DNA of 64,000 bases, taken from contig JACPQY010000060.1 in NCBI GenBank assembly GCA_016190245.1, positions 1 to 64,000 on the forward strand, in the 5' to 3' direction. This stretch comes from Nitrospirota bacterium (lineage in GTDB: Bacteria; JACPQY01). The notes below the pieces were generated by a model that was not told where the DNA came from, did not search any database, and saw nothing but the letters and a program-made list of their open reading frames with translations. The translations under genes were made by a program, and so were the position numbers. Positions 1-64,000 of the stretch are shown here, piece after piece (within the stretch, counting starts at the first letter, position 1; each line of letters begins with the position of its first letter).

Positions 1-1
1 C

Positions 2-112
2 ATGAACAACAAGATCAAGCTGGTCAGCCACCGGTCCTTCGGCTTCCGCAAGCTCGACACGTACATCACCAACATCTATCACAACTGCTCCAACCTCCCG
101 CTACCCTCGTAA
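2..112 (+). CDS. ISL3-family transposase, C-terminal end (partial)
   Basis: The frame is open from the left edge of the window to a TAA at 110-112, so only the last 37 or so residues of a longer gene are present. The tail starts MNNKIKLVSHRSFGFR and ends in SNLPLPS. This matches the conserved end of ISL3-type DDE transposases (a '..NNKIK....GFR' segment after the last catalytic residue, then an 'IYH.C..LP' tail). The ATG at position 2 is internal to the domain and not a true start. The insertion sequence itself lies mostly to the left of the window. No clear terminal inverted repeat could be fixed in 113-248. Confidence 0.6.
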   Translation: MNNKIKLVSHRSFGFRKLDTYITNIYHNCSNLPLPS

Positions 113-248
113 CCCCATGTACCCAAAATGCAGACGAGCCTCAAAGGAGATGGTACGACCCTGAAAATACAGTCTGTAGGTGTCCGCTCCTCGTGCATGA
201 ATTATTCGGGCTAGGTCCGCGGCGTAGTGCCGACGTCCCACGCCGGTT
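113..248. other. intergenic region after the transposase end
   Basis: These 136 bases separate the transposase stop from the stop of the minus-strand gene at 249. They should contain the right end of the insertion sequence, but without the left end the inverted repeat and target duplication cannot be defined. No promoter or terminator is evident. Confidence 0.3.
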
Positions 249-1850
249 CTACCGGGCGATGTCGGCGTTCTCCTCGCTCGATCCACCGCCCTTCACGATC
301 GGATACGGTTCGACCTGGACGGGGGAGGCGTAGGGATCCTCCTCGCCCTCGAACCACGCCTTCGTTTGCTCGATCTTGCCGAACCCGCCGGCCGGGTGGC
401 CGTCGAACAAGCCGTGCGTCCGCACGATGTAGCTCCCGATCTGCTGGGCATAGTTCTCGATCGGAAGCTCCCGCACCGTCCTCAGGTCGAACGCGGGAAC
501 GGAGACGACCTCATCCGATCCGGCTCTCACGGTGCCGCCCTCCGACCAGATCCGGTACTCGCGAGGCAGCCTCGCCTTCTCTCCCCCGCCGATGTCGAAC
601 TCGTAGTAGCCCAGGTGCCGCATGTGGACCTCCAGGCTGTTTCTCCCGTCGTCCACGCCGTCCTTCACCTCGATGCCGTACGAGGGGCCCTCCGGCACCT
701 GATAGGTGAAACTGATCGGAAAGAGATCGTAGACGAGCGGGGCCCAGGGGCCATTTGGAGGCGCGAGGTCCGAATCCACGTAGTCGAACACGAAGCTGAG
801 ACCGTGCCTGTCCCCGAGGTGGAGATTGATGTAGTCATGGCCTTTGTGCTGCCACAGCCAGAGCATGGCCTCGGCGCCTGTCTTGGGCTGGTTTTCGAAG
901 TAGACGAAGTTGTCGGTGTCTGCGACGACCTCCTCCTCGATCGTTCCATCGGGTAAGCGGAGCGTCAGCCGGCCGCCGATCACTTTGCCAAATTGCTGGA
1001 ACATGTAGGAGTGCGGATGCGGGAACAGGTCGCCAAAGGTAAGCCTGTACCAAAGCGGAAAGATTTTCTCGTATTGGTAGAAGAACTGTGTGTCCCCTCC
1101 CCACTGGAGGGGATAGTGATTCGTGTCGGCATCCGTCTGAATGAGGAAGGACCCGGTTACTTCGGCCGTCTGAGGTTCTCCTCCTTCCGCCTCTATCTCG
1201 GGGTACCAGTGGACATTGACACGGTAGAGGTGGTCACCGTCGGACACCCGGATGAACTGATGGCAGATGTCCTGAGTGGTGTTGTGGTCGGCGTAGTTGT
1301 TCACCCGCCCGTCTTCACTCTCGCTGTAGCGCGGGAAATGGAGCGTGTATTCGTCCGGCCCTTCGCCCTCGGGGCAGGCGTACTTGAGTTTCAGGCCGAG
1401 ATGCTCCCCTTGGTAGGGGATGAGCCAGCCACCCATGTGCTGGTTCCACCAATCGTCGCCTTCCAGCATGTTCGCCGAGTCGTGCCAGGACACGCCGAAC
1501 TCGTAGCGATTCCCCGACTCCATGGTGACGACGAACCCGCCCCACCGCCAGTCGCTGACGATGTTCTTCATTGGGAAGAGGGGAGTCCACACGGCACGGG
1601 AGAATTCGTTTTCGGGGAAGACGAGGAACTTCGAAAACACTTCTTGCTCCGGCCACGCGAGGACCTGGCCGGCCACGAGGAGGGCCAAGGCCGGCGCAGC
1701 AAGCGTTCGAAGGCCGATCCATCGCCTGTGGTTCGCGCGAGCGGCACTCGCGGCGGTAGGTGTCCCGTCTGCGGTGCGGGGAGGTTTCTCCGGGGTTGGA
1801 CTCGAAGCGCTGTGATGGGGGGCATTGCCGCCTGCGGGTCGGAGGTGCAT
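249..1850 (-). CDS. secreted protein of unknown function (533 aa)
   Basis: I do not recognise the family. The ATG at 1850 is preceded at good distance by an AGGTGA Shine-Dalgarno sequence. About 40 polar, Pro/Ala-rich residues come first, then a basic-hydrophobic stretch (roughly 42-66, RRWIGL followed by an Ala/Leu-rich core ending LAWPE) that looks like a late signal peptide or anchor. The mature part is very rich in Trp, Tyr, Phe, Asp and Gly, with repeated amphipathic strands, suggesting a beta-rich extracytoplasmic protein. A lipocalin-like fold of the AttH/CrtC kind is possible but unproven. It lies 183 nt downstream of the MFS transporter gene on the same strand, so the two may be co-transcribed. 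Confidence 0.6.
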   Translation of the reverse strand: MHLRPAGGNAPHHSASSPTPEKPPRTADGTPTAASAARANHRRWIGLRTLAAPALALLVAGQVLAWPEQEVFSKFLVFPENEFSRAVWTPLFPMKNIVSDWRWGGFVVTMESGNRYEFGVSWHDSANMLEGDDWWNQHMGGWLIPYQGEHLGLKLKYACPEGEGPDEYTLHFPRYSESEDGRVNNYADHNTTQDICHQFIRVSDGDHLYRVNVHWYPEIEAEGGEPQTAEVTGSFLIQTDADTNHYPLQWGGDTQFFYQYEKIFPLWYRLTFGDLFPHPHSYMFQQFGKVIGGRLTLRLPDGTIEEEVVADTDNFVYFENQPKTGAEAMLWLWQHKGHDYINLHLGDRHGLSFVFDYVDSDLAPPNGPWAPLVYDLFPISFTYQVPEGPSYGIEVKDGVDDGRNSLEVHMRHLGYYEFDIGGGEKARLPREYRIWSEGGTVRAGSDEVVSVPAFDLRTVRELPIENYAQQIGSYIVRTHGLFDGHPAGGFGKIEQTKAWFEGEEDPYASPVQVEPYPIVKGGGSSEENADIAR

Positions 1851-2033
1851 CGCTCACCTGTCCTGACGCGACTCGATGCGCTGCCGCGGGTCCGCGTCTC
1901 CCGCGCGCCAGCCGGCCCGCCACTCACTCGGAGCCGGTGCGGGGGCGACCCGACTCCATGTGTGGCTCGTACCACACTCCACGGACGCCGCGCAAGCGAA
2001 TCGCCCCGGACGTGTTTGGCCGGATATGCCGTG

Positions 2034-3191
2034 CTACGCGCCCGACCGAGCGGGGCGTAGGGCCCAGAAAAGGAGCAGCGCAACGGTGGAGCACACCCCG
2101 GCCGTCGCGAAGAGCACGGAGAACCCGCGCGCCTCGAGCAGTGGGCCGAAGGCGAAGGCTGCCAGCGTCGCGCCCACGTTGAAGGCCCCGCTGTAGTAGC
2201 CTATGGCCCGGCCTTTCTGCGCGTCGGGCATGAGATCCACCACGTAGGCGCTCAGCGTCGGGTAGAGCATCCCGTGGCTCGCTCCGAAGAGGAGAGCGCA
2301 CGTCGTAAGAATTGCCCACCGTCCTTCCATGGCGGGCGGGAGGAAGACCATCCCAAAAATGCTGAGACAGAAGACCGTCAGGAACACAAAGACGGTCGGG
2401 CGGCGGCCCAGGCGGTCCGACATCCCCGCGAGCCCGAGCCTCACGGCGATGGCGGCGGCGGTGTAGGCGGCAAAGAACAGACTCACCGGTTTCATGCCGA
2501 GCTCCTCCATGAGAAGCGGCATGAAGATCACCACCGCCACGAAACTGCCGCCGGTCAGAAGCGTCGTGGCGAGCGGGGCGAGGAGCGGGCGGATACCGGA
2601 TGGGTTCACCTCCGCGCGCGGGTCCGTCGGCGTGAGGGTTTCGTCAAGCGGCCGTGCGAGGAGAACTGCGAGAAGGGTCCACCCGGTGGTTGCGAGGAAG
2701 GCGCCCCGGTAGCCGATCTGGTGGACAATCCCCTCGCAAAGCATCGGGCCCAAGGCATGCGTCACGAGCGTGAACACGCCGAAGTGCCCGATCGCGCGGG
2801 CCCGCTGGTCCGCGGGTGCGAGATCCACCACATAGGTGCTGGCCGCGATGAACGTGCAGGAGAAGCTGGCCCCTTGGAGGGCGCGCAGAACGCCGAAGAG
2901 GATGGGGTGATAGCCCTGGATGAGGCCGTACCCCAATGAGCCGACCGACATCAGGACGGAGCCGAGGATCAGGAACCGCCGGCGCCCGTAGCGATCGAGC
3001 AACGTGCCCACCCACGGGATCAGAAACATGGAGGTGAGACCGAACGAACCCATGATCAGACCGATCTCCGCCTCGCTTCCTCCCAGCGACCGTACGTAGA
3101 GGGGCAGAAGGAAGAACGCCGTGAAATTGAGATGGAAAAAGAAATTGCTCATCGTCGCCAGCAGGAAGGCGCGGTTGCGGAGGAGTTCCAT
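2034..3191 (-). CDS. major facilitator superfamily transporter
   Basis: A 385-aa integral membrane protein with about 12 hydrophobic segments, the MFS layout. The signature loop between TM2 and TM3 is present (DRYGRRR at residues 66-72). Its pseudo-symmetric copy is in the second half (DRLGRRPT). Proteins of this size and pattern are proton-coupled efflux or uptake carriers in the inner membrane, but the substrate cannot be read from sequence. The start ATG at 3191 faces the divergent queC-like gene. The downstream secreted protein on the same strand is the only clue to a partner. Confidence 0.85.
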   Translation of the reverse strand: MELLRNRAFLLATMSNFFFHLNFTAFFLLPLYVRSLGGSEAEIGLIMGSFGLTSMFLIPWVGTLLDRYGRRRFLILGSVLMSVGSLGYGLIQGYHPILFGVLRALQGASFSCTFIAASTYVVDLAPADQRARAIGHFGVFTLVTHALGPMLCEGIVHQIGYRGAFLATTGWTLLAVLLARPLDETLTPTDPRAEVNPSGIRPLLAPLATTLLTGGSFVAVVIFMPLLMEELGMKPVSLFFAAYTAAAIAVRLGLAGMSDRLGRRPTVFVFLTVFCLSIFGMVFLPPAMEGRWAILTTCALLFGASHGMLYPTLSAYVVDLMPDAQKGRAIGYYSGAFNVGATLAAFAFGPLLEARGFSVLFATAGVCSTVALLLFWALRPARSGA

Positions 3192-3347
3192 GGCCGGCGC
3201 ACCCTAGCACGCCTTCTCGCAGCCCTTCAAATCCGGCCCGCGCGGGAGTCGGCACAGTTCTGGGCGCATGGCGATTCCCCCGACCGTCGCGCGCTAGCGC
3301 GACCCGCGTTGCCCCTCCACGGGCACTTTGGTAAGGTGACTCGTCCA

Positions 3348-3956
3348 GTGAGCGAGCGGGTTCTTGTCCTGGTTTCGGGTGGTCTGGATTCGGCGGTACT
3401 GCTGTATGACTTGATCCGGCAGGGGCGGTGCGTCTGGGTGCTGGATGTCGAGTTCCCGGGGAGGTCGCGGGCCGAGTCCGAGGCATCGCGCCGGGTCGCG
3501 GAAGCGGCGGGCGTCGAGCGCCTCAACCGTATCGATCTCCCGTTCATCCAGGCGCCCTTGGCGGATCGACACGGATACATCCCGAACCGCAACGTGATGT
3601 TCTATGGAATCGCCGCCTCGCTGGCGGAACAATGGGGGATCCGAGAGATCTTCGGCGGTCACCTGGCGGGCGACGGCCAGTTCTTCCTCGACGCGAGCCG
3701 AAGTTTTTTCGACGATCTGAACCGCCTCCTCGCTCTCGCGGCGGGAGGCGATCAGGGGCGCGCCTGTCGGATCCTCACGCCCCTGATCGAAATGACGAAG
3801 GTGCAGGTTGTGAGCCTCGGCCACGAGCTCCGGGTCCCCTTCGAGTTGACCTGGAGTTGTCTGGGGAGTGGTCGCCATCCCTGCGGAGAATGCCTGGGGT
3901 GTCGGGGCCGGCGGGAGGCGTTCGAGGAGACGGGGCTCCGGGACCCGTTGGACTGA
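3348..3956 (+). CDS. queC: QueC-like 7-cyano-7-deazaguanine synthase / PP-loop ATPase
   Basis: The product (about 202 aa) starts with the PP-loop ATP pyrophosphatase motif SGGLDS (residues 10-15). It ends with the QueC-type zinc knuckle, Cys171, Cys179, Cys182 and Cys185 followed by RREAF. QueC converts carboxy-deazaguanine to preQ0 with ATP and ammonia, in the route to queuosine. I chose GTG 3348 because an AAGG lies about 11 nt upstream and the P-loop follows directly; GTG 3336 is an alternative. Longer in-frame extensions would run into the divergent MFS gene. The protein is shorter than typical QueC (220-240 aa) and the middle differs from E. coli QueC, so a related PP-loop amidotransferase is possible. 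It is followed by a pterin-type SDR and queD. Confidence 0.78.
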   Translation: MSERVLVLVSGGLDSAVLLYDLIRQGRCVWVLDVEFPGRSRAESEASRRVAEAAGVERLNRIDLPFIQAPLADRHGYIPNRNVMFYGIAASLAEQWGIREIFGGHLAGDGQFFLDASRSFFDDLNRLLALAAGGDQGRACRILTPLIEMTKVQVVSLGHELRVPFELTWSCLGSGRHPCGECLGCRGRREAFEETGLRDPLD

Positions 3957-3978
3957 TTCCGCCGGAGGGAGGGCGAGG

Positions 3979-4713
3979 ATGGACCTCAAAGGCCGCGTGG
4001 TGCTCGTAACGGGCGGGGCCCTGCGCGTGGGACGCGTGATCGCCGAGGCGATGGCCGACCGCGGCGCGGACGTGGCGGTCCACTACCGAACCTCGGCGCG
4101 GGAGGCGAGAACGGTGCAGCAGGTGTTGAGAGATCGGGGCGTCCGCAGCCAAATCTTTCGGGCCGACCTTTCGCGCGTCGGCGAAGCTCGGGCCCTGGTT
4201 GGGAAGGTGGTGCGCGCGCTGGGGCGGCTCGACGTGCTCGTCAACTCGGCGAGTGTCTACGACTCTACGGCCTGGGCCAAGGTGCAGGAGCGCGACTGGG
4301 AGCGCCACATGCGCACCAACGCCCGCGGCCCCTTCTTCCTGGCGCAGGCCGCCGGACGGGTCATGTTGCGTTCGGGGGGGGGGAAGATCGTGAACATCGT
4401 GGATGCGGACGTGGCCCGCCCCTATCGCCGATACCTGCCGTATCTGGTGTCGAAGGCGGCCCTCCTCGGCGTCACGTGGTGCCTGGCCAAGGAGCTCGCC
4501 CCCACGGTGCAGGTGAACGCCGTTGCGCCCGGCCCCGTCCTGCTCCCCGAAGCCTGGGGCCGGAAAGTGCGCGAGGCCATCGTGCGCGAAACGCCACTCC
4601 GCCGCCTGGGCAGCCCTGAAGATGTGGCACGCGCCGTGGTGTTCCTCGTGGAGGGCGGGGACTACATCACCGGCGCCGTCCTCCCCGTGGACGGGGGCCG
4701 GCACATCGGCTAG
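3979..4713 (+). CDS. pteridine-reductase-like short-chain dehydrogenase
   Basis: A 244-aa Rossmann-fold SDR. The cofactor motif is TGGALRVG (residues 11-18), which fits the TGx3RxG signature known for pteridine reductase PTR1 and FolM rather than the usual TGxxxGxG. Asp142 (in NIVDAD) stands where most SDRs have the catalytic Ser, as in PTR1, followed by Tyr155-x3-Lys159. Known PTR1/FolM proteins reduce dihydropterins with NADPH. Placement between queC and queD, 22 nt after the former and 51 nt before the latter, suggests a pterin substrate linked to GTP-derived carboxy-tetrahydropterin metabolism. That substrate assignment is inference. ATG 3979 follows GAGGGCGAGG. Confidence 0.75.
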   Translation: MDLKGRVVLVTGGALRVGRVIAEAMADRGADVAVHYRTSAREARTVQQVLRDRGVRSQIFRADLSRVGEARALVGKVVRALGRLDVLVNSASVYDSTAWAKVQERDWERHMRTNARGPFFLAQAAGRVMLRSGGGKIVNIVDADVARPYRRYLPYLVSKAALLGVTWCLAKELAPTVQVNAVAPGPVLLPEAWGRKVREAIVRETPLRRLGSPEDVARAVVFLVEGGDYITGAVLPVDGGRHIG

Positions 4714-4764
4714 GCTCCCCGCCGGGCGACGGCTTCGAAGCCGGCTCGCCCGAAGGGAGGTCCC

Positions 4765-5199
4765 ATGTTCCAAGTGACGCGCGTGATGACGTTCTGCTAC
4801 GGGCACCGGCTCATGGACTACGAGGGGAAATGCCGCCATCCCCACGGCCACAACGCGAGGGTCGAGATCGATCTCGCATCCGCTGCGCTGGATTCGCGGG
4901 GGATGGGGTGTGATTTCGGTGAGATCAAGCAGGTGGTCCAGACGTGGATCGATCGGGAATTGGACCACCGCATGATCTTGCGACGTGACGATCCCCTCGT
5001 GGCGTTTCTGGAGAGGCTGGGCGAGCCGTGCTACCTGATGGACGTAAACCCGACCGCTGAGAATCTGGCGGCCCTGATCTTCCGTTTCGTGAAGGATCGG
5101 GGCTACGCGGTCGTGAGCGTGAAGCTTTGGGAGACAGAGAACTCCGTTGCCGCGTATTCGGAACGTGGCGCCTCCAGCCAGGCGCGTCAATCGGAATGA
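4765..5199 (+). CDS. queD: 6-carboxy-5,6,7,8-tetrahydropterin synthase (QueD/PTPS family)
   Basis: A 144-aa protein of the 6-pyruvoyl-tetrahydropterin synthase fold. The zinc-binding histidines are His14 (CYGHRL), His27 and His29 (HPHGHN), with the catalytic Cys23 just before them. A later DHRM and a Glu-containing LWETENS match the pterin-anchoring part of the family. QueD makes 6-carboxytetrahydropterin from dihydroneopterin triphosphate, the second step towards preQ0 and queuosine. The ATG follows GGGAGGT. It is the last gene before the tRNA/translation superoperon, whose promoter begins 73 bases downstream. Confidence 0.87.
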   Translation: MFQVTRVMTFCYGHRLMDYEGKCRHPHGHNARVEIDLASAALDSRGMGCDFGEIKQVVQTWIDRELDHRMILRRDDPLVAFLERLGEPCYLMDVNPTAENLAALIFRFVKDRGYAVVSVKLWETENSVAAYSERGASSQARQSE

Positions 5200-5271
5200 A
5201 CCGCAGGCGCCGGCTCGCGACGCTTGGCACACTTGTTTCGAGCGTCTTGAGATCCAAGGGGGGACAGGGGG

Positions 5272-5299
5272 TTGACAAAAAGACGCGCGTCTCTACAAT
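5272..5299 (+). promoter_or_regulatory. sigma-70 promoter of the tRNA-secE-nusG-rpl-rpo superoperon
   Basis: A perfect -35 TTGACA (5272-5277) and a -10 TACAAT (5294-5299) are separated by 16 nt. The tRNA-Thr gene starts about 90 bases downstream. No other promoter of this quality is seen in the next 30 kb on this strand, so this is probably the main entry for the whole translation/transcription cluster. Confidence 0.85.
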
Positions 5300-5391
5300 A
5301 CGCCAAAAATCGGCAAGAGTTTTGCTAGGGCCTTCTCTGCGTCGACGGCGGCGGGAGTGGGAGGGATGTTTCTTACCGAAAAAGAAAGGTT

Positions 5392-5464
5392 GCTGGTGTA
5401 GCTCAGGTGGTAGAGCGGCTGACTTGTAATCAGCAGGTCGGGGGTTCAAATCCCTCCGCCAGCC
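5392..5464 (+). tRNA. tRNA-Thr (anticodon TGT)
   Basis: A 73-nt cloverleaf. Acceptor GCTGGTG pairs with CGCCAGC, the D-loop has AGCTCAGG, the anticodon stem-loop GCTGA-CTTGTAA-TCAGC displays TGT, and the T-arm contains GGTTCAAATCC. CCA is not encoded. It is the first gene of the superoperon. Confidence 0.95.
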
Positions 5465-5561
5465 CTCGTCTTGAAGGCGAGGGCGCGGGCGGTCCCGACG
5501 AGCGCAGCGCCCGCGGTCTGCGCGGGTCGGCCGATACCTCCGTTGAGGGTGGTGAGACGAG

Positions 5562-5644
5562 GGAGAGGTACCCAAGCGGCCAACGGGGACAGACTGTAAA
5601 TCTGTTGGCGTTAGCCTTCGGGGGTTCAAATCCCTCCCTCTCCA
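5562..5644 (+). tRNA. tRNA-Tyr (anticodon GTA)
   Basis: An 83-nt class II tRNA with the long variable arm expected for tyrosine. Acceptor GGAGAGG pairs with CCTCTCC, the anticodon loop is CTGTAAA (GTA), and the T-arm is GGTTCAAATCC. It follows the Thr tRNA in the conserved Thr-Tyr-Gly-Thr order. Confidence 0.95.
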
Positions 5645-5728
5645 CGACGAGCGCGAGCCGCGAGCCGCAAGCTGCAAGCCGAGGGAACGTCCCGCTCGCG
5701 GCTCACGGCTCACGACTCACGGGTTTCT
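5645..5728. repeat. intergenic spacer with GC-rich 'gagccgc / ggctcac' repeats
   Basis: The spacer between tRNA-Tyr and tRNA-Gly contains repeated GAGCCGC-type units (about 5649-5680). Roughly complementary GGCTCACGACTCAC units follow (about 5698-5720), so the two halves can fold onto each other. The same words recur just before tRNA-Trp (about 6175-6198), indicating a dispersed short repeat used as tRNA spacer. Confidence 0.5.
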
Positions 5729-5800
5729 GCGGGCGTAGTTCAGGGGTAGAACATCTGCCTTCCAAGCAGAGGGTCGTGGGTTCGACTCCCATCGCCCGCT
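5729..5800 (+). tRNA. tRNA-Gly (anticodon TCC)
   Basis: A 72-nt cloverleaf. Acceptor GCGGGCG pairs with CGCCCGC, the anticodon arm TCTGC-CTTCCAA-GCAGA carries TCC, and the T-arm is GGGTTCGACTCCC. CCA is not encoded. Confidence 0.95.
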
Positions 5801-5820
5801 CGCGGGCCGCGATGAGAACC

Positions 5821-5893
5821 GCCCACCTAGCTCAGTTGGTAGAGCACACCCTTGGTAAGGGTGAGGTCAGCGGTTCAATCCCGCTGGTGGGCT
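5821..5893 (+). tRNA. tRNA-Thr (anticodon GGT)
   Basis: A 73-nt cloverleaf. Acceptor GCCCACC pairs with GGTGGGC, the anticodon arm CACCC-TTGGTAA-GGGTG carries GGT, and the T-arm is CGGTTCAATCCCG. It is the last of the Thr-Tyr-Gly-Thr block. In many bacteria a tuf gene follows here, but in this genome rpmG does. Confidence 0.95.
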
Positions 5894-6012
5894 GCGCCGG
5901 CTCGATCGGCGAGGCCGCCCTGCGGGCGGGCCATGCTCGTCATCCTCGCGCCGCGTGGCAGAGCTTCCGCTTCCTGCGGGCTGGAAGTTGTTGAGCCGGG
6001 ACAGAGGGTGCC

Positions 6013-6165
6013 ATGAGGACACTGCTTGCGCTGGCGTGCGAAGTTTGCGGAAGAAAGAACTACACCGGCTCGAAGAATAAGACGAAGGCCACCGAGAAGA
6101 TCCGCGTCAAGAAGTACTGTCGCTTCTGCCGGAAACACAGCCCCCACAAGGAAACCAAGGTCTAA
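6013..6165 (+). CDS. rpmG: 50S ribosomal protein L33
   Basis: A 50-aa basic protein, starting at ATG 6013 and ending TAA 6163-6165. Two Cys pairs (CEVC near residue 9 and CRFC near 36) form the zinc ribbon of the C+ form of L33. The pattern KNYTGSKNKT and the HKETKV end match the family. It sits between the second Thr tRNA and tRNA-Trp, the usual position upstream of secE. Confidence 0.95.
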   Translation: MRTLLALACEVCGRKNYTGSKNKTKATEKIRVKKYCRFCRKHSPHKETKV

Positions 6166-6203
6166 TGCAAATGACGGCTCGCGGCTCACGACTCGCGAAT
6201 GAT

Positions 6204-6277
6204 AGGCCAGTAGCTCTAACTGGCAGAGCAGCGGTCTCCAAAACCGCGGGTTGGGGGTTCGAATCCCTCCTGGCCTG
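6204..6277 (+). tRNA. tRNA-Trp (anticodon CCA)
   Basis: A 74-nt cloverleaf. Acceptor AGGCCAG pairs with CTGGCCT, the anticodon arm GCGGT-CTCCAAA-ACCGC carries CCA, and the T-arm is GGGTTCGAATCCC. tRNA-Trp between rpmG and secE is a conserved bacterial arrangement. Confidence 0.95.
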
Positions 6278-6346
6278 CCCCGCTCCGAGTGGTCCTTGGC
6301 GAGGGCCGACGCCGCGGGCCCGGCGATAGGGGGCGACCGATCCCAA

Positions 6347-6670
6347 ATGAGCACGACTCTGGTGGCTGAAGAGCAGAAGGACGTCCAACCGAAACAGGAC
6401 AAGCCCTCCGGACCGGGCTTGGTCGAGCGCGTGCGCCTGGGGTCCCTCACCCGGGGCGCTTTTTCCCCCGCGCGGTGGCGCGAGAGCGCGCAACAGTCCC
6501 TCCACTATTTCCGCGAAGTGTGGCAGGAGATGAAGAGCGTGACCTGGCCGGGCCGCAAGGAGGTCACCCTCTCCACCGGCGTGGTGCTCCTCACCTGCGT
6601 GGGCATGATGGCGGTGCTTTGGATCCTGGACATCCTGTTCGCGTTCCTCATGGGGAGGGTCCTTGGCTGA
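6347..6670 (+). CDS. secE: preprotein translocase subunit SecE
   Basis: A 107-aa single-span SecE. After a polar N-terminal tail comes the amphipathic helix with the family motif EVWQEMKSVTWPGRKEV, then one C-terminal transmembrane segment. SecE clamps SecY (encoded at 31002) in the inner-membrane translocon. ATG 6347 was preferred to an upstream in-frame start, because that would begin inside the tRNA-Trp T-arm. The stop overlaps the start of nusG by 8 nt, indicating coupling. Confidence 0.93.
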   Translation: MSTTLVAEEQKDVQPKQDKPSGPGLVERVRLGSLTRGAFSPARWRESAQQSLHYFREVWQEMKSVTWPGRKEVTLSTGVVLLTCVGMMAVLWILDILFAFLMGRVLG

Positions 6671-7223
6671 GGAAAAGATCGAAGCCTTGATCGAGGGAAA
6701 GAAATGGTACCTCGTCCACACCCTCTCGGGGTATGAGACGGTCGCGAAGTCCTGCCTGGAGGACCGCATCAAGGCCAGCGGGCTCGCGCAATACTTCGAG
6801 CAGATCCTGATCCCTTCACAGGAAGTGACAGAATCCAAGCGGGGCAAGGCGAAGACGGTACGCCGTCCCGTATTTTCGGGGTACATCCTCGTCCGGATGG
6901 ACCTGAACGAGAAGACCTGGCACCTCGTGCGCGGGACGCCCCGCGTGACGGGGTTCGTGGGCGGCAACAAGACCCCCGCGATCATTCCCGATCACGAGGT
7001 GGAGGACCTCTCGCGCCAGATCCAGGACGGCACCCTGAAGATGAAGCCGGGCACCACCCTCGAGAAGGGCGATCACATCCGCGTCACCTCGGGGCCCTTT
7101 GTCGGCTTCTCGGGCGTGGTGGACGAACTCAACGTGGACCGCAAGACCGTGAAGGTCATCTTCAGCATCTTCGGGCGTCCGACGCCCGTGGAGTTGGATA
7201 TGGATCAGGTGGAGCGAGACTAG
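6663..7223 (+). CDS. nusG: transcription termination/antitermination factor NusG
   Basis: A 186-aa protein with the NGN domain first ([13 protein letters not shown]) and a C-terminal KOW domain ([16 protein letters not shown]). NusG binds RNA polymerase, increases processivity and links it to Rho or the ribosome. The start is TTG 6663, overlapping the end of secE, and the protein begins AEEKIE. The length is normal. rplK follows after 1 nt. Confidence 0.95.
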
Positions 7224-7224
7224 C

Positions 7225-7659
7225 ATGCCCCCCAAGAAGGAACTTCGCAAAATCAAGCTGATGATCCTGGGCGGGCAGGCGACACCGTCACCCCCGGTGG
7301 GCCCGGCTCTCGGCCAGCACGGCGTGAACATCGGCGAGTTCTGCAAGGACTTCAACGGGAAGACCCAGAACCAAGCGGGGACAATCCTGCCGGTGGAGGT
7401 CACCGTCTACGCGGACCGCACCTTCACCTACATCATCAAGATCCCGCCCGTGAGCGAACTTCTGAAGAAGGCGGCCAACATCATCAAAGGTTCCGGCACG
7501 CCGGCTCGCGAACAGGTAGGCAGCGTTACCATGGCCCAGGTGCGCGAAATCGCGCAGAAGAAACTGTCCGACCTGAACACGGAATCCGTCGAGTCGGCGG
7601 TGCGTACGGTGCTGGGGACCGCCAAGAGCATGGGCATTGACATTGTGGGAGGGGCCTGA
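7225..7659 (+). CDS. rplK: 50S ribosomal protein L11
   Basis: A 144-aa protein. The N-terminal domain carries the proline-rich switch helix ([15 protein letters not shown]), the binding area of thiostrepton-like antibiotics. The C-terminal rRNA-binding domain ends with a Gly-rich tail ([10 protein letters not shown]). L11 forms the GTPase-associated stalk base with L10. ATG 7225 follows nusG by 1 nt, and its TGA shares an A with the rplA start. Confidence 0.97.
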
Positions 7660-8354
7660 TGACCGACCACGGCAAGAAATACAGAACATCTCGGGAAGGG
7701 ATCGATCGTCTGAAACGGTATCCCATCCCCGAAGCCGTCGAGATGGTCACGGCGAAGAAATATGCCAAGTTCGACGAGACGGTGGACCTTGCGTTCCGCC
7801 TGGGGATTGACCCGCGGCACGCGGACCAGATGGTGAGGGGAACGGTGCTGCTCCCGCACGGGACGGGAGCGACGGTGCGGGTGCTGGTGTTCGCCGTGGG
7901 CGAGAAGGCCGAGGCGGCGCGGCAGGCCGGCGCGGACTTCGTGGGCCTGGATGACATGATCGAGAAGATCAACGGCGGATGGGTGGACTTCGACCGGGCG
8001 GTGGCGACACCGGACGTCATGGGCAAAGTGGGCAAGCTCGGAAAGATCCTCGGCCCGCGCGGGCTCATGCCCAATCCCAAGCTCGGCACGGTCACCCCCG
8101 ATGTGGGCAAGGCCGTGCAGGAGCTGAAAAGGGGAAAGGTGGAGTTCAAGGCGGACAAGGCCGGGAACGTCCACGTGGTGGCGGGCAAGACCTCCTTCGG
8201 GAAGGACAGGCTCGCTGAGAACGTGACGGCCGTAGTGGACGCGATTCTCCGGGCCAAGCCGGCCGGCGTGAAGGGCGTGTACGTCCGCAACGTGGCCGTC
8301 TCGAGCACGATGGGACCGGCCGTGCGGCTGGATGTGCAGGAGTTGGCGAGATGA
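7659..8354 (+). CDS. rplA: 50S ribosomal protein L1
   Basis: A 231-aa protein with family features including [10 protein letters not shown], the [15 protein letters not shown] core and the TSFGKD segment. L1 forms the mobile stalk at the E site. In other bacteria it represses its own operon by binding the rplK leader. No such leader structure was identified here. It overlaps rplK by 1 nt and rplJ by 4 nt. Confidence 0.97.
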
Positions 8355-8887
8355 CACGCACGGAGAAACAGCAGATCGTCGAGTCGTATCGGGACCGGTT
8401 CCAGAAGGCCCAGGCCGTGCTTCTGGCCGAGTTCAAGGGGATCAAGGTTTCCGAGGCGGTCGAGTTGCGCCGCACGGTTCGACGCGTCCGCGGCGAATAC
8501 AAGGTGCTCAAGAACACCCTGATAGGCCGGGCGCTGGGGGAGGGCGGGCTCACGTCGCTGGCTTCCCAGCTCAATGGGACAACGGCGGTCATTCTGGCGA
8601 ACGGCGACCCGGTTCCGCTCACCAAGGCCGTCATGGAGTTTGGAAAAAAGTGCGCCACGCTCCGGCTCAAAGGGGCCTACGTGGGGGGCCGCTCGCTCTC
8701 CATGGAAGAAGTGAAGCAATTGGCCGACTTGCCGGGGCGCGACCTGTTGCTTTCTCAAGTCGTGGGTGCTATAAGGGCACCCCTTTTGAACCTCGTGGGC
8801 GTTCTGCAGGCCGGCCCCACGAAGCTTCTGCTCGTGCTTCGCTCGTTGGAACAGAAGCGGCAGGCCGGAGCCTCGGGCGGGGCGTGA
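8351..8887 (+). CDS. rplJ: 50S ribosomal protein L10
   Basis: A 178-aa protein. The N-terminal rRNA-binding domain has the typical [18 protein letters not shown] and [11 protein letters not shown]. The C-terminal helix that binds L7/L12 dimers is the basic-hydrophobic tail. L10 anchors the L12 stalk. It starts in the ATGA overlap with rplA and ends 19 nt before rplL. Confidence 0.95.
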
Positions 8888-8906
8888 CACGTCGTAAGGA
8901 GGAACC

Positions 8907-9296
8907 ATGGCGGACCTGACGGAAGAGGATGTCATCGGCTACATCGAGAAAATGCCGGTCTTGGACTTGTCCAAGTTCATAAAGAAGCTTGAGGACCGGT
9001 TGGGCGTGACCGCGGCGATGCCGATGATGGCTGCGGGCCTGGGCGCGGCGGCGGGTCCGGCTGCGGCCCCCAAGGCGGAGGAGAAGACCGAGTTCAAGGT
9101 CGTCCTCACGGCGGTGGGCGCGCAGAAGCTCCAGGTGATCAAAGTGGTCCGCGAGATCACGGGGCTGGGTCTCAAGGAGGCGAAGGAGTTCGTGGAGAGC
9201 GCGCCGAAGCCGATCAAGGAGGCCGCTCAAAAGGCCGAGGCCGAGGACATCAAGAAGAAGCTGACAGAGGTGGGCGCGACGGTGGAGCTCCAGTAG
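8907..9296 (+). CDS. rplL: 50S ribosomal protein L7/L12
   Basis: A 129-aa protein with three parts: the N-terminal dimerisation helix ([19 protein letters not shown]), an Ala-rich hinge (about residues 37-55), and the C-terminal domain with [12 protein letters not shown] and [12 protein letters not shown] that recruits elongation-factor GTPases. A strong GGAGG precedes the ATG. rpoB follows after 21 nt. Confidence 0.97.
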
Positions 9297-9317
9297 CCCA
9301 CCCGCGGGGGAGGATTC

Positions 9318-12300
9318 ATGGCCGTTCTGAACAAGGGGAGACGCTACCGCCGGTCGTTCGGGCGCGTCCGGACGCTGGTGGACATTCCGGATCTGATCGA
9401 GATCCAGCGGAAATCGTATGCCGAATTCCTGCAGGAGGGCGTGGAGCCGGAGCAGCGGCGGAGCCACGGCCTGCACGAGGCGTTCCGCAGCGTTTTCCCC
9501 ATCGAGAACTACGAGCGAACGGCCAGCATTGAATACGTCAAGTACAAGCTCCTCGAGCCGAAATACGACCTCGACGAATGCCGCATCAAGGGCACCAGCC
9601 TGGCGGCACCGATGCGTGTCACGTTCCGTCTGGCCCTCTACGACGTGGACCCCGAGACCAAAAAGAAGTCTACGCGAGTCGTCAAAGAAGATGAGATCTA
9701 TTTCGGCGAAATCCCTCTCGTTACCGACCGGGGCACGTTCGTGATCAACGGTGTGGAGCGGGTCGTGGTCAACCAGCTCCATCGTTCGCCGGGCGTGCTT
9801 TTCGACCGGGAGAAGCACTCGCCGATCGCCCGGCTGATCCCGGCGCGCGGCTCCTGGCTGGATTTCGAATTCGATTCCAAGGAATTTCTCTACGTTCGCA
9901 TCGACGGCCGGCGGAAGATCCCTGCAACGGTCCTGCTGAAGGCCCTTGGGTTCACGTCCGAGTTCCTGCTCGACTACTTCTACCCCGGAGAGGACGTGGT
10001 AATTCAAGGGCGCAAGATGGTGCGTCGGATCCGCAAGGAATTCTGGGCGCGTCTTTTCGGCGATCTGAGCGATGCCCGCAACCTCTCCCTCGCGCGCCGG
10101 CGACTGCGCATGCTGTCCGACCCCAGCCTCCAGCGGCTGAAGGATTTCAGCGAGGCCGAAATCCCCGTGACCGAGGCGGAGTTGGACGGGCGGATTCTCG
10201 CTCGGGATGTGGTGCACCCGGCCACGAAGGAGACGCTGGCCACCACCAACCAGCCGCTGACGACGGATCTCCTCCAGAGCTTCCTGGATGCAGGCGTGGA
10301 AGGTTTCCGCGTTCTGTACATGGACAAGCTTCTCACCAGCCCGTCCATCCGCGAGACGCTCCTCATCGACAAGGTGCAGACCCACCGTGAGGCCATCATC
10401 GACATCTACAGGAAGTTGCGCGTCACGGACGTAACCAACGAAGAGATCGCGATGGACTTCTTCCACAACATGTTCTTCAACGGCGAGCGGTACAACCTGT
10501 CCCGTGTGGGGCGCCACAAGCTCAACATGCGGCTGCGGTCGGACTGCCCCATCGACCACACCATCCTGCGCAAAGAGGACGTCCTCGGCGTTGTGGGACA
10601 CCTCCTCAAGATCAAGATGGGCGTGGAGGTGGAGGACGATGTGGACCATTTGGGCAACCGGCGGGTGCGAAGCGTGGGCGAGCTTGTGGAGATGCAGTTC
10701 CGCGGCGGCCTCATGCGCTTGGCCCGAAGCGTCAAGGAGCGCCTGAGCGGCAGCGGGCAGGAGTTGGACACACTCATGCCCCGAGACATCGTCAACATCA
10801 AGCCCGTCATGGCGAGCCTGAGGGAATTCTTCTACACAGGCCAACTCTCCCAGTTCATGGATCAGACGAACCCCCTCTCGGAAGTGACCCACAAGCGGCG
10901 CCTCAGCGCGCTGGGCGTGGGCGGCCTCACGCGTGAGAGGGCAGGCTTCGAGGTGCGCGACGTGCACCCCAGCCACTACGGTCGCATCTGTCCCATCGAG
11001 ACCCCCGAAGGCCAGAACATCGGCCTCATCGTTTCGCTGGCCACCTACGCTCGGACGAATGAATTCGGATTCCTCGAGACTCCGTACGCGAAAGTCAAGG
11101 ATGGTCGCATCACTGACGAGGTGGAGTACCTCACGGCCCTCGCGGGGGAACAGTTCGTGATCGCCCAGGGCAATACGCCTGTCGACAAGCACGGACGGTT
11201 CGCTACGGAGCTGGTCACGGCCCGCAGCAAGGGCGAGTTCGCCCTCGTAAAGGCCGAAGAGGTGGACTACATGGACGTCTCGCCCAACCAACTCGTCTCG
11301 GTCGGCGCGGCCCTCATTCCCTTCCTGGAGCACGACGACGCGAACCGCGCCCTCATGGGTTGCAACATGCAGCGGCAGGCGGTTCCGCTCCTGCGGCCTC
11401 ACTCCCCGCTGGTGGGGACGGGCATGGAAGGGATCGTGGCCCGGGACTCGGGCGCGGTCATCCTCGCGAAGCGCGACGGCGTCGTGGAGTATGTGGACGC
11501 GGCGCGGGTCGTGGTGCGGTCCCGCCGCCCCTCGAAGGACATCAATGACTCAGGTGTGGACATCTACAACCTGACCAAGTTCAAGCGCAGCAACCAAAAC
11601 ACCTGCGTCACCCAGAAACCCATCGCCAGCGTCGGCCAGAAGGTGGTGGCGGGGCAGCCCATTGTCGACGGCATGGCCACCGAAGGCGGCGACCTGGCGC
11701 TTGGACAGAATATTCTCGTCGCCTTCATGCCGTGGAGGGGGTACAACTTCGAGGACTCCGTCGTCATCAACGAGCGGCTCGTGAGGGACGACGTATTCAC
11801 GTCCATTCATATCGAAGAATTCGAATGCGCGGCGCGAGACACCAAGCTGGGCGTCGAGGAAATCACGCGGGACATCCCGGACGTGAGTGAGGAGCTCCTG
11901 AAGAACCTCGACGAGAGCGGCATTGTCAGCATCGGGGCCGAGGTGAGGTCGGGAGATATTCTGGTTGGAAAGATCACCCCCAAGAGTGAAACCCAGCTCT
12001 CCTCCGATGAGCGTCTGATGCGCGCCATCTTCGGCGAGAAGGGTCGCGACGTGAAGAACACTTCACTCACCGTTCCGCCCGGCATCACGGGGACGGTTAT
12101 TGACGTGCGCGTCTTCACACGCAAGGGCGTGGACAAGGACCTCAGGGCCCAGGCCATCGAGCAGGAGGACATCAGCAAGCTCGAGCAGGACCGCCAGGAC
12201 GAGATCCGCATCATTCAGGAGAACGCGCTCGCCCAGTTGCGTCCCGTCATCGTGGGGAAAGTGGCCAAGGAGGCCCTCAAGCACGCCAAGCGCAAGCAGG

Positions 12301-13403
12301 TCCTTGTCAACAAGGGCGAAAAGATCAGCGACAAGGTGCTGGACGAAATCCCGTTCGAGCAGCTCGGTAAGCTGGAGTTGACCTCGACGGAGACTCAGGA
12401 GGAAGTTCAGCAGGCCCTCGAGCGTGCCTATGAGTTGATTGACTTGGTCAACGCGTCCTTCGACAAGAAGATCGAGAAAATCAAGAGCGGGGACGAGTTG
12501 CAGGCCGGCGTGGTGAAGCTCGTGAAGGTGTACGTGGCCGTCAAGCGCAAGCTCACCGTCGGCGACAAGATGGCTGGACGGCACGGCAACAAGGGCGTGG
12601 TGTCCATCGTCGCCCCAACCGAGGACATGCCGTTCCTCGATGACGGTGCCCCGGTGGACATCGTCCTCAACCCGCTGGGGGTGCCCTCGCGCATGAACGT
12701 CGGCCAGATTCTCGAGACCGCCCTAGGATGGGCGGCCGCCGAGCTGGGGAAACGGGTGGAGGAGGCCGTGCGGGCCCGTCGCCTGGCGGAGGACATCCGC
12801 GAGATCCTCGTGGACATTCACAAGGAAGACCGCGATCTCTCGACTTGGCTCAAGGAGGCCACGCAGAAGGAGGTCATGGAGTTTGCGCTGGGCGAGCGCG
12901 ATGGGATTCATGTCTCTACGCCCGTCTTCGACGGCGCGGCCGAGGCCGACATCCAGGCCCACTTGAAATCGGCGGAGCTCCCCCTCTCCGGCCAGGTGCG
13001 GCTGTACGATGGTCGGACGGGCGAGCCCTTCGCGCAGCCCGTCACGGTGGGGGTGATGTATATGATGAAGTTGCACCACCTTGTGGATGACAAGATCCAT
13101 GCCCGCAGCGTGGGCGGGTACTCGCTTGTCACCCAGCAGCCCCTGGGTGGAAAGGCCCACTTCGGCGGCCAGCGGCTGGGGGAAATGGAGGTGTGGGCGC
13201 TAGAAGCCTACGGCGCGGGCCACACGCTCCAGGAATTCCTCACCGTGAAATCCGATGACGTGACCGGGCGCAACCGGGTGTACCAGGCGGTGGTGAAGGG
13301 GGAGACCGATTTCGAGATCGGGATGCCGGAATCCTTCAACGTCCTGGTCAAGGAACTTCAGGGGCTTGGCCTGAACGTCGAGCTCCTGACCGAGGGAGCC
13401 TAA
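9318..13403 (+). CDS. rpoB: DNA-directed RNA polymerase subunit beta
   Basis: A 1361-aa beta subunit of normal length. Conserved landmarks include the rifampicin-pocket segment [14 protein letters not shown] and [29 protein letters not shown], the [10 protein letters not shown] loop and the C-terminal [21 protein letters not shown]. In the rifampicin region the almost invariant GPGGL reads GVGGL (Val534), and the preceding FFGSS-type stretch is FFYTG. The upstream start is set by a GGGGGAGGA Shine-Dalgarno. rpoC begins 17 nt later, the standard order. Confidence 0.98.
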
Positions 13404-13420
13404 CCCGCAGGAGGTGTTCG

Positions 13421-16400
13421 GTGCGCGAGTTTATCAACCTCTTCGAGCCCACCATGAATCCGCAGACGGTGCGGGCGATCAAGATCAGTCTCGCCTCGCC
13501 GGAGCAGGTCCGAAGCTGGTCCTACGGGGAGGTCAAGAAACCCGAGACGATCAACTACCGGACGTTCAAGCCTGAGAAGGAAGGGCTCTTTTGCGCCAAG
13601 ATTTTCGGTCCCGTGAAGGACTACGAGTGTCTGTGCGGGAAGTACAAGCGGATGAAGCACCGGGGGCTCACGTGCGATCGCTGCGGCGTGGAGGTCATCT
13701 CCGCCGACGTGCGCCGAAAACGCATGGGTCACATCGAACTCGCGGCGCCCGTTGCCCACATCTGGTTCATCCATTCGATCCCCTCGCGGATCGGCTCGAT
13801 TCTGGACTTGAGCCCCAAGGAATTGGACCGTGTGCTCTACTTCGAGTCCTACGTCGTCACGGATCCCAAGAAAACCAATCTGCGCACCGGCCAGGTCCTT
13901 TCCCGGGATGAATACCACGAGGCCCGCAAGGTGCACGAGGGGCAATTCGACGCGGGGATGGGGGCCGAGGCCGTCGAGAAACTGCTGAAAGACGTCGACA
14001 TGAAAAAACTCACCGAGGCGCTCCGCGCCCAGATGCGGGAAACGGAGACGGAGACCAAGCGGAAGAAGCTCCTCAAGCGGCTCAAGGTGGCGGATGCCTT
14101 CCTCAAGTCCGGCGTGCGCCCGGAATGGATGATCCTCCGCGTCATTCCGGTCATCCCGCCGGATCTCCGGCCCCTGGTTCCCCTCGAGGGCGGACGATTC
14201 GCCGCGAGCGACCTCAACGAACTCTACCGGCGCGTGATCAACCGGCACAACCGCCTCAAGAAGCTGCTGGCCCTCGACGCGACGCCCGAACTGATCTTGA
14301 ACAATGAGAAGCGGATGCTACAGGAGGCCGTGGACGCGCTCTTCGAGAACGGCCGGCGTGGTCGCATCGTCTACGGGCGGAACAAGCGGCCCCTCAAGTC
14401 CCTCTCGGACCTCATCAAGGGCAAACAGGGCCGGTTCCGCCAGAACCTTCTCGGCAAGCGGGTGGATTTTTCAGGGCGGACCGTGATCGTGGTGGGTCCC
14501 GAGTTGAGACTCCACCAGTGCGGGCTGCCCAAGATCATGGCGTTGGAACTCTTCAAACCCTTCGTCATCGGCCGGCTTATCGACCGCGGCCTCGCCACCA
14601 CGGTGAAGGCGGCCAAGAAAATGGTGGAGCGCGGGGAATCGGTGGTGTGGGACATACTGGACGAGGTGGTTCGGGAACACCCCATTCTCCTGAACCGCGC
14701 GCCCACCCTGCATCGCCTCAGCATGCAGGCCTTTGAACCGGTGCTCACCGAGTACAAGGCCATCCAACTCCATCCCCTGGTCTGCACGGCCTTCAATGCA
14801 GATTTCGACGGCGACCAGATGGCCGTGCACGTGCCCCTCTCGGTCGAGAGCCAGACGGAGGCGCGGGTGCTCCTCATGTCCACCAACAACATTCTTTCCC
14901 CCGCCCACGGCAAGCCGATCATCAACCCGACGCAGGACATCGTGTTGGGCATCTACTACCTCACCCGCGAGCGGGTGAACGACAAGGGTGAGGGGATGAT
15001 CTTTCGCAGCTTTGTCGAGGCCCGGCAGGCCTATGACAACGGTGTGGTGGGACTGCACGCGAGGATTCAGGTGCGGGTGGACGGTAAGCTGCTCCGAACG
15101 ACTCCGGGCCGCGTCATCCTCTCGGAGGTGGTCCCGCCGGAGATCCCGTTCGATACGATCAACCGGCTGATGACCAAGAAGGAACTGGCCCGCCTCGTGG
15201 ACGTGGTCTATCGCAAGGTCGGCCTCAAGGCGACCGTGATCATGGGCGACCGGCTCAAGGACATGGGTTTCCACTTCGCCACCATGGCGGGGATCTCTGT
15301 CTCGCTCCAGGACATGCACATTCCCTCGAACAAGGAGAAGCTGATCGAGGCCGGCTACAAGGCGGCCCAGGACACGGAGGAGCAGTACCGCGAAGGCGTG
15401 ATCACGGAAGGCGAGAAATACAACAAACTCATCGACCACTGGAACCGGATCACCAATGAGATCGCCGAGGAGATGAAACGGGAGATCAGCGTGGAGGAGA
15501 TCGGGAACAAGGAAGGCAAGAAGGAGCGGCAGCTCTCGTTCAATCCCCTCTTCATGATGATCGATTCCGGCGCGCGCGGCAGCGAGGAGCAGATGCGACA
15601 GCTCGCGGGCGTGCGCGGCCTGATGGCCAAGCCCTCCGGCGAAATCATTCCCACGCCCATCACGGCCAACCTGCGCGAGGGGCTTTCGATGTTGCAGTAC
15701 TTCATCTCCACCCACGGCGCTCGAAAGGGTCTGGCCGACACGGCCCTCAAGACCGCCACGGCCGGATACCTGACGCGCCGGATGGTGGACGTGGCGCAGG
15801 ACACGATCGTGAACGAGATCGATTGCGGCTCTCTCGACGGCATCGACATCACGGGTCTGATGCAGAGCGGTGAGATGAAGGTGCGCCGGGCCGATCGCGC
15901 CCTCGGTCGGGTGGCACTCACGGACATCGTCAACTCCGTCACCGGCGAGGTGATCGTCAAGGCCAACGAGGAGATCGATGAGGAGAATGTGGAGAAGCTC
16001 AACGAGGCGGGTGACACCGTGGGCCACCTCACCGTGCGTTCGCCGCTCACGTGCCAGACGCGGCACGGCGTCTGCTCGCTGTGCTACGGGCGGGACCTCG
16101 CGCGGGGCCGCCTGGTGCACCTGGGCGAGTCCGTGGGTATCATCGCCGCCCAGTCCATCGGCGAGCCGGGCACGCAGCTCACGATGCGGACCTTCCACAT
16201 CGGAGGCACTGCAACCCGCCGTGTGGAGAAGAGCACGGTCGAGTCTCCGGTGGACGGTACCGTGGAGTTCGGGGACAAGCTGCGCGCAGTGGAGAAGGGC
16301 GAGAACCGATGGGTCGCCATGACGCGCAACGGCGAAATCAAGGTCGTCGGTCTTGGCGGCGCGGTCCATCGCTTCCCCATCACGTACGGGGCCGTCCTCC

Positions 16401-17569
16401 TGGTAAAAGACGGGCAGAAGGTGAAGAAGGGACAGCTCCTGGCCGAGGGCGATCCCTACTCCAGCGTGATCCTGACGGACGTCGCGGGGACGGTCCGCTA
16501 CCAGGACGTCCTAGAAGGCATCACCATGCAGGAGCAGGTGGACGAGGCGACGGGTCTCGCGCGCAAGATCATTATCGCGTCCAAGAACGTGGACCTGAGG
16601 CCACGGATTCTCGTTCAGGACGGTGCCGGCCGCGACACGGGCTACTTCTTGCCCGTTGGCGCCCACATCAGTGTGGAGGACGGCTCGCACGTCGAATCCG
16701 GAGACTTGGTTGCGAAGATCCCGAGGGAAACGACGAAGACCAAGGACATCACCGGCGGTCTGCCGCGCGTGTCGGAACTCCTCGAGGCCCGCCGCCCCAA
16801 GGAAGTCGCCGTCATCACGGAGATCGATGGGATCGTTTCTTTTGGCAAGGATGTGAAGGGCAAACGCACGGTCCTGGTCACGCCGGACAAGGGCGAGCCC
16901 AAGACCTACCAGATCCCGCGGGGGAAACACATCTGCGTGCACGAGGGTGACTACGTCAAGGCCGGCGACCAGCTCATGGATGGGACCCCCAACCCCCATG
17001 ACGTGCTCGTCGTGCGCGGCGTAAAGGACCTGGCCCGATACCTCGTGGACGAGATTCAGCTCGTGTACGACTCCCAGGGCGTGAAGATCAACGACAAGCA
17101 CATCGAACTGATCTCACGCCTCATGCTGAGGAAGGTGAAGATCACCTCCGCGGGCGACACCACGTTCTACGTGGGCGAGGAGGTGGACAAGTTCAACTTC
17201 GAGGAGGAGAACGCCCGCATTGTGAAGCAGGCCGGCAAGCCCGCCACGGCGGAATATATTCTTCAGGGGATCAGCCGCGCCTCGCTCTCCACGGACAGTT
17301 TCATCTCGGCCGCTTCGTTCCAGGAGACGACCAAGATCCTGACCGACGCCGCCGTGGCGGGGAAGGTGGACTCGTTGCGCGGTCTCAAGGAAAACGTGAT
17401 CGTCGGGCGGCTTATCCCGGCCGGAACGGGTTTCCCCAAGTACCGCAAGACGGAGATCGACGTGCCGCTCGAAGCACCGGCGGAGCAGCCGGCGACGCCC
17501 CTCGATGCTCCCGAGATGCAGCCACCGCTCGTCTTCACGCCCATGCCTGAGAAGGCGATCGAGGAGTAG
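13421..17569 (+). CDS. rpoC: DNA-directed RNA polymerase subunit beta'
   Basis: A 1382-aa catalytic subunit starting at GTG 13421 after CAGGAGGT. The N-terminal zinc ribbon is [16 protein letters not shown]. The absolutely conserved active-site motif [16 protein letters not shown] (three Asp chelating Mg) is present. The trigger loop/bridge helix region is followed by a second zinc site ([13 protein letters not shown]) and the [13 protein letters not shown] motif. The last residues are Pro-rich. rpsL starts 3 nt downstream, so rpoBC reads straight into the str genes. Confidence 0.98.
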
Positions 17570-17572
17570 CGA

Positions 17573-17944
17573 ATGCCTACCTTCCAGCAGCTTATTCGTC
17601 ACGGGCGGGTACGTACGCGCAAGAAGAGACGCACCACCGCTCTCCAGAGTTGTCCCCAGCGGCGGGGGGTCTGCACACGCGTCTACATCATGACCCCTAA
17701 GAAGCCCAACTCCGCCCAGCGCAAGGTAGCCCGCGTGCGGCTTACCAACGGTGTCGTGGTGACGGCCTACATCCCGGGCGAGGGCCACAACCTCCAGGAG
17801 CACTCCGTGGTCCTGGTGCGCGGCGGGCGCGTCAAAGACCTGCCGGGCGTGAAGTACCATATCATCCGGGGTGTGCTCGACTGCCAAGGCGTGGGTGAGC
17901 GGAAAAAGAGCCGCTCGCGGTACGGCACGAAGCGGCCGAAGTAA
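17573..17944 (+). CDS. rpsL: 30S ribosomal protein S12
   Basis: A 123-aa protein with the decoding-centre loops [20 protein letters not shown] (broadly conserved) and [13 protein letters not shown], then [12 protein letters not shown]. The lysine in TPKKPNS corresponds to the wild-type residue at the main streptomycin-resistance position. It opens the str block, 3 nt after rpoC and 18 nt before rpsG. Confidence 0.98.
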
Positions 17945-17962
17945 CCGGAGGAGCGTCGCCAC

Positions 17963-18433
17963 ATGTCGAGAAAGGGTCGAGCGGAGAAGAGGGAGGCAGA
18001 GGCCGATTTCAGGTATGGCGATCTCTTGGTGGCCAAGCTCATCAACTATGTCATGTCCGAGGGGAAGAAACGGCTGGCCGAGAAGGTTGTCTATGGGTCT
18101 TTCGACCTGGTGCAGGAGCGGTCCAAGGAAGATCCCGTGGAAGCGTTCAGGAAGTGCATCGAGAACCTCAAGCCCGTCCTGGAAGTCAGGCCGCGCCGTG
18201 TGGGTGGCGCCACGTATCAGGTTCCCATGGAGGTTCGTCCCGAGAGGCGGCTGGCACTGGCCCTTCGGTGGCTGATCGGAACGGCGAGGGAGCGGCCTGA
18301 GCGGACCATGGTGGAGCGCCTGGCCGGCGAGATCGCCGAGGCTGCCGCTGGTAGAGGCGTGGCGATGAAGAAGAAGGAAGAGATGCACAAGATGGCCGAG
18401 GCAAACCGCGCCTTCGCCCACTACCGCTGGTAG
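17963..18433 (+). CDS. rpsG: 30S ribosomal protein S7
   Basis: A 156-aa protein that nucleates assembly of the 30S head. Family landmarks are [19 protein letters not shown], the basic [17 protein letters not shown] segment and the C-terminal [15 protein letters not shown] 17963 follows GGAGGAGC. fusA starts 8 nt downstream. Confidence 0.98.
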
Positions 18434-18441
18434 GAAAGGGA

Positions 18442-20610
18442 ATGGCTATGAGCGCGCTTGCGACCGTGGAGACCGAGAGCGGAGGTTTCCCCGCCAAGCC
18501 GGTCAGGCCTGCCCGGCCGGGCGGTCCCGCCGGCCTCGACAGCACGCGCAACATCGGGATCATGGCGCATATTGACGCGGGGAAGACGACCACGACCGAG
18601 CGAATCCTCTACTACACGGGGTTCACCTACAAGATCGGGGAGGTGGATGAGGGCACCACGCAGATGGATTGGATGGAGCAGGAACAGGAGCGGGGCATCA
18701 CGATCACGGCTGCCGCAACCACGTGCTTCTGGAAAGGACACCGCATCAACCTTATCGACACGCCGGGGCACGTTGACTTCACCGTCGAGGTGGAGCGCTC
18801 GCTGAGGGTCTTGGATGGCGCGGTGGCGGTCTTCTGCGGGGTGGGCGGCGTGGAGCCCCAATCGGAAACCGTCTGGAGGCAGGCGGACCGGTATCGGGTC
18901 CCGCGGATCGCCTTCATCAACAAGCTTGATCGGGTCGGGGCGGATGTTCAGATGGTGGTCCGGATGATGCGTGAGCGACTCTCTATGACGCCCATCCTGA
19001 TCCAGGTCCCCTACTTCGTGGCGGAGGCCGACTTCCGCGGGGTAGTGAACCTCATCGACGAGAAATTGTATTTGTGGGACTCGGCGGAGCGGGGCGCCAC
19101 CTACACCAGCCACCCCGTGCCGGATTCGATGCGCGCCGAGGTCGAGAAGGCCCGGCACCAGATGCTGGAGTCCATCGCGGAGGCGGACGAAACTTTCATG
19201 GACCTGTACCTCGAGAAAAAGCCTTTCGGCCCCGCCGAGATTCAGGCCGCCCTTCGCGCTGCGACGCTCGATCTGCGCGTGGTTCCCGTCCTATGCGGTG
19301 CGGCCTTCCGCAACAAGGGGGTCCAGCCTCTTCTTGACGCGGTGGTGGACTACCTGCCGTCGCCTCTCGACGTTCTGCCGGTGACCGGGCGCGCGGTGGA
19401 GGGCGAAGGGGAGCAGGTGAGGCGCCCGGATCCGGGTGAGCCTCTGGCCGCCCTGGCCTTCAAGATCATGACGGACCCGCACATGGGGCAACTGACGTAT
19501 ATCCGGATCTACTCGGGGACGGTGAAGGCCGGGCAGATGATCTACAACTGCGCGCGCCAGAAGCGGGTGCGCGTGGGGCGTCTGATGAAAGTCCATGCCA
19601 ACAAGTTCGAAGATCTGGAACGGGCGACCGCCGGCGAGATCGTCGCCATCGGCGGGATGCGCGAGGTCGTCACCGGCGACACGCTGGCGGACGAGGATGC
19701 TCCCCTCCTGCTGGAGTCCATGGAGGTTCCCGCGCCTGTCATCTCAGTGGCGATCGAGCCCAAGACCAAGGCGGACCAGGACCGTCTGGGAATGGCCCTC
19801 CACCGCTTGTCCGTGGAGGACCCCTCGTTCCGCGTGCGGCAGGACGAAGAGACCGGCCAGACGCTCATTTCGGGGATGGGAGAGCTCCACCTGGAAATCA
19901 TCGTAGACCGGATGAAACGCGAGTTCCGCGTGGACGCGAATGTCGGTCGGCCGCAGGTGGCCTACCGCGAGTCCGTCACGCGCGGGGCCGAGGCGGAAGG
20001 GCGGTATGTGCGTCAGACCGGGGGCCGTGGCCAGTACGGTCATGTCTACCTGCGCGTCGAGCCGTCCGAGCCCGGGAAGGGATTCGAATTCGTGGATGAG
20101 ATCAAAGGGGGCGTCATCCCCCGTGAGTTCATCCCCGCGGTCGAGAAGGGCATCAAGGAGGCCTTGGAAACGGGGCCGGTCGGCGGGTTTCCCGTCACGG
20201 ACCTGAAGGTGATCCTGCTGGACGGTTCGTACCACGAGGTGGATTCCTCCGAGATCGCGTACAAGATCGCGGCCAGCCTGGGGTTCAAAGACGCGGTGAG
20301 GAAAGCGGCGCCGGTCATGCTCGAACCCATCATGTCCCTCGAGGTTATCCTCCCGGAGGGTTTCCTGGGCGATGTCCTGGGCGATCTCAACACGAGGCGG
20401 GGAAAGATTCTGGAAGTGGAGTCGCGCGGGACCACCCGCGTGATCCGCGCCGAAGTGCCCTTGGAACGGATGTTCGGGTATGCCACGGCCATCCGGAGCC
20501 TGACGCAGGGCAGGGGTACGCACACGATGCAGTTCGGCTACTACGCGAAGGTTCCGCCGCAGGTTCTCGAGAAGATTCTCGGGACGCCGGGTGGAGCCGC
20601 GAAGGCATAG
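18442..20610 (+). CDS. fusA: elongation factor G
   Basis: A 722-aa translocase GTPase. After a short Pro/Gly-rich tail come G1 [12 protein letters not shown], switch I with [14 protein letters not shown]3 [20 protein letters not shown] and G4 NKLD. Domains II to V follow and end in QFGYYAKVP. The stretch [19 protein letters not shown] differs from the DAVAGV form of standard EF-G and resembles spd-type/mitochondrial EFG1. ATG 18442 is used; ATG 18448 is better spaced from the AGGAAAGGGA sequence and may be the true start. The location between rpsG and tuf is the classical str order. Confidence 0.95.
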
Positions 20611-20644
20611 TCCCATGGCGGTGCGTTGAGCTAGGAGGTAGGCG

Positions 20645-21835
20645 ATGTCGAAGCAGAAATTCGAGAGGAAGAAAACCCACGTCAACATCGGCACGATCGG
20701 CCACGTGGACCACGGCAAGACGACCCTGACGGCGGCCATCACCCACACGCTGGCGGCGAAGGGCCTGGCGCAGGCCAAGTCCTATGATGAGATCGATAAC
20801 GCCCCCGAGGAGAAGGCCCGGGGCGTGACGATCAACGTCCACCACGCGGAGTACGAGACTGAAACCCGGCACTATGCCCACGTGGACTGCCCGGGGCACG
20901 CGGACTACATCAAGAACATGATCACCGGCGCCGCGCAGATGGACGGAGCGATCCTGGTGGTCAGCGCGCCGGACGGACCGATGCCGCAGACGCGCGAACA
21001 TATCCTCCTCGCCCGCCAGGTCGGCGTCCCGCACATCGTGGTGTTTCTCAACAAGTGCGATGCGATGGAGGACCCCGAGCTTCTCGATCTGGTGGAACTC
21101 GAAGTGCGCGAACTGCTCACAAAGTACGAGTTTCCGGGTGACAAGATCCCGGTGATCCGCGGCAGCGCGATCAAGGCCCTGGAGGGCGACAAGTCGGAGG
21201 GAGCCCAGGGCTCCATCCTCAAACTGATGGAGACGATCGACAAGGTCATCCCCCAGCCGGTCCGCGAGGTGGACCGACCCTTCCTCATGCCCATCGAGGA
21301 CGTTTTCTCCATCTCCGGCAGGGGCACCGTAGTGACCGGTCGTGTGGAGCGGGGAAAGGTGCGCACGGGCGAGGAAGTGGAGATCGTCGGCTTCCGCGAC
21401 ACCTTCAAGACGGTCGTGACGGGGGTCGAGATGTTCCGGAAGGTTCTCGACGAAGGCTTGGCGGGCGACAACGTCGGCCTGCTCCTGCGCGGCACGAAGA
21501 AAGAGGAAGTGGAGAGAGGCCAGGTGGTGGCCAAGCCCGCCACGGTCACTCCCCACCGCAAGTTCGACGGTCAGGTCTACATCCTCAGCAAGGAGGAAGG
21601 CGGACGGCATACGCCGTTCTTCAAGGGGTACCGGCCCCAGTTTTATTTCCGGACCACCGACGTTACGGGGAACGTGGAGTTGCCCGAAGGTGTCGAGATG
21701 GTCCTGCCCGGCGATAACGTCAAGATGAAAGTGGAGCTGATCACCCCCGTGGCGATGGAAGACGGCCTGCGCTTTGCGATTCGCGAAGGCGGCAAGACCG
21801 TCGGGGCGGGAGTGGTGGCCAAGATTCACGAGTAG
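20645..21835 (+). CDS. tuf: elongation factor Tu
   Basis: A 396-aa protein with G1 [10 protein letters not shown], switch [15 protein letters not shown]3 DCPGHADY and G4 NKCD. Domains II and III end [10 protein letters not shown]-Tu delivers aminoacyl-tRNA to the ribosome. The switch region reads INVHHAEY where many EF-Tu have INTAHVEY. This is the only tuf in the window; the usual second copy next to the Thr-Tyr-Gly-Thr tRNAs is absent. The ATG follows CTAGGAGGTAG. It stops 3 nt before rpsJ. Confidence 0.98.
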
Positions 21836-21838
21836 CGT

Positions 21839-22150
21839 ATGGAGTTGACGCGGGATCGGATCATCCTCAAATCCTTCGACCACCGCCTGCTCGACAGGGC
21901 GGTGAAGGAGGTGGTGGACACGCTCGACCGGACGGGCGCGAAGATCGCCGGACCGGTCCCCCTGCCCACGCGCATCAGCCGGTTTTGCGTCCTGCGTTCG
22001 CCGCACGTGAACAAGAAATCGCGCGAGCACTTCGAGATCCGGACGCACAAGCGGGTGATCTACATCCTCGAAGGCACGCCGATGGCGGGCGAAGCGCTCT
22101 CCAAGCTCGAACTGCCCGCCGGCGTCAGCGCGAGCATCAAGAAGGGATGA
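21839..22150 (+). CDS. rpsJ: 30S ribosomal protein S10
   Basis: A 103-aa protein with the conserved [11 protein letters not shown], the long loop [20 protein letters not shown] and [13 protein letters not shown]. It binds the 30S head and also acts as NusE in antitermination. It starts 3 nt after tuf and opens the S10 operon. Confidence 0.97.
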
Positions 22151-22157
22151 CGCCATC

Positions 22158-22793
22158 GTGGCCAGCGCGTTCCCCGGCCTCCTCGGCAAGAAGATCGGCA
22201 TGACCCGTGTGTTCGAGGAGGACGGGACCGTCGTCCCGGTCACCGTCGTCCGCGCCGGCCCCTGCGTCGTCACGCAGATCAAGACCAGAGAGCACGACGG
22301 CTACGTGGCCGTCCAGGTCGGTTTCGATCCCCTCCGCGAAAAGCACGTGAACAAACCGATGAAAGGTCATTTCCAGAAGAGCGGCGGGCGCGCGTTCCGG
22401 CACGTCCGGGAATTCAAGGTCGCCGGGACGGACGGATATCAGGTTGGCCAGGAAATTACAGTGGGAATTTTTGCCAAAGGCGAGAAGGTCCTCGTCTCCG
22501 GGCGTACGAAGGGGAAAGGTTTCCAAGGGGTGGTCCGGCGGCACGGCCACAAGGGAGGGAAGGGCTCGCACGGCTCGATGTTTCACCGCGCACCTGGGAG
22601 TTCCGGGGCAGGTACGTCCCCCGGCCGTGTCCTCAAGGGCCGCGGCTATCCCGGTCACATGGGAGATGTGCAGGTGGTGGTGCGCGGATTGAGGGTGATT
22701 GAGGTGCGCGAATCCGACCACCTCGTTCTTATCGGAGGCGGTCTGCCCGGAGCGAACGGCGGCCTGATCGCGATCCACAGGGAAGCTGTCTGA
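22158..22793 (+). CDS. rplC: 50S ribosomal protein L3
   Basis: A 211-aa protein. It begins at GTG 22158 (MASAFPGLLGKKIGMTRVF). The peptidyl-transferase loop (GTSPGRVLKGRGYPGHMG) and VRGLRVIEV are characteristic. It is the second gene of the S10 operon. The last codons run up to a GAGGGGA that serves as Shine-Dalgarno for rplD. Confidence 0.97.
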   Translation: MASAFPGLLGKKIGMTRVFEEDGTVVPVTVVRAGPCVVTQIKTREHDGYVAVQVGFDPLREKHVNKPMKGHFQKSGGRAFRHVREFKVAGTDGYQVGQEITVGIFAKGEKVLVSGRTKGKGFQGVVRRHGHKGGKGSHGSMFHRAPGSSGAGTSPGRVLKGRGYPGHMGDVQVVVRGLRVIEVRESDHLVLIGGGLPGANGGLIAIHREAV

Positions 22794-22804
22794 GGGGAGT
22801 GGCG

Positions 22805-23452
22805 ATGCCGACCGTACCCGTCGTAAACCGCTCCAACGAGAAGGTGGGGGAGTGCGACTTGCCCGCTCCGCTCTTCGGCCGCCCCTACCGCAAGGATCTC
22901 ATCCACGCAGCCGTGGTGGCTCACTTGGCGCGTCTGCGCCAGGGCACGGCCTCCACGTTGAACCGGGCCGCCATCGAGGGCGGGAAGAAGAAGCCCTGGA
23001 AACAGAAGCACACGGGACGGGCCCGGGCGGGCTCGACGGTGTCGCCCCTCTGGCCGGGAGGGGCGATCGTTTTCGGCCCGACGCCGCGGGACTACGGGTG
23101 GCGGCTCCCGAAAAAGATGAATCGCGCCGCGCTCGGCTCGGCCCTCTCCCACCAGCTCAAGAGCGGGAATCTGCTCGTGGTGGATCAGGCGGGCTCCGAG
23201 AAGGGGAAAACGAAGGACGTCGTGAAGTGGCTCTCGGGCCTGGGCGTGGGTGAAAACGTGCTTCTCGTGGACGCGACGCCGGATCCCCTCCTGCGCAGGG
23301 CGGTTCGAAATCTTCCCAAGGTCCGTCTCGTCGCCCCGCAGAACCTGGACGTCTACACCGTCATGCTTCATCGAAAGATCGTCGTGACGGCTCAGGCCGT
23401 GGAGGCCCTCCGCAAACGGTGCGATGAGGCAGCCACGGCGGCGGCTCAGTGA
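22805..23452 (+). CDS. rplD: 50S ribosomal protein L4
   Basis: About 215 aa. The extended loop that lines the exit tunnel is recognisable (RQGTASTLNRAAIEGGKKK, KQKHTGRARAG). The C-terminal Rossmann-like part has NLLVVDQ and PQNLDVYTVMLH. I chose ATG 22805 because GAGGGGA lies 6 nt upstream; GTG 22799 is the alternative. In enterobacteria L4 autoregulates this operon, but no matching leader is identified here. The stop overlaps rplW. Confidence 0.95.
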   Translation: MPTVPVVNRSNEKVGECDLPAPLFGRPYRKDLIHAAVVAHLARLRQGTASTLNRAAIEGGKKKPWKQKHTGRARAGSTVSPLWPGGAIVFGPTPRDYGWRLPKKMNRAALGSALSHQLKSGNLLVVDQAGSEKGKTKDVVKWLSGLGVGENVLLVDATPDPLLRRAVRNLPKVRLVAPQNLDVYTVMLHRKIVVTAQAVEALRKRCDEAATAAAQ

Positions 23453-23787
23453 CCATGGCCACGCCCCATCCCATTTCAGACGAGATCGAGGCGCGCGCCG
23501 TGCTTCGCCGGCAGATCGTGACCGAGCGCAGCAAGGCCATCCAGGGAGAACACAATCAGTGGGTGTTCGAGGTGGAGCGCGGGGCCAGCAAGGAGCAGAT
23601 CCGTCAGGCCATCGAGAAACTTTACAAAGTGTCCGTGGTGCGCGTGGCGACCATGAACGTCCGCGGGAAGCATTTCTCCGGACGGCGCAAGAATGCCAAG
23701 GGAATGCAGTTCACCGAGGGCAAGCGGGCGAACTGGAAGAAGGCGATCGTCCGCCTGAAGGAGGGCCAGCGCCTACCGCTGGCATGA
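23449..23787 (+). CDS. rplW: 50S ribosomal protein L23
   Basis: A 112-aa protein. After a short tail it has the family's core: VTERSKAI, FEVERGASKEQIRQAIEKLY, VATMNVRGK and WKKAIVRLKEGQ. L23 forms the docking site for trigger factor (gene at 53517) and SRP at the tunnel exit. The start is GTG 23449 inside the rplD stop (GTGA); ATG 23455 is possible. rplB follows after 3 nt. Confidence 0.95.
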   Translation: MTMATPHPISDEIEARAVLRRQIVTERSKAIQGEHNQWVFEVERGASKEQIRQAIEKLYKVSVVRVATMNVRGKHFSGRRKNAKGMQFTEGKRANWKKAIVRLKEGQRLPLA

Positions 23788-23790
23788 ACG

Positions 23791-24618
23791 ATGCCGACTC
23801 GCCGACTGCGTCCGACCTCTCCGGGTGCGCGCTTCCAGGAGCGGCGCGACCTCTCGCATCTCTCGGACAAGGCGCCGGAGTCGCGTCTCGTGTTCTTTCA
23901 TCACACGACTGCAGGGCGGAACAACCAGGGGCGCATCACCGTGCGGCATCGCGGAGGCGGCCACCGCCGGTTGTATCGGATCATTGATTTTCGGCGCGAC
24001 AAGCTCGGAGTGGCCGGTTGCGTGGTGGCTCTCGAATACGATCCGAATCGGAGCGCGGACCTTGCTCTCCTCCAGTATCCGGACGGCGAGCGGCGCTACA
24101 TCCTGGCTCCCGTGGGGCTCAAGGTGGGCGACGGGGTCGTGAGCGGGACCGAGGCCGAGATCAAGGTGGGCAACTCCCTTCCGCTCTCCCGTATCCCGGA
24201 TGGGACGCAGGTGCACAATGTTGAATTGTATCCGGGGCGGGGCGGCCAGATCGCCCGCGGCGCCGGCACCGCCATCCAGATTCTCGCCAAGGAGGAAGGC
24301 TACGCCCAGTTGCGGCTTCCGTCCGGGGAAATTCGAAAGGTCCGATTGGAATGCCGGGCCACCATCGGGCAGGTGGGGAACGTAGATCACAGCAACATCA
24401 CCGTGGGGAAGGCGGGGCGCACCCGCTGGAGAGGGCGCAGGCCTACCGTCCGCGGTTCGGCCATGAACCCCGTTGACCATCCCCATGGAGGCGGTGAGGG
24501 AAAGGCCGGCCAGGGCAATCCCCATCCGGTGTCTCCCACGGGTGTTCTGGCGAAGGGTTACAAGACCCGGAAGAACAAGGCCACGGACAAGTACATCGTA
24601 CGCGATAGGAGGATGTGA
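23791..24618 (+). CDS. rplB: 50S ribosomal protein L2
   Basis: A 275-aa protein. RNA-binding landmarks are [19 protein letters not shown] (residues ~43-62), [20 protein letters not shown] and the C-terminal [16 protein letters not shown], which carries the histidine near the peptidyl-transferase centre. The length is normal. It shares one base with the start of rpsS (TGATG). Confidence 0.98.
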
Positions 24619-24920
24619 TGCCCCGTTCGCTGAAGAAAGGCCCCTTTGTCGATTCCCACCTGCTGGAGAAGGTCCAGCGGATGTCGCAGCAGGTCTCGCG
24701 CGCGCCGATCAAGACGTGGTCGCGCCGGAGCACCATCACGCCGGAGATGATCGGGCTCACGTTCCTGGTCCACAACGGCAACAAGTTTCATCCGGTCTAT
24801 GTGAGCGAGGCCATGGTGGGGCACAAGCTGGGCGAGTTCGCCGTCACCCGCCTGTATCCCAGCCACACGGCGGGCCCCAAGATCGAAGAGACGCCCGCGG
24901 CGCCGCCGGCGAAGGGGTGA
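24618..24920 (+). CDS. rpsS: 30S ribosomal protein S19
   Basis: A 100-aa protein beginning [15 protein letters not shown], with [13 protein letters not shown] and the C-terminal KLGEFAVTR. It has a slightly Pro/Ala-rich tail (TPAAPPAKG). With S13 it contacts the A-site tRNA and the subunit bridge. It starts in a TGATG overlap with rplB. Confidence 0.97.
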
Positions 24921-24928
24921 GGTGATGC

Positions 24929-25264
24929 ATGGCCGGCAACGCCGTTCTCCGTTTCGCCAAGCTCAAGCCCCGGAAGGCGCGTGACGTGGTGGACCTGATT
25001 CGCGGCAAGAAGGTGGACGAGGCGGAGGCGATCCTGAGAGGCGTGCGCCGGAAAGCGTCGGAGCCGATCCTGAAGCTGCTCAAGGCCGCGATCGCGAGCG
25101 CGGAATCCCATACCGAAATGGATCTCGAGAAACTCGTTGTGAAACGGGCCTACGTGGATGAGGGTCCCACGATGAAACGCTTCAGACCGATGCCCTTCGG
25201 CCGGGCCGGACGGGTGCGGAAGCGGACGTGCCACATCACGATCGAGCTCGGAGAAGGGAGGTAA
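24929..25264 (+). CDS. rplV: 50S ribosomal protein L22
   Basis: A 111-aa protein. AVLRFAKLKPRKARDVVDLIRGK is broken only by normal variation, and the tunnel-lining hairpin includes DEGPTMKRFRPMPFGRAGR. The hairpin tip is a known macrolide-resistance site, and nothing unusual is seen there. It starts 8 nt after rpsS and ends 1 nt before rpsC. Confidence 0.97.
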   Translation: MAGNAVLRFAKLKPRKARDVVDLIRGKKVDEAEAILRGVRRKASEPILKLLKAAIASAESHTEMDLEKLVVKRAYVDEGPTMKRFRPMPFGRAGRVRKRTCHITIELGEGR

Positions 25265-25265
25265 G

Positions 25266-25940
25266 GTGGGTCAGAAAGTCAACCCGATCGGACTTCGATT
25301 GAAAATCGTCAAAGACTGGTCTTCGCGCTGGTACGCTGAGAAGGACTACGCCGTACTCCTGCACCAGGATCTCTTCATCCGAGAGACGATCCTCAGGGAG
25401 TGGGGGGGGGCCGGCATCTCCAAGGTGGAGATCGAGCGGTCCGGCCGCCTTCCGAAGGTCATCGTGCATACGTCCCGCCCGGGAATGGTCATTGGGAAGA
25501 AGGGCGTGGAGAGTAAGCGAATCGAGGACGTCCTCGAGCGCCGGCTGGGATCGAAGGTGGAGATGGAGGTCCGGGAGGTGAGACGGCCGGAGATTGATGC
25601 GGCCCTCGTGGCTCAGTCGGTGGCGCGACAGCTCGAGAGCCGGGTGTCCTTCCGGCGGGCGCTGCGCAAGGCCATTGCCACGGCCCTCCAGTACGGGGCC
25701 CTGGGTGTTCGGATCTGCGTCGCGGGCCGCCTGGGAGGCTCCGAGATCGCGCGGACGGAGTGGTACCGCGAGGGACGCGTCCCGCTCCACACGCTGCGCG
25801 CGGACATTGATTATGCCGTTGGGAGGGCCCGGACCAAGTACGGCGTGATCGGGGTGAAGGTTTGGATCTTCAAGGGTGAGGTTCTCAAGGCGGAGGCCGC
25901 CCAGCAGCCCCGCAAGGAGCCCGTGAATGCTGCAGCCTAG
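25266..25940 (+). CDS. rpsC: 30S ribosomal protein S3
   Basis: A 224-aa protein starting GTG (GQKVNPIGLRL). The KH domain has the GxxG-type loop in SRPGMVIGKKG, and the C-terminal half contains YGALGVRICVAGRLGGSEIART. It forms part of the mRNA entry channel. The last 14 nt overlap the rplP start, implying translational coupling. Confidence 0.97.
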   Translation: MGQKVNPIGLRLKIVKDWSSRWYAEKDYAVLLHQDLFIRETILREWGGAGISKVEIERSGRLPKVIVHTSRPGMVIGKKGVESKRIEDVLERRLGSKVEMEVREVRRPEIDAALVAQSVARQLESRVSFRRALRKAIATALQYGALGVRICVAGRLGGSEIARTEWYREGRVPLHTLRADIDYAVGRARTKYGVIGVKVWIFKGEVLKAEAAQQPRKEPVNAAA

Positions 25941-26343
25941 CCGCACCAAGTACCGCTACTACCACCGCGCGAAGGCCCGCGGCATCGCGAAGGGCGGCAC
26001 GGACCTGTCCTTCGGGGCCTACGGGCTCAAGGCGTTGGAGGGCGGCTGGGTGTCGGATCGGCAGATCGAGGCTGGGCGCGTGGCGCTCATCCGCGAGGTC
26101 GGCAAGACCGGGAAACTGTGGATCCGGGTTTTCCCCGACATGCCGCGGACCAAGAAACCCCTCGAGACGCGCATGGGCAAGGGCAAGGGCGGCATCGAGG
26201 GCTGGTACGCGTGCGTCAAGCGCGGGAGGATCCTGTTCGAGATCGAGGGACTCGCCCCTGACGCGGCCGCCGCGGCGATGCGTCTGGCCGCGAGCAAACT
26301 TCCCGTCAAGACGCGGCTCGTGACAAGGACGGATCAGCTATGA
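25927..26343 (+). CDS. rplP: 50S ribosomal protein L16
   Basis: A 138-aa protein. MLQPSRTKYRYYHR, TDLSFGAYGLKALE and ETRMGKGKGGIEGWYA are diagnostic. L16 organises the A site and corresponds to eukaryotic L10e. The ATG lies inside the end of rpsC, and the stop overlaps rpmC by 4 nt. Confidence 0.98.
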   Translation: MLQPSRTKYRYYHRAKARGIAKGGTDLSFGAYGLKALEGGWVSDRQIEAGRVALIREVGKTGKLWIRVFPDMPRTKKPLETRMGKGKGGIEGWYACVKRGRILFEIEGLAPDAAAAAMRLAASKLPVKTRLVTRTDQL

Positions 26344-26552
26344 GGCTCAAGGCCGGCGCGCTTCGGGAACTCTCGGTGGAGGATCTCCACAAGAAGGCGA
26401 CCGATCTGTCCGGTGAGCTGTTCAAGATCCGGATCGAGGCCCGGTCGGCCCGCACGGCCACCTCGCCGAAGGTTCGAAATCTCAGGCGCGATCTGGCGCG
26501 TGTCAAGACGGTGCTCGGAGAAAAGGAGAAGGAATCCGGTGGAAAAGAATAG
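26340..26552 (+). CDS. rpmC: 50S ribosomal protein L29
   Basis: A 70-aa helical hairpin protein: LRELSVEDLHKKATDLSGEL then KVRNLRRDLARVKTVL. It sits beside L23 at the tunnel exit. It overlaps rplP by 4 nt (ATGA) and rpsQ by 14 nt. Confidence 0.95.
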   Translation: MRLKAGALRELSVEDLHKKATDLSGELFKIRIEARSARTATSPKVRNLRRDLARVKTVLGEKEKESGGKE

Positions 26553-26832
26553 GCGAAGGCTCGAGGGCAACGTCGTGTCCGCCAGGATGAAGAAGACGGT
26601 TCTGGTGGAGGTCGTTCGGATCCAGCAGCACGCCGTCTTCGGGAAGTTTCTCAAGCGGCGCAAGAAGCTCATGGCGCACGATGAAGAGGGACGCTGCAAG
26701 GTGGGGGATCGCGTGGAAATCATCGAGTCCCGTCCCCTCAGCCGTCTGAAGCGGTGGCGCGTCACCCGCGTTCTGAAGCAGGCCGATGCGACGGTGGCCG
26801 CGGCCGAAGCCGCGGCGGGGGGCACGCCGTGA
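26539..26832 (+). CDS. rpsQ: 30S ribosomal protein S17
   Basis: A 97-aa OB-fold protein: [41 protein letters not shown] (broadly conserved) and a short Ala-rich tail. Start GTG 26539 lies within rpmC, after AAGGAGAAGG. Upstream in-frame ATGs would lie deep inside rpmC and were rejected. It ends in a 4-nt overlap with rplN. Confidence 0.95.
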
Positions 26833-27233
26833 TCGCGAGGCGGTCCATCCTGGAGGTGGCGGACAATACCGGTGTGCGCAAGGCGCAGTGCATCGGCATG
26901 ATCGGCTATTCGAAGAAGCGGTACGCCCGCATCGGGGATGTGATCACCATCTCGGTGAAGGAGGCGATCCCGCAGCTCATGATGCGCCGGACGGAGCGGG
27001 ACAAGACGGCGCGGCGGCTCGCCAAGGGAGACAAGTGCCGGGCGGTGGTGGTGAGAACCCGCAAAGAACATAAACGCAGGGATGGCAGCACGATCCGATT
27101 CGACGACAACGCCGTGGTTCTCATCAGCGACGACGGTGAGCCGCTTGGAACGCGGATCTTCGGCCCCGTTGCGCGGGAGCTGAGGGCTCGCAAGTTCATG
27201 AAGATCATCTCGCTCGCCCCGGAGGTCCTCTGA
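26829..27233 (+). CDS. rplN: 50S ribosomal protein L14
   Basis: A 134-aa protein. [49 protein letters not shown] and the end [11 protein letters not shown] are diagnostic. It is about 12 residues longer than the usual 122, with the extra residues in the middle basic loop ([15 protein letters not shown]). Start GTG 26829 overlaps the rpsQ stop; the longer in-frame start is internal to rpsQ and was rejected. Confidence 0.95.
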
Positions 27234-27234
27234 C

Positions 27235-27564
27235 GTGCCCAAGTTCGAATCCCTCCACGTTCGCAAAAACGACACCGTCGCCGTCATGGTGGGCAAAGAC
27301 CGCGGCAAGACCGGGAAGGTGCTCCGTGTGGTGCCGAAGCGGGGCCGCGTGGTGGTGGAGAAGGTGAACATGGTGAAGCGGCACACGAAGGCCACGCAGG
27401 ACCAGCCGGGAGGGATCATCGAGAAAGAGGCGCCCATCCACGTGTCGAATGTTCTGCCCTACTGCGGGCGGTGCTCCCGCGGGGTGCGCATCCGTCACAA
27501 AGGGCTGGAGGACGGCACGAAGGTAAGGATCTGCGCGAAGTGCGGGGAGGCGATAGGGTCATGA
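27235..27564 (+). CDS. rplX: 50S ribosomal protein L24
   Basis: A 109-aa protein. The KOW motif [16 protein letters not shown] is followed by [17 protein letters not shown]-terminal zinc-ribbon-like part has two Cys pairs (CGRC and CAKC). L24 is one of the two assembly-initiating 50S proteins. It starts GTG, 1 nt after rplN, and its stop overlaps the rplE start (ATGA). Confidence 0.96.
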
Positions 27565-28112
27565 GACCGCGGGTACAGGAACACTACGAGAAGGTGGTGG
27601 TGGAGCGACTGATGAAGGAGTTCGGCTATGGGAACCGCCTCGCGGTGCCGCGGCTGAACAAGATCGTCCTGAATGCCGGCGTGGGCGAGGCCAAGAAGGC
27701 GGAGGGTGCGAAGGCGCTGGAGAACATGGGCAAAGCGCTGGCCGCGATAAGCGGGCAGAAGCCGGTGACGACCTTGGCCAAGAAGTCGATCGCCAACTTC
27801 GGCATCCGGAGAGGGCAGACGCTGGGGTGCAAGGTCACGCTGCGAGGAGTGCGCATGTACGAATTTGTGGAGCGACTTGTTCACGTGGCCCTGCCCCGCG
27901 TCCGCGATTTCAGGGGCGTGTCGCCCCAGGCTTTCGACGGGCGGGGCACCTACACCCTGGGTATCCGGGAGCACGGCATCTTCCCGGAGGTGAAGTTCGA
28001 ATGGATCGACAAGGTTCGGGGGATGAACGTCACGTTCGTGACGACCGCCCGGACGGATCAAGAAGCCAAGGCTCTGCTGGCCCATCTGGGCCTGCCGTTC
28101 AGAGGGAATTGA
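27561..28112 (+). CDS. rplE: 50S ribosomal protein L5
   Basis: A 183-aa protein. [50 protein letters not shown] and the end HLGLPF match the family. L5 binds 5S rRNA and the P-site tRNA. It is translationally coupled to rplX. An unusual 219-nt gap follows before rpsN, filled mostly by a repeat element. Confidence 0.97.
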
Positions 28113-28168
28113 TCGTGGGGCACGCAGACATCCGGGGTGTTGCTCTTGAAGTGGCAGTGCTTGTGGTT

Positions 28169-28287
28169 CCTGAGATTGCTTCTCCGCCGGCTGGAGGATC
28201 GCAATGACGGCCTTGGCTAGTCATCGCGAGGCCGCCACAGGCGGAAAGGGGCAGCCTGTCCGCCTACCGGCGGATGGCGATCTCAGG
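28169..28287. repeat. REP-like paired inverted repeat inside the spc operon
   Basis: Outer arms CCTGAGATTGC (28169-28179) and GCGATCTCAGG (28277-28287) are inverted. Inner arms GCAATGAC and GTCATCGC form a second inverted pair, giving a doublet hairpin. It resembles the element at 34075-34169 (shared words ATTGCTTC, TCCGCC.GC and TCGC.ATGAC). It lies between rplE and rpsN, where operons are normally tight, and the rpsN Shine-Dalgarno lies just after it. Confidence 0.7.
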
Positions 28288-28331
28288 TGGGGAAATCTCC
28301 GGAGCGAAGCGGACAGAATAGGAGGATCGTC

Positions 28332-28517
28332 GTGTCCAAGAAATGCCTGAGAAACAAGTCGAAGGAGAAGCCGAAGTTCAAGGTGAGGGCGTACAACCGG
28401 TGTCCCCGCTGCGGCAGGCCCCGGGCGTTCCTGCGCAAGTTCCAGATGTGTCGGATCTGTTTCCGTGACCTGGCCTCGCGGGGGGAAATCCCCGGCGTCG
28501 TCAAGGCGAGTTGGTAG
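28332..28517 (+). CDS. rpsN: 30S ribosomal protein S14 (zinc-binding type)
   Basis: A 61-aa protein of the short, zinc-binding (type Z) class. [16 protein letters not shown] is followed by two Cys pairs, CPRCGRPR and CRICFRDLA, and the end GVVKASW. GTG 28332 follows AGGAGG at 28320-28325. Longer in-frame starts lie in the repeat element and were rejected. Confidence 0.95.
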
Positions 28518-28520
28518 GCC

Positions 28521-28916
28521 ATGAACTACGATACCGTTTCGGACCTGATCGTGCGGATCAAGAACGCCGTGAGGACGCGCCGCGAGCACGTGGACGTTCC
28601 GCTCTCGAACCTCAGGCGGCATATCGCGGAAGTCCTACAGAGGGAGGAGTTTCTGGAGAAGTTCATCCCGGTGGACGATGGGCGGCACGGGGCGTTGCGC
28701 CTGTTCCTCCGCTATGGGCCCGGCAAGGAGCCCGTGATCAAGCAGATCCGTCGGATCAGCCGCCCGGGCCGCCGCGTGTACAAGGGTTGCACCGAGATGC
28801 CGCGGGTGCGTCGCGGCTTCGGAATCGGGGTCTACTCGACGCCCAAGGGCGTTCTGTCGGACGCCGAGGCGAGGCGGCAGAAAGTCGGCGGCGAATACCT
28901 CTGCGAGGTGTGGTGA
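28521..28916 (+). CDS. rpsH: 30S ribosomal protein S8
   Basis: A 131-aa protein. [31 protein letters not shown] and the C-terminal [19 protein letters not shown] are characteristic. S8 binds helix 21 of 16S rRNA and, in enterobacteria, represses spc mRNA. It starts 3 nt after rpsN. Confidence 0.97.
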
Positions 28917-28919
28917 GGC

Positions 28920-29468
28920 ATGTCCCGCATCGGCAAGCGTCCCGTAGCGATTCCGGCCGGCGTGAAGGTTGCGGTGAGCGCCGCCGTCTGCCGCGTCGAA
29001 GGGCCGAAAGGGCGCCTCGAGATCAAAGTCCCGACAGGGCTCAAGCTGACAGTGGCGGATGGAAAGGCCGTCGTTGCTCTTGAAGGCTCCGCTCCGGCAT
29101 CCGCGGAGGTGTACGGCACAACGCGGGCGCTCCTGGCGGACATGGTGCAGGGCGTGCACCAGGGATTCCAGAAGGGATTGGAGATCAGCGGCGTCGGCTT
29201 CAAGGCGGAGGTTCAGGGGAAGGAGATTGTGCTCTCGATGGGGTTCAACCACCCCGTGAAAATTCCCATTCCGGACGGGGTTGAGGTGAAGGTGGAAAAA
29301 TCGGTTGGGATCACCATTTCGGGAGCGGACCGGGCGCGCGTGGGCCAGTTGGCGGCGCTCGTGCGACGCGTCCGTCCTGCGGACCCGTACAAGGCCAAGG
29401 GCATCAAGTACGCCGGCGAAGTGATTCGCCGGAAAGCCGGCAAGGCCACCGTGGCCAAGGCGGCGTGA
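28920..29468 (+). CDS. rplF: 50S ribosomal protein L6
   Basis: A 182-aa protein with two related domains. It begins [16 protein letters not shown] and contains [19 protein letters not shown]. The C-terminal [21 protein letters not shown] is the signature region. It binds 23S rRNA near the sarcin-ricin loop. It starts 3 nt after rpsH. Confidence 0.97.
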
Positions 29469-29469
29469 G

Positions 29470-29838
29470 ATGGCCGAGACGAAACTGAAGCACGAGCGGC
29501 GCGACCGACGCCGGCAGCGGATTCGGAAGAAGGTCTTCGGGCGTCCCGAAAGACCCCGTCTCACCGTATACAAAAGTCACAAGCACATCTACGGGCAGAT
29601 CGTGGACGATATGAGCGGGAAGACGCTGGTGGCGGTTTCGTCCAAGGCCAAGGACTTGGCGGACGCCCTCCGGTCCGGCGGGAACGTCGAGGCCGCCAAG
29701 AAAGTGGGCATGCTGCTTGCTCAGAAGGCCGTCGCCGGGGGGATCCGAAAGGTCGTGTTCGACCGCAATGGGTGTCTCTATCACGGGCGCGTGAAGGCGC
29801 TCGCGGACGCCGCCCGCGAGGCCGGGCTTGTGTTCTGA
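29470..29838 (+). CDS. rplR: 50S ribosomal protein L18
   Basis: A 122-aa protein. A basic N-terminal tail precedes [20 protein letters not shown], and the C-terminal [19 protein letters not shown] is diagnostic. With L5 it binds 5S rRNA. It starts 1 nt after rplF. Confidence 0.97.
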
Positions 29839-29852
29839 AGGGAAGGTAAGGC

Positions 29853-30338
29853 GTGTCAGACGAGCTGATCGAGAAAATCGTGCATATCGGGCGGGTAGCC
29901 AAGGTCGTCAAAGGCGGGAAGCGCCTCAGCTTTAACGCGATCGTGGTGGTCGGGGATGGCGGAGGCAGGGTCGGCTTCGCTCTGGCCAAGGCCAATCAAG
30001 TCCAGGATGCCATCTCGAAAGGTCTTGAGAAGGCGCGCAAGTGCATGGTCCTGATTCCCCTTGTGGATGGCACGATCCCGTTCGACGTTCTGGGCCGGTA
30101 CGGGGCCGGGAAAGTCCTTCTCAAGCCGGCCTCCAGGGGAACCGGAGTGATTGCCGGGGGCGCCGTGCGCGCCGTGCTGGAGGCCGTCGGGGTGGTGAAC
30201 ATCCTGACGAAAAGCATGGGATCGAGCAATCCCCATAACCTGGTCAAGGCTACCTTCAACGGCCTTCAACAGTTGCGCAGCCTGGAGCAGCTCGCGGCCA
30301 TGCGCCCCAAGCTGCGCGAAAGGATGGCCAAGAATTGA
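29853..30338 (+). CDS. rpsE: 30S ribosomal protein S5
   Basis: A 161-aa protein. The dsRNA-binding-like domain has [19 protein letters not shown] and [17 protein letters not shown]. The second domain has [19 protein letters not shown] and the typical [14 protein letters not shown]. It is involved in decoding fidelity. Start GTG 29853 follows GGGAAGGTAAG, and it overlaps rpmD by 4 nt. Confidence 0.97.
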
Positions 30339-30523
30339 GCGACCTGAGAATCACCCTCGTGCGCAGCCCCTACGGTATCCTGCCCCGGCACCGGCGCGCG
30401 CTCAAGAGCTTGGGGCTGACGCGGATCGGGAAATCCGTGACACTGCCGAGCAACCCCGCCACGCGGGGGATCGTCGGACAGCTCCGGCACCTCATCGAAG
30501 TGAGCGAGCGTCATGCTGACTGA
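30335..30523 (+). CDS. rpmD: 50S ribosomal protein L30
   Basis: A 62-aa protein: [32 protein letters not shown], then a helix reaching the end. Start TTG 30335 is nested in the rpsE stop. The last 11 nt overlap rplO. The rare start and overlaps suggest tightly coupled translation. Confidence 0.93.
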
Positions 30524-30959
30524 CCTGGGCGGTCGTCCCGGTTCGAAGAAACGCCGGAAACGCGTCGGGCGCGGTCTCGGCTCCGGCCACGGCCGTACGG
30601 CGTGCCGGGGGTACAAGGGCTTGGGCGCCCGAACGGGCGGCAAGGTGCACGCCAGCTTCGAGGGTGGACAGACCCCCCTGCATCGCAGGCTCCCCAAGCG
30701 GGGGTTCACGAACATTTTCCGCCGAGAGTGGGCGATCGTCAACGTGGGCGATCTGGCGCCCCTCGCCGACGAGAAGCGGGAGATCACGCCGGAACTGCTT
30801 CTCGAACGGCGGCTCATCAAGGAACTGAAACACGGCGTCAAGGTGCTGGGGGGGGGAAGTCTGGAGAAGCCCGTGGTGGTCAAGGCCCACGCCTTCGCGC
30901 GTTCGGCGCGGGAGATCATCGAGAAGGCGGGCGGACGGGCGGAGGTGCTGCCGGCTTGA
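30513..30959 (+). CDS. rplO: 50S ribosomal protein L15
   Basis: A 148-aa protein. The basic Gly-rich N-terminal arm ([19 protein letters not shown]) is followed by [17 protein letters not shown] and the compact C-terminal domain ([22 protein letters not shown] region). It starts inside rpmD. A 42-nt gap with a stable hairpin follows before secY. Confidence 0.97.
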
Positions 30960-30961
30960 GG

Positions 30962-30979
30962 CCCCCTCGAATGAGGGGG
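30962..30979 (+). other. hairpin between rplO and secY
   Basis: Perfect 7-bp stem CCCCCTC/GAGGGGG with a GAAT loop, directly after the rplO stop. No T-tract follows, so it is not a classical intrinsic terminator. It could slow transcription or protect the upstream mRNA, allowing different levels of ribosomal proteins and SecY. Confidence 0.45.
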
Positions 30980-31001
30980 GTGCCGAGCAAGAGGAGGCGC
31001 G

Positions 31002-32312
31002 ATGAGACAGGCCTTGATGGACGCGGCCAAGGTGCCGGAGTTGGGCAAGAAGCTCCTCGTGACCGTGGGCTTCCTAGCCGCCTACCGCCTGGGCGTCCAC
31101 GTCCCCACGCCCGGTGTCGATCCCTCCGCTCTGACGGCTTTCTTCCAATCCCAGGGCGGCGCGTTGCTCGGCGTGCTGGACATCTTCACGGGGGGGGGGT
31201 TGTCACGCCTCTCCATCTTCGCCCTCGGGGTGTGGCCCTATATCTCGGCCTCGATCGCGGCCGATCTCCTGACGCATGTCATCCCCCAACTCGAGGCCCT
31301 CAAGAAGGAGGGCGAGCAAGGGCGCCGGAAAATCAACCAGTACGTGCGCTACGCTACGATCGCCGTCTGCATCGTACAGGGCGCCATCATGCTGACGTGG
31401 CTCGAGGGCAGCACCGCCCCCGGCGGACAGCCGATCGTGCCGATCCCGGGATGGGGCTTCCGCGTGCTCACGCTCCTCACCCTGACCGCGGGAACCGTTC
31501 TTCTCATGTGGCTGGGCGAACAGATCACCCACCGCGGCATCGGCAACGGAGTCTCGCTCATCATCTTCGCGGGCATCGTCGGCCGCATCCCGAGCGCCTC
31601 GCGCAACATGTTTCAGCTCCTCCGCACGGGCGAGATGGACATCCTGGTCGCTATTCTCGTCGTTGTCATCATGGTGGGCTCGATTGGATTCATCGTATTC
31701 GTCGAAATGGGACAGCGCCGCCTCCCGGTCCAGTATCCGACCCGAACCGTCGGGCGGAGGGTCTTCCAGGGGCAGGAGACGCACCTGCCGCTCAAGGTCA
31801 ACACGTCGGGCGTGATCCCGCCCATCTTCGCGCAGGCCGTCCTCTCGTTCCTGGCCTACCCAGCCCAGGCGTGGGACGTGCCGGCGGTGGACCGTATCTT
31901 CAGCCCTTTCCTTCCCGGTGGGCCTCTCTACATCCCCTCCTACATGCTCCTCATCGGCTTCTTCTGCTTCTTCTACACCGGCGTGATTTTCAATCCTGTG
32001 GATGTGGCGGACAACCTGCGCAAGCACGGCGGGTATATCCCCGGCATCCGCCCGGGGCAGCGGACGGCCGAGTACATCAATCATGTCCTGACGCGCGTCA
32101 CGCTTGGGGGCGCGGCCTATCTTTGCCTCGTGGCGTTGTTGCCCATCCTGTTGAGCCGCCAGTTCAACGTGCCGTTCTATTTTGGAGGCACGGCGTTGCT
32201 CATCGTGGTGGGCGTGGCGCTCGATTTTATCCAGCAGATCCAGGCGCACCTGCTCGTCCGACAGTACAGGGGCTTCCTCGAGGGTCGGCGACTGAGGGGG
32301 AGACGTGGATGA
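31002..32312 (+). CDS. secY: preprotein translocase subunit SecY
   Basis: A 436-aa polytopic channel protein with about ten transmembrane segments. Landmarks include the plug-proximal LGVLDIFTGGGLSRLSIF, ALGVWPYISASI, MWLGEQITHRGIGNGVSL, VEMGQRRLPVQYP and the cytoplasmic ribosome-contacting loop near RPGQRTAEYI. It pairs with SecE (6347). ATG 31002 follows AAGAGGAGGCGCG. Its stop is immediately followed by the left arm of a 15-bp inverted repeat. Confidence 0.97.
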   Translation: MRQALMDAAKVPELGKKLLVTVGFLAAYRLGVHVPTPGVDPSALTAFFQSQGGALLGVLDIFTGGGLSRLSIFALGVWPYISASIAADLLTHVIPQLEALKKEGEQGRRKINQYVRYATIAVCIVQGAIMLTWLEGSTAPGGQPIVPIPGWGFRVLTLLTLTAGTVLLMWLGEQITHRGIGNGVSLIIFAGIVGRIPSASRNMFQLLRTGEMDILVAILVVVIMVGSIGFIVFVEMGQRRLPVQYPTRTVGRRVFQGQETHLPLKVNTSGVIPPIFAQAVLSFLAYPAQAWDVPAVDRIFSPFLPGGPLYIPSYMLLIGFFCFFYTGVIFNPVDVADNLRKHGGYIPGIRPGQRTAEYINHVLTRVTLGGAAYLCLVALLPILLSRQFNVPFYFGGTALLIVVGVALDFIQQIQAHLLVRQYRGFLEGRRLRGRRG

Positions 32313-32426
32313 ACCCCGCACCTATCCCGAGCCGAGTCCCTCGGCGTGGCACGCGCCAAAGGCGAAGCCGCCTGTCTGCTGCGACCCTTGCCGGCCCCGA
32401 GACGTCCGAAAGGATAGGTGCGGGGT
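32313..32426 (+). promoter_or_regulatory. 15-bp inverted repeat bracketing the secY-adk gap, burying the adk start
   Basis: The left arm 32313-32327 (ACCCCGCACCTATCC) is an exact reverse complement of the right arm 32412-32426. The left arm begins on the base after the secY stop. The right arm contains the AGGATAGG Shine-Dalgarno region and the first two bases of the adk GTG codon (32425-32427). The 84-nt loop can form a smaller hairpin (GCCGAG/CTCGGC). If it pairs in mRNA, adk initiation would be masked. It could instead be the termini of a small inserted element. Confidence 0.65.
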
Positions 32427-33096
32427 GAACCTGATTCTTCTCGGTCCCCCCGGCGTGGGGAAGGGTACCCAGAGCAAGCTGATATCGAAGCGCTTGGCGA
32501 TTCCGCAGATCTCGACGGGGGACCTTCTACGCGAAGCCGTCCGCCAGAAGACAAAACTGGGCCTTGAGGCCAAACTCTACATGGAACGCGGCGAACTTGT
32601 CAGAGACGGGATCGTGGTGGGGCTGATCGAAAGAAGGATCCAGGACCCCGACTGCACCAAGGGTTTCGTTCTGGATGGATTTCCGCGAAACGTCGAGCAG
32701 GCGGATGCCCTGGCTACCATGTTGAGAGGCGCAGGCCGGAGGATCGACACGGCCGTGTGCATCGAGGCGGCTGAGGACCTGCTGGTCAGGCGTATCGCCG
32801 GCCGGAGGGTGTGCTCGTCGTGCGGGTCGGAGTTCCATGTCGAATTCCGGCCGTCGGCCAAGGGCAAGCTGTGCGAACGGTGCGGTGCCGAGCTCGTCCA
32901 GCGCAAGGACGATCGCGAAGACGTGGTCAAGGAACGCCTTCGCGTGTACCGCGAATCGACCCAACCTCTCGCGCGCTACTACGAGGAGCGGGGCCTCCTG
33001 CGTCGCGTGAAGGGCGAAGGGACGATCGAAGAGATCGAGCGCCTCATCGCGCGCGCACTCGAGGAGGCGGCGCAGCCGCCGCCGGGTCGGTCGTGA
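32425..33096 (+). CDS. adk: adenylate kinase
   Basis: A 223-aa protein starting at GTG 32425. The P-loop is LLGPPGVGKGTQ, the NMP-binding part ISTGDLLREAV, and the LID has a four-cysteine zinc site (CSSC ... CERC). DGFPRN and the C-terminal arginines of the family are present. It interconverts AMP, ADP and ATP. secY-adk-map-infA is the standard order. Its start is covered by the inverted repeat at 32313-32426. It overlaps map by 4 nt. Confidence 0.96.
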   Translation: MNLILLGPPGVGKGTQSKLISKRLAIPQISTGDLLREAVRQKTKLGLEAKLYMERGELVRDGIVVGLIERRIQDPDCTKGFVLDGFPRNVEQADALATMLRGAGRRIDTAVCIEAAEDLLVRRIAGRRVCSSCGSEFHVEFRPSAKGKLCERCGAELVQRKDDREDVVKERLRVYRESTQPLARYYEERGLLRRVKGEGTIEEIERLIARALEEAAQPPPGRS

Positions 33097-33848
33097 TCGA
33101 TCTGAAATCGAAGGAGGAACTGGCCATCATCGGGGGAAACTGCCAAGTCCTGGCGGAACTGTTCCTGGAGATGGGGGCCTGGGTGCAGGCCGGCGTGAGC
33201 GCCATCGAGCTCGACCGCCAGGCCGAGGACTGGATCGTCAAGCGGAAGTCCAAGCCCGCGTTCAAAGGCTACCGCGGTTACCCCGCCACACTGTGCGTCT
33301 CGATCAATGACGAGGTGGTCCACGGCATCCCGCGCAAGGACAAGTTGTTCAAGGCCGGCGATGTGGTGGGCGTGGATTGCGGCCTTCAGCGAAAGGGATT
33401 CTACGCGGACATGGCGTACACGTATGCCATCAACGGCATCGAAGAAAAGACGCAGCGCCTTCTCGATGCGGCCCGAGAATCCCTTTTCGAGGGGATCCGG
33501 GAGGCCCGTGTGGGGAACCGCCTCTTCGACATCTCGCATGCCATCCAGAGCCACGTGGAGACACGCGGCTATTCGGTGGTGAGGGAGTTTGTCGGACACG
33601 GGATCGGGCGCCAACTCCACGAAGATCCCCAGGTGCCCAACTTCGGTGAGAAGGGCAAGGGAATCCGGCTGGTCGAGGGCATGGTGCTCGCGATCGAACC
33701 GATGGTGAACGCGGGCGCCCCGGACGTTACCGTGGACAACGACGGCTGGACCGTGCGGACGAAAGATGGTAGGGTATCCGCCCATTTTGAGCACACCATT
33801 GCGATAACGAGTGACGGACCGCGAATCCTGACGGAAAAACCGCGCTGA
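33093..33848 (+). CDS. map: methionine aminopeptidase, type I
   Basis: A 251-aa enzyme that removes N-terminal Met from nascent proteins. Dimetal ligands are visible in order: Asp in GVDCGLQ, Asp in YADMAYTY, His in [10 protein letters not shown], Glu in AIEPM and Glu in FEHTIAIT. Start GTG 33093 overlaps the adk stop (GTGA); longer in-frame starts lie inside adk. It shares one base with infA. Confidence 0.96.
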
Positions 33849-34066
33849 TGGCGAAAGTTGATGGCATCCAAGTTATGGGTACGGTCAAAGAGTCGCTTCC
33901 CAATACGATGTTTCGGGTCCAACTCGAAACCGGTCAGGAGATCCTGGCCTACATGTCGGGGAAGATGCGTCTCCACTACATCAAGATCCTTCCGGGGGAC
34001 CGGGTGGTGGTCGAATTGTCCCCCTATGATCTGACGCGCGGGCGGATCATGGGCCGGGAGAACTAG
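33848..34066 (+). CDS. infA: translation initiation factor IF-1
   Basis: A 72-aa OB-fold protein: [57 protein letters not shown]. It blocks the 30S A site during initiation. It is coupled to map by a 1-nt overlap (TGATG) and followed by a 149-nt gap with a repeat. Confidence 0.97.
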
Positions 34067-34074
34067 GACCATGG

Positions 34075-34169
34075 AGCCGGGAAATTGCTTCTCCGCCTGC
34101 GGCGGATCGCCATGACATCTTTCCTCGTCATTGCGAGGAGGCTGCGCGACGAAGCAATCTCGTGCGGCT
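34075..34169. repeat. REP-like paired inverted repeat between infA and rpmJ
   Basis: Left arm AGCCG..GA.ATTGCTTC (34075-34091) pairs with GAAGCAATCTCGTGCGGCT (34151-34169). Inner arms near CATGAC and GTCATTGCGAGG form a second pairing. Words ATTGCTTC, CGTCATTGCGAGGAGG and GACGAAGCAATCTC are shared with the element at 28169-28287. It lies inside the otherwise dense ribosomal cluster. Confidence 0.75.
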
Positions 34170-34215
34170 GTGATTCCGCGGGTTGCCCGGGCGTCAACAC
34201 GCGGGGGGCGCGAGC

Positions 34216-34329
34216 GTGAAGGTTCGGGCCTCCATCAAAATCATTTGCCGGAACTGCAAGATCGTCCGGCGCGGAAAAGTGCTGCGGGTGATCTGCAAGA
34301 ACCCCAAACACAAGCAAAGGCAGGGATAG
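34216..34329 (+). CDS. rpmJ: 50S ribosomal protein L36
   Basis: A 37-aa protein, GTG start 34216, TAG 34327-34329. [17 protein letters not shown] is followed by [13 protein letters not shown]. Three Cys and one His form the zinc site of the C+ form. It is too short for most gene finders but unmistakable, and sits in the normal infA-rpmJ-rpsM order. Confidence 0.96.
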
Positions 34330-34332
34330 TCC

Positions 34333-34722
34333 ATGGCACGCATCGCGGGAGTCGAACTGCCGGACGGCAAGCGGGTGGAGGTCGCCCTGACCTACATCTA
34401 CGGTATCGGCCGCCCGCTCTCCAAGAAGATACTCGAAGAGGCTCGGATCGACGCAGCCAAGCGGATGAAGCAGTTGAGTGACGACGAAATCACGCGTATT
34501 CGGCAGCTCATCGAAGCCGGGCAGCGTGTGGAGGGCGACCTGCGCAGGGAGGAAACGGCCAACATCAAGAGGCTGATCGACCTGCGGTGCTGGCGGGGCC
34601 TCCGGCACATGCGAAACCTGCCTGTGAGAGGCCAGCGGACGCGGACCAATGCGCGGACCCGCCGCGGGGCCCGCAAGACCGTGGCGGGTCGCGGCAAGCC
34701 GCGCGGAGCGAAGAAGGGCTAG
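34333..34722 (+). CDS. rpsM: 30S ribosomal protein S13
   Basis: A 129-aa protein. [31 protein letters not shown] and the C-terminal basic [20 protein letters not shown] are diagnostic. It forms the subunit bridge with L5 and contacts tRNA. It starts 3 nt after rpmJ. Confidence 0.97.
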
Positions 34723-34735
34723 GAGAGGGAGGGAC

Positions 34736-35314
34736 ATGGCCGAAGAGAAACCCGAAGCAGCGGAGAAACCGGAAAAGAAGGAAAGAGCCGCCCCGGAGAA
34801 AAAGGGCGAGCCCCGCAAGAAGGGCGCTTCAGGTGCCCCGTCTGCCGGCCCGAAGGCAAGTCGAGACGCGGCGGGGGGCGCGGAGGTGCCGGCCGAGGGC
34901 GCCCCGGGCGAGGCCGCCGGGGAAAAGGAGAAGGCTCCGCCCAAGCGCAAGAAGCGGGGAAAGAAGAACATTCCCCTCGGAGTGGCCCACATCAGCGTCT
35001 CCTTCAACAACACCATCGTGACGCTCAGCGATCCCAAGGGCCATGTCGTGAGTTGGGCGAGCGGTGGAACGGCCCGTTTCTCCGGTACGAAGAAGGGGAC
35101 CCCCTACGCGGCGACCAAGGCGGCCGAGATGGCGGCCCGCAAGGCCATGGAACACGGGATGCGCCGCGTGGCCGTCCTCGTCAAAGGGCCGGGCCCCGGC
35201 CGCGAAGCGGCCATCCAAGGGCTGCAGGCGGCCGGGATCCAGGTGATGTACATCAAAGACATTACACCGATCCCGCACAACGGATGCCGCGCCCCCAAGC
35301 GGAGGAGGGTCTAG
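34736..35314 (+). CDS. rpsK: 30S ribosomal protein S11 with long N-terminal extension
   Basis: 192 aa against about 129 normally. The core starts near residue 77 ([11 protein letters not shown]) with [22 protein letters not shown] and [15 protein letters not shown]. The first 75 or so residues are Glu, Lys, Ala, Pro and Gly only in the main, probably disordered. ATG 34736 follows GAGAGGGAGGG, an excellent Shine-Dalgarno, 13 nt after rpsM. No alternative start near the core has a comparable site, so the extension is likely real. Confidence 0.93.
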
Positions 35315-35318
35315 AGTT

Positions 35319-35945
35319 ATGGCAAGGGCAACCGGATCGGTCTGCAAAGTCTGTCGTCGGGAGGGCCTGAAGCTTTTCTTCAAGGGCGAGCGCTGCTACA
35401 CCGACAAGTGCGCCTATGAGCGGAGGCCCTATCCGCCCGGAGTCCACGGGCAGGGCCGGGCCAAGGTCACGGACTACGGCGTGCGGCTGCGCGAAAAGCA
35501 GAGAGTGAGAAAGAGCTACGGCATGCTGGAGCGGCAGTTCAGGCGTTTCTACCAGAACGCCCTTCGGAAGAAAGGTGTGACCGGCGACTATCTCTTCGAG
35601 TTGCTGGAGCGGCGCCTCGACAACGTTCTCTTCCGGCTCGGGTTCAGCAAGACGCGCGCCCAGGGGCGCCAGTTCGTGCGCCACGGGCACATCCTCGTCA
35701 ACCAACGGAAGGTCAGCGTGCCGTCCTACCTGGTGCGCACGGGGGACGTGATCACCATCCGGGAGGGGAGCCGGTCCATCCCGGCGTGGGCCGAGGCCTT
35801 GGAGTTTTCGACACGCAAGACGCTCCCCGACTGGCTCGAGTGCGACCGGGAGAAGTGGATCGGCCGCATCCGCGAGCTCCCTCGCCGGGAACACGTGGGG
35901 GAGACGTTCAAAGAGCAGTACGTGGTCGAGTTCTATTCTAGGTAG
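35319..35945 (+). CDS. rpsD: 30S ribosomal protein S4
   Basis: A 208-aa protein of the zinc-binding (C+) form: Cys pairs around VCKVCRREG and [10 protein letters not shown]. The S4 domain has [27 protein letters not shown] (conserved family stretch, here in pieces). It initiates 30S assembly. It starts 4 nt after rpsK. Confidence 0.97.
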
Positions 35946-35962
35946 CCAAAAGGAGGCTGGGA

Positions 35963-36955
35963 ATGATCGAGCGGAACTGGACGGATTTGATCAAGCCTAA
36001 GGGGCTCACGCCGGACGAGAAGACGATCACGGATCGCTACGGCAAGTTCGTGATCGAGCCCCTCGAGAAGGGGTTCGGCATTACTCTCGGCAACTCGCTC
36101 CGCCGCGTGCTGCTCTCCTCTCTTCAGGGGGCGGCGGTGACCTCCATTCGCCTGCAGGGGGTGTTGCACGAGTTCTCCCACATCCCCGGCGTGGTGGATG
36201 ATGTCACGGATGTGGTGTTGAATCTGAAGGGGCTTCAGATCAAGATGCACGCCACCGAGCCCAAGATCGCCCGCCTGAAGGCCACGGGCCCGTGCGAAGT
36301 CACCGCCAAGATGATCGAGACGGACTCGTCGGTCGAGATCCTGAATCCGGATCTCCATGTGGCCACGCTGGACAAGGGGGGCAAGCTCGAGATGGAGCTC
36401 GAGATTAAGATGGGCCGCGGCTACATCCCGGCCGAACAACTCAAGGGCGAGTCGCCGGCCATCGGCACCATCCACATGGACGCGGCATTCTCCCCCATCG
36501 AGCGCGCCAACTTCACCGTCACACCCGCCCGCGTGGGACAGCGGACCGACTACGATCGCCTCACCTTGGAGATCGTCACGGACGGCAGCATCAAGCCGCA
36601 GGACGCGGTCGCCTATGCGGCGAAGATCCTCAAGGAGCAGCTCACGGTGTTCATCAACTTCGAGGAGAAGGAGGTCGGGAGCACCAAGGGGAACGACTCG
36701 GACACGCAGAACTCGCAGTTCTCCAGCGCGCTCGGGCGCAGCGTGAACGAGCTCGAACTCACGGTGAGATCGGCCAACTGCCTGAAGCAGGCCAACATCA
36801 GCCGGATCAGCGATCTCGTTCAACGCACCGAAGAAGAACTCCTCCAGCACAAGAATTTCGGGAGGAAGTCCCTCAACGAAATCAAGGAAATCCTCGCCGG
36901 CATGGGGCTGTCGCTCGGGATGAAAATCGAGCAGCCCTCGCTGGCCGCGGAGTAG
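35963..36955 (+). CDS. rpoA: DNA-directed RNA polymerase subunit alpha
   Basis: A 330-aa protein. The N-terminal dimerisation domain has [20 protein letters not shown] and [18 protein letters not shown] linker leads to the C-terminal domain with [19 protein letters not shown] and [14 protein letters not shown], which binds UP elements and activators. It starts 17 nt after rpsD after AAAAGGAGG. Confidence 0.98.
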
Positions 36956-36983
36956 CGGGCTCCGCCCCGGGAGACAGCCGGAG

Positions 36984-37394
36984 ATGAGACATCGTGTAGG
37001 TGGACGCAAGCTGCGCCGTCCCACCGCTCATCGGCTGGCCATGCTGCGCAATCTCACGGTCTCCCTCCTGCTCCACGAATCGGTCCGCGTGAGCGTCGCG
37101 AAGGCCAAAGAGGTGCGGCGCCTCGCCGAGAAGGCGATCACGTGGGGAAAGCAGGGACACCTGCACGCCCGGCGCCTGGCGTTTTCCATGTTGCGCAGCA
37201 AGCCTGTCACGACGAAATTGTTCTCCGAACTCTCACAGAGGTATCAGACGAGGGCGGGCGGCTACACGCGCATCCTCCGGATTGGATCGCGCCGGGGCGA
37301 CAACAGCCCCCAAGCCATCCTGGAACTCGTGGATCGGGTTCCAAAGACGAAGCCGGAGAAAACCGAAAACAAACAAGACGAAAAGACTTCGTAG
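36984..37394 (+). CDS. rplQ: 50S ribosomal protein L17
   Basis: A 136-aa protein. MRHRVGGRKLRRPTAHRLAM, LRNLTVSLLLHESV, and RIGSRRGDNSPQAILELV identify it. The last 20 residues are a Lys/Glu-rich tail. It is the last ribosomal gene of the superoperon. Its final 113 nt also encode the start of lnt in another frame. Confidence 0.97.
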   Translation: MRHRVGGRKLRRPTAHRLAMLRNLTVSLLLHESVRVSVAKAKEVRRLAEKAITWGKQGHLHARRLAFSMLRSKPVTTKLFSELSQRYQTRAGGYTRILRIGSRRGDNSPQAILELVDRVPKTKPEKTENKQDEKTS

Positions 37395-38892
37395 CGCCGG
37401 AGGCTTCAGCCTCCTCTTTCTTCTCTCTTTTCCGCAGTTCGGGACGCCCCTCGCGGCTTGGATTGCCCTGGTGCCCCTGCTGAGCTTGGCGGGGCGTGAA
37501 GACGGGCGGCGTCTTTTCCTCCTCTCCTGGGCGGCGGGCACGCTCGCTTGGTGTGGGATCATCTACTGGATCCCGTTCACTCTGCAGTTCTACGGCGGGC
37601 TCCCCTGGCCGGCAGCCTATCTTGCACTTCTGCTGCTGGCGGGCTTCTTGGGACTCTACGTGGCCGTCTTCGCAACCCTCGCGGGACGCGTGCTGAGGTC
37701 GCCTGTCGGTCTCCCCCTCCTGACGCTGCCGAGCCTGTGGGTGGCGCTGGAATTCACCAAAAACTACCTCCTGTCCGGATTCCCTTGGATGCTTCTCGCC
37801 TACAGCCAGTACGAACGATTGGAGTGGATCCAGATCGCGGATCTGGGCGGACCGTATGCCGTCTCGTTCGTCATCGTGCTGGTCAATGCCGCAGTCTACC
37901 TCGCCTTCCTCGGTCCCCGACCGAGGCACGCTTGGCGTCGTGGTGCCATGGCGGCGGCCTGCGCGGCCGCGGTCTACGCCTATGGTCTCTATCGGCTCGA
38001 CCGGCTCGAGGCGAGCCTCCCGAGCGCTCCTACACTCCGCGTTGGGGTCCTTCAAGGCAACATCGAACAAGGCGTGAAATGGTCGCCGGCCTACAGGGGC
38101 AGCACGACGGAGATCTACGGCACCCTTGCGCAGGGGGCGCGGGCGGAGGGGGCGAATCTGATCATTTGGCCCGAGGCCTCGGCTCCCTACTACCTCAACC
38201 GCAGTCCTGAGGGGCAGGCCCTCGTCCATCGAATCGTGGACGACGTCGGTGTGCCGATGCTGGTCGGGAGCCTCGCGAGTGAGGAGGGGAAGGGCGGACG
38301 CACGGCACGCAACAGCGCCTACCTGCTCGGCTCTGGTCGCCGTTTCTACGGCCGATACGACAAGGTGCACCTCGTGCCGTTTGGGGAGTTCGTGCCCCTG
38401 GCCGGTCTCTTGCCGATCGACAAGCTCACGGCGGCGGCCGGGAACTTCGTTGGAGGTCATGGGCCGGGGCTGCTCTCCACCGATGCCCTGGACCTCGGCC
38501 TCCTCATCTGCTACGAATCCATCTTCCCGGAGCTGACCCGTGCCGCAGCGCGAAGAGGCGCCGATCTTCTCGTGGTGATCACCAATGATGCCTGGTTCGG
38601 GCCGACGAGCGCGCCCGTCCAGCACCTGGCCATGGCAGCCTTCCGGGCCGTCGAAACAAGACGGTCCATCGCCCGCGCGGCCAACACGGGGATCTCCGCC
38701 TTCATAGAGCCGACAGGTCGCATCGCAGACAGCCTACGTCTCCAGGCGAGGGGCTACCTCACGGCCGACCTGCCGCTGACCGGCTGGACGACGCTCTACG
38801 CCCGGTGGGGGGATGTGGGGGCGCTCCTCGCGATATGCGTGGTGGGCGTGTTCCTCCTGCGGGACCGAAAACGTGCCTCGACCGAGAGCTGA
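37282..38892 (+). CDS. lnt: apolipoprotein N-acyltransferase
   Basis: A 536-aa inner-membrane enzyme that adds the third acyl chain to lipoproteins. A basic N-terminal tail precedes about six membrane segments (first one FSLLFLLSFPQFG). A nitrilase-like periplasmic domain then carries Glu in IIWPEASAPYY, Lys in YDKVHLVPFGEF and Cys in LICYESIFPE, the catalytic triad. Start: the first membrane segment begins only 6 codons after the rplQ stop with no start codon between, so TTG 37282 inside rplQ is the only reasonable start. Confidence 0.9.
   Translation: MDRAGATTAPKPSWNSWIGFQRRSRRKPKTNKTKRLRSAGGFSLLFLLSFPQFGTPLAAWIALVPLLSLAGREDGRRLFLLSWAAGTLAWCGIIYWIPFTLQFYGGLPWPAAYLALLLLAGFLGLYVAVFATLAGRVLRSPVGLPLLTLPSLWVALEFTKNYLLSGFPWMLLAYSQYERLEWIQIADLGGPYAVSFVIVLVNAAVYLAFLGPRPRHAWRRGAMAAACAAAVYAYGLYRLDRLEASLPSAPTLRVGVLQGNIEQGVKWSPAYRGSTTEIYGTLAQGARAEGANLIIWPEASAPYYLNRSPEGQALVHRIVDDVGVPMLVGSLASEEGKGGRTARNSAYLLGSGRRFYGRYDKVHLVPFGEFVPLAGLLPIDKLTAAAGNFVGGHGPGLLSTDALDLGLLICYESIFPELTRAAARRGADLLVVITNDAWFGPTSAPVQHLAMAAFRAVETRRSIARAANTGISAFIEPTGRIADSLRLQARGYLTADLPLTGWTTLYARWGDVGALLAICVVGVFLLRDRKRASTES
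37399..37431 (+). terminator. terminator-like hairpin after rplQ, inside lnt
   Basis: GGAGGC-TTCA-GCCTCC (37399-37414) is followed by a T/C-rich tract ending in TTTT (37415-37431). It begins 5 bases after the rplQ stop codon. If it functions as a terminator or attenuator it would reduce read-through into lnt. The sequence also encodes the first lnt membrane segment, so it may be fortuitous. Confidence 0.4.
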
Positions 38893-39658
38893 CGATCCTT
38901 GGCGGCGCCTCCGGCGGGTATCCCGCCGTTTGCGCTCGCGAAAGGGTTGCCCTTGGGATCGCGTCCAGACGTGTTCGAGCCTCAGGCCGTACGTGATCGA
39001 AGAGGCCTACGAGGTGGTGGAGGCCATCGAGGGACGTCAACCGGCTCCTCTGAAGGAGGAACTTGGGGACCTTCTCTACCAGGTATTCTTTCTGTCGGAG
39101 ATCGCGCGCGAGAAGGGCTGGTTCAGCGTGGAGGACGTGGCGGCCGGCCTGGCGGCCAAGCTCGTCGAGCGTCATCCCCATGTTTTTGGCCGAAAGCGGC
39201 TCCGGCGGGCGGATCAGGTGCTTCGGCAGTGGGCCCATCGGAAGGCCCGGCGTCTCACAGGCAACGCCTCGATCATGGATTCAGTCCCACGCGCCATGCC
39301 GGCGCTCCTGCGCGCCCGGCGGGTGTCGGAAAAGGCCGCCCGCGTCGGGTTCGACTGGGGCCGCGTCAAGGGCGTGCTGGACAAGGTGGAGGAGGAGTTG
39401 ATCGAGCTGAGAAGGGAGATCCGGAAGGCCAAGCGACGGAGGATGGAGGCGGAGCTGGGCGACTTGCTCTTCACCCTCGTCAACTTGGCGCGGTTCCTGC
39501 GCGTGGACCCTGAGAGCGCACTGCGGGGGACGGTCGGCCGATTCGAGCGACGGTTCCGCTGGATGGAAGTCCGTGCGCGAGGGGAGGGGAAGGACCTCGC
39601 CCTTCTTCGCTCGGAGGAATGGGAGAGGTTGTGGCGGGAGGCGAAGTCATCCACATGA
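38873..39658 (+). CDS. mazG: nucleoside triphosphate pyrophosphohydrolase MazG
   Basis: A 261-aa protein with two tandem all-alpha NTP-PPase domains. The first has CPWDRVQT, EEAYEVVEAIE and EELGDLLYQVFF. The second has EEELIELRREI and EAELGDLLFTLVNLARFL. HPHVFG and KAARVGFDW link them. It hydrolyses (d)NTPs to monophosphates as house-cleaning and can lower ppGpp. Start GTG 38873 lies inside the end of lnt (20-nt overlap). The length matches E. coli MazG. Confidence 0.92.
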   Translation: MPRPRADDPWRRLRRVSRRLRSRKGCPWDRVQTCSSLRPYVIEEAYEVVEAIEGRQPAPLKEELGDLLYQVFFLSEIAREKGWFSVEDVAAGLAAKLVERHPHVFGRKRLRRADQVLRQWAHRKARRLTGNASIMDSVPRAMPALLRARRVSEKAARVGFDWGRVKGVLDKVEEELIELRREIRKAKRRRMEAELGDLLFTLVNLARFLRVDPESALRGTVGRFERRFRWMEVRARGEGKDLALLRSEEWERLWREAKSST

Positions 39659-39873
39659 ACTGTGGACAGCCTGTGCAAAACTCGGGGTCTTCGGTGCGGG
39701 CCTCGCTCGTCGCATGTGGGCTGTTGCTAGGTTGCCTATTTCTTGGGCATTTCGTGACACGTCGCGTCACGAGAAGTCCTGCGAGACGGAGTGCGGCCTG
39801 AAGTTCTCTCCGGGCACTTGACGAAGCGACGAAAAAGCGGAAGAGTGACCTACGTGACGCCGGGGGACTTGGC
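39659..39873. promoter_or_regulatory. intergenic region with a 21-bp interrupted palindrome
   Basis: The 215-nt gap before the cyclic-nucleotide-binding gene contains a perfect inverted repeat TCGTGAC-N7-GTCACGA (39752-39772), operator-like in shape. A TTGACG occurs near 39819 but without a good -10. A short open frame here (39655-39801) has a hydrophobic stretch but no good ribosome site and was not called. Confidence 0.4.
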
Positions 39874-40341
39874 ATGACGCGCGACCAGTTCTACCAGGGG
39901 CATCCGGTCTTCCGGAAACTCGCGCTGGAGATGCGCACCGAGTTGATGGAACTGGCTCAGGATCGCTTCTTCGAGGGGAAGAGAACGATCCTGGAGGAGG
40001 GCGAGCTGAGCGGGGGGATCTATTTCATCCGCACCGGTCGTGTGGGCGTGGTGAAGCGGAGCGGGGCGCCCAATTCCGAGACGATCGCGTACCTCAGCGA
40101 CGGGGAGCTTTTCGGCGAGATGTCCTTCCTGGACGGTCAGCCAGCCATCGCCGGGATCGTGGCCACGGAAGCTACCCATTGTGAGTTTCTTCCCGAGGAG
40201 TCGCTCAAGGTATTCCTCGAACGGCACGCAAGTTTCGCCTTCTACCTCATTTTCCACATTGCCCGCTCCCTCTGCACCCGCCTGCGGGAGACGGACGAGC
40301 GGCTGGTTCGTTTCATCGGCCTGATGCGGGACCGGGCATAG
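39874..40341 (+). CDS. cyclic nucleotide-binding (Crp-type) domain protein, no HTH
   Basis: A 155-aa protein made almost only of a cNMP-binding beta-roll: GKRTILEEGELSGGIYFI, RVGVVKRSG and the phosphate-binding cassette LFGEMSFLDGQPAIAGIVA. A C helix follows (residues ~120-150). The usual DNA-binding helix-turn-helix of Crp/Fnr is missing, so it probably senses a nucleotide and acts by protein contact. It lies just upstream of the filament genes and could modulate motility, but that is inference. Confidence 0.8.
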   Translation: MTRDQFYQGHPVFRKLALEMRTELMELAQDRFFEGKRTILEEGELSGGIYFIRTGRVGVVKRSGAPNSETIAYLSDGELFGEMSFLDGQPAIAGIVATEATHCEFLPEESLKVFLERHASFAFYLIFHIARSLCTRLRETDERLVRFIGLMRDRA

Positions 40342-40385
40342 CGCCCCGTCTTCCCCACCGATCTGGCGCCCGTTCGGGAGCGGGC

Positions 40386-40412
40386 TAAAGTTCTTGGCGA
40401 ACTGACCGATCA
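40386..40412 (+). promoter_or_regulatory. sigma-28 promoter of flagellin 1
   Basis: -35 TAAA (40386-40389), spacer 15 nt beginning GTT, -10 ACCGATCA (40405-40412), against the FliA consensus TAAA-N15-GCCGATAA. A second CCGAT follows exactly 9 nt after the first (40415). The flagellin start codon is 90 nt downstream. Confidence 0.85.
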
Positions 40413-40502
40413 ATCCGATAACGGGTAGCGCCGGCCGGACTCCGGCGCGAGCCGTGAGCCTCCGAAAGGAATCGGAGGTTGGCGCTTACAAGGAGGTAAG
40501 CT

Positions 40503-41411
40503 TTGGCGATCCGCCTGAACACGAATCTGGCGGCGCTCGATGCACTGTTCTACCTGAACCGGCATACAGAGCGCGCCCAGAACTCCATCGAGCATCTCTC
40601 GTCGGGTCTGCGCGTCATGCACGCGGCGGACGACCCAGGCGCGATCAGCCTTACCGTCCGACTGAAAGTCGAAGCTCTGGGGTTCGAGCAATCGGCCCGC
40701 AATGCGAACGAGGGGGCCACGTTCATCCAGATGGCCGACTCCGCCACGGCGGAGATCGCGGACGTCCTGGGCGCCATCCGGGGCCACGCCCTGCAGGCCG
40801 CGAACGGGACGATGGACTCAGCGGCGCGCGCCGGGTTGAGCGTGACGTTCACCAATCTGAAAAGCGAGATCCAGCGCATCATCAACACGACGAAGTACGG
40901 CGACATCTTCATGCTCAAGACAACGAACAGCGCTGGCGGCACGGGGAGCACGGGGACGGTGGCCACCAACCTCACACTGCCGGGCGTCACCTTCGCCCTC
41001 GGCCCGAGCGCGGACCAACTCCGGCCCTTCGTCTTCTCGATCGGCGTTTCCTCCGTGGAAGCCTCGCTGCGCGGCGCCACAACCGGCCCCAACTCCGAGG
41101 TCCTCCAGTACGGAACGATGACCTCCGTCTCCGCCGCCAAGAGCGTGCTCACGGCGGTGGACAGCGCGATTCGATCGATCTCGTTCTTCCGGGGGGCCCT
41201 CGGAGGAGCCCAATCAGGGCTCTTACAGGCGGCGGAGGCGGACGAGACCACCGCTCTCAACGTGACCGCGGCGTTGAGTGGCGTCCAGGACCTGGATTTC
41301 GCAGCGGAGGTGGCCAACTTTACTCAGGCTTCGATACTCCAGCAGGCCGCCATGGCGTTCCTCGCGCAGGCGAACCTGCTCAACCAGACCGTTCTCACAC
41401 TTCTAGGATAG
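40503..41411 (+). CDS. flagellin 1 (divergent paralog)
   Basis: A 302-aa flagellin. The N-terminal D0/D1 domain begins MAIRLNTNLAALDALFYLNR with SSGLRVMHAADDPGA. The C-terminal D0/D1 ends AMAFLAQANLLNQTVLTLLG. Between them lies only a short middle (about 110-200), so there are no D2/D3 surface domains. Start TTG 40503 has an AAGGAGG ribosome site. It is more diverged than the other two flagellins (46539, 47945), e.g. DPGAISL for the DVAALAL of the others. It is exported by the flagellar type III system and polymerises into the filament. Confidence 0.95.
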   Translation: MAIRLNTNLAALDALFYLNRHTERAQNSIEHLSSGLRVMHAADDPGAISLTVRLKVEALGFEQSARNANEGATFIQMADSATAEIADVLGAIRGHALQAANGTMDSAARAGLSVTFTNLKSEIQRIINTTKYGDIFMLKTTNSAGGTGSTGTVATNLTLPGVTFALGPSADQLRPFVFSIGVSSVEASLRGATTGPNSEVLQYGTMTSVSAAKSVLTAVDSAIRSISFFRGALGGAQSGLLQAAEADETTALNVTAALSGVQDLDFAAEVANFTQASILQQAAMAFLAQANLLNQTVLTLLG

Positions 41412-41640
41412 GCGGGGTAAGAGCGGCAGGGAACGAATGGGCGACCTCACAACGGCATCAATGATTTCTGAAATGTGGGATAACCACCCCCCCCGTGGGG
41501 GTGACAGGGGCGAGTCCATGGACGGCTCGCCCGCATCAATGTGCCCCCTGCCATGGAGGGCACGGGGCCATGCAACGTCGCCGCGCCCGCGATGGCGCGG
41601 CGGATACCATGGCCTTAGGTCAACATAAGGAGGTGACACC
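41412..41640. repeat. hairpin-rich leader before the mini-flagellin, with repeat copy B1
   Basis: The 229-nt gap has a CACCCCC/GGGGGTG hairpin near 41488-41506 and a GCGAG/CTCGC hairpin near 41510-41530. Repeat B1 (41541-41614) has a conserved hairpin (TGCCATGGAGGGCA core closed by GCCCC/GGGGC), then CATG, a second stem CGCCGCGCC/GGCGCGGCG, and CCATGGCC. A near copy of the first half is at 61071-61140. No sigma-28 promoter was found here, so the mini-flagellin is probably read from the flagellin 1 promoter. Confidence 0.6.
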
Positions 41641-42024
41641 ATGGGCACTCGCATCAGCAACGATAGCAGCAGCCTGCCGGTTCGCGCCGGCTTCGATCCG
41701 GCCCTCGCGACACTCCAACGAGCCCTCACGAGGCTGACCTCGGAGATGAGAGCCGCAGAGACGGACCCCGACGATCAGGACGAAGGGCCGGTAACCCGCA
41801 TCGGACTGGGGACGCTCGGAGAGCTTCGTCGAGCCCTCGGGAGCGCCGGCGAAAACGAGTCCGGCGAGGCCAACCGCTCGGCGGCGGAGGCAGACATCCT
41901 CGACGTGGATCGTGCCGGCGCCACGGCCGCCCGCATCCAGCGTTCGATCCTGGCCGACGCCGGAATGGCGTTCGTCAGCCAGGCCAATCTTCCTTCTGAC
42001 AGTATCCTGACGGTGCTCGGCTAG
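41641..42024 (+). CDS. mini-flagellin: small protein with flagellin C-terminal helix region only
   Basis: A 127-aa protein with a near-perfect ribosome site AAGGAGGTGA (41627-41636). It starts MGTRI exactly like flagellins 2 and 3, then diverges into a Glu/Asp/Arg-rich middle. From about residue 80 it matches their C-terminus: LDVD.A, SILADAGMAFVSQAN, then SILTVLG at the very end. Alignment with flagellin 3 over the last 41 residues is gap-free. The N-terminal D0/D1 partner helix is missing. It may be a FliS ligand, filament junction or capping part, or a decaying copy; the strong ribosome site argues for function. Confidence 0.75.
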   Translation: MGTRISNDSSSLPVRAGFDPALATLQRALTRLTSEMRAAETDPDDQDEGPVTRIGLGTLGELRRALGSAGENESGEANRSAAEADILDVDRAGATAARIQRSILADAGMAFVSQANLPSDSILTVLG

Positions 42025-42036
42025 CACCGTTGACTT

Positions 42037-42089
42037 GGGATACCCCCACCCCGCGTCATGCGGGGTGGGGGATCCAGGCACAGAAGATC
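42037..42089. repeat. 53-bp hairpin repeat, copy A1 (left of glycosyltransferase)
   Basis: Contains the perfect stem CCCCCACCCCGC / GCGGGGTGGGGG with GTCAT loop, flanked by GGAT and ATCC. A copy differing at one base lies at 43693-43745 in the same orientation, so the two copies bracket the glycosyltransferase gene. No T-tract follows, so it is a repeat rather than a simple terminator. Confidence 0.85.
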
Positions 42090-42186
42090 ACAGCGACCGT
42101 GGGAGGGGGCGCCGCACGTTTCCGCGGCGAGCGGGGACGGCGAATCTTCGCCCTCCGGCGGGGGGGGGGCGGAACTGCTGGATGGC

Positions 42187-42213
42187 TAAACCCCCGGTGT
42201 ATGCAGCCGAATG
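42187..42213 (+). promoter_or_regulatory. sigma-28 promoter of the glycosyltransferase gene
   Basis: -35 TAAA (42187-42190), 15-nt spacer, -10 GCCGAATG (42206-42213), the first five bases of the FliA -10 consensus being exact. The start codon at 42231 is 18 nt further, leaving a leader of about 11 nt. Confidence 0.75.
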
Positions 42214-42230
42214 CCTATGAGGGCAGGTCT

Positions 42231-43625
42231 ATGCCGAAGCGGACGCTCTTGTGGACCATGTGGCCTGACGAGCTCTCGGCCGAGCTGGGGCACTACTTCG
42301 ACGTCGTCTACCTCCAAGATGTCCCCCGGATGGCGGCCGTCGGCCCGAACTTCCGAGTAGACCAGAGGCTAAGGGCCATTCAGAAGGGGCGGGACCATCC
42401 CATCGAGATGCTCTTTCTCAATGCCTGGACGCGGACGGACTCGCTTCTCGGGATGGAACTCCTGCCGGTGCCGGCCGTGGTGTATCTCCACGACACGAAC
42501 TACGACTTGGATTCCTGCGATTGGGACCTTGCGCAGGGATTCGCCTGGGTTCTCGTGGAGAACGCGATATCCGTCGAATACCATGTCGGCCGGCGCGCTC
42601 CCTACGCCGTGACTTGGTGTCCGCTCTACTTCAAGTGGCCGGCCCGGGAGGCGCTCCGATGTCGGCCCGGCAATCCGAGGCGGCTGGATGTCGCCTTCGT
42701 GGGTAATCTCAGCGTGGAGTTGCACCCGGGTCGAGCGGATTTCCTGAGGGCGGTCGAGCGCCGGATCGCCGGGAGATGGAAGGTCTCCTTCGGTCCCGGG
42801 AAGGTTCTTGAAACCTACGCCGACGCCAAGATCGTTCTGAACGAATCGTGGTCCCCGAAAGGTGGAGCTTCAGCCGCTCCCTATGGAATCAACTTCCGTG
42901 TCTTCGAGGCCATGGGGTGTGGAGCCCTGCTTCTGACCGACTCGCCCACGGGGGATATGTCCACCCTGTTCCATGAAGGCGTCCACTACGTCGGGTTTGA
43001 GCGAGGGAACGTGGACCAAGTGGTGGACCTGGTCGGCCACTATCTAGATCGCGAGGTCGAGAGGCTCTCGATCGCCCAGGCGGGCTGGGAGGAAGTGGTC
43101 CGCTCCCACACCGTTGAGGCTCGCGCACAGGTGCTCGCGCCCCTCTTGACGACGATCGCGGAGAATGGGCGCGGCCTTGCGACGGCCGATCCCACGCGCG
43201 CTGCGTTTCACCTGGGCCGCTACATTCTCAGGAGTCTTCTCGTCTGGCGGCTCCAGTCGCCTTGCGCTCGGCACCCCCAGTACGTCGAACGCTTGGCGGA
43301 GGCTGAGCGACTGCTTGGGAGTGTTCTCAGTTCGCCGGATTGGGGACCGGCGGCGCGGGCGTTGCTGCCTGTGATCCGGTTCGTCATGGGAGATCCCCAA
43401 GGTGCGGTGACCGATTGGCTGGGGCTGCTGGATCAGGCCTCGACAGCAGCCTTCTCGGCCCCTTTCCTCACGGCGCTGAGCGCCAGACCGGATTCGCCAT
43501 TCCGGGGGGGTATCCTCCCCAGACTCCAAGAGGTCACCCTTGCGCCACTCCCGAGTGAGGAGGACAAGGTCATGGCGGAGATGGCGTTTCGGGCATGCTA
43601 CGCCCGAGGCCCGCAACCTTCCTGA
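42231..43625 (+). CDS. CgeB-like glycosyltransferase, probable flagellin glycosyltransferase
   Basis: A 464-aa cytoplasmic protein. The N-terminal half has a GT-B-type layout (TLLWTMWPDELSAELG, VVYLHDTNYD). The second domain (residues ~190-310) carries the glycosyl-transfer motif NFRVFEAMGCGALLLTD and a HYVGF..GN..QVVDLV region, typical of the CgeB/Glyco_trans_1_2 family. Residues 320-464 are helical and unassigned. It has its own sigma-28 promoter and lies among flagellin genes, so modification of flagellin with sugar is the likely role. The acceptor and sugar are unknown. Two copies of a 53-bp repeat flank it. Confidence 0.8.
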   Translation: MPKRTLLWTMWPDELSAELGHYFDVVYLQDVPRMAAVGPNFRVDQRLRAIQKGRDHPIEMLFLNAWTRTDSLLGMELLPVPAVVYLHDTNYDLDSCDWDLAQGFAWVLVENAISVEYHVGRRAPYAVTWCPLYFKWPAREALRCRPGNPRRLDVAFVGNLSVELHPGRADFLRAVERRIAGRWKVSFGPGKVLETYADAKIVLNESWSPKGGASAAPYGINFRVFEAMGCGALLLTDSPTGDMSTLFHEGVHYVGFERGNVDQVVDLVGHYLDREVERLSIAQAGWEEVVRSHTVEARAQVLAPLLTTIAENGRGLATADPTRAAFHLGRYILRSLLVWRLQSPCARHPQYVERLAEAERLLGSVLSSPDWGPAARALLPVIRFVMGDPQGAVTDWLGLLDQASTAAFSAPFLTALSARPDSPFRGGILPRLQEVTLAPLPSEEDKVMAEMAFRACYARGPQPS

Positions 43626-43692
43626 AGAAAGGGGGGAACCCGGCCGATCGCCCGCGCCTCCGAGCGCTGGGGTGGGAGGCAAACGCGGAAGA

Positions 43693-43745
43693 GGGATACC
43701 CCCACCCCGCGTCATGCGGGGTGGGGGATCCAGGCACAGAGGATC
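43693..43745. repeat. 53-bp hairpin repeat, copy A2 (right of glycosyltransferase)
   Basis: 52 of 53 bases match copy A1 at 42037-42089, same orientation. It lies between the convergent ends of the glycosyltransferase gene and the FliD paralog and may serve as a transcription barrier there. Confidence 0.85.
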
Positions 43746-43802
43746 GGTGATTCTATCTTGGCGCGTGCCGCGCGGCAGGAGAGGACTCCCGGTCGAGGTT
43801 CT

Positions 43803-46238
43803 TCATACCAGGATGTCCGTGGCGAGGTCTCCCTTGGTCCGAAGGGCGAGGATCCGCGCGGTTTCCTCCCGTAGCTGCCGTTGAACCTCGGAAAGCTGGG
43901 TCTCCTCGTTCTTGATCAGGCTCAGGTGGAGGTCGATAGAGCCGGTCTCCGAACGGATCATCCGGGTAAGCAGTTCGTAGAGGCGCTCGGCCACGCCGCC
44001 GCCGTCCTCCGGGATGAAGAGGTCCTGGACCATTTTGGGTTGTCGCTCGGCCGCGCTGAGGAAGGCGCCTTCGTCCAGCTCCAGCATGTCGTTGGTGAGA
44101 GCGGAGATCCCCACCTGGCTGAGCCTCTGGAAGATGGACCGCTCCCCCTTGGGGACAGGCGGCCCGCCCTGCGGGTCCCCGGCGCGGAGGCGCCGAAGGA
44201 GCGTGAAGAGGGCCGTTTCCACGAAGGTGAACTTCTCCGGCGAGGCGTTCGTGATGCCGATCTCAGACAGCTCGTCGCGGTCCTCCGAGAGGACTCCCAC
44301 GGGGAACTCCACGCCGCGCACCAGATCGGTCCGGATGGCCTGCATCGTGGCGTCTCGCTCGAGGACGCGACGCCCGGCGAGGAGGTCGTTCACTTCGAGC
44401 ATCGTGGCGTTGTAGGTGTCCACGAAGGTACGCATTCGCTCGAGGAGCGCTTCCGCGGCGATATCCACCCCGACGGTCTCCGTGTCGTAGATCAGTTTGT
44501 TTTTGTCCGTTGGCAGAATGACGCCGGCCAGGATGAGGTTCCGAACCACGTCGTCGATGCTCTCGCCGGTGATGAGGCGTGACTTCTGCGTGAGGCTGTT
44601 CTCGCCGCGGCTGTAGATCCGGCCGTCCAGCGGGTTCTTCACGAAACGCGATGTGCCATCCAGCAGGAGGTCGAGGCCGGTTGTGAATTCCCCGATGGAC
44701 GTTTCGTACTCCGAGCGGCGTGTGAGAGGCGAGACGACGATGGAAGGTTGCTCGTCCTGCAGCGGGTTCTTGAACGTAAAGCTGTTGTAGGTGATGCCCG
44801 GTTCGTCGGCTTGGACGGCCTGGTAGGTGTCCCTGTACGTCAGCCCGAGCTGATCGATGATGTTGGCCTCTCCGGAACCGGACGTGTTCTCGAGGGCGAT
44901 CCGGCGGCCGGGATCGAGGCTCTCCAGGCGGAGCCGGCCGGACACGATGGAGGCGCGCACGCCGATCCGATCCGAATTGGTGGTGACGATCCCGTCGCGG
45001 TTGGCCGCGCTTTCGAGCTTGTCCGCATCCGCCACGTAGTCGGTGCGGAATTCGTTCGGGTCCACGATACGGTCTTCCGAAACGCGGATGTAGGCCACGG
45101 CTTTGCCGGAAGAGGCATCCACGGTGATGGGGCCGTCGATGATGCCGTTTTTGTTGAGGTCCTCGAGGCCGAAGTTGATCTGGTCTGCGATCCCCTGGAG
45201 GCTCCACATCCGAGCCCCCACGGCGCGCCGTTCGCCCTGGGTGAAGTCCGTCGGCGACACGCCATAGGGTGCGCCGGGGCCGCCCACCGTATCGCGATCT
45301 TCCATCAGCCCCCGTGTATCCACGAGGATCTTGAACCCGTTGATCCTGAAGCTGCCGACGAGGTCCCCCCCCCCAAGGCTCGTCAGGCGCGCGTCCGGGC
45401 TCGAGAACGTGTCGGACTCGACCACATGGGCCCGTGTAACCTGCTGGACGGCCACGTTGAAGGATTCTGTGTCGGCCTCGTTGGTAGCGGAGGCGTTCAC
45501 AATCGAGGAGTCGCTCGTCGTGCCCGATTTCACGATGAAGCTCGCGGCGTCGAGGAGGGGAACCACCTGGCTGCGTAGCCCCTCGAGGAGTGACTTCAAG
45601 GCCTTGAAGGATTCGGCCCGGAGGTCGAGGACACGGGGGTCGGTCTCGAGGTTGTCCTGGATGGGATTCGTGTTCTGTACCCGGGAGAGTTCTTGGAGAA
45701 CGTCCTGCACTCGGAGGGCGGAGGTGATCCCGCTGTTGAGGATGACCGCGGGGACGCGCCGGCGCACAAACAGGAAGGAGGTCGTGGCAATGTCGCTCAT
45801 CCCGCGCAGATCGATGAAATGGACGGTCTGCGTGGAAACGGCCTCTGCCGGCGAGGTTTCGAAGCCTTCGGACGCGGCCTGCGGTGTGAAGGTCGCCTCC
45901 GTGGTAGCGCCGGCCACGGCAGGGCGCCCGTCAATGATGGAGTAGGCGAATCGGATGTTCTGGGAGAGGCGCGCGCCGGTAAATCGCGCGCGGGTGATGT
46001 TCTGACTGAGATGCTTGAGCTCGTCGGCCGTGACGGCGATGGGGTGGAACTGGTAAGGGACCACGACGGGAACCCCGTCTGCGTTGTAGAAGAAGACATC
46101 TACCTCGGCGCTTTCGGGGAGGATTGGGACCGCGTCCTCCGCGGGAGGCTCCTTCCTGGGCGGTGTGGTGGTTCGGTCCGCGGGCCTTGGGGCGCCCGAG
46201 ATTGGAGCCGTTTGTGAAGGCAAGTTCACAGGTTGCAT
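43803..46238 (-). CDS. FliD paralog (hook-associated protein 2-like) with N-terminal extension
   Basis: An 811-aa protein, against 450-650 for usual FliD. Residues 1-200 are an extension I cannot assign. From about 205 the FliD N-terminal pattern appears: SFKALKSLLEGLRSQV, DAASFIVKSGTTSDSSIV, ATNEADTESFNVAVQQVTRA. A hook-type insert follows (VRASIVSGRLRLESLD). FliD C-terminal features are FVDTYNATMLEVNDLL, LSEIGIT, MLELDEGAFLSAAE and a coiled-coil end. A loop DLNKNGIIDG (near 45132-45161) looks like a Ca-binding loop. It is transcribed divergently from flagellin 2 with its own sigma-28 promoter and an almost leaderless start. Confidence 0.8.
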   Translation of the reverse strand: MQPVNLPSQTAPISGAPRPADRTTTPPRKEPPAEDAVPILPESAEVDVFFYNADGVPVVVPYQFHPIAVTADELKHLSQNITRARFTGARLSQNIRFAYSIIDGRPAVAGATTEATFTPQAASEGFETSPAEAVSTQTVHFIDLRGMSDIATTSFLFVRRRVPAVILNSGITSALRVQDVLQELSRVQNTNPIQDNLETDPRVLDLRAESFKALKSLLEGLRSQVVPLLDAASFIVKSGTTSDSSIVNASATNEADTESFNVAVQQVTRAHVVESDTFSSPDARLTSLGGGDLVGSFRINGFKILVDTRGLMEDRDTVGGPGAPYGVSPTDFTQGERRAVGARMWSLQGIADQINFGLEDLNKNGIIDGPITVDASSGKAVAYIRVSEDRIVDPNEFRTDYVADADKLESAANRDGIVTTNSDRIGVRASIVSGRLRLESLDPGRRIALENTSGSGEANIIDQLGLTYRDTYQAVQADEPGITYNSFTFKNPLQDEQPSIVVSPLTRRSEYETSIGEFTTGLDLLLDGTSRFVKNPLDGRIYSRGENSLTQKSRLITGESIDDVVRNLILAGVILPTDKNKLIYDTETVGVDIAAEALLERMRTFVDTYNATMLEVNDLLAGRRVLERDATMQAIRTDLVRGVEFPVGVLSEDRDELSEIGITNASPEKFTFVETALFTLLRRLRAGDPQGGPPVPKGERSIFQRLSQVGISALTNDMLELDEGAFLSAAERQPKMVQDLFIPEDGGGVAERLYELLTRMIRSETGSIDLHLSLIKNEETQLSEVQRQLREETARILALRTKGDLATDILV

Positions 46239-46253
46239 GAGGTTACGTATTCG

Positions 46254-46280
46254 TCTTCGGCAATCTGAGAGGGAACTTTA
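46254..46280 (-). promoter_or_regulatory. sigma-28 promoter of the 811-aa FliD paralog (minus strand)
   Basis: Read on the minus strand: TAAA (46280-46277), 15-nt spacer beginning GTT, then GCCGAAGA (46261-46254). The start codon at 46238 is only about 16 nt from the -10, so the mRNA leader is very short and has no Shine-Dalgarno sequence. Confidence 0.78.
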
Positions 46281-46318
46281 GGTTATCTTGAAGAAGATGC
46301 TCAAGTTATTGAAATAAT

Positions 46319-46345
46319 TCAAGTTTTTTATAGGATTTCCGATAG
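46319..46345 (+). promoter_or_regulatory. sigma-28 promoter of flagellin 2
   Basis: -35 TCAA (46319-46322), 15-nt AT-rich spacer beginning GTTTT, -10 TCCGATAG (46338-46345). A second CCGA word starts 9 nt after the first (46348). It faces away from the minus-strand promoter at 46254-46280, so the 300-nt region 46239-46538 is a divergent late-flagellar control region. Confidence 0.82.
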
Positions 46346-46538
46346 TACCGAGAGAGGATCTGTTTTGGGTTGACCGCGGGACGGCGGCCGACTTGAGCAC
46401 CGACCGAGGGATACGGTCAGAAGGAGGTGACCAAGTCACGGACCCCACGTGTGGGGCCCTTGGCAGCGCTGCGCAACCGAGCCAGATCGCACGCCGGAAG
46501 CCCCGGGGCTTCCGGTGAAAAACCAAGGAGGCTACACC
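46346..46538 (+). promoter_or_regulatory. structured 5' leader of flagellin 2
   Basis: About 190 nt of leader with two stable palindromes: CCCCAC-GT-GTGGGG (46443-46456) and a perfect 22-bp palindrome 46494-46515 whose arms are CCGGAAGCCCC and GGGGCTTCCGG. The second ends 10 nt before the AAGGAGG ribosome site (46525-46531). Such hairpins can stabilise a highly expressed flagellin mRNA or control its translation. Confidence 0.5.
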
Positions 46539-47447
46539 ATGGGCACAAGGATCAACACCAACGTTGGTGGACTGCTCGCCACGTTGAACCTGAACAAGAA
46601 CTTCTCGTCGGCTCAGCTCTCGATCGAGCGGCTCTCATCGGGCCTCCGGATCGTGCGGCCGGCCGACGACGTGGCGGCGCTGGCGCTGTCCACCACCTTC
46701 CGCGCCGATGTCGCGGGATTCACCCAGTCCGCCCGCAACGCCGCGGACGGGGTCAACCTCATCCAAACGGCGGACTCGGCGGCGTCCACCATCGTTGACA
46801 CCCTCAACAATATTCGCTCGCTGGCGCTCCAGGCCACGAACGGCACGGTCGATTCGGCCGCCCGGCTGAGTATCGGCGCCGAGTTCACCCAGCTCAAGAG
46901 CGAGGTCCAGCGAGTCATCAGCACTACGAAGTACGGCGAGATTTCTCTTCTGGCGACCACGAACTCAGCGGGGGGGAGCGGCTCCGCCGGCAAGCTCGCC
47001 GCGGACGTGACCCTCGCCGGGCTCAAGTTCGCCCTGGGCCCCGCGGCGGAGACCCTGATGCCGTTTGTCTTCTCCAACGGCGTCTCCTCCGTGGAGGCCT
47101 CGCTGCGGGGCGGGACGACCGCCGGCAGCTCCGAGGTTCTCCAGTTCGGAACGATGACGTCCGTCTCCGCGGCCAAGAGCGTGATCACGGCCGTGGATAG
47201 CGCGATCCGTTCGATGTCGATGTTCCGCGGCGCCCTGGGCGGCGCGCAGGCCACGCTGGCGACCGCGCAGAGCACGGACGAGACGACGAGCGCCAACCTG
47301 CAGGCCACCCTCTCGCAGATTCAGGATGTGGACTTCGCGACTGAAGTGGCGAACTTCACGAGCAAGTCGATCCTGGTTCAGGCGAGCATGGCATTCCTGG
47401 CGCAGTCCAACCTGCTCCAGCAGAGCGTTCTTACGCTTCTCGGTTAG
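46539..47447 (+). CDS. flagellin 2
   Basis: A 302-aa flagellin starting MGTRINTNVGGLLATLNLNK, with SSGLRIVRPADDVAALAL and the C-terminal AMAFLAQ-type helix ending QQSVLTLLG. The middle is short (no D2/D3). It is nearly identical to flagellin 3 through both termini and much of the middle, so one is a recent duplicate or they are kept alike by gene conversion. ATG 46539 follows AAGGAGG; longer in-frame starts lie in the leader. An intrinsic terminator follows at 47473. Confidence 0.97.
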   Translation: MGTRINTNVGGLLATLNLNKNFSSAQLSIERLSSGLRIVRPADDVAALALSTTFRADVAGFTQSARNAADGVNLIQTADSAASTIVDTLNNIRSLALQATNGTVDSAARLSIGAEFTQLKSEVQRVISTTKYGEISLLATTNSAGGSGSAGKLAADVTLAGLKFALGPAAETLMPFVFSNGVSSVEASLRGGTTAGSSEVLQFGTMTSVSAAKSVITAVDSAIRSMSMFRGALGGAQATLATAQSTDETTSANLQATLSQIQDVDFATEVANFTSKSILVQASMAFLAQSNLLQQSVLTLLG

Positions 47448-47472
47448 ACCCGACCCACGTCGGGAGCCCCTC

Positions 47473-47510
47473 GGCCCCCCGCCACTGGAGTGGTGGGGGG
47501 CCTTTCTTTT
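47473..47510 (+). terminator. intrinsic terminator of flagellin 2
   Basis: A long GC-rich stem, GGCCCCCCGCCACT pairing with AGTGGTGGGGGGCC (one mismatch), is followed by TTTCTTTT. It starts 25 nt after the stop codon. This is the clearest rho-independent terminator in the window. Confidence 0.9.
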
Positions 47511-47560
47511 AGGCGAGTGGGAGATTATCTTGAGGGTGTCATCTAACTTATCGATTTCAC

Positions 47561-47587
47561 TAAAGTTTTAATGGATTCTCCCGATGT
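47561..47587 (+). promoter_or_regulatory. sigma-28 promoter of flagellin 3
   Basis: -35 TAAA (47561-47564), 15-nt spacer beginning GTTTT, -10 CCCGATGT (47580-47587). A second CCGAT starts 9 nt after the first (47590), within TCCGATAA. The flagellin start is about 360 nt downstream. Confidence 0.8.
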
Positions 47588-47599
47588 GTCCGATAAGGG

Positions 47600-47746
47600 A
47601 TGCTTATCAATCTGGAAGCGGTCACTCCTGGGGCAAACCGCGTGTTGTTGGATGCCCTGTTGCTGGTCACGGTCTTGGCCGGCGCAGCCGCCGCCTTCGG
47701 CTCGCTCATGCTCCTGGGGATGCGCTCCGGAACGGAGGGGAGGTGA
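47600..47746 (+). CDS. possible 48-aa membrane peptide in the flagellin 3 leader
   Basis: An open frame from ATG 47600 to TGA 47744-47746. Its third codon positions are strongly G/C, as in the real genes here. The product begins MLINLEAVTPGANRV and continues into one hydrophobic span (LLDALLLVTVLAGAAAAFG), ending in a short basic tail. The ATG lies about 6 nt after the predicted transcription start, so it would be leaderless, and no ribosome site is seen. It may be a real small protein, a leader peptide or chance. Confidence 0.35.
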   Translation: MLINLEAVTPGANRVLLDALLLVTVLAGAAAAFGSLMLLGMRSGTEGR

Positions 47747-47944
47747 AGGACCACTACTGAGGGCAGGTCAGCCCGAGGAGGGCTTGCCCCTCCCGGTGCC
47801 TGGGGAAATCCCGGGTACCACCCCAAAACGTAGAGACGAACGCTGATTCATGGCGGGCCAGGGAACCCGCGCCAGCGTTCAAGGAAGAACCGCCGGTCGT
47901 CCGTCGGCCACGGGAGGCCGGAGGTAAACCAAGGAGGAAACACC
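47747..47944 (+). promoter_or_regulatory. structured leader immediately upstream of flagellin 3
   Basis: Contains an inverted repeat GAACGCTG (47838-47845) / CAGCGTTC (47873-47880) enclosing a second stem GCGGG/CCCGC, then a GC-rich region and the AAGGAGG ribosome site. The arrangement (folded element, then Shine-Dalgarno) parallels the flagellin 2 leader but with different sequence. Confidence 0.45.
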
Positions 47945-48853
47945 ATGGGCACAAGGATCAACACCAACGTTGGCGCACTCATGGCCACGTTGAATCTGAA
48001 CAAGAACTTCTCGTCGGCTCAGCTCTCCATTGAGCGGCTCTCATCGGGCCTGCGGATCGTTCGGCCGGCCGACGACGTGGCGGCGCTGGCGCTTTCGACC
48101 AGCTTCCGCGCAGACGTGGCGGGCTTCGCTCAGTCCGCGCGCAACGCCGCGGATGCCGCCACGCTCATCCAGACCGCCGACTCGGCGGCGTCCACCATCG
48201 TGGACACGCTCAACACCATCCGCTCGCTGGCTCTCCAGGCCACGAACGGCACGGTGGACTCGGCTGCCCGCCTGAGTATCGGCACGGAGTTCACGCAACT
48301 CAAGAGCGAGGTCCAGCGCGTCATCACCACCACGAAGTACGGCGAGATTACCCTTCTCGCCACGACGAACTCCGCGGGCGGGACCGGCTCCGCCGGGAGG
48401 CTCGCCACGAACGTTACCCTCGCCGGGCTCAAGTTCGCCCTGGGCCCAGGAGCCGAGGTGCTCATGCCGTTCACGTTCGCCAATGGCGTTTCCTCCGTGG
48501 AGGCATCGTTGCGCGGCGGGACGACCGCCGGCAGCTCCGAGGTTCTCCAGTTCGGGACCATGACGTCCGTTTCCGCGGCCAAGAGCGTGATCACGGCCGT
48601 GGACAGCGCCATCCGCTCGATGTCGATGTTCCGGGGCGCCCTGGGCGGTACGCAAGCAACGGTGTTGACTGCCCAGAGCACGGACGAGACGACGACCGCC
48701 AACCTGCAGGCGACGCTCTCGCTGATTCAGGATGTGGACTTCGCGACTGAAGTCTCCAACTTCACGAGCAAGTCCATCCTGACGCAGGCAGGCATGGCGT
48801 TCTTGGCGCAGGCCAACGTGCTGCAGCAGACGGTTCTCACGCTTCTCGGATAG
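47945..48853 (+). CDS. flagellin 3
   Basis: A 302-aa flagellin, paralog of flagellin 2 with the same start MGTRINTNVGALMATLNLNK. It has the same short middle and the end AGMAFLAQANVLQQTVLTLLG in two conserved blocks. Differences from flagellin 2 are scattered single residues. ATG 47945 follows AAGGAGG. It is followed by a stable hairpin at 48871. FliD and FliS genes are next, giving a filament-assembly block. Confidence 0.97.
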   Translation: MGTRINTNVGALMATLNLNKNFSSAQLSIERLSSGLRIVRPADDVAALALSTSFRADVAGFAQSARNAADAATLIQTADSAASTIVDTLNTIRSLALQATNGTVDSAARLSIGTEFTQLKSEVQRVITTTKYGEITLLATTNSAGGTGSAGRLATNVTLAGLKFALGPGAEVLMPFTFANGVSSVEASLRGGTTAGSSEVLQFGTMTSVSAAKSVITAVDSAIRSMSMFRGALGGTQATVLTAQSTDETTTANLQATLSLIQDVDFATEVSNFTSKSILTQAGMAFLAQANVLQQTVLTLLG

Positions 48854-48870
48854 TCCTCTCCCCTCACTTC

Positions 48871-48906
48871 GCCGCGCCGGGCAGGCCAACAGCCGCCCGG
48901 CGCGGC
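48871..48906 (+). terminator. strong hairpin after flagellin 3
   Basis: A 12-bp stem GCCGCGCCGGGC / GCCCGGCGCGGC with a 12-nt loop begins 18 nt after the stop codon. No T-tract follows. It probably protects the mRNA 3' end or causes partial termination. Confidence 0.5.
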
Positions 48907-49022
48907 CCCGTACCCGCCTGTCCGCCACGGGCGGACGGCGCGGGCAGGTGCAGCCCCGAATCCCATTCGGGGCCATGCACGGGGCGCGGCCCTCTCGGTC
49001 GCACCCAACCTCGAACCCGTTC
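48907..49022. repeat. hairpin-rich intergenic segment, relative of repeat B
   Basis: Includes GTCCGCC-ACG-GGCGGAC and a 9-bp stem GCCCCGAAT/ATTCGGGGC (48953-48973) followed by CATGCACGGGGC. The GGGGCCATGCA word is shared with repeat B1 (41541-41614), but the stem sequence is different. It lies just before the fliD promoter. Confidence 0.45.
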
Positions 49023-49049
49023 TTAAGTTCCGCGCAGAACTACCGATAC
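49023..49049 (+). promoter_or_regulatory. sigma-28 promoter of fliD
   Basis: -35 TTAA (49023-49026), 15-nt spacer beginning GTT, -10 ACCGATAC (49042-49049). The fliD start codon lies 172 nt downstream; no convincing gene is seen in that leader. Confidence 0.78.
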
Positions 49050-49221
49050 CGCTAAGAGAGTCGCACTCATGTCCATGGAGGGACACCATGAATGGAAGCA
49101 AGCGGGATCGGGCAGTCGCCCGGAAAACCCCGCCTAGAGAACTCGTTAGAGAGAGCAGGGTCAGCCACCCGAGATTCGGGAGTCGGGATCTCCGGGGCGA
49201 GGCCCGGCGCCAGGGGGAATC

Positions 49222-51045
49222 ATGAGCGGTCGTATCACCGTCACGGGGCTGGTCTCGGGGATAGATTTCGAATCCATCATCACTCAACTCATGCAGATTG
49301 AGCGTGACACGCGCATCACGCCTATCGAGGAGTCCATTGCGGAGAACGATGCAAAGATCTCCGCCCTCGAGCAATACAACTCCCTTATCAGCTCGGTCCG
49401 CTCGGCGGCAGGAAAACTCAACACCATCTCAGGTTCGCGCCCGAAGACCGGCACCAGCAGCGACACGAACAAGATCCGTGTCACCTCGGTGGGCACGAAC
49501 GCGATCCAGGGCGCATACTCGGTGACCCAGGCCCGCAAGCTCGCGCAGGGTGAAATGCTGGCTTCCAAGTCTGGGGCAAGCGGGTCGGACATCACTCAAG
49601 AGGTCCACACCTTCGCCATCCGCTCGAACGGGCTCACGCGGACGGTCTCCACCGTGGATTTCACGAACATCGCCGAGGCCAGTCAGCTCACTCAACTCGC
49701 CACGGACATCAACCAGGATGCCGGTGACATCGTGACTGCCTATGTGGTGAACGACGGCCTCGGCGACGCTCGCCTCGTAGTCCAGTCCAAAGTCACCGGC
49801 TCAACCTTGGATGGCGGCGACACGGCCGGCAAGGGCAATCTGGGTGATGTGTCGTTCTCCATCAACGCGGGCACCTCACTCGTGATGATGCAGAACCTCG
49901 GCCTGGTCACCGGCGCGTACGCCGGCGGCGCGCTCACCACGGACGCCCAGGAAGCGAACGTCATCCAGGACAACTACGACCTGTCCATCTCGGTCGGCTC
50001 CGTCAGCTTCCAGTTCGATTCCAACACCGTCAGCACCCTCATCCCGGGCGTTTCCCTCGAATTCCTGAGCACGTTCAACAGCGGCACCGTCACGGTGACG
50101 GTCAACAACGACACGGCCACGCTCCAGTCCAACATTCAGGCCCTCGTGGACGCCTACAATGCCATGGCGACGTTCTACTCGCAGCAGGTCGCGTTCGACG
50201 AAGACACCGAGACCGCAGGGATTCTCCAGTCGGACACGGCCGTGCGGACCATGAAGGACGTCGTGGCCAACGCGCTCGGGCTGGACGTAGTCAGCCAGCC
50301 CGTCAACTACCGCTCGGTCGCGGACATCGGGATCAAGTTCCTAAGGGACGGGCAGCTTGACTTCGACACCTCGAAACTCGCCACGGCCATGGCCTCCAGC
50401 TTCAACGACGTGGGCGAGTTGTTCCGGGGATTCAAGTTCACAAGCGACAATTTCGATCCGAACGCCGCTGGTCTCTCCCTCGGCGATGTCACAGGGATGA
50501 GTTTCAAGATCAACGGAATCTCCCTCGGCGTCGGAGGAGTGGTTTCGGGAGCCACGAACAGGGACCAGCTCAACTCCCTCCGGGATCTCATCAACGAAGA
50601 CGGGCGCGGGATCCTCCAGGCCAAGGTCGTGGACCAGCCTGACGGTTCGATCCGGCTTGTCCTGTACGGCGACAGCATTCTGTTCGATGAGAACGTCATG
50701 AGCCTCAGCGCGGGCGGCTCCTCCGTGGCGGTAGGGTTTGTCTCGACTCTGAACGCCTCCACCACGCCCAAGAATCCCTCGTCGGCGGTCGGCTCCGCGA
50801 TGGAAGACATGCTCAAGGATCTCATAGACGGCACGGGTACAGCCGGCGGCATCATCCAGTCGGAGCTTGACGAGCTGGATGCGATCAACCAGCGCAACGA
50901 GGAGCGGATCGAGGAGCAGGAGGAGATCATCGACAACATCGAGGCGCGGCTCCGTGCGAAGTTCACGGCGTTGGAGGCGTCTTTGGCCCAGATGCAGTCG
51001 CAAGGGGACTTCATCTCGAGCATCCTTGGCTCCAGCGGCGGATAA
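49222..51045 (+). CDS. fliD: flagellar hook-associated protein 2 (filament cap) FliD
   Basis: A 607-aa protein. The canonical FliD start is present (RITVTGLVSGIDFESIITQLM), then a coiled region (IEESIAENDAKISALEQYNS) and YSVTQARKLAQGEML. The C-terminal region has ALVDAYNAMATFYSQQ, ADIGIKFLRDGQLDFDTSKL and a long coiled-coil end (ERIEEQEEIIDNIEARLRAK). It forms the cap under which flagellin folds. ATG 49222 follows CAGGGGG. Its partner FliS is encoded next. Confidence 0.93.
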   Translation: MSGRITVTGLVSGIDFESIITQLMQIERDTRITPIEESIAENDAKISALEQYNSLISSVRSAAGKLNTISGSRPKTGTSSDTNKIRVTSVGTNAIQGAYSVTQARKLAQGEMLASKSGASGSDITQEVHTFAIRSNGLTRTVSTVDFTNIAEASQLTQLATDINQDAGDIVTAYVVNDGLGDARLVVQSKVTGSTLDGGDTAGKGNLGDVSFSINAGTSLVMMQNLGLVTGAYAGGALTTDAQEANVIQDNYDLSISVGSVSFQFDSNTVSTLIPGVSLEFLSTFNSGTVTVTVNNDTATLQSNIQALVDAYNAMATFYSQQVAFDEDTETAGILQSDTAVRTMKDVVANALGLDVVSQPVNYRSVADIGIKFLRDGQLDFDTSKLATAMASSFNDVGELFRGFKFTSDNFDPNAAGLSLGDVTGMSFKINGISLGVGGVVSGATNRDQLNSLRDLINEDGRGILQAKVVDQPDGSIRLVLYGDSILFDENVMSLSAGGSSVAVGFVSTLNASTTPKNPSSAVGSAMEDMLKDLIDGTGTAGGIIQSELDELDAINQRNEERIEEQEEIIDNIEARLRAKFTALEASLAQMQSQGDFISSILGSSGG

Positions 51046-51121
51046 GGCGCTCCCTGAGACGCACGATGACGGCCTCGCACGTAAGATTCAGCAAAATCGC
51101 CATGTTGCCCCGGGACGGGCT

Positions 51122-51148
51122 TCAAGTGGTTTGGATTCCGGCCGATGA
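51122..51148 (+). promoter_or_regulatory. sigma-28 promoter of fliS
   Basis: -35 TCAA (51122-51125), 15-nt spacer beginning GTGG, -10 GCCGATGA (51141-51148). It lies in the 163-nt gap between fliD and fliS, so fliS can be transcribed independently. Confidence 0.75.
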
Positions 51149-51208
51149 TATGGTAAGTATGGAAAGGGTGGCAGTTGAAGAGCACGTGATGTTGAGGGAG
51201 GTGCGCTG

Positions 51209-51601
51209 ATGCCCTTCGATCCCCTCCAGGCATATCGCCAAGCGTCGATCAACACCGCGCAGCAGGGCCAGCTCATTCTGATGATGTACGAGGGCGCGAT
51301 GAACCACCTCAAGATGGCCAAGGAGAAGATGGTTCAGAAAGACATCGCGGAAAAAGGCAAGCACCTCACCAAGGTGATCAGCATCATCTCGGCACTCAAC
51401 ATGGCCCTCAACGAGGAGGCTGGCGGGGAGATCGCCAAGAACCTGCGCTCCCTCTATTTCTTCATGACCCGCCACCTCACCGAGGCCAATATCCAGAATT
51501 CGCCCAAGCATCTCGACGACGTCCTCAAGGTCCTCAACACGCTCTACGACGGCTGGCGCACGATCATCGTCGAGAGGCGTCACGAGCTGCCCGCGAGCTG
51601 A
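51209..51601 (+). CDS. fliS: flagellin export chaperone FliS
   Basis: A 130-aa four-helix protein. AYRQASINTAQQGQLILMMYEGAMNHL is the family's N-terminal signature in pieces. Then come KVISIISALNMALNEEAGGEIAKNL, LYFFMTRHLTEANI and KVLNTLYDGWRTI. FliS binds the disordered C-terminus of flagellin and stops premature polymerisation. The mini-flagellin at 41641 keeps just that C-terminal segment. ATG 51209 follows GAGGGAGG. Confidence 0.95.
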   Translation: MPFDPLQAYRQASINTAQQGQLILMMYEGAMNHLKMAKEKMVQKDIAEKGKHLTKVISIISALNMALNEEAGGEIAKNLRSLYFFMTRHLTEANIQNSPKHLDDVLKVLNTLYDGWRTIIVERRHELPAS

Positions 51602-51669
51602 TCGCTCGCTGCCGCGCCGAGACCCGGCGGCCGCGGCCTGCCTCCCGGGCCGTCTCTCCCCGCGCGAAA

Positions 51670-51689
51670 GCGAGGGTGCAATCCCTCGC
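51670..51689 (+). terminator. hairpin after fliS
   Basis: GCGAGGG-TGCAAT-CCCTCGC, extendable by CCCCGCGCG / CGCGCGGGG arms outside it. It lies 69 nt after the fliS stop, just upstream of the sigma-54 activator gene. No U-run follows. Confidence 0.45.
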
Positions 51690-51710
51690 GCGGGGGGCTA
51701 GAATCCGAGC

Positions 51711-53075
51711 ATGTCTGCCAGGGTCCTGCTGGCCATTGCCGACGACGAGAGCCGCGAGCGCGTGAAGGCCTCGCTCCAGGGCGAGGACATTGAAACGGAA
51801 GATGCGACGTCATGGCCTTCCCTCGTCCAGCGCACCGGCGACTTTGCGCTCTACGTGCTGGATTCCGAGCTGCCGGGCGCCGCTTTTCCGGACACGATCC
51901 GGGAGTTGCAGAGCATTGACACCGAGGGCGGCGTCATCATCGTGCTCGGCCCCGACGACACCGAGAAAGCCGTCGAGGCCATGCGGCAGGGGGCCGAGGA
52001 CTACCTGGCCGTGCCTTTCCGGAGCGAGTCTGAGGTGGCCTTGCGCCTCAAGCGCGGATTGCTTCAGAGCCGGATGCGCAAGGAACTCGAGAATCTGAAG
52101 GAATCGCTTCACAAGCGTTTTCAGCTCGACGGGATGCTGGGCAAGTCGAAGGCCATGCAGGAGATCTTCCGCGGCGTGATGAAGATCGCCCCCACCGAGG
52201 CCACCGTTCTCATCACGGGCGAGAGCGGAACCGGTAAGGAGCTGTTTGCGCGAACCGTGCATTTCAACAGCCTGAGGGCGGACCGGAAGTTCGTGGCCGT
52301 GGATTGCGGTGCCCTCACGGAGACCCTCCTCACCAGCGAGTTGTTCGGCCATGAACGGGGTGCGTTTACCGGCGCCATCCGTGCGCGCAAGGGATTGTTC
52401 GAGGAGGCCCAGGGAGGCACGATTTTTCTCGACGAGATCGGGAACACGTCGGTCGGGTTCCAGGTCAAGATGCTGCGCGTGCTCGAAGAGAAACGGATCC
52501 AGCGCGTCGGCAGCACCACGACCATCCCCGTGGACGTGCGTGTCATCGCGGCCACGAATCGAAACATTGAGCAGGCCGTGACGGCCGGGTCGTTCCGCGA
52601 GGATCTCTACTACCGCCTCAATGTCTTCGAACTTCACCTGCCGCCCCTTCGGGAACGGCCCGAGGACGTGCCGCTCCTGGCCTCCCACTTTCTGAAGCTC
52701 TTCTCGGACAAGATGAACAAGAACATAGGGCGCTTCACGGAGTCGGCCCTGAAGAGGATCCTCGACTACCCTTGGCCGGGCAATGTCCGCGAACTGGAGA
52801 ATGCGATCGAACGGGCGGTGGTCCTCTGCGAGAAGGACGAGATCGAGGAGACGCTGCTCCCCCTGGTCGTCCAGGGAGGGCTCTCGCCGGCCGGCGTGCT
52901 CGAGATGTTCAGCCAGCCCTGGCACACCGCCCACGAGAGGTTCGACACGGAGTACCTGCGCCGCGTGCTGGACCAATGCGGGTGGAACATTACGAGGGCG
53001 GCGGACGCGGCCCATATTCCCAGGCAGACGATCCACTACAAAATCAGGAAGTATGGCCTTAGGTCGAGTTCCTGA
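51711..53075 (+). CDS. sigma-54-dependent response regulator (NtrC/FlrC family)
   Basis: A 454-aa protein with three domains. A receiver (residues 1-115) has Asp11/Asp12 and the likely phospho-acceptor Asp51 (VLDSELPG). The AAA+ domain carries Walker A GESGTGKE, the sigma-54 contact loop GAFTGAI, Walker B GGTIFLDEIG and DLYYRLNVFELHLPPLRER. A C-terminal Fis-type HTH has NITRAADAAHIPRQTIHYKI. Such proteins control middle flagellar genes (FleR/FlrC). The position after fliS supports that role. No cognate kinase gene is in the window. Confidence 0.88.
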   Translation: MSARVLLAIADDESRERVKASLQGEDIETEDATSWPSLVQRTGDFALYVLDSELPGAAFPDTIRELQSIDTEGGVIIVLGPDDTEKAVEAMRQGAEDYLAVPFRSESEVALRLKRGLLQSRMRKELENLKESLHKRFQLDGMLGKSKAMQEIFRGVMKIAPTEATVLITGESGTGKELFARTVHFNSLRADRKFVAVDCGALTETLLTSELFGHERGAFTGAIRARKGLFEEAQGGTIFLDEIGNTSVGFQVKMLRVLEEKRIQRVGSTTTIPVDVRVIAATNRNIEQAVTAGSFREDLYYRLNVFELHLPPLRERPEDVPLLASHFLKLFSDKMNKNIGRFTESALKRILDYPWPGNVRELENAIERAVVLCEKDEIEETLLPLVVQGGLSPAGVLEMFSQPWHTAHERFDTEYLRRVLDQCGWNITRAADAAHIPRQTIHYKIRKYGLRSSS

Positions 53076-53220
53076 ACGGCAAGGGGCAAAGTGCAGGGGG
53101 CAAGGAGGGTCGAGCCGGAAAGCTGTTTTGGCGTGCCCGACCGACTTGAGTGGCTGCGGGTCGGAGCCGTCGCGACCCCTTTACACTTTACTCTTTACCC
53201 TTTACTCTTGGCGCAGCCGT
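53076..53220. repeat. intergenic region with tandem 'ttta..ctt' repeats
   Basis: Around 53180-53211 the words TTTACACTTTACTCTTTACCC form short tandem repeats. About 53079-53108 carries a purine-rich GGCAAGGGGCAAAGTGCAG stretch that is partly complementary to them. This is a low-complexity repeat just upstream of tRNA-Ala. No gene is seen. Confidence 0.4.
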
Positions 53221-53296
53221 GGGGCTGTAGCTCAGTTGGGAGAGCGGCCGCTTGGCGTGCGGCAGGTCAGCGGTTCAAATCCGCTCAGCTCCACCA
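53221..53296 (+). tRNA. tRNA-Ala (anticodon GGC), CCA encoded
   Basis: Acceptor GGGGCTG pairs with CAGCTCC (one G-T pair). Anticodon arm GCCGC-TTGGCGT-GCGGC has GGC, and the T-arm is CGGTTCAAATCCG. Unlike the other tRNAs in this window the 3' CCA is encoded (53294-53296). Confidence 0.93.
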
Positions 53297-53367
53297 CCGT
53301 TGTTAGAAAACATGAATCATCGACCAACCCCGATGGCGAAACAGACATATCGCGTCCCGCCCCTTGA

Positions 53368-53400
53368 GCCGGAGTGGCGGAACTGGCAGACGCGTCCCGC
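53368..53400 (+). pseudogene. truncated tRNA-Leu 5' half
   Basis: GCCGGAGTGGCGGAACTGGCAGACGCG-like bases match the acceptor and D-arm of a leucine tRNA, then stop without anticodon arm or 3' half. A direct repeat CGCGTCCCGC lies just before (53351-53360) and at the end (53391-53400) of the fragment. The intact tRNA-Leu starts 8 nt later and shares GGCGGAA.TGGCAGACGCG. Confidence 0.6.
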
Positions 53401-53408
53401 ACCTTCTT

Positions 53409-53489
53409 GCCGCGATGGCGGAATGGCAGACGCGCACGGCTTAGGACCGTGTGGGGTAACCCATGGGGGTTCGAGTCCCCCTCGCGGCA
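53409..53489 (+). tRNA. tRNA-Leu (anticodon TAG)
   Basis: An 81-nt class II tRNA. Acceptor GCCGCGA pairs exactly with TCGCGGC. Anticodon arm CACGG-CTTAGGA-CCGTG has TAG. It has a long variable arm and T-arm GGGGTTCGAGTCCCC. CCA is not encoded. Confidence 0.95.
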
Positions 53490-53516
53490 CTCGTGAGGCC
53501 GCGTAGGCACAAGCCG

Positions 53517-54803
53517 ATGAATCTCCAATACACCGTCGAAGAAAAGGGGCCTGCCGAAAGGACCCTACGTGTCCAGGTTCCGCCCGAAGAAGTCGAACGG
53601 ACCCTGCGCGAGCACTTCGAGAAGTATCGCTCCACGGTCAAGATTCCGGGATTCCGTCCGGGCAAGGTGCCCAGCGACATAATCGAAAGGGATTTCGGAG
53701 AGGCCATCCGCGAGGAGACGCGCTGGGCCCTCGTGACGGAGTCGTCCCGGCAGATCCTTACCGAACGCGGCATCACGCCTTTCACGTCTCCCCGCTCCGA
53801 TCCGCCCACCCTGAAGCCGGGTGAGGCATTCTCGTTCGACGTTTCCGTCGAGGTGCGGCCCGAGATCGGCGAGATCCAGTACAAAGGGTTCAAGGTCCGC
53901 AAGGAGGAGCCGACCGTATCCGAATTCGAAATGAGCGAGGAACTGGATCGGCTCCGCAAGGCCCACCACACGCTCCGTCAGGTGGGCGACGAGCGCCTCC
54001 CGCGCCCCGGCGACGTCGTCGTGATCGATCTTGAGGGCACCCTTCAGGGCAAGACGTTCAAGGGCGGGAGCGGCAAGGACGTGCAAGCCGAGATCGGGTC
54101 CGGGTTCTTCGCCCCGCGGTTCGAAGAGGTGATCCTCGCCATGAAGCGAGGGGAGCGGCGGGAGACCGAATTCACTTTTCCAACGGACCATTGGGACACA
54201 CCCGTGGCCGGGAAGACGGTCCACTTCGCCATTCACCTGAAGGAGATCAAGGAAAAGCTCGTCCCCGAGATGGATGACGAATTCGCCCAAACCTACTGCA
54301 ATGAGAAGAGCCTTGAGGGGCTCAAGGGGAAACTGAGGGGACCGCTCATCGAGAGAGCGGCCCAGCGGATCCGTCAGAAGATGAAGACCGATCTGGTGAA
54401 GGAGTTGGTGGACAGCAACAAGGTGGACGTGCCTCCCTCGCTTCTCGAGCACCATCGCCGGCGGCTGATCCAGGGCGTGGCCCGTGATCTGATCCTTTCC
54501 GGGCAGTCGAAGGAGCAGGTGGATCACCACGTGAGGGAGCGATGGGAGGAGCTGGAGGCCGCGGCCCGGAGGGAGGCGGCGGCCAGTCTGCTCATCGAGC
54601 ACGTCGGTCGGAAGGAGAACATCCGCCTCGAGAGGGCGGATGTGGAGGCGCATTTTGGGAAGGTGGCGGCCCTCTCCAAGTCGGACATTCAGATGGTCCG
54701 CCGCTACTATTCCGACGAAGGTCGGGCGCGCGAGCTGGCAGCGGCCCTCATGGAAGAAAAAATCCTTGATTTGATCCTCGCGCATGCTATACTTGAGACT
54801 TGA
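53517..54803 (+). CDS. tig: trigger factor
   Basis: A 428-aa ribosome-associated chaperone. The ribosome-binding domain has the signature VKIPGFRPGKVPSDII (GFRxGK type). The FKBP-like PPIase domain spans about 155-245 (GDVVVIDLEG). The C-terminal helical arms form the chaperone cradle. ATG 53517 is used because the upstream in-frame start is inside tRNA-Leu. The order tig-clpP-clpX-lon is widespread in proteobacteria. Confidence 0.95.
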   Translation: MNLQYTVEEKGPAERTLRVQVPPEEVERTLREHFEKYRSTVKIPGFRPGKVPSDIIERDFGEAIREETRWALVTESSRQILTERGITPFTSPRSDPPTLKPGEAFSFDVSVEVRPEIGEIQYKGFKVRKEEPTVSEFEMSEELDRLRKAHHTLRQVGDERLPRPGDVVVIDLEGTLQGKTFKGGSGKDVQAEIGSGFFAPRFEEVILAMKRGERRETEFTFPTDHWDTPVAGKTVHFAIHLKEIKEKLVPEMDDEFAQTYCNEKSLEGLKGKLRGPLIERAAQRIRQKMKTDLVKELVDSNKVDVPPSLLEHHRRRLIQGVARDLILSGQSKEQVDHHVRERWEELEAAARREAAASLLIEHVGRKENIRLERADVEAHFGKVAALSKSDIQMVRRYYSDEGRARELAAALMEEKILDLILAHAILET

Positions 54804-54997
54804 ACTTCACGCGGCTTGAGGCGGCCACGTGGGCCAATGTAAGGATGCACGGGCGCAGCACAAGGGAGTAGCGATGGAATCGACGGTGCGCATGGGAGCC
54901 GGCGGTGTGCAGGCCAGATAGACCCCGCACCGGCACGGACCCGGGTGCTCGGCCCCTTCGGTTTCTGAGCGGGGCGCGGGGCGCCGTCTAGTTGCGC
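54804..54997. other. intergenic region between tig and clpP
   Basis: A 194-nt gap containing GC-rich foldable sequence near 54915-54985 (GCAC..GTGC and GCCCC..GGGGC arms). No clear promoter matching sigma-70 or heat-shock consensus was recognised and no gene is supported. Confidence 0.4.
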
Positions 54998-55606
54998 ATG
55001 TCGGACATGCTGGTCCCCATCGTTGTCGAGCAGACGCCCCGAGGCGAGCGCGCCTACGACATCTACTCCCGTCTCCTGAAGGAGCGGATCGTTTTCATTG
55101 GTTCGATTGTGACGGACGACGTGTCCAACTTGGTCATCGCCCAGCTCCTTTTTCTCGAATCCGAGGACCCGGACAAGGACGTCTTCATCTACATCAACAC
55201 GCCGGGTGGTTCCGTCACCGCAGGGCTGGCCATTTATGATACGATGCAGTATGTGAAGTCCGACGTCGCCACCGTTTGCATCGGCCAGGCCTCCAGCATG
55301 GGGGCGATCCTGCTGTGTGCCGGCGCGAAGGGGAAGCGATACGCCCTGCCCAACTCTCGCATCCTCCTGCATCAGCCACTTGGAGGCTTCCAGGGATTCG
55401 CCAAGGATATCGAGATCCAGACCAAGGAAATCCTCCGGTTGCGTGAGCGGCTGAACGAGATCCTGATGAAACACTCGGGTCAGACGGCCGAACGCATCCA
55501 GCAGGATACCGACCGCGATTTCTTCATGTCCGCCAAGGAGGCCAGGGACTACGGCCTTGTGGACGAAGTGGTGGACAAGCGGCAGCTAACCAAAGCGAGG
55601 AAGTAG
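54998..55606 (+). CDS. clpP: ATP-dependent Clp protease proteolytic subunit
   Basis: A 202-aa serine protease with catalytic triad Ser100 (GQASSMGA), His125 (LLHQPLGG) and Asp174 (DRDFFMSA). It forms double heptamers that partner ClpX, encoded 1 nt downstream. ATG 54998 was chosen over TTG 54992. The length and core are typical, with little or no propeptide. Confidence 0.96.
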
Positions 55607-55607
55607 G

Positions 55608-56861
55608 ATGGCGACCAAGGCAGCCGGGAATTCGGGATTGCTCGTCTGCTCGTTCTGCGGCAAGAGCCAGAACGAGGTCCGGAAACTGATCGCCGGGCCG
55701 ACCGTTTACATCTGCGACGAGTGCATCGAGCTGTGCAACGACATCATCGCGGAAGGGGAGCGGGAGGACCTCCGCTTCGGGCGCGGCTATCTGCCCACCC
55801 CCGCGGAGATCAAGCGCGTGCTGGACGAGTACGTCGTGGGCCAGGAACGCGCCAAGAAAATTCTCGCCGTGGCCGTCTACAACCACTACAAGCGGATCTT
55901 CACCAAGGCGGGGCGGTCGAACGATGTCGAGCTGCAGAAGAGCAACATCATGCTGATCGGTCCGACGGGCTGCGGGAAGACGCTGCTCGCCCAGACGCTG
56001 GCGAAGATCCTGAACGTGCCCTTCACGATCGCCGATGCCACGACGCTGACCGAAGCCGGGTACGTGGGCGAGGACGTGGAGAGCATTCTGTTCTCCCTCC
56101 TGCACAACGCCGATTTCGACATCGAGAAGGCCCAGAAGGGCATCGTGTACATCGACGAGATCGACAAGGTTGCGCGCAAGGGTGACAACCCGTCGATCAC
56201 CCGGGACGTCTCCGGCGAAGGCGTCCAGCAGGCGTTGCTCAAGATCCTCGAAGGCACGGTGTCCAACGTTCCGCCGCGCGGCGGGCGCAAACATCCCCAG
56301 CAGGACTTCATTCGCCTGAATACCACGAACATCCTCTTCGTCTGCGGAGGCGCGTTCTGCGGGCTCGAGGACATCATCATGAGCCGGCTCAACCAGAAGG
56401 GGCTGGGCTTCGGCGCGGACATCAAGAGCCGCACCGAGATGAACATCGGCGAGGTCCTGCGCCACATCGAGCCGGAGGACCTGCTCAAGTTCGGACTCAT
56501 CCCGGAGTTCGTGGGGCGAATCCCCGTGGTGGCGACCTTCGACGAGTTGGATGAGAAGGCCCTCGTGGACATCCTCCAAGTCCCGCGCAACGCGCTGGTC
56601 AAGCAGTATCGGAAACTCTTCGAATACGAGCGCGTGAAGCTGAACTTCACGGACGAGGCCATCTCGGCGGTGGCCCGCGAGGCGCTCAAACGAAAGACCG
56701 GGGCGCGCGGCCTCCGCGCCATCCTGGAAAAGGTGATGCTCGAGGTGATGTTTGACCTTCCCTCGCATCCGAACGTCCGCGAGTGCATCGTGGGCGAGGA
56801 CGCCATCCTCCAAGGGGCCCAGCCCATGCTCACGTACGAAAACGAGCTTAAGAGTGCGTAG
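55608..56861 (+). CDS. clpX: ATP-dependent Clp protease ATP-binding subunit ClpX
   Basis: A 417-aa AAA+ unfoldase. An N-terminal C4 zinc-binding domain ([19 protein letters not shown]) precedes Walker [16 protein letters not shown], the pore loop [10 protein letters not shown], Walker [12 protein letters not shown] and the ClpP-binding loop region. It feeds substrates to ClpP. It is coupled to clpP (1-nt gap). Confidence 0.97.
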
Positions 56862-57019
56862 CGGTGCCCTAGACAGGATGGCGCGGCAGCGATGCCAAAT
56901 TGGCTTTGCGATTACCGAGTGCTCGAAAAATTCAGGCGGGAAGGGCGGGTCCGCCCCTCCCGTGAAACGGCCCCCTTCTTGCGGAAAGTAAGGGGATAGC
57001 GAACCGAAAGGAGCCGTGG
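56862..57019. other. clpX-lon intergenic region with hairpin
   Basis: About 158 nt. A GC-rich hairpin GGGAAGGGCGG / CCGCCCCTCCC lies around 56939-56964. AAAGGAG just before 57020 is the lon ribosome site. No convincing heat-shock promoter was found. Confidence 0.4.
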
Positions 57020-59458
57020 ATGGACAAGAAGGTGATGCCGCTCTTGCCGTTGAGAGACATCGTGGTGTTCCCCTACATGGTGGTGCCCCTGTTCGTGGGC
57101 CGACAGAAGTCGATCAATGCCCTTGACGATGCCGTCCAGAAGGGGCGTGAGGTTCTTCTTGTCACACAGAAGAGCGCCAAGACCGACGAGCCGAAGTCCG
57201 ATGATATCTACCGGACTGGGACCATCGCGACCGTTTTACAGCTCCTGCGTCTGCCGGACGGCACGATCAAGGCCCTCGTGGAGGGCAAGCGGCGCGGGAA
57301 GGTCGCGAAGTTCGTCTCGGAGGAAACGCACTTCATCGCCGAGGTGGAGGAGATCTTCGATTCCGCCCACACCGGGAGCGACACCGAGGCGCTCATCCGC
57401 AGCGTGCTGACGGCCTTCGAGAACTACCACAAGCTCAACCGCAAGCTCTCGCAGGACATGATCCAGAGCGTGTCCAGCATCACGGACCCCGGCCGCCTGG
57501 CGGACACCATCGCCGCCCATATGACGCTGAAGATCGAGAATAAGCAGAAGGTCCTCGAACTCGAGGACCCCACGGAGCGGCTCGAGCGCGTACTGGGCTA
57601 CCTCCAGACGGAGCTGGAGATTCTCCAGGCCGAGCGCCGGATCCGGGCGCGCGTGAAAAAGCAGATGGAGAAGACCCAGAAGGAGTACTACCTCACCGAA
57701 CAGCTCAAGGCCATTCAGAAGGAGTTGGGCCAGAAGGACGAGTTCCACGTGGAGATCGAGGAGCTCGAAGACAAGGCCAAGAAGAAGAAGCTGTCGAAGG
57801 AAGCCCGCGAGAAGGTCGACAAGGAAATCAAGAAGATGAAGATGATGTCGCCCATGTCGGCCGAGGCGACGGTGGTGCGCAACTATGTGGACTGGATCCT
57901 CTCGCTGCCGTGGGAGGAGTACACCGAGGAGAAACTGGAAATCGTCGAGGCGGAGAAGGTGCTCGACGAGGACCACTACGGGTTGAAGAAGGTGAAGGAG
58001 CGGATCCTGGAGTACTTGGCGGTCCAGAACCTCGTCAAGAAGCAGACCGGGAGCCCCAAGATGAAGGGACCGATCCTGTGCTTCGTGGGCCCGCCGGGCG
58101 TGGGGAAGACCTCGCTGGGGAAATCCGTGGCGAGGGCCACCGGTCGCAAGTTCGTAAAGATCTCGCTGGGCGGCGTGCGGGACGAGGCGGAGATCCGCGG
58201 CCACCGCCGGACGTATATCGGCGCCCTGCCGGGCAAGATCGTTCAAGGCATGAGGAAAGCGTCTTCGTCCAACCCCGTTTTCCTCCTGGACGAGATCGAC
58301 AAGATGAGCATGGACTTCCGCGGCGACCCGTCGGCGGCGCTGATGGAGGTGCTCGACCCCGAACAGAACAACGCTTTCAACGATCACTATCTCGACCTCG
58401 ACTATGATCTCTCCCGCGTGATGTTCATCACGACGGCCAACGTCCTCCACGCCATCCCCGTGCCCCTCCAAGACCGCCTCGAGATCCTGCGGATGCCGGG
58501 CTACACCGAGGACGAGAAGCTGCGCATCGCGCAGCAGTTCCTCGTGCGCAAGCAGCGCAACGAAAACGGGCTGAAGGAAGAGAACCTCGATATCACCGCG
58601 AGCGGCCTCTTCGCGATCATCCGAAAGTACACCCGCGAGGCCGGCGTACGGAACCTCGAGCGCGAGATCGCCACCGTGTGCCGAAAGGTGGCGAAGGAGG
58701 TGATGAAGCGCAAGGACGACAACGTGAAGATCACGGTGACCGGGAGCTCCATCCAGAAGCATCTCGGCGTGCAGAAGTTCAAGCCGACGCTGACGGAGAG
58801 CGAGGACCACATCGGCATCTGCAACGGTCTGGCCTGGACGGAGTTCGGCGGCGAGCTCCTCACCACCGAGGTGACGACGATGCCGGGCAAGGGCAAGCTC
58901 ATCATCACGGGCAAGCTGGGCGAGGTCATGCAGGAATCGGCCCAGGCCGCGATGAGTTACGTGCGCTCGCGGGCGGGCCGGCTCGGGCTGGACAAGGAGT
59001 TCTACCAGAAGCTCGACCTGCACGTGCACGTTCCCGAGGGGGCCATCCCCAAGGACGGCCCGAGCGCGGGCATCACGATCGGCACGGCCATCGTCTCCGC
59101 CCTGACGCGCCGGAAGATCCGGCGCGACGTGGCCATGACGGGCGAAATCACGCTCAGGGGGCGCGTCCTGCCGATCGGCGGACTGAAGGAGAAGCTCCTG
59201 GCGGCGCACCGCGCGGAGATCCATAAGGTGATCGTGCCCCGCGAGAACGAGAAGGACCTCAAGGAGGTCCCCCCGAACATCACCAAGAAGTTCGAGATCG
59301 TCCTCGTGGACAACATGGACCAGGTGCTGGAGCACGCGATCCTGGTGGCCGAGAGCGAGAGACTTTTCGTGGAGGAGAAGGAGTACCCCCACGAGAAGGA
59401 GAAAATCATCCTCCCGCGCAAACCGCGGCTGGCCGAGAAGGAGATCGTCGCTCACTGA
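57020..59458 (+). CDS. lon: ATP-dependent protease Lon
   Basis: An 812-aa protein. The N-terminal substrate-recognition domain starts [20 protein letters not shown], followed by a coiled-coil middle. The AAA+ module has Walker [14 protein letters not shown] and FLLDEIDKM. The C-terminal protease domain has the Ser-Lys dyad, Ser682 in KDGPSAGIT and Lys in the [13 protein letters not shown] segment. It degrades damaged and regulatory proteins. The C-terminus is slightly Glu/Lys-rich. Confidence 0.97.
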
Positions 59459-59460
59459 TC

Positions 59461-59490
59461 GGGTCGCCAGGACGCGTCCTCCGGCGACCC
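59461..59490 (+). terminator. terminator-like hairpin after lon
   Basis: GGGTCGCC (59461-59468) pairs with GGCGACCC (59483-59490) around a second palindrome AGGACGCGTCCT, two bases after the lon stop. It is followed by TATTGC, not a full T-tract. Confidence 0.5.
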
Positions 59491-59527
59491 TATTGCACGC
59501 GCGGCCCCCTCCTGCCATGATCGGGGC

Positions 59528-61015
59528 GTGGCGATGACAAACCCCACCGTTTTTCTACGCGACTGCCGCACCTACGATCCGGAGAGGATCCGCGGCATCG
59601 TGCGCGAGGCGATGCAGGCCATGGATCTGCGTCCCGCGGGGCGCACGCTCGTCAAGCCCAACCTCGTGATCGCCCATCCCACGCTCTTCCCACATGCCTT
59701 CACCCGCCCCGAACTCGCCGACGGCGTGCTGGGCGCCCTGCGCGACCGGGACGGGGGGATGACCGAGCTGGCCGTGGGGGAGCGTTGCGGGATCACGGTG
59801 CCGACCCGCATGGTCTTCAATGAGGCCGGCTACCGGCCGGTGGTGAAGAAGCATCGCGCCAAGCTCGTGGCGTTTGACGAGGTTCCCCAGGTCGAGATTC
59901 GTCTCGCGCATGAGGGGCGCCTGCGTGACTACCTCTTTACGCCCGAGCCGATCGCCCGCTGCGAGTTTCTCGTGAGCTGCCCCAAGTTCAAGGCCCACCC
60001 GTGGACCACGGTGACGTTCGCCCTCAAGAACTACATCGGCATTCAGGACGATCGCCACCGCCTCATTGATCACGACCACCGCCTGGACGAGAAAATCGCC
60101 GACCTCCAGTCCATCATCCAGCCCCGGCTCGTGGTGGTGGATGCCATCGTGGCCGGGCAGGGCCGGATGCTCACGCCGATTCCTTTCGACTTGGGGTTGG
60201 TGATCGTGGGGAACAATGCCGTGGCTGTGGACGCCGTGTGTTGCCGGATCATCGGGATCGATCCCGCCTCCGTGGGGCACATCCGCCTGACAGCCGAGCG
60301 TGGTTTCGGTCCGATCGATCTGGCGAAGATCCGCATCGAGGGTGACGTGCCCCTCGATGCGGCCCAGGCCAGGGCCAGGGGATTCAAAGTCGGCCTCGTG
60401 AGGGTGGAACAGTATTTCGAGGGATCCCGCATTCGCGCATACGCCGGTCCGCCCCCGGAGCCCGAACGCACGAGCTACTGCTGGGGGGGGTGTCCGGGCG
60501 CGATCGAAGAAGCCATCGAGATCATCCGCAACATTGACGAGCGGGCCGACGAGAAGATGAAGCCGTTTCACGTCGTGTTCGGGGCCTACCGCGGTCCGAT
60601 CGAGGCCAAGGCCGGCGAGAAGGTGGTCTTCATCGGGGACTGCGCGAACTGGAAGGGGCGGATAGACGGCCGGGAGGTGGAGGTTGTTTCGACTTACCGG
60701 GATCGGCGTCTGAAGGATCCCTACACGTTCCGCGTCTCGGACATCTTCGTGAAGATGGCTGTGGTGTTCCGGAACCTTCTCTTCAAGCGGCGCGAGCAGG
60801 TGCTTCGTGCCCACGGTTGCCCCGTGTCGGTCGCCGAGCAGACGCTCTACATCGCCGGGATCGGCGGGACGCGAAACCCCTACTTCGCCCCCGCAAGCGT
60901 GGTGCCGTTCCTGCGCGGCTACATCGTCTGGCGAATCGTGAAGTTCTTCAAGCGGCTCTTCGGGATGCCGGAACTGAAACGCGCCGCCCCGCCGCAGACC
61001 GTGGCTTCGAGCTAG
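59528..61015 (+). CDS. DUF362 domain protein
   Basis: A 495-aa protein whose N-terminal two-thirds match the DUF362 pattern: TLVKPNLVIAHP, CPKFKAHPWTTVTFALKNYIG, VVDAIVAGQGRM, AVDAVCCRIIGIDP. A variable C-terminal part follows, with Cys residues (SYCWGGCPGAIEE) and a hydrophobic/basic end. DUF362 proteins are often near ferredoxins or redox enzymes; their chemistry is not established. GTG 59528 is the first start; ATG 59534 two codons on is equally possible. Confidence 0.8.
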   Translation: MAMTNPTVFLRDCRTYDPERIRGIVREAMQAMDLRPAGRTLVKPNLVIAHPTLFPHAFTRPELADGVLGALRDRDGGMTELAVGERCGITVPTRMVFNEAGYRPVVKKHRAKLVAFDEVPQVEIRLAHEGRLRDYLFTPEPIARCEFLVSCPKFKAHPWTTVTFALKNYIGIQDDRHRLIDHDHRLDEKIADLQSIIQPRLVVVDAIVAGQGRMLTPIPFDLGLVIVGNNAVAVDAVCCRIIGIDPASVGHIRLTAERGFGPIDLAKIRIEGDVPLDAAQARARGFKVGLVRVEQYFEGSRIRAYAGPPPEPERTSYCWGGCPGAIEEAIEIIRNIDERADEKMKPFHVVFGAYRGPIEAKAGEKVVFIGDCANWKGRIDGREVEVVSTYRDRRLKDPYTFRVSDIFVKMAVVFRNLLFKRREQVLRAHGCPVSVAEQTLYIAGIGGTRNPYFAPASVVPFLRGYIVWRIVKFFKRLFGMPELKRAAPPQTVASS

Positions 61016-61070
61016 AGCCTAAAGGCATCTGGCTGAACGAATATCTAGGGCGAGACTCTCGCAGGCTCAA

Positions 61071-61140
61071 GGCCCCTTGCCATGGAGGGCATGGGGCCAT
61101 GATAGGTTGCGATCCAGGATGGATCGCATGGAACATGGCC
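61071..61140. repeat. hairpin repeat, copy B2
   Basis: The first part, a GGCCCC/GGGGCC-closed hairpin around TTGCCATGGAGGGCA, matches repeat B1 (41541-41614) at 24 of 26 core bases. The second stem here is GCGATCCA/TGGATCGC, unrelated in sequence to the second stem of B1. Both end in CATGGCC. It lies between the convergent DUF362 and FecR-domain genes. Confidence 0.65.
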
Positions 61141-61165
61141 TCGCGGAGTTCATGAATAAAGGGGG

Positions 61166-62740
61166 CTAGAAGAACCGGGCCCAGAGGGCCACCCATCGGG
61201 CGTTTCGGCGAACCATGTTCACGAGGAACTGGTGCGTCCGATCCACCTCGCCGCCGTCCGAGAACTTGCCCTTCGCGCTGCCGGTGAAACTGACGAATGC
61301 CTGATCCCCCTGCACGTTGACGCTCACGTCGCGGCCATCCGTCTGGAGGGATTCCATCGTGTCGCGCGCGCGATGGATCAGGGTTTTCAGATCGTCCCGC
61401 GAGAGGTCGTTGAGACGAAAGTCGGGGTCGGCGTTTTGCGAGAAGCAACGCCCTACTGTCCGGCGCTCGGCTTCGGACCGGCACGTCTCAAGCAGGGTGC
61501 GGATTTCCTGGAGGGTGGCTGGATCCAGGAGGCCGGTGGTGATGGGTGTCGCCGGGGTGGCGCCGGCCGTTCCGGATGCATCCGCCCGGCCTGCCGTCGT
61601 GTCTCCCGCTCGCTCTGTCCCGGACGCCTTTGCGCCCTCGCCCGCGGCGGGTCCGCGGTCCGCATCCTTCTTGGGCTCGGTCTTGGCCGTCTCGGCAGAA
61701 AGCTTCTCTCCCCCGGCGGCTTTCGCGTCTCTCGCCTCGCGCTCCTGTCGCGCATGAGCCCGCTTCTCGCGCGCCTCAGCCTTGGCCCTTTCCGTTCGCT
61801 CCTCGCGCGTTTCTCCGCGGTGCTGCTCGCCCTCGGCCAACTTCGTGCGTCCGGCTTCCCGTCCGAGATCGGCCGCTTTGGGCAGCGGGCGAGATGGGCC
61901 TCCCTCGGGGCCCGAGCCGGGAACTCCCGGAGCGGCGAAACCCCGAAATCCAAGATCGGCGCCGGCCTGTGAGCCCGCTTCTCCGCCGCCCGTTTCCGCC
62001 TCGGCCACCTCAACTTCGCGCCGGCCCCTCTCTTCTGGCGGACGGAAGTAGCGGGTCTGCCGAAGCCCTTCCAGCTCGCGCAACACGTCTTCGGGCAGAG
62101 GCAGAACCTTCAGGGCGTCCCGAGTGATCTGGGCCTGCTCCATGGGGCGAACGAGGATGGGCCGCGTGGGGTCGCCCGCCGGTGCGAGCCCGACGGATCC
62201 CTCCAGCACGGAGAGTACCGTGTCCTCCCCGAAACTCGTCACGCTGAAGACGGTGCCGCGCACCCCCATCGTGGCGTTCTTCGTGATCACGTTAACCTGG
62301 CGTCCGGCCAGGTAGTGCAACGCGGCGGCCAGTCGGCCCTGGATCATCTCGAAGGAGAGAACGCTCCACAGCCCACGGCCGGGCGCTTCTCCCTGCGCGG
62401 TGATCCTCACTTCGCTCTCAGGCCCGATCCGCACGTAGTTCTGCGCGTCGAGCATGAGGTCCACATAACTGAAGGGGCCCGTGCGGACCCAGTCTTCCGC
62501 GTCCACGAGCGACGAGAACTTGATGGCTTCCCACTCGTCCCGCCCTGCTCGTCGCAGATGCGTGGCGCCGGCCGCTGTGAGCACGGGGAACCCGTTGGCC
62601 GGCGCGGCATGGACGGCCAGGACGGACCCGCGGTGATCGAGGCGCTGGCCCGACCGCACAATGAGCGCCACGACGGCGATGGCCAAGCCCCCCATTGCCA
62701 AGAGGCCCACGCGGAGGTGGCGCCGCCGTTGGGGGTTCAA
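61166..62740 (-). CDS. FecR-domain membrane-anchored protein with charged linker
   Basis: A 524-aa protein. An N-terminal membrane span (residues ~10-29) is preceded by RRRHLR. A periplasmic FecR domain spans about 75-190 (VRIGPESEVRI, VITKNATMGVRGTVFSV). A 200-residue Ala/Glu/Arg/Lys/Gly-rich low-complexity linker follows. The C-terminal 110 residues (TLLETCRSEAERRTVGRC to WVALWARFF) look like a small alpha/beta NTF2-like domain, a tentative reading. Start TTG 62740 overlaps the kinase stop (TTGA), so the two are translationally coupled. FecR proteins near polysaccharide export genes are common. Confidence 0.75.
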   Translation of the reverse strand: MNPQRRRHLRVGLLAMGGLAIAVVALIVRSGQRLDHRGSVLAVHAAPANGFPVLTAAGATHLRRAGRDEWEAIKFSSLVDAEDWVRTGPFSYVDLMLDAQNYVRIGPESEVRITAQGEAPGRGLWSVLSFEMIQGRLAAALHYLAGRQVNVITKNATMGVRGTVFSVTSFGEDTVLSVLEGSVGLAPAGDPTRPILVRPMEQAQITRDALKVLPLPEDVLRELEGLRQTRYFRPPEERGRREVEVAEAETGGGEAGSQAGADLGFRGFAAPGVPGSGPEGGPSRPLPKAADLGREAGRTKLAEGEQHRGETREERTERAKAEAREKRAHARQEREARDAKAAGGEKLSAETAKTEPKKDADRGPAAGEGAKASGTERAGDTTAGRADASGTAGATPATPITTGLLDPATLQEIRTLLETCRSEAERRTVGRCFSQNADPDFRLNDLSRDDLKTLIHRARDTMESLQTDGRDVSVNVQGDQAFVSFTGSAKGKFSDGGEVDRTHQFLVNMVRRNARWVALWARFF

Positions 62741-64000
62741 GTGGAGGGCAGAGAGGGTGAGTAATAGGGCCGGGTGGGGTAGGGGTAGCTGAGCGGATGG
62801 TACCCCACCACGCGGCTGGGGCGCGTGTAGTTGACGATGATGCCCATCAGCCTCGCCTGGGCCCGTGTCAGCATCTGCACGGCATGCTGCAAGACGGGCA
62901 GGGGCGTGCGACCCGCGGAATAGACGAGAATGACCTTGTTGACCAGTCTCGCGAACTCGAGCGTGTCGCTGACGCGCAGGAGCGGCGGGGTGTCGATGAA
63001 GGCATAGTCGAAGCGTTTGGCGATCTCATCGAAGAGCGGTCGGAGGGTGGGCGCATGTAGATAAGCCTCGGAGGAGGACATGCCGGGGTAGAGATGGCCG
63101 GGCAGGTAGTTGAAGGGCAGGCCCTCGAACCTGCGGATCGCATCGTCCAGGGATACTTTCCCCGCGAGGACTTCCAGCAGACCCGGCTGATCCTTGAGCC
63201 CGAAGAGTTTGTTGAGGCTGGGGTGGCGCACGTTGGCGTTGATGAGAAGGACGCGGAAACCGGCCGTGGCAAAGGTCTGGGTGAGCGCCACGGAGCTGAT
63301 GGTTTTCCCCTCGGAGGGGGTGCAGCTCGTGATCACGATGATGCGACGCTCCTCGCCGTGCAGGGCCACATCGAGGTTGGTCTTGAGCATCCGGCAGAGA
63401 TCGCGGGCGAGCGCCTGGGAGCGGCGGGAGGAAGAGTCGAGCGTCTTGGCCGGCCGAAGGAGAATGGTGGGGCTCGGGGCGGTGAAGGGGAGCACGCCCA
63501 AGACCCGAGCGCCTGTGCCGCGCTCGATCTCCTCCGGCGAGTAGGTGGTGGCGCTGAACGCCTCCAAGAGGAAGGCCAGGCCGACGAAGAGCATCAGGCT
63601 GGAGACGAGCACGAGCGGAAGGTCGCGCCGCAACTGGGGGCGAATGGTCTTCTCGACCACGCTGGCCTGTTTGAGCACGGTGACGTTGGAGGAGATGTCC
63701 GACAGCGCCAGTTCGGCCTGGGCGAGTTGGGTCTTGAAGTTGCCGTAGATGGATTCGTCGATCTGGATTTCCTTCGTAAGGAAATCCACTTTTTCGGGAT
63801 CGATCCCCTGCTTTTCGAGCCGGCCCAGGCTCTCCTCGAGCTGGCGCCGGGTGTCCGCGATTTGCTGTTCGAGGGCACCTTTCTGGTTCAGCCAATCTTT
63901 CCAGCCAGGCTCGATCTGGATGTCCCCCGCAGCGATCGAGCCGGGAAGGGCCGCAGGAGCGACGGCGGCGGGCGCAGAGCCCGCCGACGGGTGGAGTGCC
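62737..64000 (-). CDS. BY-kinase / polysaccharide chain-length protein, C-terminal part (partial)
   Basis: The frame stays open to the right edge, so the N-terminus is missing. The visible part starts with a coiled coil (ADTRRQLEESLGRLEKQG), then a membrane span (LVLVSSLMLFVGLAFLLEAF). An ATPase/tyrosine-kinase domain follows with Walker A SCTPSEGKT, Walker B YAFIDTPPLL and a Tyr-rich C-terminal tail (YPYPTRPYY), as in Wzc/CpsD proteins. Walker A' reads LLINANVRHP, where active BY-kinases have D-x-D. It likely controls polymerisation or export of an exopolysaccharide, together with the FecR protein downstream. Confidence 0.85.
   Translation of the reverse strand, partial: ALHPSAGSAPAAVAPAALPGSIAAGDIQIEPGWKDWLNQKGALEQQIADTRRQLEESLGRLEKQGIDPEKVDFLTKEIQIDESIYGNFKTQLAQAELALSDISSNVTVLKQASVVEKTIRPQLRRDLPLVLVSSLMLFVGLAFLLEAFSATTYSPEEIERGTGARVLGVLPFTAPSPTILLRPAKTLDSSSRRSQALARDLCRMLKTNLDVALHGEERRIIVITSCTPSEGKTISSVALTQTFATAGFRVLLINANVRHPSLNKLFGLKDQPGLLEVLAGKVSLDDAIRRFEGLPFNYLPGHLYPGMSSSEAYLHAPTLRPLFDEIAKRFDYAFIDTPPLLRVSDTLEFARLVNKVILVYSAGRTPLPVLQHAVQMLTRAQARLMGIIVNYTRPSRVVGYHPLSYPYPTRPYYSPSLPST

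Follow-up and report, generated by a model that had tools for sequence, protein, structure and literature searches.

The stretch of DNA analysed here, a window of 64,000 nucleotides from a Nitrospirota bacterium, contains a group of flagellar filament genes. The first of them, flagellin 1 (40503..41411, + strand; 302 aa from a TTG start; Pfam Flagellin_N/C), is followed by a flagellin remnant of 127 aa (41641..42024, +), of which the C-terminal end alone is recognisable (residues 73-127 match the flagellin C-terminus in NCBIfam). At the position of this remnant, judged by gene order, the one available genome of the same family (G001) carries a full-length flagellin. A glycosyltransferase (42231..43625, +; Glyco_trans_1_2, Pfam 82 bits) lies next on the same strand. 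An 811-aa FliD-like protein is encoded on the opposite strand (43803..46238, -; Pfam FliD_N at 173-271 and FliD_C at 570-791), with an N-terminal extension of approximately 170 aa ahead of FliD_N; its ortholog in G001 has 825 aa. Flagellins 3 (46539..47447, +; Flagellin_N/C) and 4 (47945..48853, +; recognised by Pfam) are each 302 aa long and 90% identical, and the former is followed by an intrinsic terminator (47473..47510, +) with a 13-bp stem and a T-rich tail. FliD itself (49222..51045, +; 607 aa; FliD_N, FliD_C), FliS (51209..51601, +; NCBIfam fliS, 108 bits against a cut-off of 53.75), and a sigma-54-dependent response regulator (51711..53075, +; Sigma54_activat, 235.6 bits), which is syntenic in G001, complete the series. 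A search of positions 39700-51900 with Rfam returned no match.

Candidate promoters were scored against the published E. coli sigma-28 consensus, TAAAGTTT-n11-GCCGATAA (PMC2859248), over its 16 bases at N11 and on both strands of the 64-kb window; taking this consensus as the reference, rather than a matrix built from the sites themselves, avoids circularity. Exactly six places reached at least 12/16 (plus-strand positions 40386, 46319, 47561, 49023 and 51122, and minus-strand position 46280), four of them at 13/16 and two at 12/16, and each lies upstream of flagellar genes with both octamers 11 nt apart. The putative promoter of flagellin 1 occupies 40386..40412 (+; TAAAGTTC-N11-ACCGATCA, 13/16). 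Those of the FliD-like gene (46254..46280, -; TAAAGTTC-N11-GCCGAAGA, 13/16) and of flagellin 3 (46319..46345, +; TCAAGTTT-N11-TCCGATAG, 13/16) are divergent, while a fourth precedes a small open reading frame and flagellin 4 (47561..47587, +; TAAAGTTT-N11-CCCGATGT, 13/16). The remaining two precede FliD (49023..49049, +; TTAAGTTC-N11-ACCGATAC, 12/16) and fliS (51122..51148, +; TCAAGTGG-N11-GCCGATGA, 12/16), the latter having, in TCAAGTGG, the weakest -35 element of the six. The distance from the -10 octamer to the ATG of the FliD-like gene is 15 nt, and the leaders after the -10 element measure approximately 190 nt for flagellin 3 and 350 nt for flagellin 4. As separate observations on these leaders, folding of the RNA gave z-scores of -1.6 to -2.2, and CsrA-type GGA motifs were in clear excess in that of flagellin 4 only (16 against 8.5 expected), an excess which we do not treat as evidence of CsrA binding.

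Could these sites be chance matches in AT-richer intergenic DNA, the real promoters being of the sigma-70 or sigma-54 type? One sigma-70-like match does overlap the flagellin 3 site, and sigma-54 is encoded in both genomes alongside the sigma-54 activator noted above. However, when the window was shuffled 200 times with dinucleotide composition preserved in 500-bp blocks, a mean of 0.8 matches (maximum 3) reached 12/16 or more and a mean of 0.08 reached 13/16 or more; none of the 200 shuffles attained six matches of at least 12/16. Spacers of N8-N10 and N12-N14 gave between 0 and 3 matches of at least 12/16 in the window, and none of at least 13/16. Sigma-70-like matches in the region stood at chance level (2 against 1.4 expected), and the sigma-54 pattern TGGCAC-N5-TTGC, matched 15 times genome-wide, has no match on the window's contig. 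Together with the conservation of six orthologous positions described below, these results leave the chance explanation hardly credible.

The comparison genomes comprised G001 from the same family and others related at the level of the domain only, and conservation as reported here thus rests on a single comparison. Scanned against genome contigs, flagellin drew hits from many phyla, but at no more than 27-40% identity. The cluster is kept in G001 (cNMP-binding protein, flagellins, opposite-strand FliD-like protein, FliD, FliS, sigma-54 regulator and trigger factor), and all six orthologous genes have a site within 500 nt upstream, five at N11 and one at N12. Scores at N11 were 13/16 for flagellin 1 (C3:244096), flagellin 3 and flagellin 4 (C3:234896), 14/16 for FliD (C3:233435), and 12/16 for FliS (C3:231453); the FliD-like site scores 14/16 at N12. 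At the rate estimated from shuffles, the Poisson probability of five N11 sites arising by chance in these upstream regions is approximately 2e-11. The divergent arrangement of the flagellin 3 and FliD-like sites is likewise retained (C3:239118/239157), and the FliD-like ATG again lies 15 nt from its -10 element. The spacers themselves are without evident similarity between the genomes, and TNAAGTT and CCGAT are nearly invariant across 23 sites taken from the two together. The same N11 motif recurs at some distant flagellin loci, with a perfect 16/16 at one of them (L035), which fits a widely kept promoter type. Two further features of the sites were noted. A second CGA-type element lies 6 to 9 nt past the -10 core in most sites of the flagellin cluster in both genomes and is rare in sites outside it. 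A possible regulator dyad, AGTTC-N5-GAACT, within the 40386 and 49023 sites is absent from the G001 sites and was taken as chance.

The first-pass annotation of this DNA had described an invariant 15-nt spacer, mostly opening with GT, behind a TAAA tetramer. Measured from tetramer to -10 octamer, the length is indeed constant at the six window sites, and all six begin with GT; the G001 FliD-like promoter, with N12, departs from the rule. The tetramer is inexact, since three sites have TCAA or TTAA instead. The spacer cannot be called distinctive, since it consists of GTTT, with which the -35 octamer ends, followed by the canonical N11 of the E. coli consensus (PMC2859248). The sites are, moreover, matches in sequence and not the direct regulatory evidence they had been held to be.

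A FliA/FlgM pair had been predicted elsewhere in the genome, with the lack of a fliA homolog named as grounds for rejecting the promoters, and both genes were found. A profile search placed FliA at G000:C56:164183-164860 (257 bits; cut-off 189.6); the protein has sigma regions 2, 3 and 4 (Sigma70_r2, r3 and r4) and matches E. coli FliA (6pmi) at E 2.3e-55. Its gene lies on the same contig as the window sites, approximately 113 kb away, in an flhA-flhF-fliA cluster among flagellar genes; the open reading frames ahead of it read as fliM, fliN, fliR, flhB, flhA and flhF, names taken from their translations rather than from profiles. A second match to the FliA family, below the cut-off (C56:148653, 116.6 bits, in a 635-aa frame), is probably the housekeeping sigma factor. 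FlgM was found at C5:19355 with about 66-68 bits (67.6 bits) against a cut-off of 25, as the first of four open reading frames reading as flgM-flgN-flgK-flgL. The profile family used for FliA, TIGR02479, takes in WhiG-type factors, and on that account the reader of the sites might be a different group-3 sigma factor, of the WhiG or SigB kind. Against this, the lone match above the cut-off sits in a flagellar export cluster and G001 also has just one; among solved structures E. coli FliA was matched far better than WhiG, and FlgM is present. We consider such a reader extremely improbable, and FliA the expected one.

The class extends beyond the window. Genome-wide, our view of it derives from pattern searches and from limited stretches read directly. 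A strict pattern, TNAAGTT-N13-CCGATA with one mismatch allowed, matched 13 times, compared with seven for the reversed control. Flagellar genes follow seven of these 13 matches: four are window sites, and the others lie before a flagellin on C10, another at the contig edge of C30, and a FlgE-like gene on C4, the second such gene. One further match lies upstream of a DUF5610 gene on C78. The strict pattern missed sites before flgM (C5:19178, 12/16) and before csrA-fliW on C30 (14/16). Counterparts in G001 were found for the flgM, C10 flagellin, FlgE-like, DUF5610 and csrA-fliW sites, that of DUF5610 standing 486 nt away from the start as called, a call that may be wrong. In the stretches read, no N11 site of at least 12/16 precedes fliA or the open reading frames reading as motAB.

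These outside sites bear on the original claim of seven sigma-28 promoters, one per gene, together constituting a complete filament regulon. The seventh, at 42187..42213 (+; TAAACCCC-N11-GCCGAATG), offers TAAA-N15-GCCGA at a plausible distance ahead of the glycosyltransferase ATG. Its score, however, is 9/16, a value that the window shows at 361 positions, and the glycosyltransferase of G001 has no corresponding site; we therefore rejected it. No site above 11/16 precedes the glycosyltransferase, the flagellin-2 position, the cNMP gene or the sigma-54 regulator in either genome, and the 127-aa flagellin remnant has no sigma-28 site upstream. Six promoters of the seven were thus retained, in front of flagellins 1, 3 and 4, the two FliD proteins and FliS, and the glycosyltransferase was dropped from the list; in the present genome it follows flagellin 1 in the same orientation and may be transcribed by read-through. 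As conserved sites also precede flgM-flgN-flgK-flgL, the C10 flagellin, csrA-fliW, the FlgE-like gene and the DUF5610 gene, the window holds part of the class and not the whole regulon. A complete set of seven is, in our estimation, very unlikely.

One modest new item, absent from the first-pass annotation, emerged in the flagellin 4 leader. An open reading frame of 48 codons with one predicted membrane span (47600..47746, +; MLINLEAVTPGANRVLLDALLLVTVLAGAAAAFGSLMLLGMRSGTEGR) begins 12 nt past the -10 octamer of the 47561 promoter, and a 69-codon homolog in G001 occupies the same place, 12 nt past its own -10. Over 43 codons the pair is identical at 62 of 129 nucleotides, and the BLOSUM62 score is 65 in the coding frame against 6 and -13 in the other frames. 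Of 5000 random substitution sets none reached 65 and 3690 contained a stop, although this test is somewhat optimistic, since the region was picked after inspection. The 48-codon frame and its G001 homolog both contain a hydrophobic stretch of 19 residues (Kyte-Doolittle 2.3 and 2.0). A model of the pair found no match among 143 other genomes, and Pfam has no significant match. We lean towards the view that the 47561 promoter also transcribes an unannotated, nearly leaderless membrane peptide of 48 aa, which could be a membrane protein of the filament phase or a translated leader controlling flagellin 4 synthesis.

Taken as a whole, the six sites are very probably canonical sigma-28 promoters driving late flagellar genes. 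The sequence itself establishes the sites, their conservation, and the presence of genes for FliA, FlgM, CsrA and FliW; from known systems we infer use of the sites by FliA, export of FlgM as the switch, and a CsrA-FliW limit on flagellin translation. Early genes would supply the basal body and hook; FlgM would then be exported through the finished hook, freeing FliA, much as FlgM export releases FliA in known systems (PMC4183435). Freed FliA would transcribe the flagellins, the caps, FliS and flgM-flgN-flgK-flgL, the last from its own sigma-28 site. Because csrA-fliW belongs to the same class, CsrA-FliW control of flagellin translation may also operate, with the long flagellin 3 and flagellin 4 leaders as the putative place of CsrA action.

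Likenesses to several well-studied systems are apparent. The class 3 promoters of FliA in E. coli and Salmonella share the -35 element, N11 and CCGAT core seen here, and the same kinds of genes stand behind them (flagellin, FliD, FliS, FlgM, FlgK and FlgL). Unlike these systems, the second position of the -35 element is A or C here, motAB has no site of at least 12/16 before it in the stretch read, sites precede csrA-fliW, the FlgE-like gene and the DUF5610 gene, and one G001 site has N12. As in the sigma-D regulon of Bacillus subtilis, csrA and fliW are adjacent and fall in the late class behind a sigma-28-type site. In B. subtilis csrA-fliW lies within the flgM-flgK-flgL operon, whereas here it forms a separate unit outside it. 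Campylobacter jejuni presents a hierarchy in which middle genes depend on RpoN and late genes on FliA (PMC11187230), and the present genome resembles it in possessing several flagellins, FliA, FlgM, sigma-54, and a sigma-54 response regulator. The latter has no sigma-28 site of at least 12/16 upstream and may control an earlier flagellar class.

The finding is a FliA/FlgM late-gene class of the standard kind, in a lineage with sparse sampling. The FliA/FlgM late-gene switch, including the base sequence of its promoters, appears kept in this lineage, where two genomes were compared. The presence of csrA-fliW in the class links its transcriptional control with the post-transcriptional control of flagellin known as FliW-CsrA homeostasis (PMC4894983, PMC8523840).

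Upstream of csrA-fliW, a sigma-28-like site, TAAAGGTT-N11-GCCGAT, was conserved between the genome holding the window (G000; stretch L127, 1079-1105, contig C30 at about 11857) and the sole same-family relative compared (G001; counterpart locus in stretch L096, C3:151051, minus strand). A conserved sigma-28 site also lay upstream of a gene for a second FlgE-like protein, encoded on the minus strand and comprising 424 aa in G000 (L009, C4:9966) and 422 aa in G001 (L105, C11:124288); each genome has, besides it, an ORF of FlgE type that is roughly 1000 aa long, on C16 and C9, respectively. Sigma-28 sites further preceded a DUF5610 gene (G000 L008, C78:70722; G001 L089, C4:35437), which adjoins the same neighbour gene in both genomes.

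In both genomes, most promoters of the flagellin cluster featured a further element of CGA type, located 6 to 9 nt past the -10 core and approximately at the expected start point of transcription (window 40405-40420 and 47581-47596, as well as G001 sites in stretch L080). This element was rare at sigma-28 sites outside the cluster. The flagellin-4 sigma-28 promoter immediately precedes, in both genomes alike, a small ORF with one predicted membrane span (48 codons, window 47600-47746, plus strand; 69 codons in the G001 homolog, L080:9649-9858, minus strand), for which a search of 143 other genomes showed no counterpart.

The 811-aa FliD-like protein carries an N-terminal extension of about 170 aa (window 45720-46238, minus strand), conserved in G001 at 51% identity. 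A Pfam search of this extension returned no match and, beyond the G001 counterpart, 145 genomes yielded a single marginal one.

A 127-aa ORF with a ribosome-binding site (window 41641-42024, plus strand) shows recognisable flagellin sequence only at its C-terminal end. As the flagellin that occupies this position in G001 is full-length, the ORF looks like a flagellin with an internal deletion. Finally, a small basic ORF (window 49063-49225, plus strand), with the ribosome-binding site GGAGGGACAC ahead of it, overlaps the FliD start. The ORF sequences differ between G000 and G001; the arrangement occurs in both and suggests translational coupling.

Follow-up and report, generated by a model that had tools for sequence, protein, structure and literature searches.

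What is a 127-codon reading frame doing among the filament genes of a flagellin cluster, and is it a working gene or the remains of one? The question is raised by a short flagellin-like gene, here called the mini-flagellin, which follows a full-length flagellin gene in the window (the whole stretch of 64,000 nucleotides that was analysed). The mini-flagellin is known from one genome only, a draft that is 84.8% complete. Its sequence, its position and the pattern of its divergence are considered in turn (features in Table 1).

A coding gene of flagellin descent

The reading frame starts with ATG behind a Shine-Dalgarno sequence, as a preliminary description of this DNA had reported; this sequence, AAGGAGGTGA, ends 4 nt ahead of the ATG. 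Codon log-odds, which are positive in frame (Table 1), fall to -0.43 and -0.56 per codon in the other forward frames and reach at best +0.15 on the reverse strand; for comparison, the adjoining spacers score -0.35 to -0.53 and the three full flagellins of the window +0.41 to +0.51. Given the strength of the ribosome site and codon use of this kind, the translation proposed earlier is very probable.

The similarity to flagellins is beyond chance, since phmmer matches the protein to flagellins among the window's own open reading frames at 2e-8 to 9e-8 and to the best flagellin at the corresponding locus of G001, the only other genome of the phylum compared, at 4.9e-11. Among profile models, the best NCBIfam flagellin model reaches 8e-5, Pfam Flagellin_C (PF00700) scores 17.5 bits, under its curated cut-off of 23, and Pfam Flagellin_N (PF00669) gives no match. 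An AlphaFold model of the protein (pLDDT 47) was too poor for a fold search. The mini-flagellin is a real, coding, reduced flagellin, descended from an ordinary one through the loss of its middle.

Table 1. Features of the mini-flagellin locus and related genes in the window.
Feature	Position	Strand	Remarks
Sigma-28-type promoter TAAAGTTC-N11-ACCGATCA	40386..40412	+	upstream of first flagellin; 13/16 consensus
Upstream full flagellin	40503..41411	+	TTG start, 302 aa
Leader CATAAGGAGGTGACACCATGGGCAC, ribosome site and start	41624..41648	+	25 nt identical to leader of G001 L021:16914-17837 (-)
Mini-flagellin reading frame	41641..42024	+	ATG start, 127 aa; in-frame codon log-odds +0.35 per codon
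Degenerate flagellin N-terminus (ND0/start of ND1), codons 1-46	41641..41778	+	gap-free register with full flagellins; neutrality not rejected
Junction; ~175 residues of ND1, variable domain and CD1 absent	41779..41808	+	relative to 302-307 aa flagellins
CD1 end and CD0, codons 57-127	41809..42021	+	39-45% identical to full flagellins; last 26 residues ~59%
12-bp G+C-rich hairpin without T run	42043..42071	+	just 3' of mini-flagellin stop
Full flagellin	46539..47447	+	302 aa; own sigma-28-type promoter
Full flagellin	47945..48853	+	302 aa; own sigma-28-type promoter
FliS (flagellin chaperone), proposed partner	51209..51601	+	Pfam FliS 1.6e-39

Loss of the middle of the protein

The preliminary description had seen a protein reduced to the C-terminal region, without the N-terminal helices, a view that the alignment of the other end corrects. 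Over residues 1-46 the protein runs in gap-free register with the same stretch of the full flagellins, and a degenerate ND0 match is present even when the opening MGTRI, rightly described as shared with the two main flagellins, is left out (residues 6-46 beat 20,000 shuffles, p=3e-4). In an offset scan this register was the best or second-best for four of the five flagellins tried, and the pattern kept is MGTRI followed by ...Q..[IL].RL[ST]S.[LM]R......D, with D44 included. A MAFFT alignment of all four proteins had placed the N-terminus in the wrong register, which the gap-free and offset scans corrected. At the other end the match to the full flagellins spans 71 residues with one 1-residue gap, and within it the last 41 residues match the main flagellins without a gap, just as had been claimed.

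Between positions 46 and 57 of the mini-flagellin the missing residues include the D1 core helices that hold the filament together, and the protein probably cannot polymerise in the normal way, in agreement with the earlier proposal. No credible remnant of the lost middle lies in 41412-42240; a weak tblastn hit to part of this middle, found near the mini-flagellin, lies on the opposite strand and was taken as a composition effect. The gap-free N-terminus together with the extended C-terminal match therefore points to internal deletion plus divergence and not to a C-terminal fragment.

Position and transcription

In G001, locus L021 on the opposite strand has the same gene order as the window: a Crp-like gene, a TTG-start flagellin, a second flagellin, a FliD-like gene, flagellins and glycosyltransferases, FliD and FliS. 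The position of the mini-flagellin is occupied there by a full 307-aa flagellin (L021:16914-17837, -) with which it shares its leader (Table 1), while the other flagellins carry different ones. Since the protein tree does not place the mini-flagellin, which sits on a very long branch with the full flagellins clustering by genome, orthology with the 307-aa flagellin rests on position and leader. An apparent full-length match elsewhere in G001 (L017) proved to be an ordinary 308-aa flagellin. The main-type flagellins (46539-47447 and 47945-48853; L021:8510-9436, 12964-13890 and 16914-17837) group by genome and not by position, which points to recent duplication or gene conversion that the mini-flagellin would have escaped. 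Another contig of the mini-flagellin's genome (G000; contig C30, L048) carries a flagellin N-terminus at bases 8-139, cut by the contig end, and the genome may encode one flagellin more than the assembly shows.

All but two of the flagellin and fliD-type genes examined in the two genomes are preceded by a sigma-28-like promoter with 12-13 of 16 consensus matches. The exceptions are the mini-flagellin and its G001 counterpart, which have no sigma-28-type promoter of their own (best scores 8.5 and 9, where shuffles average 8.6) and therefore probably depend on the promoter of the first flagellin; in the window, the promoter ahead of the upstream gene is the probable source for the pair. A scan for sigma-70 promoters and terminators gave nothing clearly above chance. 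The 229-nt spacer ahead of the mini-flagellin is full of G+C-rich hairpins (41485-41620; fold z-score -1.8), which could lower read-through into it and may be a terminator, an attenuator or a repeat. Hairpins similar to the one behind its stop codon trail the other flagellins and the G001 gene at the same position.

Several neighbouring genes have features of their own. In both genomes the leading flagellin gene of the cluster has a TTG start codon (40503-41411, +; L021:18032-18928, -) despite a strong ribosome site. A Glyco_trans_1_2 glycosyltransferase (42233-43625, +), for which the TTG at 42030 listed as its start probably lies too far upstream, sits within the cluster, flanked by the mini-flagellin and the FliD-like gene; the G001 cluster holds a homolog of it and a second glycosyltransferase. 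The FliD-like gene (43803-46238, -) encodes a second FliD-like protein of 811 aa, which extends far beyond the FliD domains at its N-terminal end, has its own sigma-28-type promoter and is 58% identical to its G001 counterpart; a pattern scan of GTDB contigs with this protein found no further relative.

Selection on the two ends

Over the C-terminal 71 codons, where the amino acids remain 39-45% identical to those of the full flagellins, third positions agree in only 28-44% of cases. Simulated neutral decay to an amino-acid identity of ~0.4 leaves third positions at ~0.66-0.7, so the observed pattern is the reverse of neutral decay, with third positions nearly random while amino acids are kept. 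Under a codon branch model, which averages over the time before and after truncation and applies a single omega to every site, omega=1 on the mini-flagellin branch is rejected for the C-terminus (2dlnL=31, p=2.6e-8; omega_fg 0.03, a rough value because synonymous sites are saturated on this branch). It is also rejected for both ends together (p=4e-7, or p=4e-5 with the mini-flagellin placed basally), whereas the N-terminus taken by itself gives no rejection (p=0.31). A dN/dS near 1, which the preliminary description would have read as the mark of a decaying copy, is thus rejected at the C-terminal end while the N-terminal end is compatible with it.

When the branch is divided into a constrained and a subsequent neutral phase, the best neutral time for the C-terminus is zero, with up to ~0.3 substitutions per site allowed, and for the N-terminus a neutral phase of ~0.4 substitutions per site fits slightly best. 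In simulations at 0.3 neutral substitutions per site, 23% of frames stay stop-free, a figure that leaves out frameshifts. Long-term neutrality of the mini-flagellin is rejected, and a moderate recent neutral phase is unlikely.

The C-terminal tail and FliS

Retention in the mini-flagellin, measured against conservation among full flagellins, is 0.30-0.32 for the N-terminal end, 0.52 for CD1, 0.44 for the first part of CD0 and 0.71 for the last 26 residues. ND0 is normally among the most conserved parts of flagellin, and here it keeps only ~20% identity. In the C-terminal part, 17 of the 37 positions that are invariant in full flagellins are changed, one of them to proline, and the conserved core positions altered include F->R twice, L->E and L->P. 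The roles at the hook junction, at the cap or in ending the filament that had been suggested find no evidence here, with two conserved C-terminal phenylalanines turned to arginine and most of the conserved ND0 positions lost.

In known complexes, flagellin winds its last 40 residues around FliS (PMC6070490, PMC7248283). Mutation of V299 and L300 of Hag abolished filaments (PMC6070490), and by alignment these residues correspond to I122 and L123 of the mini-flagellin; the Helicobacter pylori FliS contacts Q501, N503 and L513 (PMC7248283) map in the same way to Q114, N116 and L126. The distal contact residues (Q114, N116, I122, L123, L126) are thus kept, while proximal ones are gone (E481->A94, F485->R98); Q297->D120 and A500->S113 are also changed. 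This division would fit a protein that has stopped packing into filaments and retains its tail for FliS, which it would bind more weakly or in an altered way, and the binding to FliS entertained in the preliminary description is to that extent compatible with the residue mapping. FliS, FliW and CsrA are all encoded in the genome, the last two close together and elsewhere in it.

Search for other short flagellins

Homologs of the mini form, whose absence from related genomes had been named beforehand as a sign of decay, did not come to light. The mini form is absent from G001, and a search of 386 genomes with the mini-flagellin protein recognised no short flagellin inside a contig. A search of 193 genomes (nearly all at least 90% complete) with Flagellin_C likewise recognised no contig-internal short flagellin among the matches listed; in both searches only some short frames were fetched for inspection, and rare mini-flagellins could be missed. 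The short C-terminal frames inspected in G335, G147, G119, G134, G282 and G205 lie at contig ends, and those on G189 C19, G101 C52 and G134 C14 begin less than 300 bases from the contig start; all were taken as assembly breaks. A pattern scan of GTDB contigs with the mini-flagellin protein found no further relatives.

Function or decay

The reading that we tentatively prefer, with a probability somewhat short of even, is that the mini-flagellin is a non-polymerising reduced flagellin kept for its FliS-binding tail. Its ancestor would have been a full flagellin, second in a two-gene operon, from which an in-frame deletion presumably removed the middle. The product would now be a small soluble helical protein that builds no filament and retains the D0-C tail for FliS. 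Probably made together with the first flagellin from the latter's sigma-28 promoter, it could compete with the full flagellins for FliS, perhaps also at the FliS-FlhA docking step, and so act as a small chaperone buffer or brake. The contact that FliS makes with flagellin D1 cannot form in the mini-flagellin, which counts against this proposal. A more specific form, in which reduction has turned a flagellin into a dedicated FliS-binding decoy that sits in the same operon as a flagellin and meters chaperone-guided export as a substrate-derived brake at the protein level, is unlikely.

The mini-flagellin may also be decaying, and this is the main alternative, only somewhat less probable: a redundant member of the operon would have lost its middle in frame and now be drifting, its frame open by luck and its leader persisting because function was lost recently compared with the divergence from G001. 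The full-length flagellin at the same place in G001, the failure to find the mini form in the other genomes searched, the loss of about half of the invariant C-terminal positions and the three or more other flagellins remaining in the genome all suit such a course, as does the N-terminus, where neutrality is not rejected and a neutral phase fits slightly best. However, all 127 codons are still open, which the simulated neutral phase preserves in a minority of cases even before frameshifts are counted, the codon signature is intact, and C-terminal third positions are near random with the amino acids kept. Moreover, drift after the truncation should hit both ends alike, yet divergence is strongly uneven (0.3 of normal conservation at the N-terminal end and 0.7 in the last 26 residues). 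A FliS-binding, non-polymerising function is somewhat more likely than a decaying remnant, a choice that one genome cannot settle.

Export of the mini-flagellin as a minor structural subunit, which would use its D0 helices to join the filament at its base or tip or to cap it there, is improbable. The outline of both D0 segments can still be made out, the C-terminal tail survives and the gene lies among filament genes, but the low identity of ND0 and the core substitutions stand against it, and no D1 is left to hold adjoining subunits. Still less probable is a regulatory flagellin that acts on flagellin translation through FliW and CsrA instead of FliS, in the manner of FljJ, which acts through FlbT in Caulobacter and shows that a flagellin can serve as a regulator (PMC7591256). 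The proximity of the FliW and CsrA genes would suit this idea; however, the parts of flagellin to which FliW binds, its N-terminal 60-72 residues and its D1 helices (PMC6070490), are degenerate or missing in the mini-flagellin, and FlbT was not found in the draft genome (85% complete).

Comparison with known systems

One close counterpart is the G001 flagellin at the same position, which resembles the mini-flagellin in its place after the TTG-start flagellin, in the 25-nt leader and start, in having no sigma-28-type promoter of its own, in the hairpin after the stop and in its C-terminus (45% identity). It differs in being an ordinary 307-aa flagellin with both ends and the whole middle. FljJ of Caulobacter crescentus is a flagellin paralog turned regulator that forms no filament alone (PMC7591256); it differs in working through FlbT, which did not turn up in the draft genome of the mini-flagellin, and in being assembled next to the hook as well.

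The preliminary description knew of no family with this architecture, which was too strong, as similar short relatives of flagellin are already known and almost unstudied. In Bacillus subtilis, yvzB has been described as encoding a smaller Hag homolog, with a transcript of possibly ~500 nt (PMC4793158, PMC8929632, PMC10458515). It is expressed with its own time course in the transcriptome (PMC10458515; expression also in PMC4793158), and YvzB is not needed for assembly or motility (PMC8929632); nothing on its mechanism was found in the literature. As a short flagellin homolog beside a full flagellin it is likened to the mini-flagellin by description and not by sequence; common descent of the short form is not expected, and the operon position and leader are peculiar to the mini-flagellin.

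The mechanism proposed here has its parallel, again by description, in HP1076 of Helicobacter pylori, a small flagellin-like protein with a D1-like fold that competes with flagellins for FliS (PMC7248283). HP1076 differs in its length of 171 aa and in resembling D1 rather than D0-C. If the mini-flagellin is not functional, it is a clear example of the loss of a flagellin gene by internal deletion. If it is functional, it would show how a protein of the filament can shrink to the tail that its chaperone binds and take on a regulatory task, and little-studied short homologs of flagellin, YvzB among them, would gain a testable role.
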